Assembly (NCBI GenBank): GCA_030849075.1
Contig: JASAOO010003459.1
Location: 1 to 64,000, forward strand
Reading direction: 5' to 3'
Origin: Zelonia costaricensis
Lineage: Eukaryota > Euglenozoa > Kinetoplastea > Trypanosomatida > Trypanosomatidae
Length of the DNA stretch: 64,000 nt
The translations under genes were made by a program, and so were the position numbers. The notes beneath the pieces are model-generated. The model was not told the origin of the DNA. It was given only the letters and a program-made list of their open reading frames with translations, and made no database searches. Of the stretch, positions 1 through 64,000 are shown in pieces (position 1 is the stretch's first letter; the number at the start of each line of letters is the position of its first letter).

Positions 1-321
1 TGAGTGTGGTGTGCGTGTAGTGCCGGCTGGGAGGCTCGTGAGAGGCCGAGAGGGAGACACGCAAGAGCGCACAGACACGAGCACGGAGACCGCGAAGAAA
101 GCAGCTGGACGCCGGGGCAGTCACGCTGAGAAATCGGCCAGCCGGCGGGTGGAGTGGGGGGGAGGGGACGTTGCGATGGCCTTGTGTCAGCGCTTGCACG
201 ACACGCGGGGAGTAGGCGGATGGACAAAGGGGATATCCGTGCCCAGTCTGGTGGTGAGGGGGGGGGGAGGGCGAGTTGGCGGTGATCGGGTGCCGCTACG
301 GAAGGCCGTGGCCACGCCGGA
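1..321. other. Spacer downstream of the F-box gene
   Basis: No coding region can be supported here. By orientation it is the 3' flank (3'UTR and start of the next spacer) of the F-box gene. It holds several G runs on the plus strand, near 155-165 and 256-268, which read as C runs in the sense of transcription, as in the other spacers. Confidence 0.6.
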
Positions 322-2094
322 TCAGATCAAACGTGGCGGGATGAAGCGGACCCCACAGTTCTGCAGCGAGACGGCGACGCACCAGTGCTGCTGGTCCGAG
401 AAGGCGTCCGCGACGAGGGTGCCGAGCCGCTCCCCGTTGCGGGCCACAGCGATGACGTCCTCGTCGCGCCAGAACTGCAGATGCACCACGTCTCCTTTGG
501 CCAGCGGCGGCCCCAGCGGATAGGCGACGTCCGCGCTGATGTAGTTGCCCTCCGTGTCGTAGCCGTAGCTGGCGGCGGTGTCGCCAATCGCGAAGGCTGC
601 GCCGTCCGCGCCGTCCGTAGCGGCGCTCGTGTGGGTACGGGAGACGAACCGGGAGGTGTCGCGGTGTGCCTCGGCGCGCTGTCGCTCACTGGGCCACACA
701 GTAGCCGCCGCCGCCGCACCGCCGCCGCTGCGTGCTGGGCGCGCGGTGGTGCCCTCGGCTTGCAAGGCTTCCTGCAGGCTGGCCTCGAACCACGCCGACA
801 CCTCTGCCTCCGCGTCGACCTCGTCCTCGTGCGAGGGCGCGCGGTGCCCGCCGTGTGTGCGCACGGTGCCGTCTCTTGCTTCTGGCGCAGCATCAAGGGC
901 GCCCCACGCGTACGCGCTCGGGTCCGCGGCACTCGGCGCGGGGGCGGCGCGCTTGTCGCCGCCGCTCTTCTCGTGGTCGTCCTCTCCGTCCTCTCCACCT
1001 TCCGCCGACGGCGTGACGGCGTAGCACACCATGTCGGTGAGGATGTGGCGAAGCCCGCGCTGATAGGCCGGCAGCTGCGCCCGTTCGAGCACGCCAATGC
1101 GAAGGGCGACGGGCTGGGCGGGGGTGACGGTGTGGACGGGGTGCCGGGGATCATTGCGCACCACCGGCAGCTCCTCCACCCGAAAGGCAAGGTCGAGGCA
1201 GCAGGAGGGGGACGACGGCGCGGCTGCGTCGTCGCCACCGGCGCGATACCGCGCGAGGCGACGCAGCAGGGCGTCGTCGACGAGAAAGCGGTCCATGGCG
1301 ACGGTGCACCACGGGCGCTGCAGGGTGGCGGCGTAGAAGCAGAAGGTGCCGGGGTCGTGCGGGTCGCACAGCAGCACGCCATCGCGGAGAATGGAGCCGT
1401 CCTCCCACAGCGGCAGCGGGTGGTCAGTCTCCGCGTCAACGTAGGTAGAGGTGGACGCGTGCGCCGTCGCGAGCCGTGCCTTCTCGCGACGCAGGGCAGA
1501 TGCTGCCCCGTGCCCGGCAGTGAAGCCGAGCGGCTCGATGTAGCGCACACAGACCTCACGCACCTCGGCGGAGCTGCCCAGGCCGCTGAAGCACGTCGAC
1601 GACGAGCGCCGCTGCAAGGCATCGGCGCCGCCGCCTCCGCTGCTGCTGCGGCTGCTGTTGTGGTGGTACTGGGAGGTGCTCGTGGGGGCACCGAATACGC
1701 CGCCGAAGGAGTACACGTGCAGGCCCTGCGCGTACGACGGCACCCCGCCGTACCGCCCCGCGCCGCCCCCTCCCGCGGCCGCGGTGGTGTCGTCGTCGTC
1801 GTCGTCGTCGCGGCTGCGCTGCCGCATGCGCACCTCGACCGTGAAGAGGCTGGCGGTGTTGAAGGAGGACGACACGGCGGCGCGCTTCTGCACCGGTGTG
1901 GCGACGACCTGGTACTCAGTGTTCCGCGCTCGCGCGAAGTCCTGCTGTGCCACGTGGCGCCAGAGGCTCGAGCGAGCGGTGTGACGGCGCCAGGACGTGC
2001 ACACGTGGCTGCACGCGAAGAGCTCGGCGTAGTCGCAGGAGGAGAAGAGCACCTCGAGCACCGTGTCCGGCACCGCGGCGAGCGATGGCTGCAT
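322..2094 (-). CDS. F-box protein with SPRY-like C-terminus
   Basis: This 590-aa protein opens with an F-box-like helix bundle at about residues 4-50 (LAAVPDTVLEVLFSSC, then VCTSWRRHTARSSLWRHVA), the segment that binds Skp1 in SCF ubiquitin ligases. The middle is low-complexity, with a run of seven Asp (1789-1809) and Gly/Ser tracts. The last ~90 residues (GDVVHLQFWRDEDVIAVARN, then a NGERLG turn and GVRFIPPRLI) resemble the end of a SPRY/B30.2 fold, a possible substrate-binding surface. The first ATG is at 2094; the open frame extends only five codons further, to a TTG. F-box recognition is fairly safe, SPRY is weaker, and the substrate is unknown. An inferred role is recruiting a target for ubiquitination. 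Confidence 0.72.
   Translation of the reverse strand: MQPSLAAVPDTVLEVLFSSCDYAELFACSHVCTSWRRHTARSSLWRHVAQQDFARARNTEYQVVATPVQKRAAVSSSFNTASLFTVEVRMRQRSRDDDDDDDTTAAAGGGGAGRYGGVPSYAQGLHVYSFGGVFGAPTSTSQYHHNSSRSSSGGGGADALQRRSSSTCFSGLGSSAEVREVCVRYIEPLGFTAGHGAASALRREKARLATAHASTSTYVDAETDHPLPLWEDGSILRDGVLLCDPHDPGTFCFYAATLQRPWCTVAMDRFLVDDALLRRLARYRAGGDDAAAPSSPSCCLDLAFRVEELPVVRNDPRHPVHTVTPAQPVALRIGVLERAQLPAYQRGLRHILTDMVCYAVTPSAEGGEDGEDDHEKSGGDKRAAPAPSAADPSAYAWGALDAAPEARDGTVRTHGGHRAPSHEDEVDAEAEVSAWFEASLQEALQAEGTTARPARSGGGAAAAATVWPSERQRAEAHRDTSRFVSRTHTSAATDGADGAAFAIGDTAASYGYDTEGNYISADVAYPLGPPLAKGDVVHLQFWRDEDVIAVARNGERLGTLVADAFSDQQHWCVAVSLQNCGVRFIPPRLI
1789..1809 (-). repeat. (GAC)7 codon repeat, poly-Asp
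   Basis: Seven consecutive GTC triplets on the plus strand encode seven Asp in the disordered middle of the F-box protein. Such runs are prone to length variation between strains. Confidence 0.9.
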
Positions 2095-2826
2095 GAGGCG
2101 CTGCGCCAACGTGTGTGTCTGCGTGCTTGTATAGGAAAGTGATTTTGATCGATAGGTGTGTCGAGTGTCTATACTGTAGATTTACGTGTGTGTGTGTGTA
2201 CGAAGTGCAACTCGGGGGAGGTGGAGGTAGACAAGAAAGGTGCGCGCGGGGGGGGGGATGAGGGACGGGCGATCGCTTCGCGTTGCCCCGTCGATAAGAA
2301 CGTGTTGAATCAGAAAGTGGGGCGGGGGGAGGGGGGGGCAGCAGGGAGAAGTAGCACGGAACACCTAACGGAATAGAAGCAGGAGCGGGGTGAATGTACA
2401 CCCGCAGAGCGCACACACGCACACACACACACGCACGCACACACACACGCAGTGAGCGCGAGGGACTTGGACGGGAAAAACAAAGGCCAAAAGGGGAACA
2501 TGCGCGGGCTCAGTAAGGCCACAGCCACGTGCGCTTTCGTTCCTCTCGCACCCTCCCATCGCATCGCAGCGCGGGCTGCTCGAATCGTTCGCATTTTCTT
2601 GCTAGACGAGGTGTGAATACCACCGAGGCCTGCGGGCCCGAGAACAGAGGCGACTCAATCCTTCCCCCCAACGAGGAACGGCGGCGGGGGAGCAGGCCTC
2701 CATGCTTCTCGTGCCCCCGTCGCCGCGCGAATGCACCCACACGAACCACACAGATGCACACATACGTGCCCGGTCTGTCGCAACCTCGGTGGTGCTGCGG
2801 CATCGCCACGCCGCTGCAGCGGGGCA
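2095..2826. other. Spacer between F-box and DUF4460/4461-like genes
   Basis: About 730 bases with no credible CDS. It should hold the 3'UTR of the upstream gene (right side) and the 5'UTR and splice signals of the F-box gene (left side). Visible features are a GT run at 2186-2199, a G-rich stretch at 2320-2338 (a pyrimidine tract in the sense of transcription) and CA-rich sequence at 2411-2450. Confidence 0.6.
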
Positions 2827-4692
2827 TCACTGCCGCGTGAGAAGGAGACGCTTGATGGAATCGAAGTCAACGTCGTACGGGATGAACACGATGCCGCTTG
2901 CCATGGTGTCGAAGCGGTCCGAGACGACCCACACCATACGCTTCTTCACCGGCATGCTCGCCGGCACAATGACCTTGCCCGCGTTCGTGGTGCCCGCCCC
3001 GCCGGCCATGATGGAGTTCAGAAAGGAACCGAGCTGCACCTCGTTGCGCTGAATGGTGCGGACGAAGCGCTCGAGGTGCATGGCAAGGTTGCCCTCCGCC
3101 CGGTTCTTCCACTCCGTGTCCACGCTGAAGTCGACAGGGATGTGACGGCTGATCAGCTCCAACGCCTTGATCGCGTTGTCGTGCTGGCGCTGGAAGGTCT
3201 CGACGCGCTTGAGATTGTCCTTCAGCACACGCAGCATCTGCCCGGTGTTCATTGTAGAGTGGTTGAAGACCACGCGGCCGTCGCCGCCGATGCGGAAGCC
3301 GATCTCCTTGCGCACCCCACTCCCCGCCGTGGCGGTGGTGGACGGCATCGCCGAGCCGGGCAGACTGCTGTACAGGTGCTCCACGATGCAGATCTCACCC
3401 CGCCGCTTCAGCAGGTCGGACTTGAGGTGGTACTTGGCCACGGCGCGCCGGATCGTCGTCTCCTCCTTCAGGAAGCGGGCAACAAGCTCGTCCTGCCACT
3501 GCGTGCGGCCTGCAATGGGGGACTCCATCGTGACCCGATACACGTTGAACATGTCCGCCACGCGGGTGAGCTGCCGCTTCCGCTCCTGCAGCTTCGGCGC
3601 AAAGCCGACGCGCCACTCCTGATGCTTCTGCACGCACTCCTTCCACACCGGCTGCGGCAGGCTGAGCAGGAACTCCTCCCAGGTGGGGATGCGCTGCACC
3701 GACAGCACAATGGACCCGTCCGGCGCCACAAAGTTGTCCAGCGACTTGAGACTCAGCACGATGCACACCGACGGCCGGAAGGCGCGGCCGCGGTGCACCG
3801 CGTACATCTGCTCAAGCCGTTCGAACGCCTCCACGAAGCGCTCCACGGAGGAGTGCGTGCCGGCCATGCGGAGGTCGAAGGGGCGGAGGCCGCGCTCCGT
3901 CATGAAGTCCTGCACGTCGGCGTCGATCTCCCCGTTTGGGCCAATGATCGTCTTGGAGGGGCGGTACGCGGCCGTGCTGCCGCCCCCGCCGCCGCCGACG
4001 ACGGACGTGTACTGCCCGGCCCCGGTCGGCTGCACCGCCTGCGTCTCGGGCAGCGAGACGAGGTAGCTCAGACCGTCCTCCTCCACGACGAGCAGCACGC
4101 TGAAGCGGCGCAGGTTCTCAACCGCTTTATCACCGCGGATGTACAAGGAGCCGGACTGTACGAGGTGCTCGTTCTGCTTCGCGTCTGCGTGGCGCAGCAC
4201 CGACTCGAGGTTCATCTCCACTCCATCCTCGGCAAGCTCGAAGTCCTCGTAGATGTCGGCATCGAGGAAGAGCTTCGTCAGCTGCTGCTTCACCACGCGG
4301 CTGTCCGAGAGCGGGGTGATTGTGCACTGGATGGCGCGCAGAGCGCCGGTGGCTGCTGGAGTGGCAGCAGCCGCACCGCCACCGCCACGGCCACCACCAC
4401 CACCAGCAGCGCCACGATGGTGGTTGGCCTGCAGCCAGAAGAGAAAAGACTGTGGTGTGTTGTCGCGAGCCGCGCCTCCCATCGCCGCGCCTGCACCCAT
4501 GCCGCCGCCGCCGGCCCCGTGCTTGGCGCGCTCGTGCATGAGCGTCTCCAGGCGGATCATTTCCTCCCCGTTGTGCTGAGCCTTCTGCGCGTCGATGCCC
4601 CAGAGGACATCGGGGTGGGCGCCGGCCAGCTTCAACTTGCGGAACATCTGGGCCAGCGACTTGGCCTGCCAGCACGCCCATGTAGCTCGCAT
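2827..4692 (-). CDS. Conserved protein, tentative DUF4460/DUF4461 (TCAIM-like)
   Basis: A 621-aa protein. The N-terminus, about residues 8-45 (MFRKLKLAGAHPDVLWG, then NGEEMIRLETLM), has the spacing of DUF4460, a short J-domain-like motif built around an HPD. The rest, after Gly-rich inserts, is a conserved-looking alpha/beta and helical region that could be DUF4461, with AFRPSVCIVLSLKSLDNFVA and the C-terminal KKRMVWVVSDRFDTMASGIV. Proteins with this pair include vertebrate TCAIM, reported as mitochondrial. The start at 4692 leaves a short basic N-terminus (MRATWACWQAKS) that fits mitochondrial targeting. The frame stays open upstream to 5178, but that stretch is pyrimidine-rich and looks like untranslated and splice sequence. 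Family assignment is from memory of the pattern and is uncertain; no enzymatic role is claimed. Confidence 0.5.
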   Translation of the reverse strand: MRATWACWQAKSLAQMFRKLKLAGAHPDVLWGIDAQKAQHNGEEMIRLETLMHERAKHGAGGGGMGAGAAMGGAARDNTPQSFLFWLQANHHRGAAGGGGGRGGGGAAAATPAATGALRAIQCTITPLSDSRVVKQQLTKLFLDADIYEDFELAEDGVEMNLESVLRHADAKQNEHLVQSGSLYIRGDKAVENLRRFSVLLVVEEDGLSYLVSLPETQAVQPTGAGQYTSVVGGGGGGSTAAYRPSKTIIGPNGEIDADVQDFMTERGLRPFDLRMAGTHSSVERFVEAFERLEQMYAVHRGRAFRPSVCIVLSLKSLDNFVAPDGSIVLSVQRIPTWEEFLLSLPQPVWKECVQKHQEWRVGFAPKLQERKRQLTRVADMFNVYRVTMESPIAGRTQWQDELVARFLKEETTIRRAVAKYHLKSDLLKRRGEICIVEHLYSSLPGSAMPSTTATAGSGVRKEIGFRIGGDGRVVFNHSTMNTGQMLRVLKDNLKRVETFQRQHDNAIKALELISRHIPVDFSVDTEWKNRAEGNLAMHLERFVRTIQRNEVQLGSFLNSIMAGGAGTTNAGKVIVPASMPVKKRMVWVVSDRFDTMASGIVFIPYDVDFDSIKRLLLTRQ

Positions 4693-5209
4693 TCTCTTCG
4701 ATCGCACGTGGGCTTGCGGGGCTCCCGTGTTCACCGGCTTGCGGGTGTGCGTTTGCGGTGCACACCAGCCGCAGGAATAACAGAGGTGGAAAGTGCGAGG
4801 GGGTGGATACGAGGGGTGGCACAGAGGGAGGTGGGAGGTGGGTGGGGAGGGCCCGTCCACATGCGCGACGGCAGGGATTAACATGACGCTCCGATGCATG
4901 GCGCAGAGGCACGCTCTCTTGCGGCACGTGCGAAGGGTCCAGATCCGGCTGACAGGCACGGCTGCGACGCCTGGAAGCGCTGCGCACTCCAGCACGGCGA
5001 ACCTTGCCAAAGAGGGGACGTGCACAACGAAGTTGTTTCTCTTCCGCTGTCTGTGTGAGAGAGTAGGTGGGTATCTGCTGAGTAGGGGTGTGCGTGTAGA
5101 TCTCGTGTGAGGCAGCGTGAAGCGCGAGGGACGATCTCGCTGAACACAGAGAAGAAGAAAGGGATGCTGCCGCATCAACCAACCTCCTCCTCAACACCCC
5201 CCGCTGCAC
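4693..5209. other. Spacer upstream of the DUF4460/4461-like gene
   Basis: About 517 bases. In the sense of transcription it carries a pyrimidine tract at about 4855-4795 (plus strand: GGGAGGTGGGAGGTGGGTGG), a good candidate for directing trans-splicing of the gene to its left. An open frame runs through part of it but has Thr/His/Pro-rich, UTR-like composition. No separate gene is seen. Confidence 0.55.
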
Positions 5210-7537
5210 TTAAGGAAGTGTGGGGCTGCCACTGCGACCCCGCTTGCGCGCGTGACCCGCGCTGCTGCTGCTGTCGCCGCCCCCGCCACTGCCGCTGTGG
5301 TGGCCGCCGGAGTTCCGGGCGGCCCGCGAGCGCGCCGCGCCACTGCCGCCGACGACAGCGCCCGCCTCCTCCATGTCGTTCTTTACGCCCCGCTCTGTGC
5401 GCCGCGCCGTCGGTGGTGACGCCGAGCTCGCACCACCGCGACCAACACCACCAACATCACCATCGCTGTGGCTCTCCAGCAGCCGCGCCGCCACATCGCG
5501 CACGTCGTGGACAAAGTCCAGGTTCGCCATGACGCGTCCCATGTCCGCCTCCTTCGCCGTCCACCGCTCCTTCTTCGTGACCGGGTCGTACCGCGGGTAG
5601 ACCTCCGCGAAGCCGAACGACTCGTACAGCCGCTTTGAGGCCACAGGGGATGCGAATTCGATGCGGCTGCCGCCGTCCACGAGGCGCTTCTCGATCGCCA
5701 TGTTCAGAAACGCGCGCTGCCGGCCTCGCAGGCCCCACTTGAGCAGCTCCATCGCCATGAGCAGCCGGGCCAGCCCCTTGCGCTGATGGTGCACGTGCGT
5801 CGCGCTGAGCGTGATGTGCACAAAGTCGGCAACGTCCGTGATGGCCATGCATGTGGACATGAACGGCGTCAGCGCTGTGGGGGCAAGGAGGCCGCGCTGC
5901 AGCGAGCTCTTCAACTGCGTGATGGTCGGCCGCAGGTTGCCGTACAGGTCGCGGCCACTCGAGAGCACCAGGGAGCAAACTCGTCCGTCCGTGTTCGACT
6001 GCAGGGCGATGCCTTGCACGTACGGGTGCCGCCGCAGCTGCACCTCCTTGATGCAGTAGGCGGGGTAGTCGGCGGAGAAGGTGGCGTTGCGAATGGCCTC
6101 GGTGCAGCACGCCAGACACTCGCCGACCTGCGCGTCGGTGAGGGTGTGCGGCGGCAGGTGCAGCACGGTGTAGCCCAGCCGCCGCGCGACCTCCTCGAGT
6201 CCGCCGAGAAGGCGCCGCAGGTCGTCGGCGAGGACGGTGGGCGGGCTTTGGTCGGGCACCTCGCGCAGCTTCAGCGGCACCTGCCGCGGCGCCGGTGGCT
6301 GCCGGCTCACCACGGGGAAACCTGAGAAGCTCTCTGTGCCGCCGCTGCCCCCTGCAGCGGGTGCCGCCGCCCGCGACGGCGACGCGGGGGAGGTGGACGC
6401 CGAGGTGACGGCCACGACGGCCACGCCGTTCACGGCGGTCACCACCGCTGATGGCGGCGGCGCGAAGGGGCGTGGCGGCGGTGGCGGCGTGGTGCGGGCC
6501 GACGGCGGTGGGGCAGAGATAGGGCTGACCACCACACGGATCGACTCCCCTAGTGGGGTGGTGATCGACGTGGCCGCGGGCATCGTGGTGGACGGGCTCG
6601 GCACCCCCGCCAACGGCGTGTCCGGGAAGCTGCTGCTTCGCCCCCCGCTGCCGGGGCGCGTCGAGGTGGCAGCCGGCGACACGGGCGTCGCGAGCACCGA
6701 TGCGGTGGCGCAGAACGGGCACACGAAGTCGCGCTGCCGCAGCCGCAGTCGCAGCTCCTCGTAGTCGACGCCGACGCAGGCGGGGTGGCACCAGTTGCGG
6801 CACTGACAGCACTCCAGCAGCGTCTCGCTGGGCGACACGAGGAAGGCGTTGCAGACACAGCGAAGGAGGCCGCCAATGATGACGCGCTGCGTCGGCGTGG
6901 GTGAGGCTGGGCTTGGGCTGCTGCCACTCCCACCCGCACCCCCATTCACCGCTCCACGCGCCGCCGCCGCCGCCGCCGCAGTGGCCGGGGTGGGAGTAGA
7001 GGAGGAGGAGGAGCCCGCACGGCCGCTGGCTACGCCAGGCGCGAGCGGCGAGGCGGAGGCGAAGCGGGTACTCCTGCTACGGTCGGTGGTCTCGCTAGGG
7101 GCGCTGTCGAGGAGGAGGGCCGAGGTGCCGCGCAGAAGGGAGCGGGTGATCATGCGGCCCTGCGGCACCACCACCACCACCGGCGGCGACGGCGGCAGAG
7201 GCGCTGGCGAGGCTGCAGCGTCCCCGCTGCCTGTCGCCGCGGCTGTGACGTCACGCGCCGCCGTAAGGGCGGTGTCGCCGTCGTCGACTGCCCCGCCGCT
7301 GCCGCCGCCGCGAACCTGCCGACCTCGTCCGCGACCGCGACCCCGCCCACCACTGGCGCCACCCCCGCGCGCGCGGATTGAGGTGGCAAGCACTGTGACC
7401 GCGGGTGCGGCACTGCCGCCCACCACCACCCGCACGGGCGGCGTCGCCTGCGAGGCCGCATTAACGGTGTCGTCTTGCGGGGCAGCAGCGCGACCGCCCC
7501 GACCGCGGCCTCTGCCTCTGCCGCGCCCACGTGGCAT
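5210..7537 (-). CDS. PHD-finger protein with C-terminal GNAT acetyltransferase-like domain
   Basis: A 775-aa protein. It begins with an RG-rich tail (alternating Arg-Gly over residues 3-16), often found on nucleic-acid-binding nuclear proteins. Residues ~225-278 form a complete Cys4-His-Cys3 PHD finger: CVC, ECCQC, WCHPAC and FVCPFC supply the eight zinc ligands in order. PHD fingers typically read histone H3 tail methylation. After a disordered linker, residues ~446-690 look like a GNAT acetyltransferase. HHQRKGLARLLMA (about 582-594) is the acetyl-CoA-binding motif A (Q/R-x-x-G-x-A), followed by RLYESFGF, the usual GNAT strand-helix ending. The order suggests a chromatin reader-writer, but the acetylated substrate is unknown and it is not a MYST enzyme, which has a C2HC finger. 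The start at 7537 is the first in-frame ATG. Confidence 0.8.
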   Translation of the reverse strand: MPRGRGRGRGRGRGGRAAAPQDDTVNAASQATPPVRVVVGGSAAPAVTVLATSIRARGGGASGGRGRGRGRGRQVRGGGSGGAVDDGDTALTAARDVTAAATGSGDAAASPAPLPPSPPVVVVVPQGRMITRSLLRGTSALLLDSAPSETTDRSRSTRFASASPLAPGVASGRAGSSSSSTPTPATAAAAAAARGAVNGGAGGSGSSPSPASPTPTQRVIIGGLLRCVCNAFLVSPSETLLECCQCRNWCHPACVGVDYEELRLRLRQRDFVCPFCATASVLATPVSPAATSTRPGSGGRSSSFPDTPLAGVPSPSTTMPAATSITTPLGESIRVVVSPISAPPPSARTTPPPPPRPFAPPPSAVVTAVNGVAVVAVTSASTSPASPSRAAAPAAGGSGGTESFSGFPVVSRQPPAPRQVPLKLREVPDQSPPTVLADDLRRLLGGLEEVARRLGYTVLHLPPHTLTDAQVGECLACCTEAIRNATFSADYPAYCIKEVQLRRHPYVQGIALQSNTDGRVCSLVLSSGRDLYGNLRPTITQLKSSLQRGLLAPTALTPFMSTCMAITDVADFVHITLSATHVHHQRKGLARLLMAMELLKWGLRGRQRAFLNMAIEKRLVDGGSRIEFASPVASKRLYESFGFAEVYPRYDPVTKKERWTAKEADMGRVMANLDFVHDVRDVAARLLESHSDGDVGGVGRGGASSASPPTARRTERGVKNDMEEAGAVVGGSGAARSRAARNSGGHHSGSGGGGDSSSSAGHARKRGRSGSPTLP

Positions 7538-9077
7538 TCTCTATGGATTACACACCCACACCCACCACAGACGCTTCTCTTGTGTGTGTGTGTGTGTATG
7601 CCCGTGTTCGTACGCGTGTTGTGCGCCGCTTTGCACTCTCGCGTCCACAGACGCGGTGGTCTCCCTTCCCGCTCGCACGCCAGCCTCGTGAGGTGGCGAG
7701 GCTCGAGATGGAGTTTCGCCAGGAAGTAGGAGCCGTTGTGTTCGGCGATGACGGGAAAGGACTCTGAAGAGGGGAAGAGGGGGGCCGCGGTGGAGCACGC
7801 TTCGTGCAGCTTTGCACTCGTCACCAACGCCTGCCGCCGCGCGGAGGAGGGAAGAGGGGGGGGGGGTGCTGTGACCACCGCCGCCGTCCAGAGAGGTAAA
7901 GGAGGGTCCGGAGTGGAGAGAAGGTTGAGAGAAAGAGGGACGCACGCAGCGTGCTCACAGGGCAGCACAAACGCATACACACACACAAACACACATGCAC
8001 ACACATCCACACGCAGAGCACCACAGGCAGGTTGTAAGGAGGAGGCGGGGGGGGGGAGGCGAGCGATAAAGGTCGCTTGAGTGAGCAGAGGGGTGGGTGG
8101 GGACCGAGGCGGGGCGCCGCGGCGAGACGGCACTGCTGCCCGATCACCCACTCGAACCCCCAAACGCGACACCGCTCTTCCGCTCTCGCACAGCCGGCCT
8201 GCAACACCTTTGCCCATCCTTCTCCCGCTGCCCGGATGCCCCCGCTACGGAGAAGCGCGCCATTGACGGTAAGCTCGGAGCGCACACTCGAAAACGCCTC
8301 CATCAACCCTTTGTACTGCACGCGTACTTCAACGCAGTCCCGACACACACACACACACGCCCCCTGCGCAGACGAGACGTGTGTGTCCTTCCTTGTTGTC
8401 TCTTGTTCTCTCTCTTCTCTGCGTTCTTGTTTCTGGAGCCGTTAATGCGGCGGCGCAGTTTCGGTGCGCACATGTGCACCCCCCCCTTTGACGCGCGGAT
8501 GCATATAGACACACAAACACACAAACACACACACATACACACACACATACACAGACATCCATGTTATCAGTGCAGCGCCGCAGGGGTACACCTTCCAGTG
8601 CTCTCTCGCGCGCGCACGCATGTGTGTGTGTGTGTGTGTGCGTTCAAGGGGGGGGGGGTGCGCAGGTGCATCACGGCATACCCGCCCCGTTTATTACGAA
8701 GAAGAAGCGACGGAGATGGGCACAAGGGGGCCTCACCACGACGTCCACCACCACTACCGCCACCAGCACTCCACAACACGCAACAGAGACCGCCTGAGCG
8801 AGGCGGGTCATGAAAGAGCTGAGGTGTGTGTGTGTGTGTGTGTGGGTGGGTGGGTGTGTGCGTGGTGGGATCTGCTTGATGAACGACGCTGGCGATGCAG
8901 GCGAGGCCGGCGGTGAGTGCGTGAGAGGGCAGTCGGCAGGGGGAGGAGCACCGAGTGGAGCGGGCAGCCTTCGCGTCACGGGCACAGTCCTGCTGATTGT
9001 TTTGTTTTCGCATCGTCCACCACACTTCTTCCCACTGCTGTCAGCTTCCTCTCTTCACCAACGCCCCTGCGCGCCGC
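7538..9077. other. 1.5-kb spacer between RRM gene and PHD-GNAT gene
   Basis: No coding region is supported; the open frames here are Pro/Arg/His-rich and overlap in several phases. It contains GT/CA microsatellites (near 7578-7597, 7975-8015, 8345-8360, 8510-8553, 8621-8640, 8823-8842) and G runs on the plus strand. It should hold the 3'UTR of the RRM gene and the 5'UTR and acceptor of the PHD-GNAT gene. Confidence 0.6.
8621..8640. repeat. (TG)10 microsatellite
   Basis: Ten TG dinucleotides in the spacer, followed closely by a nine-base G run at about 8650-8658. Confidence 0.9.
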
Positions 9078-10447
9078 TCACAGCGGGCGACCGCGACCGG
9101 CGGCAAAGGCGGGCTTGCCGTCTTCCGGTCCGAGCGGGCGCGCGATGCCGAGCGCGGCTGCTTGGCTACGAATGTCCTTCCAGTGGCTGATGCCCTTGAA
9201 GTCCATGGGCCGCAGTGGCGCCGGAGTCGCCGGGGCCCACGCGGGCGTCACAGACTGGGGCCGCAGCGCCGGCGACGGCTTCTCGCTGCCCGTGCCGTTG
9301 TTACCCAGCACCCGCCGCACCGTTACCCGCTGCTCGTTCATGTCGAAGAGAAGCCCGTAGGACTGGCAGAGTTGCTTCAGCACCTTCAGCTCCTCCTTCG
9401 CCACATCAGCGCGGGAGAGGTGAAAGCCCTCATGCTCGGTGCTCACCCGCAGCTCCCGCACCAGTTCCTGCAGCGAGCGCTTGCTCTCCGCGCACGCGGC
9501 GCCACCCGCACTCGCGGCCGCTGCGCTCTTCTTCTTGAACTCCACCTTCAGCGGCCGCGCGCCGAGCACGAACTGCTCGAGTCGCAGCTTGCACTCCTCG
9601 GCCACCTCGCAGTGCGTGTACTTTACGAACACGACGCTCTTGAAGACACCGCGCTCGCTGCGGAGGAGGCGCACGTAGGATGGGGTGTGCGGAAGCTTCT
9701 GCAGTTCAGCCAGGACCGCCTCCGTCTTGGCTTGGTTTGGCATCCCCTTGAGCACCAGCGTCGCGTTCAGCACGCTGCGGCTGCGGGAGGCGAGCGACAC
9801 CGCCGCGGTGGGCCAGCGGCGCTGCACAAAGGTGACCGTCTTCTCCGCCTCCGCCTTCTCCGCGAAGAGAAGAGAAACCTGGTACTCCCCGCCGTGGTGC
9901 CCCGCTGCGGCCGACGCCGCCGCCCCGCCGTTGCCGTTCAGGGACGCCGCAGTGGCGCTGGCGGTCGGAGTGGTCGAGGGCGCCGTCGCTGCCCCGCTGG
10001 CGGGCTCGGGCAGGTCGGCCGGGGGCAGGCACATGGGCGGCAGGCCGTGCTCGTCGTGGCTGGGGTGGACGGCGGGGGTGCGGAAGGGCGAGAGCACCAG
10101 CTTCGCCGGCGCCGCGGGTGCGGTGAGGGCGGCGGGGAGCGGCGGACTCGACTCGCCGCCAGGGGAGCCGGTCCCGTTCGTGGTGGTGCCGCTGCCCGGC
10201 TTACGCGGGAAGAGCACTTTCGGGATGCCCACCTCGATCGTGCGCAGTGGGGTGGCCTGGGCCTGCAGCTCGAACTCCAGCGTCTGCACCGAGACCCCGG
10301 TGGGGAGCAGGATGTGCACGAAGAAGTCGTCCACGTCGTCTGGGTGGGCGCCGGGGCTGCCGGCTGCCCCCGCCGCGCCGCTCGCCGACTTGCGCTTCTT
10401 CTTCTTTCCCGCAGCGGCAGCCGCAGCAGTGGGTGCTGCCGTCATCG

Positions 10448-10478
<31 letters not shown>

Positions 10479-10712
10479 TGGTGGCGCGGGGGCCCCTGCC
10501 GTCGTTGTGGTCGATGCCGCGTACATGCCAGCTGCCCCCTTGCCGTTCCGGAGCGTGTCCAGAGAGCCCAGATGCGGACTCACGGAGATGCCGGCGACCG
10601 GGTGGGTGGCGGGCGTCGCCGCCGCGTTCATCGCCGGCGAGTCGCGCCACGACGCGATGGCGAACATCTCCTTGCTCTTGGGCAAGGGAATGTACTCGGG
10701 ATTGACAGGCAT
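9078..10712 (-). CDS. RNA-binding protein: RRM followed by R3H-like domain
   Basis: A 544-aa protein. Low-complexity Pro/Ala segments (poly-Pro from a GGC/GGT run near 10450-10485) and a Lys-rich patch precede the conserved C-terminal half. A single RRM is visible: TLVLKGMPNQAKTEAVLAEL (beta1 and helix 1), then FKSVVFVKYTHCEVAEECK (the RNP1 strand, degenerate) and GARPLKVEFKKK (beta4). It is followed by FHLSRADVAKEELKVLKQLC and NEQRVTVRR, which have the shape of an R3H domain although the Arg-x3-His signature is not intact. RRM plus R3H-like recalls fungal Pin4/Cip proteins that control mRNA fate. The start at 10712 (MPVNPEYIP) is preferred; the frame is open 36 codons further upstream through a pyrimidine tract. 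Target mRNAs are unknown. Confidence 0.65.
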
Positions 10713-11708
10713 GACGGCGGTGCACGCGGGAGGCGGCGGAGGGGAGAGGAGGGAGTAATGCCGGGGAGGCGCTGCAGCGCAAACGTGCAACAACCTGCGG
10801 ACGTTCAAGAATGCACACACAGACGCAGACGCACAGACGCACGCACGCGTAAGGACAACTCAGAAAAAAAAGAAAAGAAAGACAGGAGTAGGGGATCGAC
10901 GAGAAAGGGGGGGGGGCTGACGGAGACGAGAACGAGAACAAGAAGCGACACACGCGCACCCTCGCACGAGAAGACTCCACGATGTGTGTGTGTGTGTGTG
11001 TATGTGCACGTATGTGTGTCGTGGGGGGGGGGGGAACACAAAGCGGCGTTAAGATCGACCGCGTGCTGCGGCGTGTGACGTTACCGCGAGTCCCTAGTAC
11101 CCTCGTCGGAAAACAGGGGGGTGGGGGAGATTGGAGGGGGGGGAGAGGGGAGGGGACCAACAAGACCACCACTACCAGAATCGAAGAAACAGGTGAAATA
11201 AGCGAGAAGGAGGAGGAGGGGTGACGAGACAGAAGAACGAGCACATAACAGAGACAGCTTCGACAGCGGCGCTGTCGCGGTGGGGTAAGGGAAAGGATGC
11301 TCTGCGTGCGCGGGCTGAGTCGGGTAGGTGCGAGGGGGGGGGCGGGAGGGAAGGGGGGGGAGGGGCAGAGAGGGCCTGCTGCTGGTGCGACTTGCTATCC
11401 TTGCCAGTCACACTTCTTCTCCTTGCGTACTCTCTTCGTGCGAGTGGCGGGTCTTGACGAGCGAGTGGTCTCCTGACTTCGGCGGGACGTGTCGTGACAG
11501 AGGGAACGAGCGGCGCTTGCAGAAGCCGGTGGTGAGAAAGAGCGACGAAGGGGGCGCGCAAGGGCAGGGGCAGACAAGGTCGCCACGGTGAATGCAGACG
11601 GCACAGACGAGGGAGAGACACGCAGAGGGAAGCGGACAAAGGTAAAGAGTTGGGAAGCGGGATCAAACAGGAACGACGAGAAAGGCGCACCACGACAGGG
11701 TGCGTGGT

Positions 11709-11742
<34 letters not shown>

Positions 11743-14046
11743 TGGCTGTGTGATCGGCGGAAAGAGTCGGAGACAACACGAGGGGGTGGGGGAAGAGGAA
11801 GGGGGGGGGAGGAGAAAGCGCGCGAGGCGAGCGAGGTCGACCGCAATGATCCTGACGAGCTCGTCCTGTTCGCTTCTCCTGCCGTGTGAGCGCACGAGAC
11901 GCTCCAAACTTGTCTGGCGCTTCGCCCCTCGTCAGCGTGGCGCCGTCACCAGCGGAAGCGGCGGAGCTGAGGTCGCTTCTGGTCTCGTCCCACCGAACGT
12001 CTCGGGACTGACCAAACGGAAACACGCCTACACGCACACCCCCCAAAAAGAAGGAACACACGAAGAGATCAGCCAGTACTCGCACGCCGTAGGCAGAGGA
12101 GGGAAAGGCCGCACTGTCACGAGTGGACTCACGCGGCTCTTCTCCGCTGTGTAGGGCGGGGGAGGGTGCTGGCTGAGGAGGCACCGAACGTCTTCGTGTG
12201 AGAGAAAGGGGGAAGGGGGTAGTGTTGAGTGAGAAGGAAGGAAGCAGCGCTGGGGCCGCGGCTGCGATCACTGCTTGTCTTGCCGTGTGTGTGTGTGTGT
12301 GTGCAGTAGTGGTTGTGGTGGTGGTGTTTGTGTGTAGTCAGGTCGTTGCCGTGGGCGCTGCGCAACCAGGGGACGGTGTCTGGCGTGCCGACTCGCTGAC
12401 CGTTTGCTGTTCCAAACTGCAGTGCAGAGCGGAGCAGCGCGTGTGAGGGAGTGAGGGCGGCACGGAGACAGAGAGAAAGGAGGCGCTGCTCCACAAACGC
12501 AGACGTGATTGCACACACAAGGCAGGGGAAAACACACAGTAGTGATGAATGCACCCTCACCTATCGCTCAGAGGAAGGACAGGAGAGTGAGGGGGGTGGG
12601 TGGGTGGGTGAGGGGCTCTGCGCCAGTCGCGGTGCCTGCCTGTGATGCCGTCTGATGCGGAGGAGAAAGTGCGAGACGGGAAGGTTCAGGTGCGGGACTG
12701 ACAGAGAGGGAGACTACTAGAAAGAGCAAGAGAGAGAGAACGAGTAGAGTGGAGAGGCGGGGCGGGGAAAGGAATTCGAAGAAGAAACGAGGGACTGCAC
12801 GTTGTGTGCGTGTATGAGGACGGGGAGGGGCGGGATCGACGCGGGAGCGGGGGTGCCGGTGGTTGCCACGTGGGTGCGCACGTGCCGGCCGGCCGAAAGG
12901 AGCGAGAGAAGAGAAGTGAGGGAGGGAGAGGTGGATGACGAGAGGCGTTCAACGGCTGGAGGGAGGCGCAGGAGGGTGTGTGTGTGAGGAGCGCTCGGTC
13001 CGCTGCGTGGTGCCTGTCGTGACTCAAGCCCCTCCTCCTCCCCCTTCCCCCTTTTTCACACCGCTGCTGCTTGCACCCGGCGCACGTGCGCAGACGGCCT
13101 CGCTGCCTTCCGTATTCTCACTCCCGCTGCGGTGAAGGAGCGCGCGCCACAGGACGCGCGCGCCGCGGTGTGCCTCAGGGACACCCTTCATCCCACGCCG
13201 TACGCGCGCCCATCAGCTTGGTTGTGTAGGGCTGCTGCACACACACACACACACACAAACGAGCGCGTCTGCCACGGCGCTGCCGCCGCTGTCTGAAATG
13301 ACCACGCCGCGCTGCCGTTTCTCTTGCATGCTGTGTGTGTCTCTTTTCTTTTCGGTTGTCGAGTGAAGGAAAGGATATTACGGTGGGGGTCTGGGCCCTG
13401 GCCAAGGAGTTGGGGGTGCTGGTGCGGGCGTGGGTGGGGGGTGGTGGGTGGGTCGTGAGACGCGGACTCGAGCTGCGCGAACGACGTTGCGGATCAGCGG
13501 CCCAGGCTGCCCCAGACACGCGACAACTGGCACGCAGACAACAAACAGGCAAACACGCGGTTCATCAGGCCTGAAGTCAACACATATCCGTCGTCACCGC
13601 CGCGTGCTTTTACTGCTACCCCAAACACACACGCACACACGTATGCAGCCCAGCGCCAATCAAGACCTCACCCTTCACACTCTTCCTTAGATTCGCCGCT
13701 TTGCCTTCTCACACACCTTCACTTTGTCCTTCTTTTCCCTCCCCATCAGGGCCACACAAACATGGCCCTGCAACTCGTGGGGCTTACTTAGCATTTGGAA
13801 GGCACGAACATAACCAACATGCGCACACAGGCGCACACGCACAACCCGACGTAGGGGCAGAGGGGGAGTAGTACGGAAAGGAGAGGGGGAGGGAGGGAGA
13901 GGGGGAAGGGGCTGCGTGGATGCCACACCACGGGCGTGACACGAAAGCTCGACTCCACCGCTTCCCCAGCGTTGCTCCTCCTTCCTCCCCAACACCCACA
14001 CACCCACAAACACACACACACACACACACACGCAGGAAACGGCTGC
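10713..14046. other. 3.3-kb spacer between eIF1 and the RRM gene
   Basis: The longest gene-free stretch in the window. Open frames on both strands are short, overlapping and of simple composition (Ser/Pro/His or Val/Cys from GT/CA repeats), so none is called. Most homopolymer runs are G on the plus strand (11025-11034, 11331-11358, 11803-11812), consistent with minus-strand transcription. One clear pyrimidine tract lies on the plus strand (13029-13057). GT/CA repeats sit near 10983-11000, 11709-11730, 12286-12303, 13239-13257 and 14011-14031. It probably comprises a long eIF1 3'UTR plus the 5' region of the RRM gene. A small non-coding RNA cannot be excluded by eye. Confidence 0.55.
14011..14031. 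repeat. (CA)n microsatellite just after the eIF1 stop
   Basis: About ten CA dinucleotides lying 16-36 bases beyond the eIF1 stop codon, hence in its 3'UTR. Confidence 0.85.
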
Positions 14047-14370
14047 TTACAGGGAGTGGATCTCAAGGTTCAGCTCGGTCGCCATGTGCTCATCGAGCAG
14101 GAACTCCTTAATCTTCTCGCTCCAGTTACCCTGCAGCTGAATGACCGTGCCGGCGTCCGGCGTGGCGATCACCGTTCCGTTGCAACCCCAGCGGCGCTGG
14201 AACTCGCGGTTGATGCGGCGGAAGTTGAGCTTCTGGTTGAGCCCCTGCACCGTCGTCACGAACTTCTTTCCCTTACGCTGCTGCACACGGATGTGCACCT
14301 TCTGCCCACCCAGGATAGCGCGCTCTGTCTCACGCTGCTGGTTCACGATCGTGTCGACGGCGTCCTCCAT
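14047..14370 (-). CDS. SUI1: Translation initiation factor eIF1 (SUI1)
   Basis: A 107-aa protein of the usual eIF1 length. The SUI1 fold is well conserved: VHIRVQQRKGKKFVTTVQGL matches the core strand of the family, followed by RRWGCNGTVIATPDAGTVIQ and LQGNWSEKIKEFLLDE, the CNGTV and QLQG signatures. eIF1 binds the 40S subunit near the P site, keeps the preinitiation complex open during scanning and enforces AUG selection. The start at 14370 is the first in-frame ATG and lies 16 bases from a candidate spliced-leader acceptor, giving a very short leader. The gene is followed by an unusually long 3.3-kb spacer. Confidence 0.95.
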   Translation of the reverse strand: MEDAVDTIVNQQRETERAILGGQKVHIRVQQRKGKKFVTTVQGLNQKLNFRRINREFQRRWGCNGTVIATPDAGTVIQLQGNWSEKIKEFLLDEHMATELNLEIHSL

Positions 14371-14973
14371 GATGAATACCGATGAGCTTGATGATGCACG
14401 GAATAGAGTATGGGGAAGGGAGGGGGGGGGGGTTCTTCGGCTTCTTGTGAGCGGAGCACGTTTGGTCGGCGAGAGAGGCGTTGCGCGGTGTTGCTGTTGA
14501 TGCGCGTGTGCAGGCTCGTATCAAGTTGCGAGGGAGGGGGGGGGGAAGGGGAGGGGAGGGGAGGAGGGCAGAGAGAAGAGAGTGTTGGGTATTCATGATT
14601 GGAGAGCGGCTGCGGGGGCATCTGGTGAGCACTAGCGCTGCGATGACAAGTGCGTGCGTGTGCATTTGAAGGAGGCAGAGGTGGAAGACGTGGGTGTGAG
14701 GAGCGGGTGACTGACTCGCAGTCGAGGACACAAAGCGGAGCGGTGCGGCTCTGTTTCCTTGTAAACAAGACACTTTCTATTTTCGTGTTCGAGCAGGAGC
14801 ATAGTGAAGTACAAACACAGACAGACGCGCGCAGGTGCCTCCCCCCTACCCCGCGGCCGCTCAAGTGCGCGATTGCGGCGCACCGACGCCCCTTGATCGG
14901 CACGAACGTAGGCAAGGGCCGGGTTGACGTGCGCATTGCCGCCCCTTCGGAAAGCGGCAACGCACACCACCAA
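14371..14973. other. Spacer between YL1-like gene and eIF1
   Basis: About 600 bases, no separate gene. It contains two pyrimidine-rich blocks in the sense of transcription (plus-strand G-rich at 14411-14432 and 14529-14570). The block nearer eIF1 is the likely splice signal. The rest should be the 3'UTR of the YL1-like gene. Confidence 0.6.
14387..14432 (-). promoter_or_regulatory. Candidate spliced-leader acceptor of eIF1
   Basis: In the sense of transcription a C/T tract (14432-14411) is followed by the first AG at 14388-14387. It would give a 16-base 5'UTR before the ATG at 14370. No other AG lies between tract and acceptor. This is inferred from the tract-plus-first-AG rule. Confidence 0.55.
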
Positions 14974-15876
14974 TCACGGCCGGAGCGCCGGGGGTATGGC
15001 GAGCGAGAAGGACACGACGGTGGGCACGCCGTAGCTCGCCATCACCGACACCCCGCTGCTGTACCGGACGCGCTGCGGAGGGGTCTCATAGAGGGCAATG
15101 CGGGGCGAGACGAAGACCGGCGCCGCGCCGCTACTCCCGCGCGCCTCGGCAGACGTCAGCGCCGCGTCGCACCGAAGTCGACGCCCCGCACCAGCCGCCG
15201 GACGCCGAACCCGCGAAGCCGCCTTGCCCACGTTCATTCCGCGATGCGCCTGCACGGCGCCGCCCGCGTCGACTTCCGACGAATCCGCGGCCGCCTGTGC
15301 GGCTCGCAGCGCAGCCGCCCGCGCGTGTGCCTCGGCCAGCCGCTGCGGCAGGGGTATCGTCGGCGGTGGGCGGTGCCGCACGCGCTGCCGAAGATCGACA
15401 GCGCCGACGCCGTCCTCAACCTCCTCACCACTTCCACCGCCGTCCTCGCGTTCCCCGTCCTTCGCCGCGTCGCGCGGCCCGCGCTTGACAAGCGGGGGCT
15501 GTGCCTTGTGTCGCGCTCGGTGCTGCGCCGCACGGTCCCGGGCCGCGGCGCGCGAAAACGCCTGCGAGCGCTGCACCTTCTTTTCCCGCTCCCGCCGCCG
15601 CTCCTGCCGCTCCGCGCGGCGCACCGAGGCCTCCGTCTCCACTTTCTCGCCCTCCAGCGTGCCGGCCACCTCCTCCGCGTCGAAGTCGCTCTCGACCTCG
15701 TCCATCGCCTCCTCGTCGCTGCCCAGCGTGAAGCTCGAGTCCGAGGAGGAGGCGTCGCTGAGGGCCTGCAGCGCCTCCTCCTCCTCGTCATCGAGGCCGG
15801 TGGCCAGCAGCTCCATCATGCGGCTGCCCGCGTTGGCGCGGCGGGGCCGGCTGACGACATCGTCGGCCCACTCCAT
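14974..15876 (-). CDS. YL1/Swc2 (VPS72)-like nuclear protein
   Basis: A 300-aa protein. The N-terminus SRPRRANAGSRMMELLATGL is the YL1 family signature (R-R-x-N-A-G-x-R-x-x-x-L-L). It is followed by an acidic Glu/Asp/Ser stretch containing DEVESDFDAEE (residues ~60-72) and a basic Arg/Lys helix (RRAERQERRREREKKVQRSQ, ~87-106). In yeast and animals YL1/Swc2 is the SWR1-complex subunit that binds H2A.Z-H2B through this acidic N-terminal region and helps deposit the variant. Only the N-terminal module is recognisable; I see no clear YL1_C motif in the Ala/Arg-rich tail. The start at 15876 puts the acidic module right at the N-terminus as expected. Role as a histone-variant chaperone is inferred from the family. 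Confidence 0.72.
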   Translation of the reverse strand: MEWADDVVSRPRRANAGSRMMELLATGLDDEEEEALQALSDASSSDSSFTLGSDEEAMDEVESDFDAEEVAGTLEGEKVETEASVRRAERQERRREREKKVQRSQAFSRAAARDRAAQHRARHKAQPPLVKRGPRDAAKDGEREDGGGSGEEVEDGVGAVDLRQRVRHRPPPTIPLPQRLAEAHARAAALRAAQAAADSSEVDAGGAVQAHRGMNVGKAASRVRRPAAGAGRRLRCDAALTSAEARGSSGAAPVFVSPRIALYETPPQRVRYSSGVSVMASYGVPTVVSFSLAIPPALRP

Positions 15877-17234
15877 TCGTGGCGGCTGTGCAGACGCGCG
15901 AGAGAAGTGGCTGAGAGGCTGTGCGTGTGTGTGGGCGTGAGAGAGGGAGGGAGGGGGGGGTGGGTGGGTGGGTGGGCTTATGTCCTCTTGAGAGAGCGTG
16001 ACGCCGCCCGTCGTGATGTGCGACCTCCTTCGTTTGTGTGTGTGTGTGTGTGTGTTTGCGCACTGTAGAGCGGGAGGAGTCGGGTGGCGCTCTGGAAGGT
16101 GGGGAGGGAGGGGTGGGGGAGGTACTGCAGGAATTGAGGTGCGCTGACGTGCACACAGTACACGTGCACCTCAAACAAGGAGCGGCATCGTTGCGTTGCG
16201 GCTGTCGATCAGTTTGTCAGTGACTCTACAAGAACAGCAGGCCCCACCGCACACACGTGGCAATCATCACCGTCGCTTCTCCGTCCTCATCTCCTCTTCA
16301 ACGACTGCGTGTACACGTTGAGCGAAGCACGCCGCGCTTCGACGCGAGCGACGACGGCCCTCACCGGAGTGAGGGAAAAAGCGGGTTGGCGGTGGATGGA
16401 GTTTGAGGGCGGGAGGAGCGGAGGACACGCACCAGAGAGCAGCGACGCTTCCGTCCGAGCCTTCCCATGACTCTACCGCATCCACCCCCGGTGCCTGCAG
16501 AGTTGCTGTCCCGTTCTTTGCCTCTTACTTGGGCTCCTTCGTGTGCGTCTGTGTACGTGACCCGGCAGAACCGCTCAACAGGGAAAGAAAACAAGGAGCC
16601 AAGCGGCCACGTGGGTGACGGTGGCAGCCAGCGACAGACACCTCCGTTCGTTTCTGCGGAGCGGGTGACGCTCTCTCGACGTGCTTGCCGCCTGTCTGTA
16701 TGTGTGTGTGTGCGTATGTCTGTGCTTCTCCCGTCCTCGCTCACACTTTCACAGACACACACACATACCCACACGCACACGCGCACATACGCGGCGTTCA
16801 GGTGGCTGCGTCGATACGCACACCAGAATGTGGGGAGCAACACGCGAGCAATAAGCTACCTCCACGTCCTCGCTTTCCCTCCCATCGTTGCTGCTTCGAG
16901 CGACGTGCCACCATCACGAGAATGCAACCCGAACGCGTGGCCAAGCGAGGTGAAGCGAGCCGCGGAGAGTGGGAGAGGGAGGAACAGTGGCGTTGGACGC
17001 ACACACACACACCCACACCCACACCCACAGACACGGCACGGCAACGCCGGCGCGCGTTCACGTCCATCTCTCCTTCGCCGGTACACAAGCACAAATTGTA
17101 GGAAGCAAAAGAAGCATCAGCACAAACAAGAGGCACCACCGAGAAGGATCGCACCCCAGAGCTGCTGCTGCTGCTGCTGATGGCTGATGGCTGAGGTGTG
17201 CCTTCGTTCGTGTGCGCTGTGTGTATGTGAGGAC
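15877..17234. other. 1.36-kb spacer between BI-1-like and YL1-like genes
   Basis: No supported CDS. It includes a GT run at 16036-16055, CA-rich sequence at 16755-16790 and 17000-17030, a short GCT repeat at 17161-17178, and the splice signal of the YL1-like gene at its left end. Most of it should be the 3'UTR of the BI-1-like mRNA. Confidence 0.6.
15919..15970 (-). promoter_or_regulatory. Candidate spliced-leader acceptor of the YL1-like gene
   Basis: A C-rich tract (sense strand 15970-15931, alternating CCCA then C/T) is followed by the first AG at 15920-15919, predicting a 42-base 5'UTR. Further AGs at 15912 and about 15890 are alternatives. Confidence 0.45.
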
Positions 17235-18209
17235 TCACCGATCCATGCTGCCCATAATCTGCGCAATGCGGACGAAAATGTTGATCACGTTGAGGAACAT
17301 CTGCATCGCATCCTGCACGTGATCCCCAGCCCCGCAGCGGGCCCGCTCAATCATGGCCTGTGTGTCCACCGACACCATCAGGGAGAAGATGGCGAGGCCG
17401 CCGTAGAGGATGATGGAGTGGGCAATCGCCGTCGGGTAGAAGATGTTGATGAGCGAGATGGCCACCATGCCGATGAGCGCGCCGAAGAGCGGCCCCTGCC
17501 ACGCCACCATCGAGGCCCGCGGGGCGAGGTAGGCGGCGGCACTGAAGCCACCAAAGACGGCCGCGGTGAGGATGATGGAGGTGGACAGCACCCCCTTCAT
17601 GCTCGTCATGAGCACCAGCGGCGCAATCGCCATCCCCTCCAGCAGCGCAAACGAGAAGAAGAGGCCCAGCTTCAGGGACGGGTTCGCCGGCGGGGCGAAG
17701 GAGAGCCAGAGAAGCGGCACAAAGCCGCCGACCATCGGGAACCAGTACGGGATCGCCCGGCCCATGGGCGTCGCCACCATCAGGAAGCTGCCCAGGCCAG
17801 CCGTCAAGCACGCGCAGCCCAGCAGCGTGTAGACACGCGCAAGGTGCTGGCGCACGTACGGGGTGAGGCTGTCGGCCTGGCTGCCACCGCCGCTGCTGCT
17901 GCCAGACCAGTTCATGGGGCTCGTCTGACTCTGCACGTCGTCGCGGCCCTGCACCCGCATGCGCTGCGCACGCGTCACTGTCGCGTACTCGCGCAGCGCA
18001 CTCTGCAGGGCGAGGGGTGCGGCGGCCGCGGCGGTGGTGGTGGTGGTGGGGGCGAAGCGGGCCGCGCACGGGAGCACACGACGGCACGTCGCAGCGGGGG
18101 CCTGCGTGCACAAGCGGGGCGCAGGCAGGCCGCTCATGTGCCGCAGAGAGAGTCGCATGGCGGAGGCGACGGCGCCGGCGCCCATACGGCCCTGCATGCG
18201 GTGCAGCAT
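17235..18209 (-). CDS. Bax inhibitor-1/GHITM-like multi-pass membrane protein, probably mitochondrial
   Basis: A 324-aa protein. The first ~100 residues are Arg/Ala/Ser-rich with almost no acidic residues (RLSLRHMSGLPAPRLC, CRRVLPCAARFAP), as in a mitochondrial presequence. Residues ~120-320 are hydrophobic with about seven membrane segments, among them LLGCACLTAGLGSFLMVATP, SLKLGLFFSFALLEGMAIAP and ALIGMVAISLINIFYP. The C-terminal part VSVDTQAMIERA... DAMQMFLNVINIFVRIAQIM carries the Bax1-I signature (D-T-Q, then a last amphipathic segment). A mitochondrial presequence points to the GHITM/TMBIM5 branch of the inner membrane, implicated in cation exchange and cristae structure, rather than the ER branch. 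The start at 18209 is preferred; an ATG at 18185 is possible because the first AG after the main pyrimidine tract lies between them. Confidence 0.82.
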   Translation of the reverse strand: MLHRMQGRMGAGAVASAMRLSLRHMSGLPAPRLCTQAPAATCRRVLPCAARFAPTTTTTAAAAAPLALQSALREYATVTRAQRMRVQGRDDVQSQTSPMNWSGSSSGGGSQADSLTPYVRQHLARVYTLLGCACLTAGLGSFLMVATPMGRAIPYWFPMVGGFVPLLWLSFAPPANPSLKLGLFFSFALLEGMAIAPLVLMTSMKGVLSTSIILTAAVFGGFSAAAYLAPRASMVAWQGPLFGALIGMVAISLINIFYPTAIAHSIILYGGLAIFSLMVSVDTQAMIERARCGAGDHVQDAMQMFLNVINIFVRIAQIMGSMDR

Positions 18210-18810
18210 CGTGGGAGTGTTCGGTACGCGTTGACGGAGGAAGCGGGAGGAGGGGGCGGTGGGGGGGGGAGGTAGGTGGGAAAGGCGGAGGTGAAGGAGG
18301 CCGGATCGGAGGTGGGAGATGGGGGGGGGAGGCGGTACTGCGCGTATGTGCACGTGTGTGTGCGTGTGCGTGTGACGAGGAAAGGAGCGGGACCGAGAAG
18401 GGGTGGGGTGGGGGGGGGGACGATGGAGTTCAAAGGGGAGGGGTGTGGTGCTGGAGGCGTCCCTGTTGCTGGGTCGCTAGTCGCGCGGCCGACGTACTCC
18501 AAATGCGGACCTCTGCAACGCGCCTCTGCGGTGCGTCGCCGTGGTGCCACAAGAGAGCGAAGCCCTCCTCACCGCTCGCACGCTGCGGCACACTACAGCC
18601 GCAGACACACCACCATTGGAGGGAGCGTGGGCCCCCTCTCTTTCTCTCTCAGGAAAGGAGAATGCAGAAGTTCAAGGCGTTCAATACCGTGTTGATTAGT
18701 TACTCGAGAGGCGTCACAGCTCATCCTTCCAATGTGGGCTCGGGGCCGGGGTGGACGCGTAGGCCCCGCCTTTCCCCTCCCCACCACACCTCCGTGCCGC
18801 TGCGAGCACG
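18210..18810. other. Spacer between SURF6-like and BI-1-like genes
   Basis: About 600 bases. The left part is a long pyrimidine-rich stretch in the sense of transcription (plus-strand G/A-rich 18236-18331), with an AG at 18339-18338 and no other AG before the start at 18209. The right part is the 3'UTR of the SURF6-like gene. No CDS seen. Confidence 0.6.
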
Positions 18811-19641
18811 TTACCGGCGCTTTCCACCACCGCTGCCGCCCTTGCGCTGCGACGTCTGCTTGCCGCCAGCGGAGCGCTGCTTCTTGGCGCCCGACTTCTT
18901 ACCACCACCACCACCACCACCGCTGCCGCCGCCGCCCTTCCCCGCCTTCTTCTTGGTGGACCCCGACGCTGCGGACCCCTTGCCGCCACCGCCCCCAGAG
19001 GCCTCGCGCTTCTTTTCCTTCGCGCGCACCTTCGCCTCCTTCCGCGCCTTCATCGTCTGCTTCTGGATCGAGCGGTCCTTCACGATGTTCTCGACGGAGT
19101 CCTCGAGGTGCTTGATGCGCTTCGCCCACCGCTTCGCCGACTGGCGCTTCTTGCTGCGCCGCTTCGCAAGCGCCTTCGCAATTCGGTGGGGGTCGTCTTT
19201 CACCTTCAGACCCGCCGCCCGCTGCATGGCGGCGGAGATGAGGTCCTCGCTGCGCAGCTCGGCCCCCTGGCGCGTGTGCAGCATGTCGGCGTGCGTGGCC
19301 GCCTTGCGGCGTGCCTGCCGCAGCAGCGACGACAGCTCCCGCACACCACCGCCGCGCTTGCCGATGCTCTTCATCTCCTGGAACTCGAAGTTGCCAAAGG
19401 AGATGTCGAGCGGGACGACGTGCTTGATGGGCTGCGTCATGCGGTCCTCGAGCGACACCGTGGGTCGCTTGGGCTCCTTCTTGCGCGACCACGACCGCGG
19501 CGAGCGGCCGCCGCGCTGTGGGGCGAAGGGGCGGGCCCCGTGGTAGGCCGCTGCGGAGCCATCCCGACTGCCGCCGCGGCCGCCGCCGCGGCCGCCGTAG
19601 CCGCCGTTCGGCTTGGGGCTGCAACCTCTTCTATCTTTCAT
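18811..19641 (-). CDS. SURF6/Rrp14-like nucleolar ribosome-biogenesis protein
   Basis: A 276-aa, strongly basic protein. A Gly/Arg-rich N-terminus (GGYGGRGGGRGGSRDG) precedes a conserved motif around LEDRMTQPIKHVVPLDISFG. The centre (RAAGLKVKDDPHRIAKALAK, then RRSKKRQSAKRWAKRIKHLE and MKARKEAKVRAKEKKREA, residues ~150-230) has the long Lys/Arg helix of the SURF6 family, including the K-V-x-D-D-P element. Yeast Rrp14 and animal SURF6 act in nucleoli in early 60S and 40S assembly. The last ~45 residues are Gly/Lys-rich low complexity. The ATG at 19641 is chosen; upstream in-frame sequence contains a Thr-His run from a CA repeat and is probably untranslated. Confidence 0.72.
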   Translation of the reverse strand: MKDRRGCSPKPNGGYGGRGGGRGGSRDGSAAAYHGARPFAPQRGGRSPRSWSRKKEPKRPTVSLEDRMTQPIKHVVPLDISFGNFEFQEMKSIGKRGGGVRELSSLLRQARRKAATHADMLHTRQGAELRSEDLISAAMQRAAGLKVKDDPHRIAKALAKRRSKKRQSAKRWAKRIKHLEDSVENIVKDRSIQKQTMKARKEAKVRAKEKKREASGGGGGKGSAASGSTKKKAGKGGGGSGGGGGGGKKSGAKKQRSAGGKQTSQRKGGSGGGKRR

Positions 19642-20126
19642 GAGAGCTGATACGACGAAGTCGCGTGTGTGTGTGTGTGTGTGAGAAGGAGTGAAGGGGT
19701 CGGTGCTGACCGTCCCTGCGTCGATGTCTGCGCTGCACTGAGGCCACACAGTGACGCGCGTAGGGGGGGGGGTTGGCGGAGGCGAGAAAGTGAAGCGGAG
19801 AAGGAATGGGCAAGAGGTGCATTCCAGGCAGTGGCGCGCAGCAGAGCCGGCGCGCCGCGCTCACGTGACTCGTCGCGACATGCGAGACGGAGAGGAAACG
19901 TAAAAGAAAACCGGCCTGTCGAGCCGCGTTGGACACCAGCCCGCGCGCGAGTGCCACGTGGTGTTCCCCCCGTCCTCACATTCACGCAAGACGGGTTCGA
20001 TTGTAGAGGACGAGGAAAGCGGGGGGGGGAAGGTGGGTGAAGGGTTTTACCTTCCCGATGCACACACGGAGCGCCGACGGCATCGCTGGACGTCACCCCC
20101 ATACCCCCCTCCCCCTTGTCCCTCTG
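19642..20126. other. Spacer between triple-AAGAB-like and SURF6-like genes
   Basis: About 485 bases with no gene seen. It has a GT run (19665-19682), which in the sense strand precedes an AG at 19648-19647 close to the SURF6-like start, and a G-rich stretch at 20020-20035. Confidence 0.55.
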
Positions 20127-23100
20127 TCACAGCACCCGCTCCAGCGCGAGGGCCAGCAGCGCCGCCTGCTCCTGCCGCCGTGCCTCCCCCAGGCGGTGGC
20201 CGTATCGCTTCATCTTTTCCGTCCACGCCAGCAGCTCCTGCTCCCGCGGCTTCGGCGCAGTGCCGGTGGCCCCCACGTCGTCGGCGTCGTCAGCGGGGTC
20301 AAGCGTGACACCCCGCACCGCTGCCACGGCGACACTGCGCAGCGTCTCTGGGTCGACAAGGAACCCCGGTGGCAGAGCACAGCCGATCGCCGGGGCGGCC
20401 CACCTCGCTTCATCAGCGTCTGCGCGCGGTGCGGCTGGCACCAAGACCGGCGCGGTATCTGATGCGGCAGCGACCTCCCCAGCTGGACAAGCCTTGCGCA
20501 CGCCGGCCTCTTGCACGGTTGGGGCTGCTGCTGTTGGCGCTGTGGGTGCAGGTGTTGGGGGCGGCGATGCCGCGCGTGCGCCTGGCTGCCGTCGACTCGT
20601 CATCGCCGTCGGAGAAGCGGGTGTGCGATGGGGCCAGAGGTGCTGCTCCACCGCCTCCCGCACACGCGCCGTCCCCTCCCCGCCGAAGTCGTCGCTCGGG
20701 GAGCGCGCAGGTGCGGCTGCGGTCCCGCGGGGTGCGGCGAAGACGACCTCGATGGGGACCCACCACTCCGGCTCCTCTCCGGCCACGTCGTGGGCCTGCG
20801 CAGCGACATCAGCGGGCCGGGGGCGTGTGAGGCGGTGGATCACTTCTTCCGCCTCCGCCGCGCGCCCCGCGTCCGCCGCGGTGACGTCGGTGAGGAGCAG
20901 CAGCAGCAGCGGCGAGTCGACCGCCTCTGCTGGGTTGCCTGGCGACGCGCCAAACTCCAAGTCGGTCGAGGCCCTACCCAGCCACTCTTCGCGCTGCTTG
21001 CGGGCCAGGGTGCGGAGAGCCTCCGCGAGCGAGGCACGCGTCGACGGCTCGCTTTCGCCAGCAGATGCGCCGTTGCCGGGCGAGGCCGCACCTGCCTCCT
21101 GTTGCAGCGCGGCAAGACTCGTCATCAGCACAAAGGCGTCGTACGCGTCGGCCCAGTGGATGAACTGCGGAGCTGGTGCAGGCACGGGGGCGGCGCAGTG
21201 GGAGGACCACCACGCCCACCACCCGCCAGCAACGTGCACCGCCACGCGGGCGTCGAAGTAAGACGTGATGACGTGGAGCTCCACCCCCTTCGCTGAAGCA
21301 GGATGTGTGCCGGCGGCGTCGTCTGCCATGGCAGCGGCGACAGACGGGGCCGCATGCCACACGTATGTGGAGTCTGTCCACGTAGTGGGAGTCTGATGCT
21401 CGGCCGCTGTGCGGCTGCAGCCGTCCTGGCGTTCGGGCTGTAGGGCTATGGGCAGCGCGGTGAGCACCTCTCGCATCCACGTCTCCTCCTCTACGGCACT
21501 CTGCCCATGCGCCAGCAGCAGCAGCGCGTTCCGCTGCCGATGCGTGGACTCGGGTTGGTCACGTGGGGCAGTTGTGGGGAGCGGCATGGAGGCTGTGCGA
21601 CTCCACTGCACGCAGTGCAGCAGCTCGTTCAGCCGGTCTAGACCGCGCGTTGCGGCCGTGTCGTCCTCGTCGCACACCACCGGCACTGACATCGCCTGCT
21701 GCCCTTCTTTCACGGCCTCCGCTGCAGCAGCTGAACGCGACGCTGCTGCTTCGCTGCACTCTGTGCACACCTCCATCACTTCCACGCCACGCGCGGCGCA
21801 GACCTGTGCCTCGTACTCGGTCAGCGAGACCGGTGCGCGGGAGGTGGACGATGTGCGCGCTGACACCGGGGAAGCTGGCGTGATGATGACCACCACAATG
21901 TCGCGGCAGCCGCGGCATCGCAGAGAGTCCAGGATTACTTCAAGGGGCGGGTACGCGGCACGGCCGTCCACGACGACGCCTGCCTCCGGCCCAGCGCCTC
22001 GTCCTCCGCGGCGGCGAGACGGTGGAGGGGGCGGCGTGGGTGGCCACAGCACCACCGCCGGCGCATCCTCGCACACTGGCTCCTCCGCCGCGTTGTGGCG
22101 GTGCACGAGGTGCTGCTCCCAGTAGCGATCGAGCAGCTCCTGCATGCGGCTGTCGAAGAAGGCGGTTTGCACGAGCCGCGGCTGCACCACCGCGGCGTAG
22201 TAGCGGTTCACAAGTACAACACGCGCTGCTGCTTCTGCTGCTGCTTCTCCTCCTCCTCTCGCCGCATCTGTTGTTGGTGCCGCGAAGATGGGGGAAGCTG
22301 GGCTTGTTGTCGCCCCCGACACGGGCGGAGTAACGACCGACGTGAAGAAGCGCAACCGGCGCCGCTGCGGTGCGGGACTGGCGTGCGCCAGTGATGACGT
22401 TGCACACTGCAGACCCCGAAGGACGTCCCACATCACCGCGGCGTCGTTGCCGACGACAACAAACCCGTTCGCGGGCGCCGTCGCGTCAAGCGTGGCGGGT
22501 GCCTGGCTTGTGGCGCTTGCAGGCTCCGTGCCGTCGTGGCGCGCACGGATGGGCCAGAGGGTGTTGCACAGCAGCTGGTAGAGGCGACTCGACCCGGCCA
22601 GCGGTGCCTGCAAGAGGCCGCGGCGGCCACACGCGGGGTCCACCACCTCCAGCGCGAGGCTCGCGTCACCACCCGCCGGCGGGGGTACACCGCTGGAGGT
22701 GTAGGGGTGCAGAGGCCCGTGGAAGACGCACTCGTACCCGTTCTCCACCGCGAAGTACTGCCAGCGGTCCTTGAGAGAGGGCGCCGCGGCGGCCGTCCCA
22801 CCAACGTCAGCGTCCACGTCTGCGGCGTCCCCGCAGAACACCATCACCACATGGAAGCAGCACGCGCCACGAGCAGAACCGCCGCCGCGTGGGAGTAGGT
22901 GCCACGGCACCACGGCAGGGTCCTGCGCGATGTGCACCAACAGCACACCACCGTACGCGCTCACGTCTGAGCCCTTTACTGCGTCGCTGCTGACTGCCGC
23001 GACCACAGCGCGGGACAGCCCCGCCAGTGCGTCCTCGGCGCTCTCGTGCACTGGTGCCCCGACGAGGAGCTCCAGCCGCGTGCCGAAGTACTTGTTGGTG

Positions 23101-23522
23101 ACCATCACCGAAGATGGAAAGCGGTGCAGGGCATACGAGGGAGGGTGGTGCTCCGGCGAAGGGGTGTGCGACGTCGAGGATGCGGCGGGCTGAGGCGCGG
23201 CGCCACCCCCCTCGCGCTCGTCTGCATCGCTGTCGGTGAGCCGCACGTAGCCGTCGCGTATGTGCTGGGCGGCTTCCGTGTCTGCCGAGGCGAGCTCGTG
23301 CGGTGGCGACGGCGATGTCGGTGCAGCCGCGATGGCCCTCCACGCGTCACACACCGCCCTCGCGGTGCCCCACTGCGCGAGCTCTGCCGCGCAGCACCAT
23401 GACAGCGGCGGAGACGAGTGCACTGACGCAGGACGCGATGCGGCTGCTGCAGAGCCGCTGTGTGGCAGGGGGTGCTGGAGGGACCCCAAGTGGCTCACAT
23501 CGAGGAGGTACACACACGCCAT
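20127..23522 (-). CDS. Large protein with three p34/AAGAB(Irc6)-like modules
   Basis: A 1131-aa protein that seems built from three copies of one module. Each has a hydrophobic strand followed by a short polar loop (GFVVVGNDAAVMWDVLRGL at ~353; NALLLLAHGQSAVEEETWM at ~665; poorly seen in copy 1). Next comes a [N/S]-[K/R]-Y-[F/Y] strand (VTNKYFGTRLELLVG ~140; VNRYYAAVVQPRLVQ ~434; ITSYFDARVAVHVAG ~751), then a hydrophobic strand. Each ends in a helix with a Trp: YQLLCNTLWPIRA ~318, LNELLHCVQWSRT ~630, VREAVEQHLWPHRT ~953. This is the plan of AAGAB/p34 and yeast Irc6, degenerate small-GTPase-like chaperones of clathrin adaptors AP1/AP2. The extreme C-terminus (EQELLAWTEKMKRYGHRLGE, then ALERVL) resembles the AAGAB C-terminal helices. 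The P-loop is not canonical. The start at 23522 follows a good tract. The assignment is by pattern and not confirmed. Confidence 0.6.
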   Translation of the reverse strand: MACVYLLDVSHLGSLQHPLPHSGSAAAASRPASVHSSPPLSWCCAAELAQWGTARAVCDAWRAIAAAPTSPSPPHELASADTEAAQHIRDGYVRLTDSDADEREGGGAAPQPAASSTSHTPSPEHHPPSYALHRFPSSVMVTNKYFGTRLELLVGAPVHESAEDALAGLSRAVVAAVSSDAVKGSDVSAYGGVLLVHIAQDPAVVPWHLLPRGGGSARGACCFHVVMVFCGDAADVDADVGGTAAAAPSLKDRWQYFAVENGYECVFHGPLHPYTSSGVPPPAGGDASLALEVVDPACGRRGLLQAPLAGSSRLYQLLCNTLWPIRARHDGTEPASATSQAPATLDATAPANGFVVVGNDAAVMWDVLRGLQCATSSLAHASPAPQRRRLRFFTSVVTPPVSGATTSPASPIFAAPTTDAARGGGEAAAEAAARVVLVNRYYAAVVQPRLVQTAFFDSRMQELLDRYWEQHLVHRHNAAEEPVCEDAPAVVLWPPTPPPPPSRRRGGRGAGPEAGVVVDGRAAYPPLEVILDSLRCRGCRDIVVVIITPASPVSARTSSTSRAPVSLTEYEAQVCAARGVEVMEVCTECSEAAASRSAAAAEAVKEGQQAMSVPVVCDEDDTAATRGLDRLNELLHCVQWSRTASMPLPTTAPRDQPESTHRQRNALLLLAHGQSAVEEETWMREVLTALPIALQPERQDGCSRTAAEHQTPTTWTDSTYVWHAAPSVAAAMADDAAGTHPASAKGVELHVITSYFDARVAVHVAGGWWAWWSSHCAAPVPAPAPQFIHWADAYDAFVLMTSLAALQQEAGAASPGNGASAGESEPSTRASLAEALRTLARKQREEWLGRASTDLEFGASPGNPAEAVDSPLLLLLLTDVTAADAGRAAEAEEVIHRLTRPRPADVAAQAHDVAGEEPEWWVPIEVVFAAPRGTAAAPARSPSDDFGGEGTARVREAVEQHLWPHRTPASPTAMTSRRQPGARAASPPPTPAPTAPTAAAPTVQEAGVRKACPAGEVAAASDTAPVLVPAAPRADADEARWAAPAIGCALPPGFLVDPETLRSVAVAAVRGVTLDPADDADDVGATGTAPKPREQELLAWTEKMKRYGHRLGEARRQEQAALLALALERVL

Positions 23523-24332
23523 TGGAGCTGCAGTGGTGCAGGGGGGGGGGGGACCGTGCCGTGCGTGGCCTATGCGTGGGAAGGTGATGAGCTGGCAGGA
23601 AGGGGGGGGGGAGAGTTGGCGCGACAAGTGTGGGAGAAAGGTGGAGGTCAGAGAAGGAGCGATCGTGGGAGAGGAGAGAGAGCGGGGGGGGGTGCAGGAG
23701 CAGATCAGCGTGGGGCGCCACAGCCTACACGGTGGGTGGGGAGTGGGCGGGAAAAGGCGGGAGGGGGGGGGAGGGCTGCGCCATACCGCGCTGCGTCTTT
23801 ATCCCTTTGCCCCCCGGGTGCTGCTGCAGCTGCGGCTGCTGTACTTCGTGCCTGCGCGGCTCTCACGCAGTCGCCTGGCACACCGACGCACAGGTGCGCA
23901 CACGGAGGTTGCAGACACGACGAGGTCAATACGCCTCGACTCCAGCGCTTTATACTTCCCATTTAGAAGAAGGGGGGAGGGGGAGGGGGGGGAGGTGGTG
24001 TGTACAGGGGTGGGGAAGGACGGGCGGCCTGGCTGGGGGGGGGCGGGGGCGTGGGCGGGGGTGGAGGAGGAGAGGGAGGCCGTGAAGCCGGGGACAGGTG
24101 TCCGGCGCGGTGTGGTCGGCCACGAGCGACCTCAGAGGGAGCGGGTGGCGGGCGGCATCGCGGGACCGTGGAGGAACCGCCGTCTCGCCCGCATGAACGC
24201 TTGTAGGTATAAGGCGGAGGAGAGAGGAGCTGGGGGTGGGAGCTCGCTACGGCGGAGGGCCGCGGACACGGAGGGAGCCCTCCACAGGCGTCGTCGTACC
24301 CGATGGCGTGTGTACACAGCCACATACGCAGC

Positions 24333-24364
<32 letters not shown>

Positions 24365-25120
24365 TTCTGTGGGCCTGCCGGCTGCCTTCTCGCCGCCCCC
24401 CGGGGGGGGGAGGGGCCGTCACGCGGTTGGCAGAGCTTCGTGGGTGTGTGGGGGTGCGGTGAGGGGTGGGGTGGGGGAACGTTTGGTGGGAAGGGAGAGG
24501 ACACGCCCACCACTGGGCGGCAGTAGCCATGAACAGACGACGAAAGGAGTGGAGGAAGCGGCGACGACGACGTGCACGGGGTTTACAGGGAGGCCGCGCA
24601 CGGTTCATGTACATCGGTGGCACACGCGACAAGGAAAAAGGAGAAGGAGGGGGGGGCGGGGAGCGCGGGAGGGCGAAGGGGACGGCGCCTGTCACCGTGG
24701 CGGCGCCGGCACACGAGCAACTCTCTCCGCCTCGTCCCCGTCCCCGTTCCCGTCGCCTTCTGGTGCGGCGCCGTCGCGGCGTCCCTGCGGTGCCGTGGCA
24801 ACAGCAGCGCCAGCGTTGATCACGACAGGAGCATGTTCGGCGGAGGGAGGGAGCGGAAGAGGTGGAGAAGTGCGCCCGTGTCGTAGACGTGCGCCTGCTC
24901 AACGACCATCGCTCCCCGCCTGTCCCCGCGTCGCCTCTCCGCCCTTCAACTGGATGCCATGAGACTCGGGGGAAGATGGTAAGGGTGTATGTGTGTGCGT
25001 GTGCGCGTGTGTGTGACGTGGGGTGGAGAAAGGAGAAGAGGGTAGGGTCACTACTGCAGCTACACGCACGTCCGCAAGCAGCTCCGCCGTGGGCGGCTTC
25101 GTTTGCAGAAGGTTCGCCAC
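23523..25120. other. 1.6-kb spacer upstream of the triple-AAGAB-like gene
   Basis: A long open frame on the minus strand (to 25226) crosses the right part, but its composition (Arg/Pro/Ser/His, poly-Cys from repeats) and overlap with the next gene argue against coding. In the sense of transcription there are strong C tracts at 23618-23600 and 23550-23540. The AGs at 23593-23592 and 23529-23528 are candidate acceptors for the gene to the left, giving 69- or 5-base leaders with no upstream ATG. A (CA)n repeat lies at 24333-24361. Confidence 0.55.
24333..24361. repeat. (CA)14 microsatellite
   Basis: Uninterrupted CA dinucleotides in the spacer upstream of the triple-AAGAB-like gene. Confidence 0.9.
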
Positions 25121-25915
25121 TCATGGCGACGTGGTGAACACCGCCCGTCTGAACTGCGCTCGCTTGTCGGCCGCCAGCTCGTCCCGCACGACGCAGGCGG
25201 GCCACCGCACCGTGCAGCGCATGCACTTCTCGGGCACCATGTCCGGCATCAGCGCCCCCGTCGTGTTCGAGTCTGAGTACGGGGCGCTGTGCGGTCGCAT
25301 CCCTTGCGAGCGCGCGGATTGGGTCATGACGCTGCGCACCGTCGCACCAAGGTTTACGGGGCTGGCGACGACGCGGACGCTGGTGGCGGAGGTGACTGGG
25401 GAGCGCTGGCCCACCCGCGGCAGCGACGGCTCCAGAGACGAGTTTGACGACAAGTTTGAGCGGGTGAGGTGAAGAATCGGTGCCGAGTCCGCTCGCGTCC
25501 GCGCACTCCCGGCGGTGCGCACGCGCTGCGCGACCTCCTCCCTGTGCCGCGCCGCCGTCGCCTCGTGCTGCAGCTGGTTGTCGAACTCGTTGCGGCCGCG
25601 GAAGTACGGCGCAGCCGGGTAGTGCACCCCGAGCGTCTCAGGCAGGCGGTGGGTGTTGTGGTTCACGGATGAGTACAGGAAGGGCCTGTACGCGCCGTCG
25701 CACTGCTCCTGCGCGTGCGGGGACGCGCGAAGCATGGCGCGGCGGCTGCGCTGCTTCGGCGGCCGCGGTGATGGCGCGGCCTCAACGCCGGAGGGGTCCA
25801 CCGCGGGCGACGACTCTGCTGCCCTCACGTCCGCGTCATCGGCGAGGGGCACGTGTTGGCTTCGCAGGTACTGGTGGGCGAGCAGGAGCTGCATGGGAGA
25901 CCTGCTGGACGCCAT
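25121..25915 (-). CDS. Hypothetical conserved-looking protein, 264 aa
   Basis: Not recognised. It looks coding rather than a shadow because composition is mixed and non-repetitive. Clear blocks are MASSRSPMQLLLAHQYLRSQ at the start, FLYSSVNHNTHRLPETLGVH and YFRGRNEFDNQLQHEATAAR in the middle (residues ~85-130), and CMRCTVRWPACVVRDELAAD near the C-terminus. No signal peptide, membrane segment or catalytic motif is visible. The Tyr/Phe/Asn-rich middle motif recalls short repeats in microtubule- or flagellum-associated proteins, but that is only an impression. The ATG at 25915 is the first ATG; one GTG codon precedes it in frame. Confidence 0.6.
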   Translation of the reverse strand: MASSRSPMQLLLAHQYLRSQHVPLADDADVRAAESSPAVDPSGVEAAPSPRPPKQRSRRAMLRASPHAQEQCDGAYRPFLYSSVNHNTHRLPETLGVHYPAAPYFRGRNEFDNQLQHEATAARHREEVAQRVRTAGSARTRADSAPILHLTRSNLSSNSSLEPSLPRVGQRSPVTSATSVRVVASPVNLGATVRSVMTQSARSQGMRPHSAPYSDSNTTGALMPDMVPEKCMRCTVRWPACVVRDELAADKRAQFRRAVFTTSP

Positions 25916-26880
25916 CACGCCGAGCTCGCCGCGGGTTTAGCGGCGGAGTTTTAACGGCTTTGGGGAGAATAGGGAATCCAGCTACGATGATATACGGGAG
26001 GAGTAGGTGTGGTACGTGGAATAGACGAAGCTCAGTTCTTGGCTGTCGCCTGTGGGTGTGCGCGCGCGTGTGTGTGTGGAACAGAGGGGAAGGGCGGGAG
26101 ACGGGGTAAGGAGAGTGAGGGACAGACACGAACGGAGCGAAGCAGCAGTCCTCTGCCGCGGAGCACACTTAAAAACACACACACACACACAGACAACGAG
26201 CCCTTGCGTTGGGGGCGAGGAGGGGAGGCGTGCATGTGTTTCCATCAGCGACTCGGCAGCCGGTTTCTTGCGTGAGAATGTGTGCACCGCAAAGGCAAAC
26301 AGGAAAGGGAGGGGGGAGGAAGAAGGGGCGAGCGCGAGCGGGCGACTCTCGAGACGGGCGGAGCAGACGCTGAATCGCCGTGCGTATGTGTTCGACTCTA
26401 AACGACAGAAGCAGTACTTCTTGCCTCCCCCAAGCCCGAAAGCACAAAGCGGCGAGACCCTCGGAACTGCGTCGTGGATGACCTCTCGGCGGCGGCGGCG
26501 GCGGCGGGGGGGGGGGAGGGGAAGGTGTGGGCCTGTACGATGCATGTTTGCGTTACATCGTGCACGAGACGCCGGGAGGGGGGGGGAGGCGATCCACGAA
26601 CGCGGGGTTGCGACAACCATCGAGATAGAGTACGGATGTGGCGTGACGAAGGGGGGGGGGGTGGTGGTGGTGGGTGCGCCTCACCCACATGGAGGCAGCA
26701 AGAGAGGAGCACGGAGCCGTACGCAGCGCTTGCGCACAGCGCGTCCCTCACGTGGTTGCTATCGTGCGTCTGCGCGCGTCTAGAGCCGCTAACCAACGAA
26801 TGAGGTGTCTGTGTGTGAGTGTGTAGAGGGAGGGGGGGAGGTGGAGCGAGAGGAGCCGCAGCGGGGATGCCGTGTGCCGC
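25916..26880. other. Spacer upstream of the 264-aa gene
   Basis: About 965 bases with no supported gene. It contains a GT run at 26065-26078, a CA run at 26175-26191, and G runs on the plus strand near 26505-26522 and 26650-26661. It carries the 3'UTR of the 1090-aa coiled-coil gene on the right and the 5' region of the 264-aa gene on the left. Confidence 0.55.
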
Positions 26881-29800
26881 TCACGGCAGGGCGGCAAGCT
26901 TCTCCTCGACAGCGCGCAGGCAACGCTCCAGCTCCGCGCGCTTCTGGTTCACGTCGTTGTAGTAGTGCTCCAGCGCGTCGTCCTCCTCCTGCTGCTCAAT
27001 GTGCAGCTCCTCCAGCGCACGGTTCAGCGCCTCGGACTCCTCGGCGTCGTTGTCCACCGTATCACCGCTGTCCTGCGGCGCGTGGTGGTGGCGGATCGCG
27101 TCCGTTGCGTCAGGGTCCTCGCGGGACATGGACGGGGCCGAGCTGCTCTTGGCGCTGTGCACGGAGAGGTTCACCCGCAGCGTGTCCCGCTCGCGCCGCC
27201 GCTGCCGCCGCGCCGCGTCGTGCCGCGAGGTCACTGCTTGCACCTCCTGCTCGAGCCGCTCCGCGTGCCGCAGGATGTCGCGCCGCGCCGCCTCCAGCCG
27301 CGAGCGCGGGGCTGTGGCGGTCGGCGAGGTGCAGGAGGAGGGGGTTGAGAGCGCGGCGGTGGCTGCGGCATCGTCGTCGCCGTCGTCTGCGCCGCCGCCG
27401 CACACCTGCGACGTCGCGGCGTCCACGTCGCTGTCAGCGTGTCCAGCGTCGTGCGGCGCCGTGAGAGGCGGCACGTCGTCGTCGCAGTCGGGGCTGGTGG
27501 ACGCGCCACCGCGCGCTGCGGGCCCAGCGCCGACGGGAGCGGCGCGGTCGAGTTCGTTGTCCGTCTCGCCGCCCTCGCTGTAGCCGTCGCGGCCTTCGTC
27601 TGCGACTCTGCGCATCGCGACTGCTGCCGCTGCCGCGCCGGTGCGCCCCCTGCCGCCCACGGTGCGTGGGGGCAGCGGGGCCGGCGTGCGATCGAGGGAG
27701 AGCTGGCGCACCGGGGAAAGCGTCCGCGTGAAGGAGCGCTGCGGCTGCGAGAAGTTGGCGCCGTCGTCGCCCTGGCCAGCAGCGCCGGCACCACCGCCGC
27801 CGTAGTTGGTGTCTTCACTCATGCGTGATACGTCCACGCTGGTGAGGGAGCCAGGGGCGGCGACCCGCGCGTGAGGCGGGTCCTGCTGCTGTTGCGAGGT
27901 GCGTGCCGCGGGGGGACGCTGCAGTGGTGGTGCCTCGTCCGCCCACCGCATCGAGTGCAGGGACGAGAGCGACGAGGAGTGCGACGGGCCGTACGAGTGC
28001 TGCTGCTTCACAGGGGTGGTCGCGGCGGCGAGGTGAGCGCTTCGCTCGTCGTAGCCCATCCACACACCAGCACCCACCAACTGCGCCGCACCGCTCCCAC
28101 CACCACCACCACCACCGCTGTTGTTGCTGTAGCTGCCGCCGTTGACGCTGTCGGCGCTGGTGCGGCGGGGCGCGGTGGCGGCAGCGGCTAGGGCCAGCGG
28201 CGCACCGTAGCGCACGTCGCCGTGAGGGACACCGTGCCGCTCCTCGCTGACGCCGCCCCCTCTCAACCCGAAACCGGTGGACAAGGCGGAGGGGGCGGCG
28301 GGAAGGCGAGCCACCAGCTGGACCGCAGGCCGTGCAACGGCAGAAGGCGGCCTCGAAGCCCCGGCGGCGATGCGCAGCGGTGGCTCGCTTGTCTGCTGTG
28401 CCTCGGCCGCGTTGCCGCTGCTGTCACGGGCGCCGTTGCGCTGCTGCCCCCCGCGGAGGGGCGAGCGAGAGCTGCGCAGCTCCTCCAGCTCCCGCTCCAC
28501 CACCCGCAATTTTGCGTCGAGGTGGTCGTTGACGAGGTGCAGCTGCCACATGCGCTTCGTGGTGTCCTTGAGCTGCTGCTGCAGGGCGCCGTGCGCCGCG
28601 TCGTCTGCGCCGGGCGGGGCTACCGCAGCGGCCGCCGGGCGGGTGGCGTCGTGCTCTGCGCCGCGCAGGCGCTCCTCGGCCTGCCGTGCCCGCTGCTCGA
28701 GCTCTTCCATCCGGACGCCGTGCCGCGCCACGAGCTGGGCGAGCGCCCGCTCCTGCGCCGCCTGGAGGTCCTGCTGCTGCTCCTGGAGCAGTGCGTGCGT
28801 GCGCTGCTTGGCGTGCGCCAGCTCACGCGTGAGGTGCGCGTTGTGGGCGGCCAGCCGTTCGAGGGCGGCGTCGCCGTGCCCGTTGAGCTGGAGCCGCGGA
28901 GGGGCGGCGTGGTCAGCGGGGGAGCGTGACGACAACGCTGCCGACGCTGCGCGAGGTGCGGCGGGCGACTTCATCAGAGGCGGTGGAAGCGGCTCTACGG
29001 GGGCGGCCTCCCCCACCGCCGAGGGCTCCGGTGCCGGCCAGCGGCTCCGCCGCGGCGCGCGCCCGTTTGCAGCGGCAGCGGTGGTGGTGGTGTGGGCGGC
29101 AGAGGCGAGATGGTCCCACAGGACCTGCAGGTGACTCCGCTCCGCGCTCTCCTGCTCGACGAGCAGTCGAGCAGTCCAGAGGTACTCGCCCATGATGCCC
29201 TCGCGCTCGCGCTGGTGCTGCTGCAGCGTGATCTCGTCCATGTAGGCCGCCTGCGCGGCCAGCGTCTTGGCGAGGCGCGACTCCATGACGGTGTACCGCC
29301 GCTGCAGCTGCACTATATCGGCCGCCCGCGACGGCGGGGGCGGCGGCGTCTTGACCGCACCGTCCGAGGTGGCGTCTTGCTCGACTGCGTCGAGGTCATC
29401 GCTGGAGCCGGCTTGCACAGCGGGGGCGCGGGTGCGGGAGGGCGGCGCGGAGAAGTGGCGCTGCTGCAGCGCCTCGAGCTCGAGCAGGGCGGCCATGCAC
29501 GCGCTACGGTAGCGCTGCAGTGCGTCGATTAGCTGCACCGAGCTGCAGCCCGGCGCCGCGCCATCAACGCTTGCCCGCCTCTGTGTGCTGCTGGAGTCGG
29601 GCCCCGCCGCGCGCATCAACACCTGCTCCGTCTCCTGCATCGTCCGCTCAAGGCGACGGCACACAGCCGAGACGTGGTGCCGCCACGAGACGCCGTCGAG
29701 GCTGTGGGGTGGAGGGGATGCCTCACGGGGTGCGGTGGCGACGCTGACGAGGGTGCGTGGTGGACGCTGGCTGGACGGCTGGTGGGGGTGGTGGTTGTGG

Positions 29801-30153
29801 GCCTCGAATGCGGTGAAGCGTAGCCGCGGTGTCCCGGTCCCCGCCGCTTGGGAGGCGAGAAGCGGCGATGTCGCGTCGTGGCGCGGGGGAGAGTCCGAAT
29901 AGGAGCTCGCCTGCGCAGGTGCAGCAGTAGCAGCAGTGGCAGCGGCGCCGCCGCCCCGCTGCGTAGACAGCGTTGATGCTGCAGCTACATCCGTCATCGT
30001 TGTCGGAAGCGCTGACGTGGAGAGCAGTGGCCGCGCGGCATTGCCGTGCGACGCCGCTGCATGCCCGGTGATGTAGTGAGGACTCGCGAGGTGCGTGATG
30101 CCGCTGCGCCGCGGTGGCGTAAAGCCGCGCTGCCGAGGCGCACTCGAGTGCAT
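26881..30153 (-). CDS. Coiled-coil protein, 1090 aa, function unknown
   Basis: Not recognised by family. The N-terminal ~180 residues are disordered (Ser/Ala/Pro-rich). Coiled-coil segments follow: ~278-353 (ADIVQLQRRYTVMESRLAKT, REGIMGEYLWTARLLVEQES), ~423-501 (ALERLAAHNAHLTRELAHAK and a Gln/Glu-rich continuation) and ~518-561 (LQQQLKDTTKRMWQLHLVND). A long Ser/Gly/Pro/Asp-rich linker occupies ~565-940. Coil returns at ~954-991 and at the C-terminus (~1041-1088, HIEQQEEDDALEHYYNDVNQ, then LRAVEEKLAALP). Such architecture is typical of trypanosomatid cytoskeletal, basal-body or flagellar proteins, but nothing here fixes the location. The start at 30153 is the first in-frame ATG; MTDVAAASTL further in is an alternative. 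Confidence 0.78.
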   Translation of the reverse strand: MHSSAPRQRGFTPPRRSGITHLASPHYITGHAAASHGNAARPLLSTSALPTTMTDVAAASTLSTQRGGGAAATAATAAPAQASSYSDSPPRHDATSPLLASQAAGTGTPRLRFTAFEAHNHHPHQPSSQRPPRTLVSVATAPREASPPPHSLDGVSWRHHVSAVCRRLERTMQETEQVLMRAAGPDSSSTQRRASVDGAAPGCSSVQLIDALQRYRSACMAALLELEALQQRHFSAPPSRTRAPAVQAGSSDDLDAVEQDATSDGAVKTPPPPPSRAADIVQLQRRYTVMESRLAKTLAAQAAYMDEITLQQHQREREGIMGEYLWTARLLVEQESAERSHLQVLWDHLASAAHTTTTAAAANGRAPRRSRWPAPEPSAVGEAAPVEPLPPPLMKSPAAPRAASAALSSRSPADHAAPPRLQLNGHGDAALERLAAHNAHLTRELAHAKQRTHALLQEQQQDLQAAQERALAQLVARHGVRMEELEQRARQAEERLRGAEHDATRPAAAAVAPPGADDAAHGALQQQLKDTTKRMWQLHLVNDHLDAKLRVVERELEELRSSRSPLRGGQQRNGARDSSGNAAEAQQTSEPPLRIAAGASRPPSAVARPAVQLVARLPAAPSALSTGFGLRGGGVSEERHGVPHGDVRYGAPLALAAAATAPRRTSADSVNGGSYSNNSGGGGGGGSGAAQLVGAGVWMGYDERSAHLAAATTPVKQQHSYGPSHSSSLSSLHSMRWADEAPPLQRPPAARTSQQQQDPPHARVAAPGSLTSVDVSRMSEDTNYGGGGAGAAGQGDDGANFSQPQRSFTRTLSPVRQLSLDRTPAPLPPRTVGGRGRTGAAAAAVAMRRVADEGRDGYSEGGETDNELDRAAPVGAGPAARGGASTSPDCDDDVPPLTAPHDAGHADSDVDAATSQVCGGGADDGDDDAAATAALSTPSSCTSPTATAPRSRLEAARRDILRHAERLEQEVQAVTSRHDAARRQRRRERDTLRVNLSVHSAKSSSAPSMSREDPDATDAIRHHHAPQDSGDTVDNDAEESEALNRALEELHIEQQEEDDALEHYYNDVNQKRAELERCLRAVEEKLAALP

Positions 30154-30373
30154 TCACGTGATAGTGGCCCAGGCTGAACCACCGTCTTCGTGTGTAGGCG
30201 TGTATTGGGAGATGTGTTGACGATGCGTTCACGGAGAGAGAAAAGGTAAAAACGGGAAAACGAGAAGATGATGTCGCGCGCCGCCGCCGTCGTTGATATA
30301 ATACGGGCTCGCACGCCTCGTACCGCGAGGTGTTGTCTAACCGCAAATACACAGCTTGCGTCGGTGCGCGTGC

Positions 30374-30413
<40 letters not shown>

Positions 30414-31666
30414 ATTGCACCGCAGCACCTCTGGAGACGGATGCGATCGGGGATGGGTGGAGCGGACGAGGGTTCGGAAGCGGAAGGAGAGGGTATTGTG
30501 ACATTAGTGTTCCACTTAAAGACACGCAGACACACACACACACACCGTGGAGGTGGCGCCAATCCTGTGCAAGGGAAAGCGGAACCGAGCCACCTCGACG
30601 GTGCGTGCCTTGTCAACAGCGAGCGTGGTGCCCGTCCGACAGCCCTCTCTGTCCTCCAGCACAGGAGGGAGGGGGTTGGGGGGGGTTGGGAAGTGGGTGA
30701 GCGCACACTTCTTTTTGTGTACAGCGCTGCCACGTGAGCACACAGCACGGGGTGACGGAGGGGTGTGTGGTGGTGGTGGTGGTGGTGGACTTCTCCGTCA
30801 CTGCGCAGATGCGAAGTCGGCGTTGTGGGCCAGGTGCTGCGTGCAGGCCGCGTGTACAGGCGCGCTCCACACCTTGCTGTTCCCGCGTCTTCTCGGTTTG
30901 GGTTCCTTCCGTTATCGAGCAGCTTCTGCCGTCGCAGAGCGGAGGAAGGAGGAACAAAAATCGACTTAAATACACACACACACACACACACACAGACGCG
31001 TCGATACACGCACAGCTGGCTATCCACCGAATTCTAAGTGAGGCGCAGTGATGGCGGTGCCGATGCTGGCGTGGGTGGATGGGGCGTGGCGGGCTGGCGG
31101 CGTGGGGAGCGGGCTAGAGAAGGCGGGCTCGTGGGTTGGGTCCTGCGGTTCGGCCGGTGCCTCCCCCGGCATTGCAGCGCACGTGTAAAAGCATGGCAGC
31201 CAGGCGCGCCATACCCGAACCCCCTCCGCCCTCCATCCCGCCACCCCATCCCTCCGCCGCTTTCCCGATGACACACACACACACACAGAGGGAGAGAGCG
31301 TGACTTGCCGCTGCACACGTCACGGGCACATCAGGAGAGCGAGCGAACGAGACGACACGCGACGTGTGCATTAAACCAATTTTGTGAAGAGTGAGAAGGG
31401 CAAACACCAAAGGACAAGAGGCACAACAGACAGACACGCCAACACCGCTACGGGCCGCCGCCCCCACCCTCCCTCCCTCCCCCCGCCAAATGCGTCTCCC
31501 CTGTTTTACTCTATGTAAACTCTGATCTTCATCGCGCGCACGTGTGCGTGGGCGTGTGTCTGTGGATGGAGGGGCGACGGGTGGTTGGTTGTGGTGTCGA
31601 CGGCGGGGACGCGAGCGTGCCGCGGGGGTGGGGAAGGTAGCAGACCGCCGACGCTCAACAAGGTGT
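30154..31666. other. 1.5-kb spacer between mtRNA polymerase and coiled-coil genes
   Basis: No supported gene. It holds a long GT run (30377-30408), CA runs near 30530-30545, 30970-30994 and 31269-31287, a (GGT)n stretch at 30767-30788, and a C/T stretch on the plus strand at 31461-31487. It should carry the 3'UTR of the mitochondrial RNA polymerase and the 5' region of the coiled-coil gene. Confidence 0.6.
30377..30408. repeat. (GT)16 microsatellite
   Basis: Uninterrupted GT run about 225 bases upstream of the 1090-aa gene start, so CA on its sense strand and near its predicted splice region. Confidence 0.9.
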
Positions 31667-34600
31667 CTACGAGAAGAAGTACGGCGAGTTGAGCACGACG
31701 TTCAGATCGAGGTCGCCGCGCTTGGGTGGATCGGGCAGTGTGAGGCCGTGCCGGCGGAGGTCCATGAAGTACGTCTCCTCCCACTGCTCCTTCAGCTCCC
31801 ACAGCGGGTCGTACTTGGAGTAGAGATTGACGAATTGCTCGCGGAGCACCTGCGAGAGGCTCGGCATGTCGCACGCGTAGGTCCAGTACGAGTCGTGCAC
31901 GGCCATCATAGACAGCCCGCGGTGCTGCATCTCCAGCGCCGTCATCGCGAGGTGCGTCGCGTCGAGCGAGTGAATCAGGTTCGGTGCGATGGCGGTGAGC
32001 TGCTTCGTGCTCGCCGGCGCGATGGAGTCGCCAGGGACGCGGCTGTAGCCGTGCACGGTGAAGAGGGAGCACTCGTTGCGCACCTTGTACGGCTGGCGCA
32101 CGACCAGTCCGAGCGGGGTCGTCCAGCAGAGCGCGTTGCGCAGCTCCGGCGGCTGCACCCGCCACAGCAGCTCCGTGACCTCGGTGATCCACTTGCGGCA
32201 GTTCTGCGTCTCACGAAACGTGACGCCGAGCGACTCCAGCACCTTGTCCCGCAGGTACGTGGCCATCTCCATCATGTCCGTCCGCGTCCACAGCCCGTGA
32301 CTCTTGTTCTGCTTGATGAGCTCGTCGAGGATCTGCTCCGACATGCCGAACCCCGTCACACCGTACACCTGGGTCATGATGGGGCGCTTGATGGTCTTGC
32401 GCTTGATGTGGTCCTTGTCCTGCCCCTTGCCCGTTCCCAAGCAGCGCTGCGCCACCTGGTGATCGCGCGCAGCCTCCGCCTCCATCGACTTGAGCATCTC
32501 CTTCAAGATGCCCGTGTAGGCGTCGGCGGGCCGCTCGCTCGGGACAAGGTTCACGAGCGCCGCGCCAAACGCGTCGCGCCCAATGGCGGAGTAGTGCTGC
32601 AGGCCATTGTAGCTTCCATCCACGGCGACGGGGAGGCGTGACAGGAACTTCTCCGGCCCCTGCGAGCACTTCATCGCGTCCGCCACCTCCTTGCACGCCA
32701 TCAGGCACTGGATAGGCTCGCTCGCCTCCTGCCACCACCGGTCCCCCTGCAGCGGGTTCTCGGCGCTCTGTACGACGTCCTCCATGTGCTCATCCACGTA
32801 GAGCACCCGCTCATCAAAGGAGAGCTTGCTCATGCCCATCTTGTTGGCCAGGTGCACCTTGAGCCAGTACAGGCCGACACTGCCCAGCGGCTTCGGCTCC
32901 GCGTACTCGAGAATGCCGCGGAACGGGTCAGATCCGGTGTGGTTGAGCCGCCCCGGCAGCGGGTACATGCGGCCGCGGAAGTCCATGCTGTTGGGGAAGT
33001 AGATGTGCGAGAACTGGAGGATCGACCGGGCCTGCCGCATGCCCAGCAGGTAGTGCACACGACTGCTACGCAACTCGGTGAGGGCCTTCCAGTCCTGGCA
33101 GCGCTGCTGTATAGACCGTTGACGCTCCTCGATGTTGTAGACACCGTCCGCACCGGGATCGCCGTCCTCAGCGCCGAGTGCGACATCAGAGCGGCGTCGG
33201 TCAGACGGGTACTTGATTTCGCCTTCGCTCATGTTGAAGTAGTGCAGAGGGTAGAAGCCGGGGCGCAGCTTGCCGAAGCCGAAGCCCTCCCGCACAATCG
33301 CCTCCTGCACGTGCAGCATGTACTTGTTGATGCGCCACGGCACGCGGGAGATGGCGTCGAGGGCCTTCATCATGGGCGCCTGCGACACGATCATTGCCTG
33401 GTTCGCCGACCCCTTCACCGCGACAGAGGGCAGCACGCCGTACACGGACTTCTCCCGCGTGTCGGACTCGTCCAGCCAGGAGTTGTAGGAGAGCTGCGGG
33501 GGGAAGGCGATGTGCAGGTCGCGGACGTGGACGGCTTCCATCTCCGTGAGGCCCACCACGTCCAGCTCCGCAGTCCCCACTGTACTGGTGAAGCGCTCCA
33601 GCACGGGCCGCTTGCGTCCGTCGCTGCGGAAGGAGAGGTACAACAGCTGCACCACCAGGAACCCGACCGCCTTGGCCGATAGCGGGACGATGTTGAACTC
33701 CTTTTCGAAGTAGTCGAGCGTCCGGACGAGGTTGACGGTTGACTTGTTGCGGATAGTCATCCGGTCGTTGGGCGACAGCTTCTTGTACACCCGCTGGAAG
33801 CGGAAGTGGAAGCTGAGGTCCTCGGTGAGGGAGATGAGCAGCTCCAGGAGACCGGCCGACCGGGTGCACAGCGAGGCCGTCTCGGCCGCGGTGCGCAGGA
33901 TGCAGGCGACGCGCTCGTCGTGCAGCGGGGAGCGGACGTCCTGCGTGCTGCGGAACGCCCCCTGCATCTGCGACAGGATGGCGTGAAAGAAGTTCGCGCC
34001 AATGGCGGCGCGCCCTGAGATCACCGACACCTGCACGTACGAGCACAAGTCCTGCAGTGCGTTGTCGGCGGTCTCGTCATTGTTGAAGTGCTGCCGCAGC
34101 GCCACGCGCACGCTGTAGCGGAAGCGGCGCAGGCAGTCCCGGATGTCGCAGCTATCGCCGTACACCCGCTGGGAAATGTGCAGTGCGGCCACCCCGGTGA
34201 GCAGGATATCGAACAAGTACCGCGGCACATCCTCGAAGCGCGGTAGGTCGGCGCGCACAATCATCTCCCAGTTGCAGAACAGGCTCGCCAGCTCGTGCAC
34301 CCAGTCCGGTGCCGCCTGCGTGTTCCACTTCTCGTGAGTCACCTCGCTGAAGTCGCGAATGCCCTGCACACACGTCTCGGGATTCCCCAGGTTCCGCTGC
34401 TTCGCCTTCACGTGGTCCTCCAGCTCCTGGTGGCGGTTGACCCGGTGCACGGCGACATCGAGCAACCCCATCAGGTGATGCAGCAGCGCGTTGTCGTCCA
34501 GCTCCTGCACGGCGGGCCGCACCAGGTCCAGCTGTACCAGCTTCTCATTCACGTCGGTGCGGGTCAGCTGCGTGGAGGAGGCGCCGAAGCGGATCACGGC

Positions 34601-36037
34601 GACAAGATAGCTTGAGAAGGGACTGAGCACCTCGGCTGCCGGTAGCTCCCGCACGAGCTCGTCAGCCTCGGCACGGTAGTTGCGGAAGACCCCACCCACG
34701 GCGGCGTGCGAGATGTGCTCTTGCTCTTGCTGGAAGGCCCGCGTCAGCTTGCGAAGCACCCGGGCGGCCTCGCCGGAGTGGCGCCGCACGAGCAGATTCT
34801 TCTTGCTGCACGCAAGGGCCTCAAACCGGAGATACCGCTCGCACGCGGCCTCGATGTGCGACGCCTCCAGCGACTTATTCGTCCACGCCGCGCGCAGCCC
34901 GCTGGTTCGCACGTTGTCGTCGAACACGTCGCCGAGAACCCGCTGCGTGACGGAGAGGTCTTTGCTCTCACCATGCGCGGAGCGGTGCGCGTTGTCGAGG
35001 AGGCGCAACACCATCTCCGTCTTGTGTCCGCCCTTCACGCGCCGCGTTCGCGCGAAGGTGCGCAGCACCGACGTCTTGCAGTGGAAGAGGTCATCGCAGA
35101 GGAGATCGACGGCGGCCAGTACGCTTTCGTTATGCGGCCCCTGTGCACCGTAGCCGGCGGAGGCGCTTGCGCCGGCGGCGGGGGACTGCGAAGCGCGCCC
35201 CGCGCTGGGCACATCGCCGTCACGCGCAAACGCGTCGTCGTCCACGCTCGGAACCGAGAACGGGTCGGCGATGAGATCCTCTTCCACAAGCGACCCTCCC
35301 GCCGCTGCCGCTCCAGCCGCACCAGCACCACCATCATCACCTGCCACGTAACCCGCACCCTCTGCGCTGTTGAGCGGCTGCGCAAGGCCGGAGAGCTTCG
35401 ACCCGGTCGCTGCGCCGTCGTCATCTTCGTCAGCAGCGACGCCCTCGCTGAGCTTCACTTCATCGGCGGCGAAGAGCTCCGCGACCGAGGCGTCAGAGGA
35501 GAAGGCGATGTCGCCGTCATCGTAGGCTTCCTCACTCCTCGTCTCGCCGGTGCTCGCCAACCCCGACGCTGCTGCTGCTGTGCCGCTGAGGTGCGGCGCC
35601 GGCGGTGCCGGCCTCGCCCAGGCAACCGCGCCGACCGGGTGCGACTGTGCGGTATCGTCGGACGTTGCCTTCGCGGAGAGCGGCTTCGTGGGGCTGCTGG
35701 CGCCACTGGCCGAGGCGCTGTTCGTGCGCTGACGTTCTGAGGTGAGTGGCTTCTTGCGCCGATCGGTGCCGCCGATGCCCACCTCGGTCTCAGTCTCTGT
35801 CGAGGGCGCGGAGGTGAGCCAGCGCACGGGGCTCGTCAGTGCAGCGTGGCGATGTGGTGCGGCAGTGCCGCCTTGAGCGGTGCGGCCGCGTCGGCTGCTG
35901 CACAACGAAGCCGCGGATGCTGTTCCTGCGGCTGATTGTGTTGATACTGTCGGTGGTGGAGGTGCGACGGCGGTGTCGAGGATGATGACGGGCCGCAGCG
36001 GCGCGAGGGCCCGCCGGAGGGTAACGCTGCGGCGCAT
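31667..36037 (-). CDS. Mitochondrial (T7-type, single-subunit) DNA-directed RNA polymerase
   Basis: A 1456-aa protein that transcribes the mitochondrial (kinetoplast) genome. All catalytic motifs are present in the C-terminal third. These are MDFRGRMYPLPGRLNHTGSD (~1018), motif A DGSYNGLQHYSAIGRD with catalytic Asp at ~1140, motif B KRPIMTQVYGVTGFG with Lys ~1217 and Tyr ~1225 (same spacing as T7 K631-Y639), and motif C AVHDSYWTYACD with catalytic Asp ~1382. It ends LDLNVVLNSPYFFS, as family members do. The first ~330 residues are disordered, after an Arg-rich start (MRRSVTLRRALAPLRP) that reads as a presequence and decides the start at 36037. The middle (~330-1000) carries the helical N-terminal domain. 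The frame runs upstream to 36832 only through repetitive UTR-like sequence. Confidence 0.95.
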   Translation of the reverse strand: MRRSVTLRRALAPLRPVIILDTAVAPPPPTVSTQSAAGTASAASLCSSRRGRTAQGGTAAPHRHAALTSPVRWLTSAPSTETETEVGIGGTDRRKKPLTSERQRTNSASASGASSPTKPLSAKATSDDTAQSHPVGAVAWARPAPPAPHLSGTAAAASGLASTGETRSEEAYDDGDIAFSSDASVAELFAADEVKLSEGVAADEDDDGAATGSKLSGLAQPLNSAEGAGYVAGDDGGAGAAGAAAAGGSLVEEDLIADPFSVPSVDDDAFARDGDVPSAGRASQSPAAGASASAGYGAQGPHNESVLAAVDLLCDDLFHCKTSVLRTFARTRRVKGGHKTEMVLRLLDNAHRSAHGESKDLSVTQRVLGDVFDDNVRTSGLRAAWTNKSLEASHIEAACERYLRFEALACSKKNLLVRRHSGEAARVLRKLTRAFQQEQEHISHAAVGGVFRNYRAEADELVRELPAAEVLSPFSSYLVAVIRFGASSTQLTRTDVNEKLVQLDLVRPAVQELDDNALLHHLMGLLDVAVHRVNRHQELEDHVKAKQRNLGNPETCVQGIRDFSEVTHEKWNTQAAPDWVHELASLFCNWEMIVRADLPRFEDVPRYLFDILLTGVAALHISQRVYGDSCDIRDCLRRFRYSVRVALRQHFNNDETADNALQDLCSYVQVSVISGRAAIGANFFHAILSQMQGAFRSTQDVRSPLHDERVACILRTAAETASLCTRSAGLLELLISLTEDLSFHFRFQRVYKKLSPNDRMTIRNKSTVNLVRTLDYFEKEFNIVPLSAKAVGFLVVQLLYLSFRSDGRKRPVLERFTSTVGTAELDVVGLTEMEAVHVRDLHIAFPPQLSYNSWLDESDTREKSVYGVLPSVAVKGSANQAMIVSQAPMMKALDAISRVPWRINKYMLHVQEAIVREGFGFGKLRPGFYPLHYFNMSEGEIKYPSDRRRSDVALGAEDGDPGADGVYNIEERQRSIQQRCQDWKALTELRSSRVHYLLGMRQARSILQFSHIYFPNSMDFRGRMYPLPGRLNHTGSDPFRGILEYAEPKPLGSVGLYWLKVHLANKMGMSKLSFDERVLYVDEHMEDVVQSAENPLQGDRWWQEASEPIQCLMACKEVADAMKCSQGPEKFLSRLPVAVDGSYNGLQHYSAIGRDAFGAALVNLVPSERPADAYTGILKEMLKSMEAEAARDHQVAQRCLGTGKGQDKDHIKRKTIKRPIMTQVYGVTGFGMSEQILDELIKQNKSHGLWTRTDMMEMATYLRDKVLESLGVTFRETQNCRKWITEVTELLWRVQPPELRNALCWTTPLGLVVRQPYKVRNECSLFTVHGYSRVPGDSIAPASTKQLTAIAPNLIHSLDATHLAMTALEMQHRGLSMMAVHDSYWTYACDMPSLSQVLREQFVNLYSKYDPLWELKEQWEETYFMDLRRHGLTLPDPPKRGDLDLNVVLNSPYFFS

Positions 36038-36801
36038 TGCTTGCGACACTTGTGTTTGACCGTGCGTACGCGTGTGTGCGTGTATGCGTTGTCTCACAGG
36101 CTGTGCCTCGCGTATGTGGTGGAGATGGTTGTGGCGAGAGAGCGAGGCGGAGAGGTCTGTGCGCCTCCCTGCTCGTGTGAGCTCGCTGCCGCCTGGCGGG
36201 TTTGTGGGCGTCCGAGATGCGGCGTGGGGGGGGGGGGGAGGAGGAGAGCAGGGGGAGCTTGGCGCAGGAGGAAGAGGAGAAGGCCAACCTAGAAAACTGC
36301 GGCGGGCCCACCGAGGTCGGTGGCCGCGTGCGTGTGTCTGTGTGTGTGTGTGTGTACGCGAATGTGGTTGTGTGCACTGGAGGCGGTGGTGTGAGGAGGT
36401 CGGAGCGGGAGGAGGAGGAGGAGGAGGGGGTGCGGGACGATGGGAAGTGAACGCAGTTGAATGGCAGGCGTGGTGCGGCAGGCAGCTGGGCACATACAGA
36501 CGCATAAGAAAGAAAACGGCACGAGGACGCGGGCTCGACCGGGGCCGCGCAGCAGTAGCGCCTGCCGCCGCAGCGAGCGTGTTGCACTCATGGAAGTAGG
36601 AAAGAGTTGCAGAGGGAAGACTATGGCACCAAGGAAATTGGATGCTAGGCGGGAGGTGGTGGGGTGGGGGTGGGGGTGGCCTCCGACTTGACCAACGCAA
36701 GGCGCGCAGAGACTCGAGGAACGCACCACGGTTGAGGCGGGTCCGCTTCAGAGTTGGCGAGCAGGCCAACACAAACGACGCAGAACACACAAACACACAT
36801 A

Positions 36802-36840
<39 letters not shown>

Positions 36841-36868
36841 CTCTGCTGGCGTCGAGGCGTGCGTGTTG
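36038..36868. other. Spacer between the giant FN3 gene and mtRNA polymerase
   Basis: About 830 bases with no separate gene, although the polymerase frame stays open through it. In the sense of transcription there are pyrimidine-rich stretches at 36430-36395 and 36243-36228. A (CA)n run lies at 36804-36836, within the first 65 bases of the giant gene's 3'UTR. Confidence 0.6.
36804..36836. repeat. (CA)16 microsatellite in 3'UTR of the giant gene
   Basis: CA dinucleotides on the plus strand (TG in the mRNA), starting 33 bases after the stop codon at 36869. Confidence 0.9.
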
Positions 36869-39800
36869 CTACAGCGTGTGGACCGTCACCGTCGCGTTGC
36901 AGCTGTCCTCGCACGGCTCGCCGTACGCGTTGTGCGGCACCACCCGAACGGTGTAGCTCGTGTGTGGTGACAGGCCCTTCAAGGTCAGCCTGTTTGGTAC
37001 TTGCGGCCCCGCCTTCACCCACTGCTGCCCTGACGCCGCGGTAGATGCGCCGTCGCGTGCGTCTCCGTCGCTGTTCCCCTGCGACACCTGCTGTGCCTCC
37101 CACTCCACCACATACGCGTGCGGCCGCCGCTGCTCGACCTCCGCGGCACGCCACTCCACGGTGCACGTGGTGTCGGTGCAGTGCACCACGCACACGCGCT
37201 GCACCGGCAATGGCGGGTACACGGCCGGCACGAGAATGGACTGCGAGGTCAGCTCCACAGAAGGCTGCTGCTGCGGCGGCGGCGGTCGTGGCGTCGATGT
37301 CGGTCCCGGTTCGCTGCGTGGCCGGTAGCGGCTGCTGCGATGCGCAGAGCTGCAGGGCGAGGTGTCGGCGGCTGAAGCTGTCACCCGTGCGTGGTCGGCC
37401 TGCGACTTCGCGTCCTCCGCCTCCTCGGCTGCCCACTCCGGCGAGAGCGCCACGGTCACCGTGTACGCCGCGTGCGACGCCGTGTACGTGGCGCAGGGCA
37501 GCACCAGCTCGTAGGTGAGACACGACGGGTGCGTGGCGACCGCGGCAGGTGCGGCCTGCGCATCGTCGCCTCGAGTTGACGCGCCAGCGGCCTCGTCGCT
37601 GGTCTCCGACAGCATAAGGTAGTCGCCAACACGGACGCTGCGCGGCGCGAAGGCGAGCGCACGCACAGCCGCGGGCGCGCCGTGCACCACCGGGGCCTCC
37701 GACGGCGGCGCAACGAGCGGTGGCGACGCGACGGCGGTGTTGCACCGGTAAAACACCAACCGCTCCGCCGGCGGTGCGTGCTCGGCGGTGCCGGGCGTAC
37801 TGCGTCCCGCCTCGCCCGTCTCTCCAGCGGCGACGGCGGCGGCGACGGTGACGACGAAGGCGCCGCGGCGCAGGAGCCGAAGTCGCTCCGCCTCGCTCAG
37901 CCGCAGCGCCGGCAGGTCGAGGGCCCAGCGCAGCACGAGACGGTCGCGTGTGCGGTCGTGCACGTGCAGGCGTGTGGGCCGACACACCAGCCGGCGTGCC
38001 GAGGACGCAGCGGGCGCAGGCCGACGAGAACCAATCGCGGCTGCGGCTGACGATGCTGCCCCACAGCCGTACGCGGCGAGCACCGACGCCGGGTAGCGCA
38101 TCGGCACGACCGTCGGTGCAGAGAGGAGCGGCCCTGCGGCTGCTGCCGCCGCGGCCATCGGGTCCCCGGCTTCGGCGTCCTGCACCGCCTCGGACAACGG
38201 CACGGCCACGTCCATGCCGGAGCGGGGACGCACGGCACAGAAGAAGGCGACGGCGTAGCGCTGCTGCATCGGCCGGCGGAGCGTGACAGTCACGCGGAGC
38301 CGCTGCTGCGTGCAGGCGTTGTGGTACACTACGGGGGGCTCGGCCGTGAGGGCCGGTCTCGCTGATCCTCCGCCTGCTACTGCTGCTGCCGCCGCCGTGG
38401 CCACCGCACTTGCACCCGAGGGTGTGCTGCAGGCGTGGGTGTTGGCACGCAGGTGCGGGGCAACGCGTTCGTGCAGTGCGGCGGCGAGGAGGTCTTCCGA
38501 TGTGCGGCACACATCGAGGTCGATCGCGTCAAGGTTGATGAGAACGGCGTGCGGAACACTGAGGAGTCCCTGCGACTGACGCTGCGCGGCGGGCAGCTGG
38601 AAGTGGACTTCGAGGCCCCGCGGCACGACGCGGATTTCGGAACCAACCGCTGCTGCTGCTGCTGCTGCTGCTGCCTTGGAGCCCAAGAGACGATAGCGCA
38701 GGACTGGCAACTCGTGTGCCGCCAGGGGAGCGGGTGGAGTCAGTGCAATCACACTGACGTCCTCGCCGCGAACCGCGAGCGCCGGCTTTGCGTGGCCGCC
38801 GCCATCTCCGTCGCCGAGCAGGCGCACATCCGTGAGGCGGAGTCGGTAGAGCGTCGCCGGCGCAAGTCCCGCAACGTCAACCGCGTGCGCGCCATCTTGG
38901 ATGTGCCGCACAAACACCGCCTCGACCGCTTCTGCCGTCGCGTCCAGCGCGGGCAGCGGCGCACACGACACACGCGCCGCACATCGTGACAACGCATTCG
39001 AGGACAGACCGCGCGGCAACGCGTCGGTGGGCGCTGCCGCTTGCACTGTTGCCTCGTGATGCGACCACGTCGGCCACGTCCAGTGCACGCGCAGTGAGGC
39101 GGTGACTGACATCGCTGTTGCTGCCGACGCCGGCGGGGCTTGCGTTGTCGCCGTCGGTGCGGTGTCGGTGGCGACCGTGACGGTTCCGCGCACACGGAGG
39201 TCACGGACGAGGCGGAGCCGCTTCACGGACAGCGGCGCCTGACCCACCGTGAGGTGCTGCGCAGACCCGACAAGAGCGCCGCCACCTTCCGACGCCGGCT
39301 GCGGCGCACCCAGCAGCGGCATCTGCGATGGCGGGAGGGGAAGCAGATCCTCGACCTGCACCACGTACGCGACGCGGCTGACGGACGGCGGCGTGGCCGC
39401 ATCGGGGCCTTCCGCTGCCTCGTCCAGCCGCGAGCCGGCAGAGGACGGGGGGTCGTACGGCGGCTCCGTGATGGGGATCGCGTAGTGCCACCAACACCGC
39501 GCACCGCCAGTACTGCCGCCGCCGGCCTTGTCCTGCACGCGACGCACGTCAACGGGCGCCACGCGCAGCGGCGGGGGCGTTGCGCCGGGTCTAGCCGACA
39601 CGCCCAGCACGCGCCACGCGAGCTCCGCACTCCAGTGCAGCACCTCCAGCGGTGCCCCCGCAGTGCCGCCGCTGGTGTACGACGCGGGCGTTGCTTGCCC
39701 AACACCACTGGCTTCTGCCACCGCTGCTGCTGCCGTGCGGGACGACTCGGCAGAGGCCAGTGTGTGCCACCACCCGTGCTTCAGCGTCGCCGCAATGCGC

Positions 39801-42800
39801 GTCGCCCACCATCGCCGCATGTCCGCTGTGGTGCGGTCACACAAGGCGTCTGTGGTTGGTCGGGCCGCAGCGGGCGAGGGGGACAGCTGCCACCACCGGC
39901 CAAGCTCCTGCTCGGCACCTGCCGGCACGTAGCACACCCTCTCCGGCAGCACCAGCACCGCGGCATAGGACAGCTGGATGAGCCCTGCCTGGCGGTGCAC
40001 GTGCGACGCATGCGCCGTCAGCGCCGTGGCATCTGCGCACGGCAGCGCGATCGTCAGCGTGCCGGGTCGACGCCGCACGCGTTGCGCCATAGGCGGCCGC
40101 GGCACGGCACCACTGATGAGGTACGTGGCCGGCGGCGTGAGTGCGTAGCAGGTCACCGCCCCACGCGATGCCCCACTGCTGCCGCTGCCCCCAACGCTGA
40201 TGCCTCCGCGCAGTACGCCGGTTCGCGTTTGCTGCTGCGGCTGCACGAGCACCAGCGAGGCGGGACGCGAGGAAGTCTGTGCCAGTGCGCGCACCGCAGC
40301 TGCGGTGGACGGTGGTAGCTTCGCTGCTGTAATCGCGTATAGGTCGTGCAGGCCCCACTCCTTTGCCGGTTCCGCCTTCACGTCCGCCGCAGCAAGACTG
40401 CGACGCCGCGCCGCCAACGCGCGGGCATCGGCCACCTGTTCGATAGGGACCTCGTTGATCTGAATCTCGTACAAGGTGGACGGCTGCAGACCAGAGAGCG
40501 TCACCAGCGGGCTGGCACAAACCGCCGTCACAGCGGTGCTGACGGACGACGACGACGCCGCAGGTGACGTCGCATCGGTGCTGCCCAGACTGGCGTAGTG
40601 AACGAGCAGCATGCTACGCGCGTTGCCGCCCTCGAGACCGGCGCTGCGGCTGCCACAGTGGGCACTGCCGGGCCACCACCGCCAGCTTAGCTGCAGAGAC
40701 TGCAGGGCACAGCGGCGCACGGCGAGCCGCTCGAGGCGAGGCAGCCGCGGCACGTCGCACAGCAGCACGCAAGTCTTTTGCAGCGGTGCCACGTCGGCGC
40801 CGGAGTTGGACTCACTCGACTCGCACAGCGGCTTCGCGCTGTCAAGGCGCAGGGGCGCAAAGACGTATGCGCCATGCCCTTCCTGCACGGCTCCGGCGCC
40901 GTCGTCGCCAGCTGCGGTGCAGCGGCCCAGTAGTGGCCCCCACAGCGCAGCGTGCAGGAACGGAGGTGCACTGAGCCCTTCACACCCTCCTTCGCCGAGT
41001 GCGCACATCTCGTGCACCGCCACCACCCGCACCGCGTCTTCGACGTCCACCGTGATGAGCGCCTCCGCAATGGCGCACGGCACTCCGTCCGCGTCACTTG
41101 CCACCTCCTCATGAGCGGCTGATGTTGAGGTTGGGTGGAACGCCGAGGCACTGCCGCAGGTGTGCGTCAGACATCGCACAAGCCGCTTGCCGGTCGTCAC
41201 GCTGCGCAGCTCCAGGTAGCTTCGCGTGCAGTAGCGAAGTCCTGGCGCCAGCATGTTCGCGTGAGCACCTGCTTCCCCTCGATGGCCACCACCACCAACG
41301 CCGGAGGCTTGCGAGCTGTCAACCCCGTACGCGTGGGGATTGTAGTGACGGACGTGCAAGCGCAGTTGCTGGCGTGGCGACAAGCTCGGCGTGGCTCGCG
41401 ACGGAAAACCGCCACGCAGCGTCGCCGACTCTGCGGAGGAGCCCTGCGCCTCGCCATTCGCGCTGTCCGCTGCCGCTGGGGCCGCCGCACCTTCGCCCAC
41501 CGTAAGCAGCTGCGTCAGCGCCGAGGGCGGGGTGAGGAACTGCAGCCGCAGCCTCGCGTCACCGCAGCGGAGCCCCGTCACCTGAACTCGGTACAGCGCC
41601 TCGGGCAGCAACCCGTCCACCTCCACGCCGTACGTATGGCACGTGCGTGTGTCCATCACGCCCCCATCAAGCACCGCTGCCGCTGCCGCGTGTTTGTGTG
41701 CTGTCGCTGCAGCGGAGGCGGTGTGAACTGTGCCGTCCGGCTCCAGTACGAGGGCGTCGGTGGGAGCTGCCGCGGCACCTCCGCCGTGGCCTTCCCCGTG
41801 GCCCGCCACCGGCCGGCAGGTGTACGTGCGTTGGTGCGGCATTGCGGCCACGGTGGGGAAGTCGTCTGCGCACAAGGCCGCACGCACAGCGCGCGGCAGC
41901 AACAGCGCCGGCGATGGCGACGCCGAAGAAGCGGCTTCGTGAGTGGCGCGGCCGTCTTCACCAGCTACAACGCCAGCCGCGTCGACACCCGTGTGCACCT
42001 CAGCCACGCCCGAGTACGGGCCCGCCACACGGACCACAAAGGCGTCGTCGCTCGAGGTCCACGTCAGGCGCACACGCAGGGTGGGGTGGCCGCGCGCCGT
42101 CCAGTCCTGGAGCCGACTCAGCTCAGCCAACGTTGCGGCGGCGGCAGCGTCGTCGACGCGAGCTCCATCGCCGCTGCCGCCATCGCCCAGCGTTCCGGTG
42201 AAGCGTTCGAGGCAGCGAGGTGAATCCGGCGGAGCTGCCGACGCGTCCGAGCGCGCTCGATCTGGAGCGGCGGCTGCACTCGTGAGAGGCAGCCACGCAG
42301 CCCCTGCCGGTGCGGGCACCGCCTCCACGGCGTCACCGTCCCGACTCGGCCGCGCAGCATGCTGCCCGCCACGACCTCTCTGGGCGCGCTTGCCTCTGCT
42401 GCTGTTGCGCCGGTGCCCAGGCAGCGCGTGCCGCGTGGTTGGTGCGCTCAGCGACATCGCAAGGGGCGGCACCTCGACGCAGCCGGCGTCATCCAGCGCA
42501 GCGATGCTGAGGTGCGAGAGCGCGCACACGGCGGGGATGCACTGCGGCCGCCGTGCCTCCGCCACGACCTGTAGCCACCGCAGCGGCACCACAGGCGCCT
42601 GGGCTGCGGCTGCGGCGCCGCTTACTGAAGGCGCGAAGTGCTGCGTGTGCCGCTGCACGAGCTGCGCGCTGAGCTGCTGCTGCCACACGGCGGCGTGCGG
42701 CTGCAGGACCGCGTCCACGCAGCGCAGCTCCACCTCAAATGCCGCACCGTCTACGGGGGTCCGCACATCGACCAGCAACCCGTCCCGCGCCGCGTCCAGA

Positions 42801-45800
42801 CGCAGCTGGCGGTGCTGCGCCGCCGTCCACGCGGTGACGCTCGACCGCGCTGCGGCGTGCACCGCTCCGCGCACAGCCTCATCGCCCTCCCCCTGCGCAC
42901 CTCCGCCGTCACCGTCTGGAGTGGCGCGGTGGTTGCGTGTGCCAGCCACCAGCGTGTAGCGCCGTGAGAGAAGATCGCGAAGTCCATCGCCCACGACGGC
43001 GGCGCCGCTGTCTTTCCCGTCTCCAGGAGCGTCCAGCCCATCGCCCGCTTCCCCACCGGTGGAGGGGGGCAGGAGCACCGTTGCGAGCCCCGCCGTGCGG
43101 TACACGACCGGCGTTGGCGAAGGGGCCCACAGCTGCAAGGGCGGTGGCAGCAGCCATGCCGCACACACCGTGTTCGAACCGCCGTCCCGCACCCGGCGGA
43201 CTCCCGCACTTGCGAGGCCGCCACCGCAGCGGAGGGGGTGTCGCGGATGCGCCGCCGCCTCAACCCAACCGCGACGGCTCGTGATGCACACCGCGGCACA
43301 CACCGGGCCCGCAGCGACGGCGTTCGAGCTCCCCGCTGCGGCGCTGTTGCTAAGCGAGTCCAGTGGGACGGTGAAGGCGCAGACCGGCGCCGTGGCGGGG
43401 ACGTGCGTGTGGTGCACGTGGCGCGGGTCGAAGGTGAGGCACCACGAGACGTCGTAGCCGGCCTCACTGGAGCCGCCCCAGCGTACGGTGCAGGCGGTGG
43501 GCGGCGGCTCTGCGCCGTGGCTGCGGCGCGGGTGCATAAGCTGCGGCGTCCCCACAAGGTCCACACGCGTGCGGTGCCGCACCCCGCTCTGATGCGCGCT
43601 GGCCACAGCGTAGGCTACGGGGCACCTCGCCGCCTCGCCGTCCTCCTGCTCCTCCTCCTTCAGCAGCACGACGTCCGTGTGTGCCATCACCTCCAGGTGC
43701 GGCCACTCGACACCGTCCCACTCGTGGTACAGGGTGGTGGCCGTTCCCGCGGCGGACTGCCACTGACGCAGCAGCTCCCGCGTAGGGGCCACGAGTGCCG
43801 CGGTGTAGTGCGTCGCCACCGTGATGTCGGCGTGTGAAGGTGCCCCTGCCGTGGCGGGGTCCGGTCTCCACGTCACCACATCTGAGGCAGGCAGCACGGC
43901 CCACAGTGCTGGGGTTCGTCGGGGCGGCGCCGGCGAAGCACCTGGCCGCGATGGGCGACGCGGCGGCGGAGGCTGCATCGCGGTCGGCTCCCTGCTCCGC
44001 AGGGTGTGGGCTGGCGCTGCGACGGCCGCGGCTCCTGCCATCAAAGGCGTCGCTACCACCGCCTCCACCGCGAGCGACTCCCGCACGCGTGCCACCACAG
44101 CATCCGCCACCACCGGCGCCGTGACGAAGCCGGCCGTGGCGTAGTAGTCGCCGAAGCCAGTGCCACGCACCACCACCACGTACGGAGTGGCCGGGGCGAG
44201 GGCGGTGAGGCAGGCGTGCGGTTCCTGTGTCACGCACACCGTTGCCGCGAGCTCAGGCGGCGGCGGCAGCGGCGGCGGCTCAGACAGCAGCACGTCAGCA
44301 GTCTCTTGCGCAACCCGCCGTGCAGGGTACAGCCGGACTTCGTAGGAGACGGTCATGTCCGGTTGGCGGCGCAGGTGCCGCAGGAGGGACAGCGGCGGAG
44401 TCCAGTCCACCACCGCGTCGCGTGCGGTGATGGCGGACACGACCACGTCCAGTATCGGCTCGGCCGGTGGCACGGGAAGGTCGACAGAGCGCAGCGACGA
44501 CGGCTGCGGGACGAGGAGATGAAGGGAGCCCGCGACCGCGTCCTCCGCCGCCGTGGTGCTCGCGCTTGTACCGGTCTCGTCACACCGCACGTGAAGGGCG
44601 AGTCGGAGGTGGAAGTCGTATGGGCGGTACGCAGGCAGCGGCACACGAACGCACTGCGTCGCGCCGCCGCTGCCGGATGCCGGCGCTGTCGACCTGTCCA
44701 GCGGGTGCAGGGACGTGGGCACCGGCACGAGGGTCGCGTTGCCGGCGACGGCAGCGCTCGCCCCGCGCACTGCCAACGCCAGCTGCACCCGCCGGCGCAG
44801 TGCCGCGGCGAGCGACGCGCTCGGCGGGGTCGTTGGCGGACCCCGCGCCACCTCCGTGTTACCCTCGCCGTCGCCGTCGCGCACCACGGGTGGAACGCGC
44901 TGCAGATGCAGGTGCTCGTCGTGGTACAGCGCGTAGACCGCGGCGACGTCGACGAAGATGTCCGCCGCGTCCTCGTAGTTGTGAAGCGTCAACGCCGACC
45001 GCGGCGGCGGCGGCGGCGGGGGCAGTAGCAGCGTACGGCAGCGGTCCGTCACGGGCACCACTCGCGCCGATGCCGCCTCGAAGTCGGTGACGGCCACCAC
45101 ACCCTTCCACCAAGTGGCCTCTTCGCTTTCGGCTGGCTGGGCCTCGTGCGCCGCTGGTGCGCCGGTGGTGGCAGCGCGAAGGTGCTCCAGCGTGAGTGTC
45201 ACGCGCTGCTGCGGTCCAGCTATGGCGGCGGTCACGGGCACGCGGCAGACGCCATTCAACACGACGGCGGCAACCGCAGCACCACTGAGGCCTGGCACGA
45301 CGCCGCTGCCGGCGGACGTCCAGCGCAGCTCAAGCTGCGGCAGCTGAGAGTCCGACTGCGCCTGCACGACGCACGCCTGCAGCTCCGACACAACGCAGTA
45401 CGCTACGGCGCCGCTCCGTAGTGATGCTGCCACGGCTGCTGTCACACCGCCGCTGTCGTCACCCGCGCCACACGACTCCCACACGGCACGCCGCCGCAGC
45501 TCCACCACGATCGGCTCGCCAGGTGGCACGACGCTGCAGTCGAGAACGCGCTGGACCACGACTGCCCCCTCTGCGGGCACCTGCACAGACGTGTTCAGCG
45601 GACGCACCACCGCGTCGAAGTACAAGCGAGGTTGCTGCTGATGCCTCATGTCGTCCCTTGAGCCCAGCAGGAAGCGGAGGTGGAGTTGCCGCGTGCGGGA
45701 ATCGAAGGCGGCGCGGCACAACTGTGTCGAAGGGACCGGCGGACGCGTGCGCCATACAGCCTGCACGGCGTCGCCGACGTGGTTCCTGGCGCACGCGATG

Positions 45801-48800
45801 TACGCGACGTACTCGGCAGTTGGCTGCAGGTCGCCTAGACGCAGCACCGCGTGGTAGAGCGGGGTCGTGCGCCTCGGCGCCTCCGCGCTGTCGCTGCCGC
45901 TCGCAGGAGCATGGTCCGCGGAACTCACCGATGCAGCCGCGCCTGCCTCGGGCGACAGGGATCCGGTGATGTGGTAGACGCCTTCCACCCCTCTCTCCGT
46001 GCGGTGCACCTTGGACCTGACGGGGTGCGCATCGACAGCGGCTGTGGTGTTGCACAAGTCTGCCGGGTCCTCCACACGATCACCCGCAGCAGGTGAGCTC
46101 GCGCGCGCTGCCGGCGCTCCTGCCTCACTCACGTCCTCGATGCACGTCGTAGTGCCACCGCGGCGACACACGCGCACCGCGTAGTCGGCATCGGTTCCCT
46201 CCCACATCAGCTCCACCTCATCGGCGTCCACGTCTGTGTGAATGCGGAGGCGCGTAAGCGTGCACACGTGAAAGGGCCCCAGCAACGCGCTCAGCACATC
46301 GCGCTGCACATCGTGAAAAACGGGCACGTACGTGGCTGCTGTTGCTGCCGCTGGAGTCGGCGATGTCCACGGCGCCTTCTCCGCGCTGAGGTGGATGCGC
46401 AGGGAGAGGAAGGCACCCACCTCGACCCCTGCCGGGACAACAAACGCGTAGCGTCGCAGTCCGCCTTGCGCCGACACGTCCGGCAGAACGAGCGCGTCCT
46501 CCAGCGCCGTCAGCTGCAGCAGCAGCGACGGCGCGGCTGGCTGCTCTGCATCACCATCACGACCGCCGGTCACCACGGTCGCGTCTTTGTGTGCAGGAGG
46601 TCGGGCCGCCTGGCTCGTGCCGGCGGCCCCGGATGAGCATGCCGCTTCAGCTGCCAGCACAGGTACGATAGAGACGTGCAGACGCACGAGCTGCGCGCCC
46701 CGCACAGCCGCAGAGGTGCTCGTCGTCGCCCCCCCGGCGTCGTCATCGGGGAACAACGCGCAGTGCCGCAGCAGTGCAGCGGGGAAGGCGGCGGTGGCGT
46801 AGTGGAAGAGCGGGCACACCACCCGGCCGGCCACATGAGGGAGCGGCGGAGCGGCGCTGGCGGCGGCGGCAACAGAGCGGGAGTCGGCACTCGTGTTAGA
46901 GACCCTGCTCGACGGGACCGCACAGAGCTGCTGCACTTGTAGGTGGTGGATCGACGGCGCAAGGCCCGTGACCGCCAACACCGCCCGCGGCCTGACGGCG
47001 GCGTCGACAATGATGTCCAGCTGCACACACACCTGCTGCTGCTGCTGCTGCTGGCGCGGGTGTGCCTGCGTGGGGCTCAGCAGCGTCACGGTGCGGCGTC
47101 CACCAGGGAGCGGCGTCAGCTGGAGGAGGTAGACGCATCCCTCGCGCAAGCCGGTGATCACGGTGGGCGAGCGCAGGCGCACCTGCACCGCTCTGCGCCC
47201 GTCTTCTTCGACGCCCGACGCGCCTACTGTTCCTGTCGGCAGCGCTGTGTGTGTGTGCGTCGCCGGTGGGGCGGCGAGCTCTGTGACGCGCACCTGCACC
47301 CGAGTTGCGGACGGCGCCCAGTGCACGGTCAAGCCGTCGGCCTGCACATTCGACGCGCTCGCGCTCTCCAGCACCGGCCGCTCCACCGCGAAGGCCACGC
47401 CGCCCAGCCACAGCACGTCAGCCGCGGACACCCATTGCGTGGCCGGTCGGCGAAGACCGAGGTACACCACCGCCACGGCAGCGGACGGGGGCACAGGTGC
47501 GAGAAATGTGTAGTGACTGTGCGGAGCGGCCGCCGCCTCCGCCGTGTCGCGCGGCGCGGCGGCGCACGTGGGGGCGACGACACACGGGAGCACCTCGAGC
47601 ACCCGCAGTGCACCACCGCTGCCGGCGGTCATGTCCACATGAAGGAGCGCCAGGTGCGCCACGGGTTGCTCTCGCGCTGCGGCAGGCGTGTCAGCGCGCG
47701 GCAAGGCGGCCTGAGCGGCCGACGTGGCGTCGAGCACCTCCATCGTGAGTTGTCCCGCCGCGTACCGAGCGACGCGCAGAAGTCCGTTGCCGCTCGGCAG
47801 CACGGGAGCCGGCGTCAAGGCCGTTGCCGTAGCAGGGCGCGGCAAGTGCGTTGCCAGGAGAGCCGCAACACTCGACACGGCGGAGGCGGCGGTGGTGCCG
47901 CTGCCGGTGTTGCTGGGTGGCGCCAGCGAGGACCAGCGCCAGTCGAGCGGCGGGGGCGGGGCAGACGGGTGCGGCGGCGGTGTGCCCTGCCCAGGCGTTC
48001 CGGTGTTGTACGCGGCGGCACCCTCTGAGCCTGGCGCCACGCTCACCGTGTCACGCTTCGCCGTGCCGCACCGTGGCGGCGGCGGTGGCGTCGGCAGGCG
48101 AGCCCGCGCACGCACGGTGTCCGTGTCTGGGCTGTCGCCGCACGCCGCCGCGGCTGCGTCGGACGACACCGACGCCGGAGACGTGCGGCGGCAGTTGTAC
48201 GGGTGCGCCGGTGGCGAGTCGACGCGCGGCGGGGCAGGCGTGGTCGTGTTCTTGGGTGCAGCCGACGAGCCTTCTTCTGCGTCGTGATCGTGTGCCCCCG
48301 GCGCGGCATCGACAGAGCTCTCGCGCGAGGCATCAGGCGTGAGCGGGGGCGATAGCGGACGAGTCGGGGTGTCACTCTCTTGGGACTGCTGCCGCAGCGA
48401 GCGGGACGGTGTCTGCGCCATCGCCGCCTCCTCCACGAGAGGCACAGCAGAGTCCGGTGGCGACGGTGTGTCAGCGGTGGCGCTACGGCCTTGATGCCCC
48501 GTGAGCTCCACCTCGGGTGGGGTTCGGTGCTGTCCGCTTGCGAGTCCACCGTCGTGGGTGGTGACGTCCACGTGTGTGCGTGGGTTGAACCGGGTGTGGA
48601 CGTGGACGGCGAGAGGCAACTCAGCAGCGGTGATCACGTTGCCGCTGCCGAAGGCCGTCGCTCGAGCGGCAGCTGCGGTGCGAAGGTGCACGGCCGGGTG
48701 CGCCGACTCCCGTACCGCAGGCACAGCGACGGGCGCGGTGTGCACGTCCAGGTTGGCCCGCGACGCCCTCGCAGCAGGGCCGAGCAAAGCCACTGGATTA

Positions 48801-51800
48801 TCGACACCGGCCTCGTCTTCGACGGACGGAAGCCGCACGTCGAACACGGGAGACTCGCCGGATTCATCGTGACCCACCGACACGCTAAGCGGCCTGTGCG
48901 GCTGCTGCTGCTGCTCTGATGCCGGACGCGCGCGGAGGTACACCGGCGGCTCGGCCTCACCTTGATCGGGCCGACGCACCACGTCTAGCGTCGTCTCCGC
49001 GGGCAGCACGACAGCAGGAGCCGAGGCCGAGGCAGTGGGACTCGCCGTGTGCAGGCGTGTGCCAGCTTGCTCAGACGGGGACGCCAGAGAGGGGTGCTCC
49101 GAGACGTCCCTCGCTGACGTGTTGAGCCGCACTTCGGCGGTGCCCTGGCTTTCCACCGCCGGATCTGCCGCCGCGTCCGCAGGGGGCGCCAGCGACGACA
49201 GCGGCTCCGCCACCGTGATGCGCTGCGGCGGTGGTGGCGGCAGCGGCAGCGGCGGCAGCTCCACATCGACCACGACATCCTCGCAGGAGCCATCTTCAGG
49301 AAGCAGCACCGCAGCGCCCTCTGGAGAGTCCGTTTCTGCTGCAGCGCTGACGACGTCGAGCCGGCTCGCCGTAGTGTCACTGGGTGACTGCTGCACGTTC
49401 TGCAAGCCAGGCTCGGTTGCTCCGCTGTCTGCGGCTTGAGGCTCCGCTCCATTTCTCGTCACCACCACCGGCTGCTCTGGCGCCTGCATCGGGGGTGCGC
49501 CCTCTTCTCGCGCTGCGTATCGCGGGGCGGCTTCGCACTCGTGTTCTGAATCTTCATCGTCATCGTCGCTGCCTTCCACCACGGCGGCGCACGTGGCGTG
49601 CACGTGGTGCACCCGCGCCTTCAAGAACAGGAGCTGCAGCAGCTGCTCCACCGCCGCCGCCGTGTCCGCCGCGGAGGGGGCGATGGGCTCGCCCAGCACG
49701 TGGCTCTGCTGCTGCCGCTCGTGCTGCAGACGGTGCCACGCCACGCCCACCTCGTCGACTACACTGCGCACGGCGGCAGGCAGCACACGCGAGGCTGGTG
49801 CGGGGGCTTGGCCACCGGCGGTTGTGGTGCTGGCAGTCGGCAAACGCTCATCGACGGACTCGAAAGGCAGCAGATGCGCGAGTGTGGCGACAACTGCGGT
49901 GTCGTGGCGCTGCAGCCGGGCAAGGGTTACCGTGACACGGCGCAGGGCGTCCAGCACCGCCTCTGCCAGTGCCTCGCGGGCCTCGGCCGAGCCCATGCCC
50001 TGCTTTGCCAGCCGCCCTCCCTCGTTGGCGGCCAGCACGAAGAACAGCGACTTCACTCGCTCCACCTGCGCCTCCAGCACCACCGCGAGAGCGCTGAGGG
50101 TGACGTGAAGGGTGTACTGCCGGCTGTACCACTGCAGCAGCGGGCCGGGCTTGAAGAGCGAGATGCGGGGTTGCACTCGCGCAACGGCAGAGGCGGCCCA
50201 CCACGTCGGCGCGCCGCTCCTCAAGTTGACAGGCGGCGCACACCGCGCAAAGGCGAAGACGTGCTGCGATACCAGCTCCTCCGCCCACGCCTGCTGCTGC
50301 TGTTGCGGCGGCGGTGCGCGGCCGTGCGATCGCGTTGCCGCTGCAGCCAGCACCTCGTACATGAGAAAGGGCGCTGTCGGTGTTCGCGCGGAGAGGCACG
50401 TCGCCGCTGCACAGCGCCACAGCCGCACATGCACGTCAGGGGCACACCGCTGCGCGGACGGACCCGGTGCGCACAGAGAGCACTGCGGCACGTCGAGGTG
50501 CTGGGCCACGGCGGCGTCTGACGCGGCAGCCGAACCGCCGCGCTGCCGGCGGTGACGCCCTTGCCTGCCGCCGTCGCGGTGTTGCAGCTCAGAGAAGACG
50601 CAGACGTGCACATTGCGGAACACGGCAGCGGCCCAGCCATGCAGGCGGTTCGCCAGGTGCCGCGCCAGGGCACCCGTGCGCGGGCGTGCTGCCGCATACG
50701 CGCGGGCCTCGTCCAGTGGCCGAGGTGGCGCGGCGGCGTCACCGCCCTCGTGCACGAACACGGCGCCGTGTGTGCGAGTGCAGAGGATGTAGGCGGTTCG
50801 CAGTCCATCCATAATCCACGGCGTCTGGCACAGCCGGCGCTGCACCGCCGCCGCCGTCGCCCCGCCGCTCCGGTCGGGAGGGCTGGGCAGCAGGCAGAGG
50901 TACAGCGGGGTGTCGTGCAGCAGAGGACTGAGCGGTGCCACCGGTGGCGACGCCTGCAGGGTGGTGAAGGGCGGGTAGCCGCGCTCCGCCCAGTGGCCGA
51001 GGCAGTGGTCATCGACGCAGAGCACCACGGCGGCGGAGATGATTGTCGCAGGTCTGCGGGCGGTCGCACGGTGCGGCTCACGAGGCGGCTCTTGCTGGTG
51101 GCCAACGGCAGCCCCCGCCACGGCCCCTGCTAACCGCGCGACGTGCGCCGCGTCGTGCAGCTGACGCAGCGTCGCACGCACCTGCGCCAACACGCAGGCC
51201 ATTAGGCCTTCACCGGCGCCGCCATCGCTGCCTCTGTCGACACCGCCTACAGCGGGGGAGGCCGTGCGCGCCGGCAGCGGCGACTCTAGGGAAGCCAGTG
51301 CCAGCGCGTCTTCGAGGCTGCCAGAGGCCAGGCCACCGGTCGCCTGCCCAACGTGAATGGCGTCGCTGCGGCTGGAGAGCGCGTCGTGCCCGTTGAGTGA
51401 GAGGTGCACCGTGTACGCCACGTCCGCCTCGTCGCTGTCACGACGCCGACCGCGCTGCAGCCGCGCCTTGCGCTGCAGCCGACGGAGGAGCGAGGTGACG
51501 ACGTCGCCGGCAGTCACGGCAGCCGCAGCCTGCCCCGCCGGGTCGCCGTCGCCACCGGTCAGAGCGGTGCACACGAGAAGATGCATTTCGGTGCTGGCCG
51601 ACGCGTCTGCTGCGGTCCCGCGTGCGGCGGAGCTCCGCAGACCCGTCGCACTTCTCCGGTCGTCCGCTCCAGAGCTGCCTGCGCGGCTCGTGCTGTGGTT
51701 CAAGGCGACACCGACGCACCCCCCCATCACGTTCACGGAGGCGCCGGGCGCAGTCAAGGCGGGTGGCAGCACGCCGACGGTGTTGGTGGTGGTGGCGGTC

Positions 51801-52744
51801 GCGGGTAGCGGCGCGGCGGCTGTGGCCTCGCTCGATGTGTGTGTGCAGTACGCCTCTGGCACGCGCAGGCCTGCGCCACGAACAGTGTCGACCTCGTCCA
51901 GGTGATCTTCATCGCCATCGTGCCCGCCGATCCACCGCGGCATGCGCGGCGCCGTCCCGATACGGCGGCCCCCGCACGCGGCACGTGCCACGCAGCTCAG
52001 CAGCAGCGCCGCCAGCTCCGTGTCTCCGACCCACTCGCACCGCGCTACCAGCTCGAGCACCGTCGTGGTGGCCATTCGGAAAGCGCACGGTGCAGAGGGT
52101 GCCGCCAACACACCAGTGCCCGCGAGCAGGACGGCCGCGGCTACCTCGGCGACAGTGCACAGACGGCGCGCACACTCGTGCAGTTCCTTCAGCCAAGGCT
52201 GCCGCTGCATGACCTGAGCCGCGGCAACGGGGCTGAGGTGCAGCATGTGCCGCTCCGCGCCGTCGAAGGAGGGGGAGGTGAAGGACGCCACCGGAGTGGC
52301 GGCCGTGGCAAGCGTGAGGCGACAGGTCCGCTGCTGCACGGTCGGCTGCTGGAAGAAGGCGTGTACGGCTGCGTCGTGGAGGGACGCTGTAGCGCGATCG
52401 CGGTTGCCGCTGCCGCTGCCACCTTGCGCGTCGGCCGCCAGCGGCTCCGTGACAACGACGAAGAACGCTGTTGGGTAGGCGATGTATAGAAGCTGAAGGA
52501 GGTCCACGTCGATGCGCGGTGTGCTGCGCGGCGTCGCGGGCACGCCAGAGAGCGCACCGGCGGCGGCCGTAGCACTGCCTTGGTAGGGCGGCGTCAGTAC
52601 CACCACGGCCGGCTCTGCGTGGGAGGGAGAGTGCGAGGGGGATGCGTGGGCAGGGATGAGAGACGGATGGGCTACGGTGGCAGAGCCGGGCTCCGACGGC
52701 GGCGGTGGTGCCGCTGGCGCGTATGCGCAGTACACGCCGTGCAT
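36869..52744 (-). CDS. Giant protein (5291 aa) with repeated fibronectin type III-like modules
   Basis: A single uninterrupted frame of 15.9 kb. The N-terminal ~1050 residues are of unknown type and hold mixed helical segments (e.g. YTLHVTLSALAVVLEAQVER). An acidic and Pro/Ser/Thr-rich disordered stretch runs to ~1750. From ~1795 to the end FN3-like modules recur, best seen by the closing 'GL-x-P-x-T-x-Y-x-(V/L)-x-(V/L)' strand. Examples are GLREGCVYLLQL (~1880), DLQPTAEYVAYIACARN (~2310), LAPATPYVVVVRGTGFG (~2855), GLLPEALYRVQVTGL (~3710), GLQPSTLYEIQIN (~4090), GLAPATLYRLRLTDV (~4635) and the last, GLSPHTSYTVRVVPHNAYGE (~5265), which is the clearest. Upstream strands include VEWRAAEV and LTVHWAP. 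No signal peptide or membrane anchor is visible at MHGVYCAYAP, so it is probably intracellular. The start at 52744 sits 26 bases from a candidate acceptor. Confidence 0.8.
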   Translation of the reverse strand: MHGVYCAYAPAAPPPPSEPGSATVAHPSLIPAHASPSHSPSHAEPAVVVLTPPYQGSATAAAGALSGVPATPRSTPRIDVDLLQLLYIAYPTAFFVVVTEPLAADAQGGSGSGNRDRATASLHDAAVHAFFQQPTVQQRTCRLTLATAATPVASFTSPSFDGAERHMLHLSPVAAAQVMQRQPWLKELHECARRLCTVAEVAAAVLLAGTGVLAAPSAPCAFRMATTTVLELVARCEWVGDTELAALLLSCVARAACGGRRIGTAPRMPRWIGGHDGDEDHLDEVDTVRGAGLRVPEAYCTHTSSEATAAAPLPATATTTNTVGVLPPALTAPGASVNVMGGCVGVALNHSTSRAGSSGADDRRSATGLRSSAARGTAADASASTEMHLLVCTALTGGDGDPAGQAAAAVTAGDVVTSLLRRLQRKARLQRGRRRDSDEADVAYTVHLSLNGHDALSSRSDAIHVGQATGGLASGSLEDALALASLESPLPARTASPAVGGVDRGSDGGAGEGLMACVLAQVRATLRQLHDAAHVARLAGAVAGAAVGHQQEPPREPHRATARRPATIISAAVVLCVDDHCLGHWAERGYPPFTTLQASPPVAPLSPLLHDTPLYLCLLPSPPDRSGGATAAAVQRRLCQTPWIMDGLRTAYILCTRTHGAVFVHEGGDAAAPPRPLDEARAYAAARPRTGALARHLANRLHGWAAAVFRNVHVCVFSELQHRDGGRQGRHRRQRGGSAAASDAAVAQHLDVPQCSLCAPGPSAQRCAPDVHVRLWRCAAATCLSARTPTAPFLMYEVLAAAATRSHGRAPPPQQQQQAWAEELVSQHVFAFARCAPPVNLRSGAPTWWAASAVARVQPRISLFKPGPLLQWYSRQYTLHVTLSALAVVLEAQVERVKSLFFVLAANEGGRLAKQGMGSAEAREALAEAVLDALRRVTVTLARLQRHDTAVVATLAHLLPFESVDERLPTASTTTAGGQAPAPASRVLPAAVRSVVDEVGVAWHRLQHERQQQSHVLGEPIAPSAADTAAAVEQLLQLLFLKARVHHVHATCAAVVEGSDDDDEDSEHECEAAPRYAAREEGAPPMQAPEQPVVVTRNGAEPQAADSGATEPGLQNVQQSPSDTTASRLDVVSAAAETDSPEGAAVLLPEDGSCEDVVVDVELPPLPLPPPPPQRITVAEPLSSLAPPADAAADPAVESQGTAEVRLNTSARDVSEHPSLASPSEQAGTRLHTASPTASASAPAVVLPAETTLDVVRRPDQGEAEPPVYLRARPASEQQQQPHRPLSVSVGHDESGESPVFDVRLPSVEDEAGVDNPVALLGPAARASRANLDVHTAPVAVPAVRESAHPAVHLRTAAAARATAFGSGNVITAAELPLAVHVHTRFNPRTHVDVTTHDGGLASGQHRTPPEVELTGHQGRSATADTPSPPDSAVPLVEEAAMAQTPSRSLRQQSQESDTPTRPLSPPLTPDASRESSVDAAPGAHDHDAEEGSSAAPKNTTTPAPPRVDSPPAHPYNCRRTSPASVSSDAAAAACGDSPDTDTVRARARLPTPPPPPRCGTAKRDTVSVAPGSEGAAAYNTGTPGQGTPPPHPSAPPPPLDWRWSSLAPPSNTGSGTTAASAVSSVAALLATHLPRPATATALTPAPVLPSGNGLLRVARYAAGQLTMEVLDATSAAQAALPRADTPAAAREQPVAHLALLHVDMTAGSGGALRVLEVLPCVVAPTCAAAPRDTAEAAAAPHSHYTFLAPVPPSAAVAVVYLGLRRPATQWVSAADVLWLGGVAFAVERPVLESASASNVQADGLTVHWAPSATRVQVRVTELAAPPATHTHTALPTGTVGASGVEEDGRRAVQVRLRSPTVITGLREGCVYLLQLTPLPGGRRTVTLLSPTQAHPRQQQQQQQVCVQLDIIVDAAVRPRAVLAVTGLAPSIHHLQVQQLCAVPSSRVSNTSADSRSVAAAASAAPPLPHVAGRVVCPLFHYATAAFPAALLRHCALFPDDDAGGATTSTSAAVRGAQLVRLHVSIVPVLAAEAACSSGAAGTSQAARPPAHKDATVVTGGRDGDAEQPAAPSLLLQLTALEDALVLPDVSAQGGLRRYAFVVPAGVEVGAFLSLRIHLSAEKAPWTSPTPAAATAATYVPVFHDVQRDVLSALLGPFHVCTLTRLRIHTDVDADEVELMWEGTDADYAVRVCRRGGTTTCIEDVSEAGAPAARASSPAAGDRVEDPADLCNTTAAVDAHPVRSKVHRTERGVEGVYHITGSLSPEAGAAASVSSADHAPASGSDSAEAPRRTTPLYHAVLRLGDLQPTAEYVAYIACARNHVGDAVQAVWRTRPPVPSTQLCRAAFDSRTRQLHLRFLLGSRDDMRHQQQPRLYFDAVVRPLNTSVQVPAEGAVVVQRVLDCSVVPPGEPIVVELRRRAVWESCGAGDDSGGVTAAVAASLRSGAVAYCVVSELQACVVQAQSDSQLPQLELRWTSAGSGVVPGLSGAAVAAVVLNGVCRVPVTAAIAGPQQRVTLTLEHLRAATTGAPAAHEAQPAESEEATWWKGVVAVTDFEAASARVVPVTDRCRTLLLPPPPPPPRSALTLHNYEDAADIFVDVAAVYALYHDEHLHLQRVPPVVRDGDGEGNTEVARGPPTTPPSASLAAALRRRVQLALAVRGASAAVAGNATLVPVPTSLHPLDRSTAPASGSGGATQCVRVPLPAYRPYDFHLRLALHVRCDETGTSASTTAAEDAVAGSLHLLVPQPSSLRSVDLPVPPAEPILDVVVSAITARDAVVDWTPPLSLLRHLRRQPDMTVSYEVRLYPARRVAQETADVLLSEPPPLPPPPELAATVCVTQEPHACLTALAPATPYVVVVRGTGFGDYYATAGFVTAPVVADAVVARVRESLAVEAVVATPLMAGAAAVAAPAHTLRSREPTAMQPPPPRRPSRPGASPAPPRRTPALWAVLPASDVVTWRPDPATAGAPSHADITVATHYTAALVAPTRELLRQWQSAAGTATTLYHEWDGVEWPHLEVMAHTDVVLLKEEEQEDGEAARCPVAYAVASAHQSGVRHRTRVDLVGTPQLMHPRRSHGAEPPPTACTVRWGGSSEAGYDVSWCLTFDPRHVHHTHVPATAPVCAFTVPLDSLSNSAAAGSSNAVAAGPVCAAVCITSRRGWVEAAAHPRHPLRCGGGLASAGVRRVRDGGSNTVCAAWLLPPPLQLWAPSPTPVVYRTAGLATVLLPPSTGGEAGDGLDAPGDGKDSGAAVVGDGLRDLLSRRYTLVAGTRNHRATPDGDGGGAQGEGDEAVRGAVHAAARSSVTAWTAAQHRQLRLDAARDGLLVDVRTPVDGAAFEVELRCVDAVLQPHAAVWQQQLSAQLVQRHTQHFAPSVSGAAAAAQAPVVPLRWLQVVAEARRPQCIPAVCALSHLSIAALDDAGCVEVPPLAMSLSAPTTRHALPGHRRNSSRGKRAQRGRGGQHAARPSRDGDAVEAVPAPAGAAWLPLTSAAAAPDRARSDASAAPPDSPRCLERFTGTLGDGGSGDGARVDDAAAAATLAELSRLQDWTARGHPTLRVRLTWTSSDDAFVVRVAGPYSGVAEVHTGVDAAGVVAGEDGRATHEAASSASPSPALLLPRAVRAALCADDFPTVAAMPHQRTYTCRPVAGHGEGHGGGAAAAPTDALVLEPDGTVHTASAAATAHKHAAAAAVLDGGVMDTRTCHTYGVEVDGLLPEALYRVQVTGLRCGDARLRLQFLTPPSALTQLLTVGEGAAAPAAADSANGEAQGSSAESATLRGGFPSRATPSLSPRQQLRLHVRHYNPHAYGVDSSQASGVGGGGHRGEAGAHANMLAPGLRYCTRSYLELRSVTTGKRLVRCLTHTCGSASAFHPTSTSAAHEEVASDADGVPCAIAEALITVDVEDAVRVVAVHEMCALGEGGCEGLSAPPFLHAALWGPLLGRCTAAGDDGAGAVQEGHGAYVFAPLRLDSAKPLCESSESNSGADVAPLQKTCVLLCDVPRLPRLERLAVRRCALQSLQLSWRWWPGSAHCGSRSAGLEGGNARSMLLVHYASLGSTDATSPAASSSSVSTAVTAVCASPLVTLSGLQPSTLYEIQINEVPIEQVADARALAARRRSLAAADVKAEPAKEWGLHDLYAITAAKLPPSTAAAVRALAQTSSRPASLVLVQPQQQTRTGVLRGGISVGGSGSSGASRGAVTCYALTPPATYLISGAVPRPPMAQRVRRRPGTLTIALPCADATALTAHASHVHRQAGLIQLSYAAVLVLPERVCYVPAGAEQELGRWWQLSPSPAAARPTTDALCDRTTADMRRWWATRIAATLKHGWWHTLASAESSRTAAAAVAEASGVGQATPASYTSGGTAGAPLEVLHWSAELAWRVLGVSARPGATPPPLRVAPVDVRRVQDKAGGGSTGGARCWWHYAIPITEPPYDPPSSAGSRLDEAAEGPDAATPPSVSRVAYVVQVEDLLPLPPSQMPLLGAPQPASEGGGALVGSAQHLTVGQAPLSVKRLRLVRDLRVRGTVTVATDTAPTATTQAPPASAATAMSVTASLRVHWTWPTWSHHEATVQAAAPTDALPRGLSSNALSRCAARVSCAPLPALDATAEAVEAVFVRHIQDGAHAVDVAGLAPATLYRLRLTDVRLLGDGDGGGHAKPALAVRGEDVSVIALTPPAPLAAHELPVLRYRLLGSKAAAAAAAAAVGSEIRVVPRGLEVHFQLPAAQRQSQGLLSVPHAVLINLDAIDLDVCRTSEDLLAAALHERVAPHLRANTHACSTPSGASAVATAAAAAVAGGGSARPALTAEPPVVYHNACTQQRLRVTVTLRRPMQQRYAVAFFCAVRPRSGMDVAVPLSEAVQDAEAGDPMAAAAAAAGPLLSAPTVVPMRYPASVLAAYGCGAASSAAAAIGSRRPAPAASSARRLVCRPTRLHVHDRTRDRLVLRWALDLPALRLSEAERLRLLRRGAFVVTVAAAVAAGETGEAGRSTPGTAEHAPPAERLVFYRCNTAVASPPLVAPPSEAPVVHGAPAAVRALAFAPRSVRVGDYLMLSETSDEAAGASTRGDDAQAAPAAVATHPSCLTYELVLPCATYTASHAAYTVTVALSPEWAAEEAEDAKSQADHARVTASAADTSPCSSAHRSSRYRPRSEPGPTSTPRPPPPQQQPSVELTSQSILVPAVYPPLPVQRVCVVHCTDTTCTVEWRAAEVEQRRPHAYVVEWEAQQVSQGNSDGDARDGASTAASGQQWVKAGPQVPNRLTLKGLSPHTSYTVRVVPHNAYGEPCEDSCNATVTVHTL
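38653..38677 (-). repeat. GCT/GCC codon repeat, poly-Ala in the giant protein
   Basis: A GCT run on the plus strand read as GCA/GCC-type alanine codons, giving about nine Ala between two FN3-like modules of the giant protein. Confidence 0.75.
47033..47053 (-). repeat. (CAG)7 codon repeat, poly-Gln in the giant protein
   Basis: Seven CTG triplets on the plus strand encode seven Gln just after the first FN3-like module of the giant protein. Confidence 0.9.
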
Positions 52745-52770
52745 AATGGTGGAGGGGGGAGAAGGAGCTG

Positions 52771-52801
52771 CTGCGCGTGACAGGATTACCGAAGAGGAAG
52801 A
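52771..52801 (-). promoter_or_regulatory. Candidate spliced-leader acceptor of the giant gene
   Basis: A C/T-rich stretch (sense CGCTCTTCCTCTTCGG, about 52801-52786) is followed by the first AG at 52772-52771, giving a 26-base 5'UTR before the ATG at 52744. This excludes the longer frame that is open to 52939. Confidence 0.5.
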
Positions 52802-53063
52802 GCGATGTTGTGCGCTGGAGATGACGAGGCGTGCGACACGTCCGTGAGGTGCGTGCGCGGGCGTGCGTGCCTCGTTGCACCACCTCGCCACACACCACGT
52901 CACCTGATGTCGGCAAGGCGAGTTGGAAGGCGGAGTCACGAGAGTGCGAGGCCAAAGAGAAACAGAACAAATAGCAGCGAGGGGTCTAGACGTCGTGACG
53001 GGGCGATGAGTGTAAAGAGGGAAAAAGTAGAAGGACAGGATGTGTATCTATGAAGCTGTGCGG

Positions 53064-53097
<34 letters not shown>

Positions 53098-53695
53098 GTG
53101 TGCGTGCTTTCGATGAGGACGTGTGCGCAGAGGTGGCGTCGCACAACCTGACGCGTACCCAGAGGCACACACGCGCGGTACTCACGAGTAAGAAGGGGAG
53201 GGGAGGAAGACAGTGGACATGTGAAGTTGTGACAGAAGAAAAGAAAACGGTGGTCGTGCGGTTCCATGGGTGACGCCGCGGCAGAGCTGCTAGTAAGCAA
53301 CGCCGAACCCACAAGGGGCTCACACACACACACACACACTCACTCACTCACTCACATAGAGAGACGCCGCGGCCTCGCTGGTCGCCAAAGACCACGGCAC
53401 CCATGATGCCGGATACGCAACTTGATTCTATCGGGCTACAGTGCTGACACACCGACACCCACACACACACTCACACACTGGTGCCCCGGCTTAAACAACA
53501 GCAACACTAACAACTAAAGATGGCGGGAAAGGCGACTCGTGAAGGGCGTGCCGTTGCCATTTCGAAATCGGCGTTGCTCCGATGTGTGTACGTGTACGTG
53601 TGCATGTGTGGATGTGTGTGCGTGACGCTGCGTATCGCTGGTGCCATCGGTTGTCACTTTTTCTGTTGTTGTCTCGTGCGCTCCCTGAGGCGGTG

Positions 53696-53696
<1 letters not shown>

Positions 53697-53729
<33 letters not shown>
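53697..53729. repeat. (CA)16 microsatellite in 3'UTR of the EF-hand gene
   Basis: Uninterrupted CA run about 100 bases beyond the stop codon of the EF-hand gene. Confidence 0.9.
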
Positions 53730-53739
<10 letters not shown>

Positions 53740-53830
53740 CGACGGCCCACCACTCGCTGTCGTGTGCGGTGCGACTCTCTCGAAAGCCGCGACCGGAGCG
53801 CGACACCGTCGCCGCCGCTGCTGCTGCTGT

Positions 53831-54862
53831 TCACCCAACGCGCTCCGCCGAAGAGGGCTTTGGTGGCGGGCGTGTGAGCAGCGCGGCGAGCTGCGGGTAG
53901 GCGATCTTGCCGTCCTTGTCCGCAGGCGCCCCCTCCAGCAGCTGCGCCGCCTGCTCCTTGCCCAGCACACGATCAGCCGTGGCGCGCAGGTCGGTCAGCC
54001 GCACCTTGCCGCTGCGGTCCTCGTCGAACTCGGCGCAGAGGCGGCCGAGAAGAGCGAACAACTTCGCCTTTAGCGCAATCGTCGTCGCGTCCTTCTCCAC
54101 AGCGTGCCACGCCGGGCACGTGGTCAGCGCAGGAAACAGTGTCTTCATGTCATCGGCATACACCGACAGCACCTCCGCCTCGGTCAGCCCCTCCGGCACG
54201 TGCAGCTCACCCAGCTGGGCGTGCATGAACTTGAGCAGGGCATCGCGCTGATGCATCGACTGTTCGTCGTCGTGCACGACCCAGAGATCGACGCTCTCGA
54301 AGACGCGGTAGAGGGACTCGGGGATTATGGAGTGCAGCACGACGAGCAGGTTGCGTTGCACCTGCCGATGCCCCTGCGCGGCGGGCAGACAGAGCGCCAT
54401 GTAGACGAGATCGAACTGCTCCGCCGGGGCGCTGCGGTGGTTGTGCAGGATGACGTCGACGAGCGTCCAGATGCGGTCGCGCTCCATCGAGTCCAGCACG
54501 TCCGACGGCGCCGCGCCGTCCGCCGTGCCACCGCACAGCTCCAGCAGGTCCAGGCACGCACCGAGCAGCTGCTCACTTTGCTGATCGGCGTCGCGGTGGG
54601 CCTGCTCCACGATCGTGGCGTGCTTCGCCGCGTTGCGCTGCGCCACGGAGTCGGCTGCGGCGAGCGTGTTGGAGGAGCCCTGCAACCACGCGGCGAAGGG
54701 GTTCCAGATGGCGCGGCGTGGCGCGGTGAGGCTAGACGGAGAGCAGCCGCCAGAGCAGCTCGCGATGAGGGTGGAGGCGACGGACGACCTTGCCGGGAAC
54801 CGCAGCGCAGGCGGGCGGCCCTCGCCGGCCATGATGCGTCGCGTTGCGGCAGCTGCCTTCAT
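53831..54862 (-). CDS. EF-hand protein, probably mitochondrial
   Basis: A 343-aa protein. Its N-terminus (MKAAAATRRIMAGEGRPPAL, then RFPARSSVAST) is rich in Arg/Ala/Ser with little acidic charge, as in a mitochondrial presequence. The central ~220 residues are helical and unrecognised (LVDVILHNHRSAPAEQFDLV, LLVVLHSIIPESLYRVFESV). Near the C-terminus is an EF-hand pair: the first loop DEDRSGKVRLTD (about 290-301) has Asp/Asp/Ser/Gly in place and Asp instead of Glu at position 12. The second, PADKDGKIAYPQ (about 317-328), lacks the first and last acidic ligands and may not bind calcium. The start at 54862 is preferred; the second Met (MAGEGRPP) is possible. Function unknown; calcium-sensing inside the mitochondrion is inferred. 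Confidence 0.65.
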   Translation of the reverse strand: MKAAAATRRIMAGEGRPPALRFPARSSVASTLIASCSGGCSPSSLTAPRRAIWNPFAAWLQGSSNTLAAADSVAQRNAAKHATIVEQAHRDADQQSEQLLGACLDLLELCGGTADGAAPSDVLDSMERDRIWTLVDVILHNHRSAPAEQFDLVYMALCLPAAQGHRQVQRNLLVVLHSIIPESLYRVFESVDLWVVHDDEQSMHQRDALLKFMHAQLGELHVPEGLTEAEVLSVYADDMKTLFPALTTCPAWHAVEKDATTIALKAKLFALLGRLCAEFDEDRSGKVRLTDLRATADRVLGKEQAAQLLEGAPADKDGKIAYPQLAALLTRPPPKPSSAERVG

Positions 54863-55579
54863 GGCTAGAAGTTCAAGCTGCTGTGTTAACCTCTGCGCTT
54901 GGGTCTTAGCACGTTGTGCGCTGTTACTCGTCAAGGAAGGACGTACAAGAAGGTGATGTGGGGTGTTGGGGCGATGTGAGAGGAGAGACTGAAGCCGCGC
55001 AAAGAGCTTGTGTGATGTGGCGCGGTCGGCTGCCGACGACGGAGCACCTGTCGAACGGCGTCGGGGGTGTGTAGGCGCGCAAGGGCCACCGCGAGGACCA
55101 GGTGTGAACCGGTAGCCAACACATGCGTTCATCAACGCAGGCAGAGTTGAGAAGAGCAAAGAGGAGAAGACGAGAGGTGGGGGAAGAAGAGCGACACCTG
55201 TGTTTACATCAACACACCCGCATCGTCGCTGTCGTTCTGCCTGCGGCGCGATGCGAGCGGATTGTGACGCTGTCCAGCGGGCATGGGACAGAGAGGAAAG
55301 GGCAGAAGCGGATCGTCCTTGCGCGCCGAGCCGGTCGCCGGCAGCGGCCGCGTGTGCGCACGTCGCCTCACCGCCGTCAACACGCTCGGGACGAACCGCT
55401 GTTGTTTGGCTGCTGCGAGGTTGTTGACGCGCCGCCCAGTGTCTTGTCACTTGGCGTTCCCGTTTTCGTCGTGTTCGTGCAGACAGGCGTCCGAAAGAGC
55501 GAGGGTGGGGTTGAAGTGGCACTTGCGGGGGGGGGGAGGGACCAGAGGAGTGCGCCCCACCGACACGGGGGNTGCGACC
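54863..55579. other. Spacer between the 1196-aa gene and EF-hand gene
   Basis: About 717 bases with no separate gene. It contains one ambiguous base (N) at 55572, eight bases beyond the end of the 1196-aa gene, next to a G run. An open frame continuous with the EF-hand gene crosses it but is UTR-like. Confidence 0.55.
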
Positions 55580-58500
55580 TCAAGCGCGACTTCGCGTGAC
55601 AAGTGACGGGTAGTGGACGGGTGGCAGCATGCTGCCGTACACGCGGTGGCGGCGTGGCGAGAGCTGCGCCGTAGGCTGCGGCTGCGGCTGTCCTGCCGTG
55701 GAGGGGGACGGCGCAGGTGGCGACCCCGCATCGGCATCGGCGTGGGCGTCTGTCGGCGGGGACCGCACGGCCAGCTGCGAGCGTACCAGCACGTACGCTG
55801 GCGACGAAGACGGCGAGGCCACCAGAGCCTGCTCCTGTGCTGCCGAGTGCGATAGCTGTGTGATCCACTCCAGCGAGTAGGGCGGGTGGCATTGACAGCA
55901 GACGGGCTGATGGTGCTGCTGCTGAGGCGGCGGTGGCGGTGGCGGTGGCGGTGGCGGTGGCGGCACGGCTACTGCGGGCGGGGGCACTGCAGCAAGAGCT
56001 GCAGGCTGAGCGACAGCCACTGGTGTGTCGGTCTTGCTCGATGCTGCTTGGCATGCCTGGCAGGCAACGCACGCATCTCGCGCCTCCGGCGGTGCCGCTC
56101 GAGCCGACTTGGGTTTCTTCTCCGCTGCCGCGTCCCGCATCACGGCCTCGTGATCGCGCGCCTGTGCTGCCTTCAGACGGTGCCGCACGCGGCTCTCGCC
56201 CGGCTTGGAGCGGCTTTGGCTGCGGAGTCGCGATGAGCCGCGGGACGCTGCTCTGTGGCCCGCTGGGGCCCTTCCAGCCTCCCGGTAAGTCGCTCTGCTG
56301 TCGCCATCAGAGTCGCCCTCCACGTCCCCGTCATCGTCACAGCGCACGGAGCGTCGGCTGGTGGCACGGCGTTGATGGTGACGGTGCTTGTCGCGGTACC
56401 GGCGCAGGTGCCGCTGGAGCAGCTCCACGCCGTCCGCGAGGGTCTTGTTGTCGGCAAGCAGCTGCCGCCGCTCCTGCTCCGCGTCTGCCCACTTCGCCGC
56501 GAAGGTGGCCTGCAGCTGCAGCGCAGTGCTGAGGCCGGCTTCGAACTGCGTCGCTGCGGCAGGAGGGGCGCCTTCGATCGGAGCCGGCGGCGCAGGTGCT
56601 GGGGCGGCGACCACCGGTTCCACTGCCTTCCCGGCGGCACTCGCCGCGCACGCCTGTAGGCACGCCTCAAGCTCCGCAATGCGCCGCTGCAGCGCCGTGT
56701 TGACGCGCATGAGCCCCACGTAGCCCTTCACCTCCGACGACAGCGCGGCTGCATCGCCAGTGAGGGCGTCCTTGTTGTGCACGGCAGTGCCTCTGCCGGC
56801 AGCAGCAGCGAGTACGGTGCTCTGCCGCTGCTGCTGCTGGGGTGCCGTGGTGCCGGCGCTCTCGGCTGCATCGCAGCTGGCCGGCACGCCGGGGAAGGGG
56901 GAGGACGTGAAGGAGAAGGGAAGCGAGGGTCGGGGCAGCGCCGCAGCACCCAGAGTCCCCGCGGACGCCGCCTCCTGCACCCCGAGCCGCTCCCGCATGA
57001 GCTTCACATCCTCGCGCATGTACTGCGACTCCATCCTTTCGCGTTCCAGTGCCTCCTGCAGCTCCTCCACGGTGTGCCCTGCCTTGGCCCGCTCCAGTCG
57101 CTCACGCTGCAGCTGCAGTGAGCTCTCCTTCTCTCGTCCATGCACCTGTGCCAGCTCGGCCCCCACCTCGCCCAGGCGCTGCTTCAGCTGGTCCACCTGC
57201 CCACGCAGCACCTCCACGGTGGTCTCCTGCTCGGTAGAGCGGCGCAGCTGGCGTGCAAGGTGCTCGCGGTCCTCCTGGGCCCGCACCAGCTCACTCTGCG
57301 CTGTGCGGAGCTGCGTCTGAAGTGCCTGCACCTCCTCATGGTGCAGTCTAGCATCTTCTTGGCGCTGCTGCCGCAGCTGATCTTCGTGGAAGGCGGCGTT
57401 CTCCTGCGCCCTGTCCAGCCGCCGCTGCAGCCGCTGCGTCTCTTCCACGTGCATCTGCAGCTGCTCCTGGTGCTGCCGGCGCAGTGCGGCGAGGTCGGCC
57501 GTGTGCTTCGCCTCCTGCACCACCGCATCCTCAGACCGAGCCGCCGGCGCGGCGGCCTCACCCGCGCTCGACCTCAGCAGCGCCTCGCCAGTGCGGCGGG
57601 TGCTGCTGTCGGTGCCCGTCACGAGCTGGCGCTGCAGCTGCGAGATGCGCTGGTGCAGCAGCTCGGTCTGGTCTTCTGCGGCCTGCCACTTGTTCCGGTA
57701 GAGCCGCAGCTGCTCACGCAGGGCGTCCTCCTGTGCGTGCAGCCGATCCGCCGCCCCCGCCCCCGCCCCACCCGCCGCGGGGCCGCCGGCGTGCTCGTAG
57801 AGCAGCTCCGCCGTGGTCAGGCGCCGCTGCAGGTCGTCCTTCTCTTTGGCGAGGGCATCGTACTTCGTCCGCCATTCACTGAGCTCGGCGGACAGGGAAG
57901 CGTGTTGTTCCTCCTGTGCCGTCAGCCGCGCCTGCAGGGCATCGCGCTCCTTCTTCGCCTCTGCCAGCGCCGACTGCTCCTGCCGCTGCTCCGCCTCGTG
58001 GGCATTCTTCGCGTGCTGCAGCGCGCCAAGTTCCATCTGAAGCTCGTTCAGCGACGTGTCGCGGCGGGCGAGGTTGGCGCGCAGGTCGCGGATCAGCTCC
58101 TGCTGCTCCGCATCGGCCCGCCGTGACGACGCGATGCTGGTGCTGCGCCTGTTGCCGCCACCGCGCACGGAGCTGGCGGTCGCGGCGAAGAGTGCGAGCG
58201 ACCCTCTGGCGGAGACGTGTGGGGGCCGCGGCGTGGACAGGGCTGAGCCGGACGACGGCGGCTTATCGGCAAGGGACGTCTTTCGTGCGCGGGGACTCTG
58301 CTGCACATCCTGCTGCTTCGGGCTGTGCTGCCCCACCTCGCCCCCCTCCTCCGCCGGTGTGCCGTGACCAGAACGCAGCGGGAGCGCAGCTGTGGGTTCC
58401 TCTGCTCCGCCTCCGCCCACCACAGCCCCCTCTGCCCACAGACTTGAGGAGCCGTAGTGCCGCCGGTGCTCCGCCACGGCCTCGGCCCGCTCTCCGCCGC

Positions 58501-59170
58501 TGTTCACGTGAGTGCGATGCTGCTGATGCTGATCCGCCTCTCGCAGCACCTGCTCCAGCTTGGCGTGCACCTCGGCCAGCTCCGTGGCGCGGGCGAGCAG
58601 CTCCCGTTCGAGCCGCACGTTGTCCTCGTGCAGCAGCGCCAGCGTCCGCCGCGACGCCACGAAGTCCTTGCGCAGGAAGTCAAGCTCTTCGCTCGTCGAA
58701 TTGAACTTGCGCTGATGCAGCTCGCGGTAGATGTCCATCGAGAAGTCGCGCGCCGCCCGCACGGCCTCTGCCTCCGCAATCACGAGTGTGGCGCTCTGCG
58801 ACCGCCTCGGGGTGCCGCGCAGTCCGCTGCGTGGATGGGGGCGGGAAGAGACCAGGGATGGGGAGCGCGCCGCGGTGGCGCTGTGGCGCTGCAGGAGCCC
58901 CCTGCCACCGCCCCCTCCGACCCCTGGCGGTGTTGCCGCTGCTGCTGCGCCCCCGGCGCTGCTGGAGCGACTCACATCGGTGCTCACTGGGCGGCCCCGA
59001 CCCCACGGGGAGCTGCCGCCCCGACCGCTGCGCTGAAGGAACGGGTCGTACGCAGCGGCGGTGGCGTTGGCGGAGCCCGGGCGGCGTGTCGTCGTGGGGA
59101 CGCGGGGCGGCGGCGGTGGCGACGACGTGACGGAGGAGGAGGAGGATGCAGAGGATGATGGAGCCGGCAT
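55580..59170 (-). CDS. Large coiled-coil protein with Cys pairs near C-terminus, 1196 aa
   Basis: Not recognised by family. A Ser/Pro/Gly-rich head (~1-120) leads to EELDFLRKDFVASRRTLALL and VRLERELLARATELAEVHAK (~155-205), the best-conserved-looking segment. Long coiled coil then covers roughly 350-735 (ELSEWRTKYDALAKEKDDLQ, RISQLQRQLV, VEVLRGQVDQLKQRLGEVGA) and 824-925. The tail is basic, then has Cys pairs CVACQAC (~1033) and PVCCQC (~1088), a poly-Pro run from a GGC/GGT repeat (55928-55965), and a Pro/Gln/Ala-rich end. The Cys pairs could bind zinc or be lipid-modified. Basal-body, flagellar or cytoskeletal placement is likely by analogy but not shown. The stop is 8 bases from the ambiguous base, so the end of the frame is not affected by it. 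Confidence 0.78.
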   Translation of the reverse strand: MPAPSSSASSSSSVTSSPPPPPRVPTTTRRPGSANATAAAYDPFLQRSGRGGSSPWGRGRPVSTDVSRSSSAGGAAAAATPPGVGGGGGRGLLQRHSATAARSPSLVSSRPHPRSGLRGTPRRSQSATLVIAEAEAVRAARDFSMDIYRELHQRKFNSTSEELDFLRKDFVASRRTLALLHEDNVRLERELLARATELAEVHAKLEQVLREADQHQQHRTHVNSGGERAEAVAEHRRHYGSSSLWAEGAVVGGGGAEEPTAALPLRSGHGTPAEEGGEVGQHSPKQQDVQQSPRARKTSLADKPPSSGSALSTPRPPHVSARGSLALFAATASSVRGGGNRRSTSIASSRRADAEQQELIRDLRANLARRDTSLNELQMELGALQHAKNAHEAEQRQEQSALAEAKKERDALQARLTAQEEQHASLSAELSEWRTKYDALAKEKDDLQRRLTTAELLYEHAGGPAAGGAGAGAADRLHAQEDALREQLRLYRNKWQAAEDQTELLHQRISQLQRQLVTGTDSSTRRTGEALLRSSAGEAAAPAARSEDAVVQEAKHTADLAALRRQHQEQLQMHVEETQRLQRRLDRAQENAAFHEDQLRQQRQEDARLHHEEVQALQTQLRTAQSELVRAQEDREHLARQLRRSTEQETTVEVLRGQVDQLKQRLGEVGAELAQVHGREKESSLQLQRERLERAKAGHTVEELQEALERERMESQYMREDVKLMRERLGVQEAASAGTLGAAALPRPSLPFSFTSSPFPGVPASCDAAESAGTTAPQQQQRQSTVLAAAAGRGTAVHNKDALTGDAAALSSEVKGYVGLMRVNTALQRRIAELEACLQACAASAAGKAVEPVVAAPAPAPPAPIEGAPPAAATQFEAGLSTALQLQATFAAKWADAEQERRQLLADNKTLADGVELLQRHLRRYRDKHRHHQRRATSRRSVRCDDDGDVEGDSDGDSRATYREAGRAPAGHRAASRGSSRLRSQSRSKPGESRVRHRLKAAQARDHEAVMRDAAAEKKPKSARAAPPEARDACVACQACQAASSKTDTPVAVAQPAALAAVPPPAVAVPPPPPPPPPPPPPQQQHHQPVCCQCHPPYSLEWITQLSHSAAQEQALVASPSSSPAYVLVRSQLAVRSPPTDAHADADAGSPPAPSPSTAGQPQPQPTAQLSPRRHRVYGSMLPPVHYPSLVTRSRA
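55928..55965 (-). repeat. (GGTGGC)n repeat encoding poly-Pro
   Basis: Six-base repeat on the plus strand, read on the minus strand as Pro codons near the C-terminus of the coiled-coil protein, between its two Cys-pair motifs. Confidence 0.85.
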
Positions 59171-60332
59171 CGTCTAAGAAAACGAATTCACAAAGGAACA
59201 CACACGTGTGCCAGCTGATGCAGAGATGCGCGTGGTTGCGGTGGTGATGGTGATGGTGGTGGTGGGGGGGGCACGTACTTGTATGTGGGTGTGTGCGTGA
59301 TTCTATGTATTCAGGATGTGCCTCTATGCAGGCGATCCGCCGCGGTTCGAGAGAGCGCAAGCAGCACGTGGCTGCTGCCCCACGGCAAGGAAGAGGTGCG
59401 GAGGGGGGGGGGGAAGGGAGGAGGCCGCTGTGCACCGGTACGCGCCTGCAGGTGCTTGTGTGTGCGTGTGTTTATGTGTGTGTGTGTGGCAGAGGCGTGT
59501 CAGGAAACGAGGAGGAGATAATGGTGAGGAAGAAGAGGAGGGACAAGTGAGGTGTCGGGCCGTGCCAGCCCGCGAGACCTGCGTACACGCACACACACAC
59601 ACACACACACAGGTGCGCGAGTAGGTTCTCATCGAGAGAGACAAGCCGCACAGCTCGCTGCGACAGATCAAAAGAAGCCCCCCCCCTGAAGGTGCTACGG
59701 GGACACGTGCAGACACGGACACGTGCAGGTGCCGCCGTCGACATATATGCGAATCACATCAGCGCATGACGTGGTACGTGTACGCACACACCATCGGGGG
59801 AATCAGTGACGAGGTGGCGAGGCCAACACCTTCGCCGCACCCCCCGCTTCCTCATGCGTGGAACTTGTTGTGCGTGCTTGGGCGATCGAGTTCACGGTTT
59901 CGGTGCGGCGACGTGGACGCTCGAACGTCCTCCCCTTCTCCTTTATTCGAAGGGCGAGTGGGGTGGGCGAAGCGAAGTCAGAGATTGGGAAAAGGATGGA
60001 CGAAGCGAAGCACCCACGAGCCTCTTCGTCGATGGCTGAGGCCGCGAGAAGACAATGTAGGCGAGGAAAGACCCTAAAAGAAGAAGACGTACGGGAAAGT
60101 GATAGTAGTACAGGCGCACAAGAAGCGGAGGAGTTCACACTGGCGGCGCAGACACCATGTGTGCGTGTGTTTGTGTGCGCGTCTGTGCGTGTGTGTGTGT
60201 GTGTGTGTGGCGAGATCCATTCTGTGCGCACCCACCCACACACACACACACACATGTACACACCAAAACACACAGACGCACACACGCACGCCGTCGCACC
60301 CTCCCCTGCGGGGGTCACGTGAATGCGTTGCT
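59171..60332. other. 1.16-kb spacer upstream of the 1196-aa coiled-coil gene
   Basis: No gene seen. It contains GT runs (59470-59488, 60188-60210), CA runs (59590-59612, 60238-60254) and a G run at 59404-59414. The right part is the 3'UTR of the PLAC8-like gene and the left part the leader of the coiled-coil gene. Confidence 0.6.
59215..59270 (-). promoter_or_regulatory. Candidate spliced-leader acceptor of the 1196-aa gene
   Basis: A C-rich, CCA-repeated tract (sense 59270-59238) is followed by the first AG at 59216-59215, predicting a 44-base 5'UTR. A second AG at 59175-59174 would leave only 3 bases. Confidence 0.5.
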
Positions 60333-62810
60333 CTATAGCATTTCCATCTCCGGGGGCATCTCCACCACGAGGGGGTAGCCGAGGCGTTTGATCTGATCCT
60401 GCTGCTGTGCCAAGGCGCACGACGCACACGGGCACTGACAGCACACCGCCCCCAGGCACGCCGCGACCGACGCGCCAAGCTGCCCCCAGCACGACAGCGA
60501 CGTCGGGGGCGACGGCGGGGCCGGCCCGCAAGAGCACGTGCAGCACGCGACGCAGCAGGCGTAGCAGCACCCGGCCCCGCTGTCGACGACGCTGTCGGGG
60601 GTGAGGTGGTAGTGCTGCCGGATAAGGAGGCGGTTCGCCCAGAGCGCGCACGGCATGCAGAACGTCATCTCGCAGCACAGGCAGCACAGCGGGCAGGCGA
60701 GGCAGCACGCCGTGGGGTGGGCGCAGTACACGCAGCACCCACGCGTGCAGTCACAGACGCACGTGCTATCGACGCACACGCAGCAGTCGCAGCACCCCGT
60801 GCCGATGCGCTGCTGCTGCTGCTGCGACGACGACGGCGCACTAGGCGCGGCGCCCGGGTGATGGCGATGGGCGTGCGCCGTGGAGTTCGCGTAGCATCCC
60901 TCCAGAGGCAGCCCCGTCTGCGGGTTCACGAGCGAGGAGGGTGATGCGACGCCTCGCGAGGAGCGCAGGTCCGCCAGGTGTGGTCGCAGCGCGCCGCCGT
61001 GATCGTGTGCCACGTCGTTACCGCCCTCAGCCCGCTCGAGAGCGGCGTCCATGTCCTGCCAGTACCGCTGCTGCTCCGCCTCGCTCGCCCCGTGGAAGTA
61101 CTCGGGCCCCATGGTGTGGTACAGCTCGGGCCGCAGCGCCGGCGGCGGGACGCAGCACGGGAACGCCCCGGCGCAGCAGACGTAGCGGCTGCGCAGGCGG
61201 TGGAAGAGGAGGAGCTGTCGCTCGCGGAAGAGGATGCACGGCATGGCGCAGCAGCAGAAGACGCCCGCCAGACACGCGCCGGACTGCCGGTTGCACGCCG
61301 CGCAGCTGTGCACGGCCCACGGGACGGCGATGCCCTCCGCGTCCTCCTCGGAGGACGCGGACGAGGGCCTACCTCCTGGTGCTGCACGCGTAGTGCGAGC
61401 GGCGGCATCGAGACTGCGAGGAAGCAGGTCGGGGGTGAGGTATGGGTACTTGCGTAGCACCATGCTAGGCTGCTGCGGCTCATGCGCCAGCTCCATGTTG
61501 CCGCGGCCCGAGGCGGGAACGCGCTTGGGCGATGGTGGTGACGGCGAAGCCGCCGCGTCGGGCTCGGGCAGCCTAGGTGGCGGCTTCGGGGCGCGCGCAG
61601 CGGTGGCGGTCGGTCGCCTGCTGCTGCGCGGCTCCGGCTGCTGCTCCTGCTGCCGCGTGGCTTCCTCGTCCGCATCGTCCCCGTCATCGCCGCTGTCACC
61701 CTCCACACGGGGGTCGCGGCGGTTGGAGCGGCGGCGGTGCTGATGCGGCGACCGCGGTTCCTCCCCGTTCCGCTCCTCCTGCGGCGCACCGCGCGCGCTG
61801 GCGTGGCTGCTGTGTCGACGCTCGCCGGCCGCGCGTGTGGTGTCGGCGGGTGCGGGCACGAGTCGGCTGCCGCACTCCGGACAGTGCAGCGGCGGCACCG
61901 AGCGGCGCGACGAGGTCTCCTGCAGGTACGACTGCATCTCCACCGGCAGCCGATAACCACACCGCGCACACTGCACCGGCGGCGAAGGTGCATCGGAGAA
62001 GGCCCCGTTGTCGTCCTCGTCGCCTTCTGTCGCCGCGCCCGTCGTCGCGGCGTGCGGCCGCTGCGCTCCCGACTGGTGGGGGCTGCGGCGGTGCGGGCTT
62101 CGGCGCTGCCGTGCTGCCGGCGCAGCTGGCCCGCTGTCAACACCCGCACCACCCGCGTCGTCGTCGCTGCTGCCCTCTCCGTTCCGCGGTGCGCGACGCG
62201 GGGCCGCGGCGCCACGCGTGGCGGGTCGGGGGCGGGATGACACAAGTCCACCAGCATCGTCGCGGCGCCGCGCAGGCGTGATGGCGGCATCGTCGCCGTC
62301 GCGGGGTGCGTAGCGCACCGCCCGCACGGCGGACGCCGCCCCGGGGTTTCGCGGGGACGACGCGCCCCGTGGCAGACTCAGGAACTCTTCGACAGGGCGG
62401 TACTGGCTCGCGGCCCCCGCCGGCGGAATGTACGACAGCGGGGCGGGCGGGCTGAGGGAGGCGGACGCGCGCGGCCTCGACGGAGGCGGCTGTTCGTACA
62501 TCCCATCCACGTCCTCCGAGCGGCGGGGCAGCCGGAGTGCACCAGCGGCGCCACGGCCCTCACTGCCGGTGTACCGCCCCCGCCCCGTCTCCCCCTCCGC
62601 GTCCTCCCGGTACGAGTGGTAGGCCGGGCTGCGGGGGATCGGGGACGGCACGGGGGAAAGGATGTCGCGGCGGCGGCGCATGGGCCGCGCCGCGTCGTCG
62701 GCGTCGTCTGGCGGCATGAGACGGCCGGCACCGCCGTCTCGCGTGGGCGACTGGAGCGAACCCGACGGCTCCTCCGATGGGCCGTACAGGCTGTTGTCGT
62801 AGTAGGGCAT
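60333..62810 (-). CDS. Cys-rich PLAC8-like protein with a zinc-ribbon-like motif
   Basis: An 825-aa protein. The first ~270 residues are disordered (Arg/Ser/Pro/Asp-rich, MPYYDNSLYGPSEEP). A CxxC...CxxC zinc-ribbon-like motif follows at ~280-315 (CARCGYRLPVEMQ and LHCPECGSRL). After another disordered stretch the C-terminal third is extremely Cys-rich: CLAGVFCCCAMPCILFRERQ (~515), CCDCCVCVDSTCVCDCTRGC (~675), CCLACPLCCLCCEMTFCMPC (~705) and CLGAVCCQCPCASCALAQQQ (~785). Cys doublets interleaved with hydrophobic residues, with a closing CPC-x2-C element, are the PLAC8 pattern. PLAC8 proteins are membrane-associated, often palmitoylated, and implicated in cell size, metal tolerance or signalling. 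The zinc ribbon attached to it is unusual. The start at 62810 is the first ATG after a candidate acceptor region. Confidence 0.68.
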   Translation of the reverse strand: MPYYDNSLYGPSEEPSGSLQSPTRDGGAGRLMPPDDADDAARPMRRRRDILSPVPSPIPRSPAYHSYREDAEGETGRGRYTGSEGRGAAGALRLPRRSEDVDGMYEQPPPSRPRASASLSPPAPLSYIPPAGAASQYRPVEEFLSLPRGASSPRNPGAASAVRAVRYAPRDGDDAAITPARRRDDAGGLVSSRPRPATRGAAAPRRAPRNGEGSSDDDAGGAGVDSGPAAPAARQRRSPHRRSPHQSGAQRPHAATTGAATEGDEDDNGAFSDAPSPPVQCARCGYRLPVEMQSYLQETSSRRSVPPLHCPECGSRLVPAPADTTRAAGERRHSSHASARGAPQEERNGEEPRSPHQHRRRSNRRDPRVEGDSGDDGDDADEEATRQQEQQPEPRSSRRPTATAARAPKPPPRLPEPDAAASPSPPSPKRVPASGRGNMELAHEPQQPSMVLRKYPYLTPDLLPRSLDAAARTTRAAPGGRPSSASSEEDAEGIAVPWAVHSCAACNRQSGACLAGVFCCCAMPCILFRERQLLLFHRLRSRYVCCAGAFPCCVPPPALRPELYHTMGPEYFHGASEAEQQRYWQDMDAALERAEGGNDVAHDHGGALRPHLADLRSSRGVASPSSLVNPQTGLPLEGCYANSTAHAHRHHPGAAPSAPSSSQQQQQRIGTGCCDCCVCVDSTCVCDCTRGCCVYCAHPTACCLACPLCCLCCEMTFCMPCALWANRLLIRQHYHLTPDSVVDSGAGCCYACCVACCTCSCGPAPPSPPTSLSCWGQLGASVAACLGAVCCQCPCASCALAQQQDQIKRLGYPLVVEMPPEMEML

Positions 62811-62963
62811 GGCCAGCGGCGCGCTCCGTGCTTGTCTGCACGAGACCCTGTCGATGCGTGCGTGGAGTAGCGATAGCGAGGAGCACAGATGGCGCGGCGG
62901 CCCCTCAAGGATATGGGTTAGAGTTCAGGGCCTGCTACAGGCAGGATCTACGGCTGGCGTGCG

Positions 62964-63058
62964 CTGGCGTGTGTGTGTGTGTGTGCGTGTTTATGCGTGT
63001 GTCAAGATGGACAATGAGGTATATAAGGAGAGAGGGAGAGAAAGATGGAGGCAGGCGC
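62964..63058 (-). promoter_or_regulatory. Candidate spliced-leader acceptor of the PLAC8-like gene
   Basis: A C/T tract (sense CTTTCTCTCCCTCTCTCC, about 63045-63028) is followed, after a CA run, by the first AG at 62965-62964, predicting a 5'UTR of about 153 bases. Confidence 0.4.
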
Positions 63059-63152
63059 GTGCGTGCGGGGTGTGGGCCTCACTTTGCCTTCCGCTAATCT
63101 AAGTTCTCACCGGCAGGGCACGGCTGTGATGGTGCGCAACGCACGTGTGTGC

Positions 63153-63154
<2 letters not shown>

Positions 63155-63203
<49 letters not shown>
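63155..63203. repeat. (GT)24 microsatellite, longest in the window
   Basis: Uninterrupted GT run of about 49 bases, 345 bases upstream of the PLAC8-like start. Confidence 0.95.
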
Positions 63204-63204
<1 letters not shown>

Positions 63205-64000
63205 ATGGGAGGAGTTGAGAGTGGGGAGTAGGCAAGTGCTCCGTAGCGAGGACGGCGGTAGCGCGACAGCCTGCTGCTGCTGCTTGTTTTCCTTTGCCAC
63301 GCCTGGAGCGTACCCCGATGTACACACCTATACGCACGTCCACACTCGGAGGTGTGTGTGCTCGCCTTCATGACGCCGAGGGCGAGAGGGTGCCAAAGTC
63401 AACGGTTGGGGTGCCCGCTCCACGACCACACACGGCGGCCTCTCTGCCCGGCAATGCAGATGCTGATCACGTTTGTTCTGACTGATCGTACATGCGCCTG
63501 TACACGTGAAAGGTGAAACGGGAAGCCGAAGAGGTGTGCGCTCGAGGCAAGTGGAAGGGGTGAGGAAAGGAAAGGAGGAGCGAGAGAGTGTGCACGCGTG
63601 CGACACAGCACTGGCGTTGGGTTCACACGCGCAGGTGCACCGACACGCACGCACACACACACACACACACTCACACCCATAAACGTACAATGGAGTGTCT
63701 AGGGATGAAGCCAAGAGGTGAGGCCAGCGTGAGAGGCGAGGCAACAGAAAAAGGCAAAGAGAAAGAGAAGACGAAGAAGGAAAGGTCGGTGTGCGCGAAC
63801 CGGCGGTTCGGCAGCCGAGGAACGAGTTCATGAATTCCCACATCCATCACCGGCGTGCGAACTTGATTTTGCGCGCCACTCACCGACTCGCGCGGGGTCT
63901 CGATGCCGCACGTCCAGCCGTGCACCGCGTACCCCGATTTCGTGTCCCCCCTCCCTCAACGCAGCCATAGCACACGAAAGACGCTACTGTTTTACATCTT

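What the first reader, a model, noticed from the sequence alone, without database searches (positions are those of the whole stretch)
20127..23522. One protein with three AAGAB/p34 (Irc6)-like modules in tandem
The same order of elements occurs three times: a hydrophobic strand with polar loop, a K/R-Y-F/Y strand (NKYFGTRLELL, NRYYAAVVQPRL, TSYFDARVAVHV), a hydrophobic strand, then a helix ending in Trp (TLWPIRA, CVQWSRT, HLWPHRT). This matches the plan of AAGAB/p34, which chaperones AP1/AP2 clathrin adaptors and is normally a single module. The C-terminus also resembles the AAGAB helices. A triple version could assemble several adaptor complexes at once, or could be a scaffold. Seen: the internal periodicity. 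Known: the AAGAB family role. Inferred: homology and function.
Basis: partly seen in the sequence, partly recalled or inferred. Interest (0 to 1): 0.75.

Follow-up and report, generated by a model that had tools for sequence, protein, structure and literature searches.

The report
Triple-headed AAGAB-like adaptor chaperone
A gene in a single-celled organism related to Leishmania appears to encode a three-headed version of AAGAB, a helper protein that puts together the adaptor complexes of membrane traffic; the version known elsewhere has only one such head.

Summary
The minus-strand ORF 20127-23522 (1131 aa) has three copies of one plan: an aromatic pair at a strand, further strands, and a last helix ending in Trp. 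The pair and Trp are conserved in 13 homologues as far as their records reach (Leishmania, Porcisia, Novymonas, Leptomonas, two unnamed); 11 are named 'hypothetical', 2 have no name. The AAGAB reading is largely supported. Pfam's AAGAB family (PF10199) matches 12 of 14 members at E<=0.01, but no score shown reaches its cut-off. A vertebrate AAGAB G-domain profile aligns with each module and puts Tyr53-Tyr54 and Trp171 on the conserved pair and invariant Trp each time. Module 3, folded alone without AAGAB rows, resembles GTPases at low confidence. The C-terminus resembles the AAGAB C-terminal domain. Human AAGAB is bi-handed (G domain binds sigma, C-terminal domain binds alpha/gamma), so the best reading is an adaptor-assembly chaperone with three G-domain hands and one C-terminal hand. 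Function is inferred. The genome holds sigma1 to sigma4. One G domain per sigma (1, 2, 4) is attractive, but Leishmania, reported to lack AP-4, keeps all three modules. Statistics are modest.

The parts
20127..23522 (-). whole gene, 1131 aa (P0001), stop codon 20127-20129
   Evidence: one match in own genome
22533..23522 (-). module 1 (about residues 1-330): AAGAB G-domain-like, with a poorly conserved insert about 67-129; start near residue 1 inferred
   Evidence: profile score 27.5 against AAGAB GD, 0 of 250 shuffles as high; strand/helix order in low-confidence model
23085..23096 (-). NKYF (143-146), BC-YY-like motif of module 1
   Evidence: K/R, Y, F each in 13 of 13 rows with a residue; aligned to AAGAB Y53-Y54
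22554..22556 (-). W323, end of last helix of module 1
   Evidence: invariant 14 of 14; aligned to AAGAB W171
21588..22475 (-). module 2 (residues 350-645): AAGAB G-domain-like; its last helix also matches the first positions of PF10199
   Evidence: profile score 20.3, 6 of 250 shuffles as high; PF10199 positions 2-20 at residues 625-643, a stretch that does not pass on its own
22197..22208 (-). NRYY (439-442), BC-YY motif of module 2; the only module with both Tyr
   Evidence: K/R 12 of 14, YY 14 of 14
21603..21605 (-). W640, end of last helix of module 2; an acidic DEDD stretch (11 of 14 rows) precedes the helix
   Evidence: Trp invariant 14 of 14
20613..21545 (-). module 3 (residues 660-970): AAGAB G-domain-like
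   Evidence: profile score 19.9, 4 of 250 shuffles as high; GTPase-like low-confidence model of residues 656-975
21255..21266 (-). TSYF (753-756), BC-YY-like motif of module 3, basic residue lost
   Evidence: Y 14 of 14; F 13 of 14; K/R only 2 of 14
20634..20636 (-). W963, end of last helix of module 3 (HLWPHR)
   Evidence: invariant 14 of 14
20412..20612 (-). variable Ala/Pro-rich linker (residues 971-1037)
   Evidence: mean identity to Leishmania 0.23 over residues 971-1036
20325..20411 (-). conserved stretch with W-x-x-P-x-x-GC-x-LP...DPETLRSV (residues 1038-1066), no counterpart identified
   Evidence: mean identity to Leishmania 0.73
20130..20243 (-). C-terminal domain (residues 1094-1131): helical hairpin like the AAGAB CTD, last residue L (12 of 14) or V (2 of 14)
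   Evidence: among the most conserved parts (0.70 to Leishmania); hhalign of residues 970-1131 to AAGAB CTD 20.7, 0 of 60 shuffles, reversed 18.0; core alone 16.7, 0 of 60, reversed 15.1; helices 1093-1111 and 1113-1130, block pLDDT 61-77

Best explanation
It is a highly divergent AAGAB/p34 relative in which the GTPase-like domain (GD) occurs three times in a row, followed by a linker and a single AAGAB-type C-terminal domain (CTD). Supported by calls: the three modules with their conserved Tyr/Phe pair and Trp, the CTD likeness, and the absence of Walker-A motifs. Inferred: it works as an assembly chaperone for AP adaptor complexes. The CTD takes up a large subunit (gamma or alpha type), the small sigma subunit pairs with it, and the half-complex is passed to a GD that holds sigma. 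Three GDs would give several sigma-binding hands, or one working hand (most likely module 2, which keeps K/R-Y-Y and an acidic stretch before the last helix) plus two that have drifted to other partners.
For: PF10199 matches 12 of 14 family members at E<=0.01, best 2.5e-06. In 5 of the 8 relatives scanned the best stretch runs from the last helix of module 3 to the C-terminal end (profile 3 to 93-96 of 98). The AAGAB GD profile aligns with M1, M2 and M3 over GD positions 6-176, 11-177 and 3-174 of 177; in each case Y53-Y54 and W171 fall on the conserved pair and the invariant Trp. The score was reached by 0, 6 and 4 of 250 column shuffles, the placement of pair and Trp by 15, 2 and 0 of 250, and both together by 0 of 250 each. 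Seven windows of a natural control family (adaptins of the same genome) scored only 10.1-14.0. Module 3 alone, predicted without AAGAB rows, gave mostly G proteins: 41 of 50 listed Foldseek titles name one and 45 of 50 VIA-align titles do, the best rows spanning model residues 6-311. No [GA]xxxxGK[ST] in 14 of 14 proteins. Partners exist: sigma1, sigma2, sigma3 and sigma4 by best PDB match, and 9 adaptin-type large subunits of which two are coatomer. The sigma2 residues that face AAGAB in the published model (R10, R60, R61, Y62, L101, D102) are present in its sigma1, sigma2 and sigma4 (interface from PMC12429027 section 10).
Confidence: 0.63

Rival explanations
1. A version within the best explanation: only one G domain (probably module 2) is a working sigma hand; modules 1 and 3 are degenerate copies that serve as spacers or rigid scaffold.
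For: Module 3 lacks the basic residue in 12 of 14 and is the least conserved module against the window (0.38 to Leishmania, 0.30 to the Leptomonas group). Only module 2 keeps K/R-Y-Y; a DEDD stretch before its last helix is present in 11 of 14.
Against: Among the seven Leishmania rows the modules are equally conserved (0.67 for residues 130-330, 0.71, 0.69), and all three keep Tyr and Trp, which is not what decay predicts.
Confidence: 0.35
2. A version within the best explanation: one G domain per adaptor. The three GDs hold sigma1, sigma2 and sigma4, the sigmas of the complexes that need AAGAB in human cells (AP-1, AP-2, AP-4; PMC12429027 section 12), sharing one CTD.
For: The genome has sigma1, sigma2 and sigma4 with the AAGAB-facing residues kept; sigma3 lacks R10.
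Against: Leishmania is reported to lack AP-4 (PMC4977521, passages) yet keeps three modules without extra divergence in any of them. sigma3 keeps the other facing residues too.
Confidence: 0.18
3. The modules are pseudo-GTPase domains of another origin, and the AAGAB likeness of motif and C-terminus is accidental or convergent; the protein is a scaffold unrelated to adaptor assembly.
For: All sequence scores are below curated or conventional thresholds; a spurious GD alignment scored as well; GTPase-like rows of module 3 belong to many families and none listed is AAGAB.
Against: PF10199 hits in 12 of 14 members and the joint placement of Tyr pair and Trp in all three modules would both have to be accidents.
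Confidence: 0.16

Closest known systems
[quoted passage not shown] PF10199)
   Same: Order GD - linker - CTD; BC-YY motif and Trp at the end of the last GD helix; no Walker-A motif; C-terminal helices with an R-x-x-Q/H-A pattern
   Different: Three GDs instead of one, 1131 aa against 315; a monkey AAGAB does not find the gene in its own genome; PF10199 under its cut-off; extra conserved W...GCxLP...DPETLRSV stretch before the CTD
Yeast Irc6
   Same: G-protein-like domain with BC-YY motif, Tyr-Trp contact, conserved hydrophobic last residue (PMC6418106, passages)
   Different: 237 residues with one G-like domain. [quoted passage not shown]
Leishmania, Leptomonas, Novymonas and Porcisia 'hypothetical' proteins P0003-P0013
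   Same: Homologues with three modules and CTD; the P0013 record lacks the start of module 1
   Different: 40-45% identical in alignment A1; no functional name in the text shown; PF10199 precomputed for 4 of the 13 hits
MEA1 (second bi-handed chaperone of AP1)
   Same: Works by two substrate-binding parts
   Different: Binds mu1 and beta1 (PMC12923701, passages); a PF06910 search of the own genome found nothing, but its controls did not ring either

Membership tests
AAGAB/p34 (PF10199) | Match to PF10199 above the curated cut-off of 32 bits | tested here: not met
   Window 20 bits; best of 8 relatives scanned 28.6 bits; 12 of 14 match at E<=0.01
[quoted passage not shown]
AAGAB/p34 (PF10199) | BC-YY motif and conserved Trp at end of the last GD helix | tested here: met
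   Three times; profile alignment places both, conserved in the family; second position is F in modules 1 and 3
AAGAB/p34 (PF10199) | No functional nucleotide-binding site | tested here: inconclusive
   No [GA]xxxxGK[ST] in 14 of 14; one [NT]KxD in 1 of 14, at residue 70 of P0008; nucleotide binding itself not testable
AAGAB/p34 (PF10199) | C-terminal adaptin-binding helical domain | tested here: inconclusive
   hhalign 20.7, 0 of 60 shuffles but reversed control 18.0; in 5 of 8 relatives the PF10199 match runs through it
AAGAB/p34 (PF10199) | Bipartite build: one GD and one CTD | tested here: not met
   Three GD-like modules
AAGAB/p34 (PF10199) | Binds AP large and sigma subunits and is needed for AP levels | not testable with these tools
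   needs experiment

The most novel reading that the evidence does not exclude
A four-handed adaptor-assembly chaperone: three pseudo-GTPase hands of different sigma preference on one chain with one large-subunit hand, so that one molecule can serve or coordinate assembly of several AP complexes. It would be an elaboration of the bi-handed AAGAB mechanism shared by Leishmania and its relatives.
Probability: 0.25. Interest if true: 0.8.

Novelty: new variant of a known kind. Interest (0 to 1): 0.56.

Why it matters
[quoted passage not shown] A conserved, unnamed AAGAB with three G domains in Leishmania and its relatives would show that the pathway reaches far beyond animals and can change the number of its hands. 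It gives the trypanosomatid field a candidate adaptor-assembly factor in lineages that have lost whole AP complexes (T. brucei AP-2, Leishmania AP-4; PMC4977521, passages).

Tried and rejected
Sequence search of the PDB with P0001 gave nothing; with the family profile A1 it gave mL77 (low-complexity match, E 0.027) and sohair (E 1.4) only, both discarded.

Search for shorter relatives (roughly 300-950 aa by the tool's length rule) with modules 1+2 found none at E<=10. This does not show absence in Trypanosoma or Bodo: only the 7996 candidates sharing most words were scored.

Own-genome search with PF10199 rang nowhere, the 14 controls included. With a monkey AAGAB (P0016) it gave three weak places, E 0.079, 0.15 and 0.26, not followed up. 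Neither search sees even the window gene, so a separate single-module AAGAB is not excluded. MEA1 and CCDC32 families: nothing, controls silent.

Module-to-module profile comparison was too weak to prove internal repeats. Shuffled columns proved too lenient as the only control, since the GD profile also 'found' the linker/CTD region; hence the motif-placement and natural-family controls. In one search my column numbering was off for modules 1 and 3, so its Trp reading there is wrong; one search replaces it.

The idea of one GD per AAGAB-dependent AP (1, 2, 4) was weighed and marked down because of Leishmania.
Full report
What is there. The minus-strand ORF at 20127-23522 encodes 1131 aa from ATG to stop in one frame. 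The own genome (28.67 Mb in 755 contigs, unnamed) gave one match. The database search found 13 homologues: 11 from Leishmania, Porcisia, Novymonas and Leptomonas, named hypothetical in the text shown, and 2 without a name (P0002, 92% identical, and P0014). That the organism is a trypanosomatid is inferred from these relatives; no phylogeny was run. Most relatives start MAxVYLLDVS-like, which agrees with the ATG. The sequence just upstream is rich in pyrimidine runs with an AG shortly before the ATG, which would fit a trans-splice acceptor (inference). A neighbour ORF at 25121-25918 matches the N-terminal extension of the L. donovani model P0004 (42% over 149 aa). This suggests that the gene order is shared with Leishmania and that P0004 joins two genes.

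Three modules. In the family alignment A1 (14 rows) the three Trp (W323, W640, W963) are invariant. The aromatic pairs are YF in 13 of 13, YY in 14 of 14, and YF in 13 of 14 with one YC. The low-confidence full-length model gives a similar order in each third of the protein (strand, helix, strands, alternating helices and strands, last helix), with a first strand at residues 2-8. Direct comparison of the modules with each other is weak: M1-M3 reached by 2 of 150 shuffles, M2-M3 by 9 of 150 and outscored by a reversed control, M1-M2 by 77 of 150.

AAGAB by Pfam. PF10199 is the only Pfam family found at E<=0.01, in 12 of 14 members. Over the nine proteins whose scores were shown it reaches 13.5 to 28.6 bits, under the 32-bit cut-off. 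In a primate AAGAB this model covers residues 174-312 of P0016, from the last GD helix to the CTD. In 5 of 8 trypanosomatid relatives it covers the corresponding span, from the last helix of module 3 to the end. In the window the best stretch is the last helix of module 2 (625-643, not passing on its own), and in P0013 and P0014 it also lies in the middle of the protein.

AAGAB by G-domain profile. I built a profile from 17 vertebrate AAGAB proteins out of 120 listed (593 found), a narrow set (71-93% to the first row). It aligned with the modules over GD positions 6-176, 11-177 and 3-174 of 177. Each alignment puts Tyr53-Tyr54 on the conserved aromatic pair and Trp171 on the invariant Trp. Scores 27.5, 20.3 and 19.9 were reached by 0, 6 and 4 of 250 shuffles. 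Placing the pair's second residue and the Trp on such columns occurred in 15, 2 and 0 of 250, and score and placement together in 0 of 250 each. Seven windows of a natural control family, nine adaptins of the same genome, scored 10.1-14.0. Against this: the GD profile also scored 25.4 against the linker/CTD region (0 of 250 shuffles), though without placing the Trp. And only in module 3 does the first AAGAB strand fall on the module's own first strand; in modules 1 and 2 the first 30-40 GD positions lie on variable sequence. So the scores alone do not prove homology; the shared placement of pair and Trp is the stronger point.

C-terminus. The AAGAB CTD profile aligned with the last residues of the family in the expected place: score 20.7, 0 of 60 shuffles, reversed control 18.0; core alone 16.7, 0 of 60, reversed 15.1. 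This is suggestive only; helical composition may explain part of it.

Nucleotide site. No [GA]xxxxGK[ST] motif in any of 14 proteins; one [NT]KxD in 1 of 14, at residue 70 of P0008 in the variable insert. Human AAGAB is described with a GTPase-like domain that binds sigma2 and a CTD that binds alpha, with hand-over between them (PMC12429027: abstract, sections 6, 10 and 12 read). In Irc6 the second Tyr of BC-YY hydrogen-bonds the conserved Trp (PMC6418106, passages). Here only module 2 keeps both Tyr; modules 1 and 3 have Phe at the second position.

Partners. The own genome encodes small subunits whose best PDB matches are AP-2 sigma (L002), AP-1 sigma (L003), AP-3 sigma (L004) and AP-4 sigma (L005). 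It also has 9 adaptin-type large subunits, of which L013 is gamma-COP and L017 beta-COP (the tenth hit, L019, is an armadillo-type protein). The sigma2 residues facing AAGAB (R10, R60, R61, Y62, L101, D102) are kept in sigma1, sigma2 and sigma4; sigma3 lacks R10 but keeps the others. On the chaperone side, the position of K52 is K/R in module 1 (13/13) and module 2 (12/14) but rarely in module 3 (2/14).

How it probably works. By analogy with AAGAB the CTD would capture a large adaptin, sigma would join, and the half-complex would be passed to a GD. Three GDs could mean different sigma specificities, higher capacity, or one active and two structural copies. The count of three fits sigma1, sigma2 and sigma4. 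But Leishmania is reported without AP-4 (PMC4977521, passages), and the seven Leishmania rows show no extra divergence in any module (0.67 for residues 130-330, 0.71, 0.69), so I do not adopt that mapping.

In print. Searches for AAGAB with trypanosom*, Irc6, pseudoGTPase, adaptin/trypanosomatid/p34/AP-2 (20 of 42 listed), the full protein name with Leishmania, PF10199 or the p34 name and AAGAB/Irc6/Leishmania/kinetoplastid/p34 (20 of 44 listed) listed no title or abstract start describing a kinetoplastid AAGAB or a multi-GD form. I saw listings, plus the passages or sections named above. Only open-licence papers are held.

Verdict. A divergent AAGAB-family protein with three tandem G-domain-like modules is likely; its role in adaptor assembly is a reasoned inference.

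Noticed in passing
17235-18353 (-): 372 aa ORF with a strong Bax-inhibitor-1 family match (PF01027, E 9e-43).
   Followed up: no
18811-19749 (-): 312 aa ORF with a SURF6 match (PF04935, E 2.7e-14).
   Followed up: no
25121-25918 (-): Homologue of the N-terminal extension of the L. donovani protein P0004, which is probably two neighbouring genes joined in annotation.
   Followed up: partly
26881-30153 (-): 1090 aa ORF with no Pfam family at E<=1; long Ser/Ala-rich and, by eye, coiled-coil-like stretches.
   Followed up: no
L005:1498-1980: An AP-4 type sigma subunit (best PDB match AP-4 sigma, E 5.4e-33), although Leishmania is reported to lack AP-4.
   Followed up: partly
20325-20411 (-): Conserved W-x-x-P-x-x-GC-x-LP...DPETLRSV stretch between linker and CTD, 0.73 identical to Leishmania; counterpart not found or searched for separately.
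   Followed up: no
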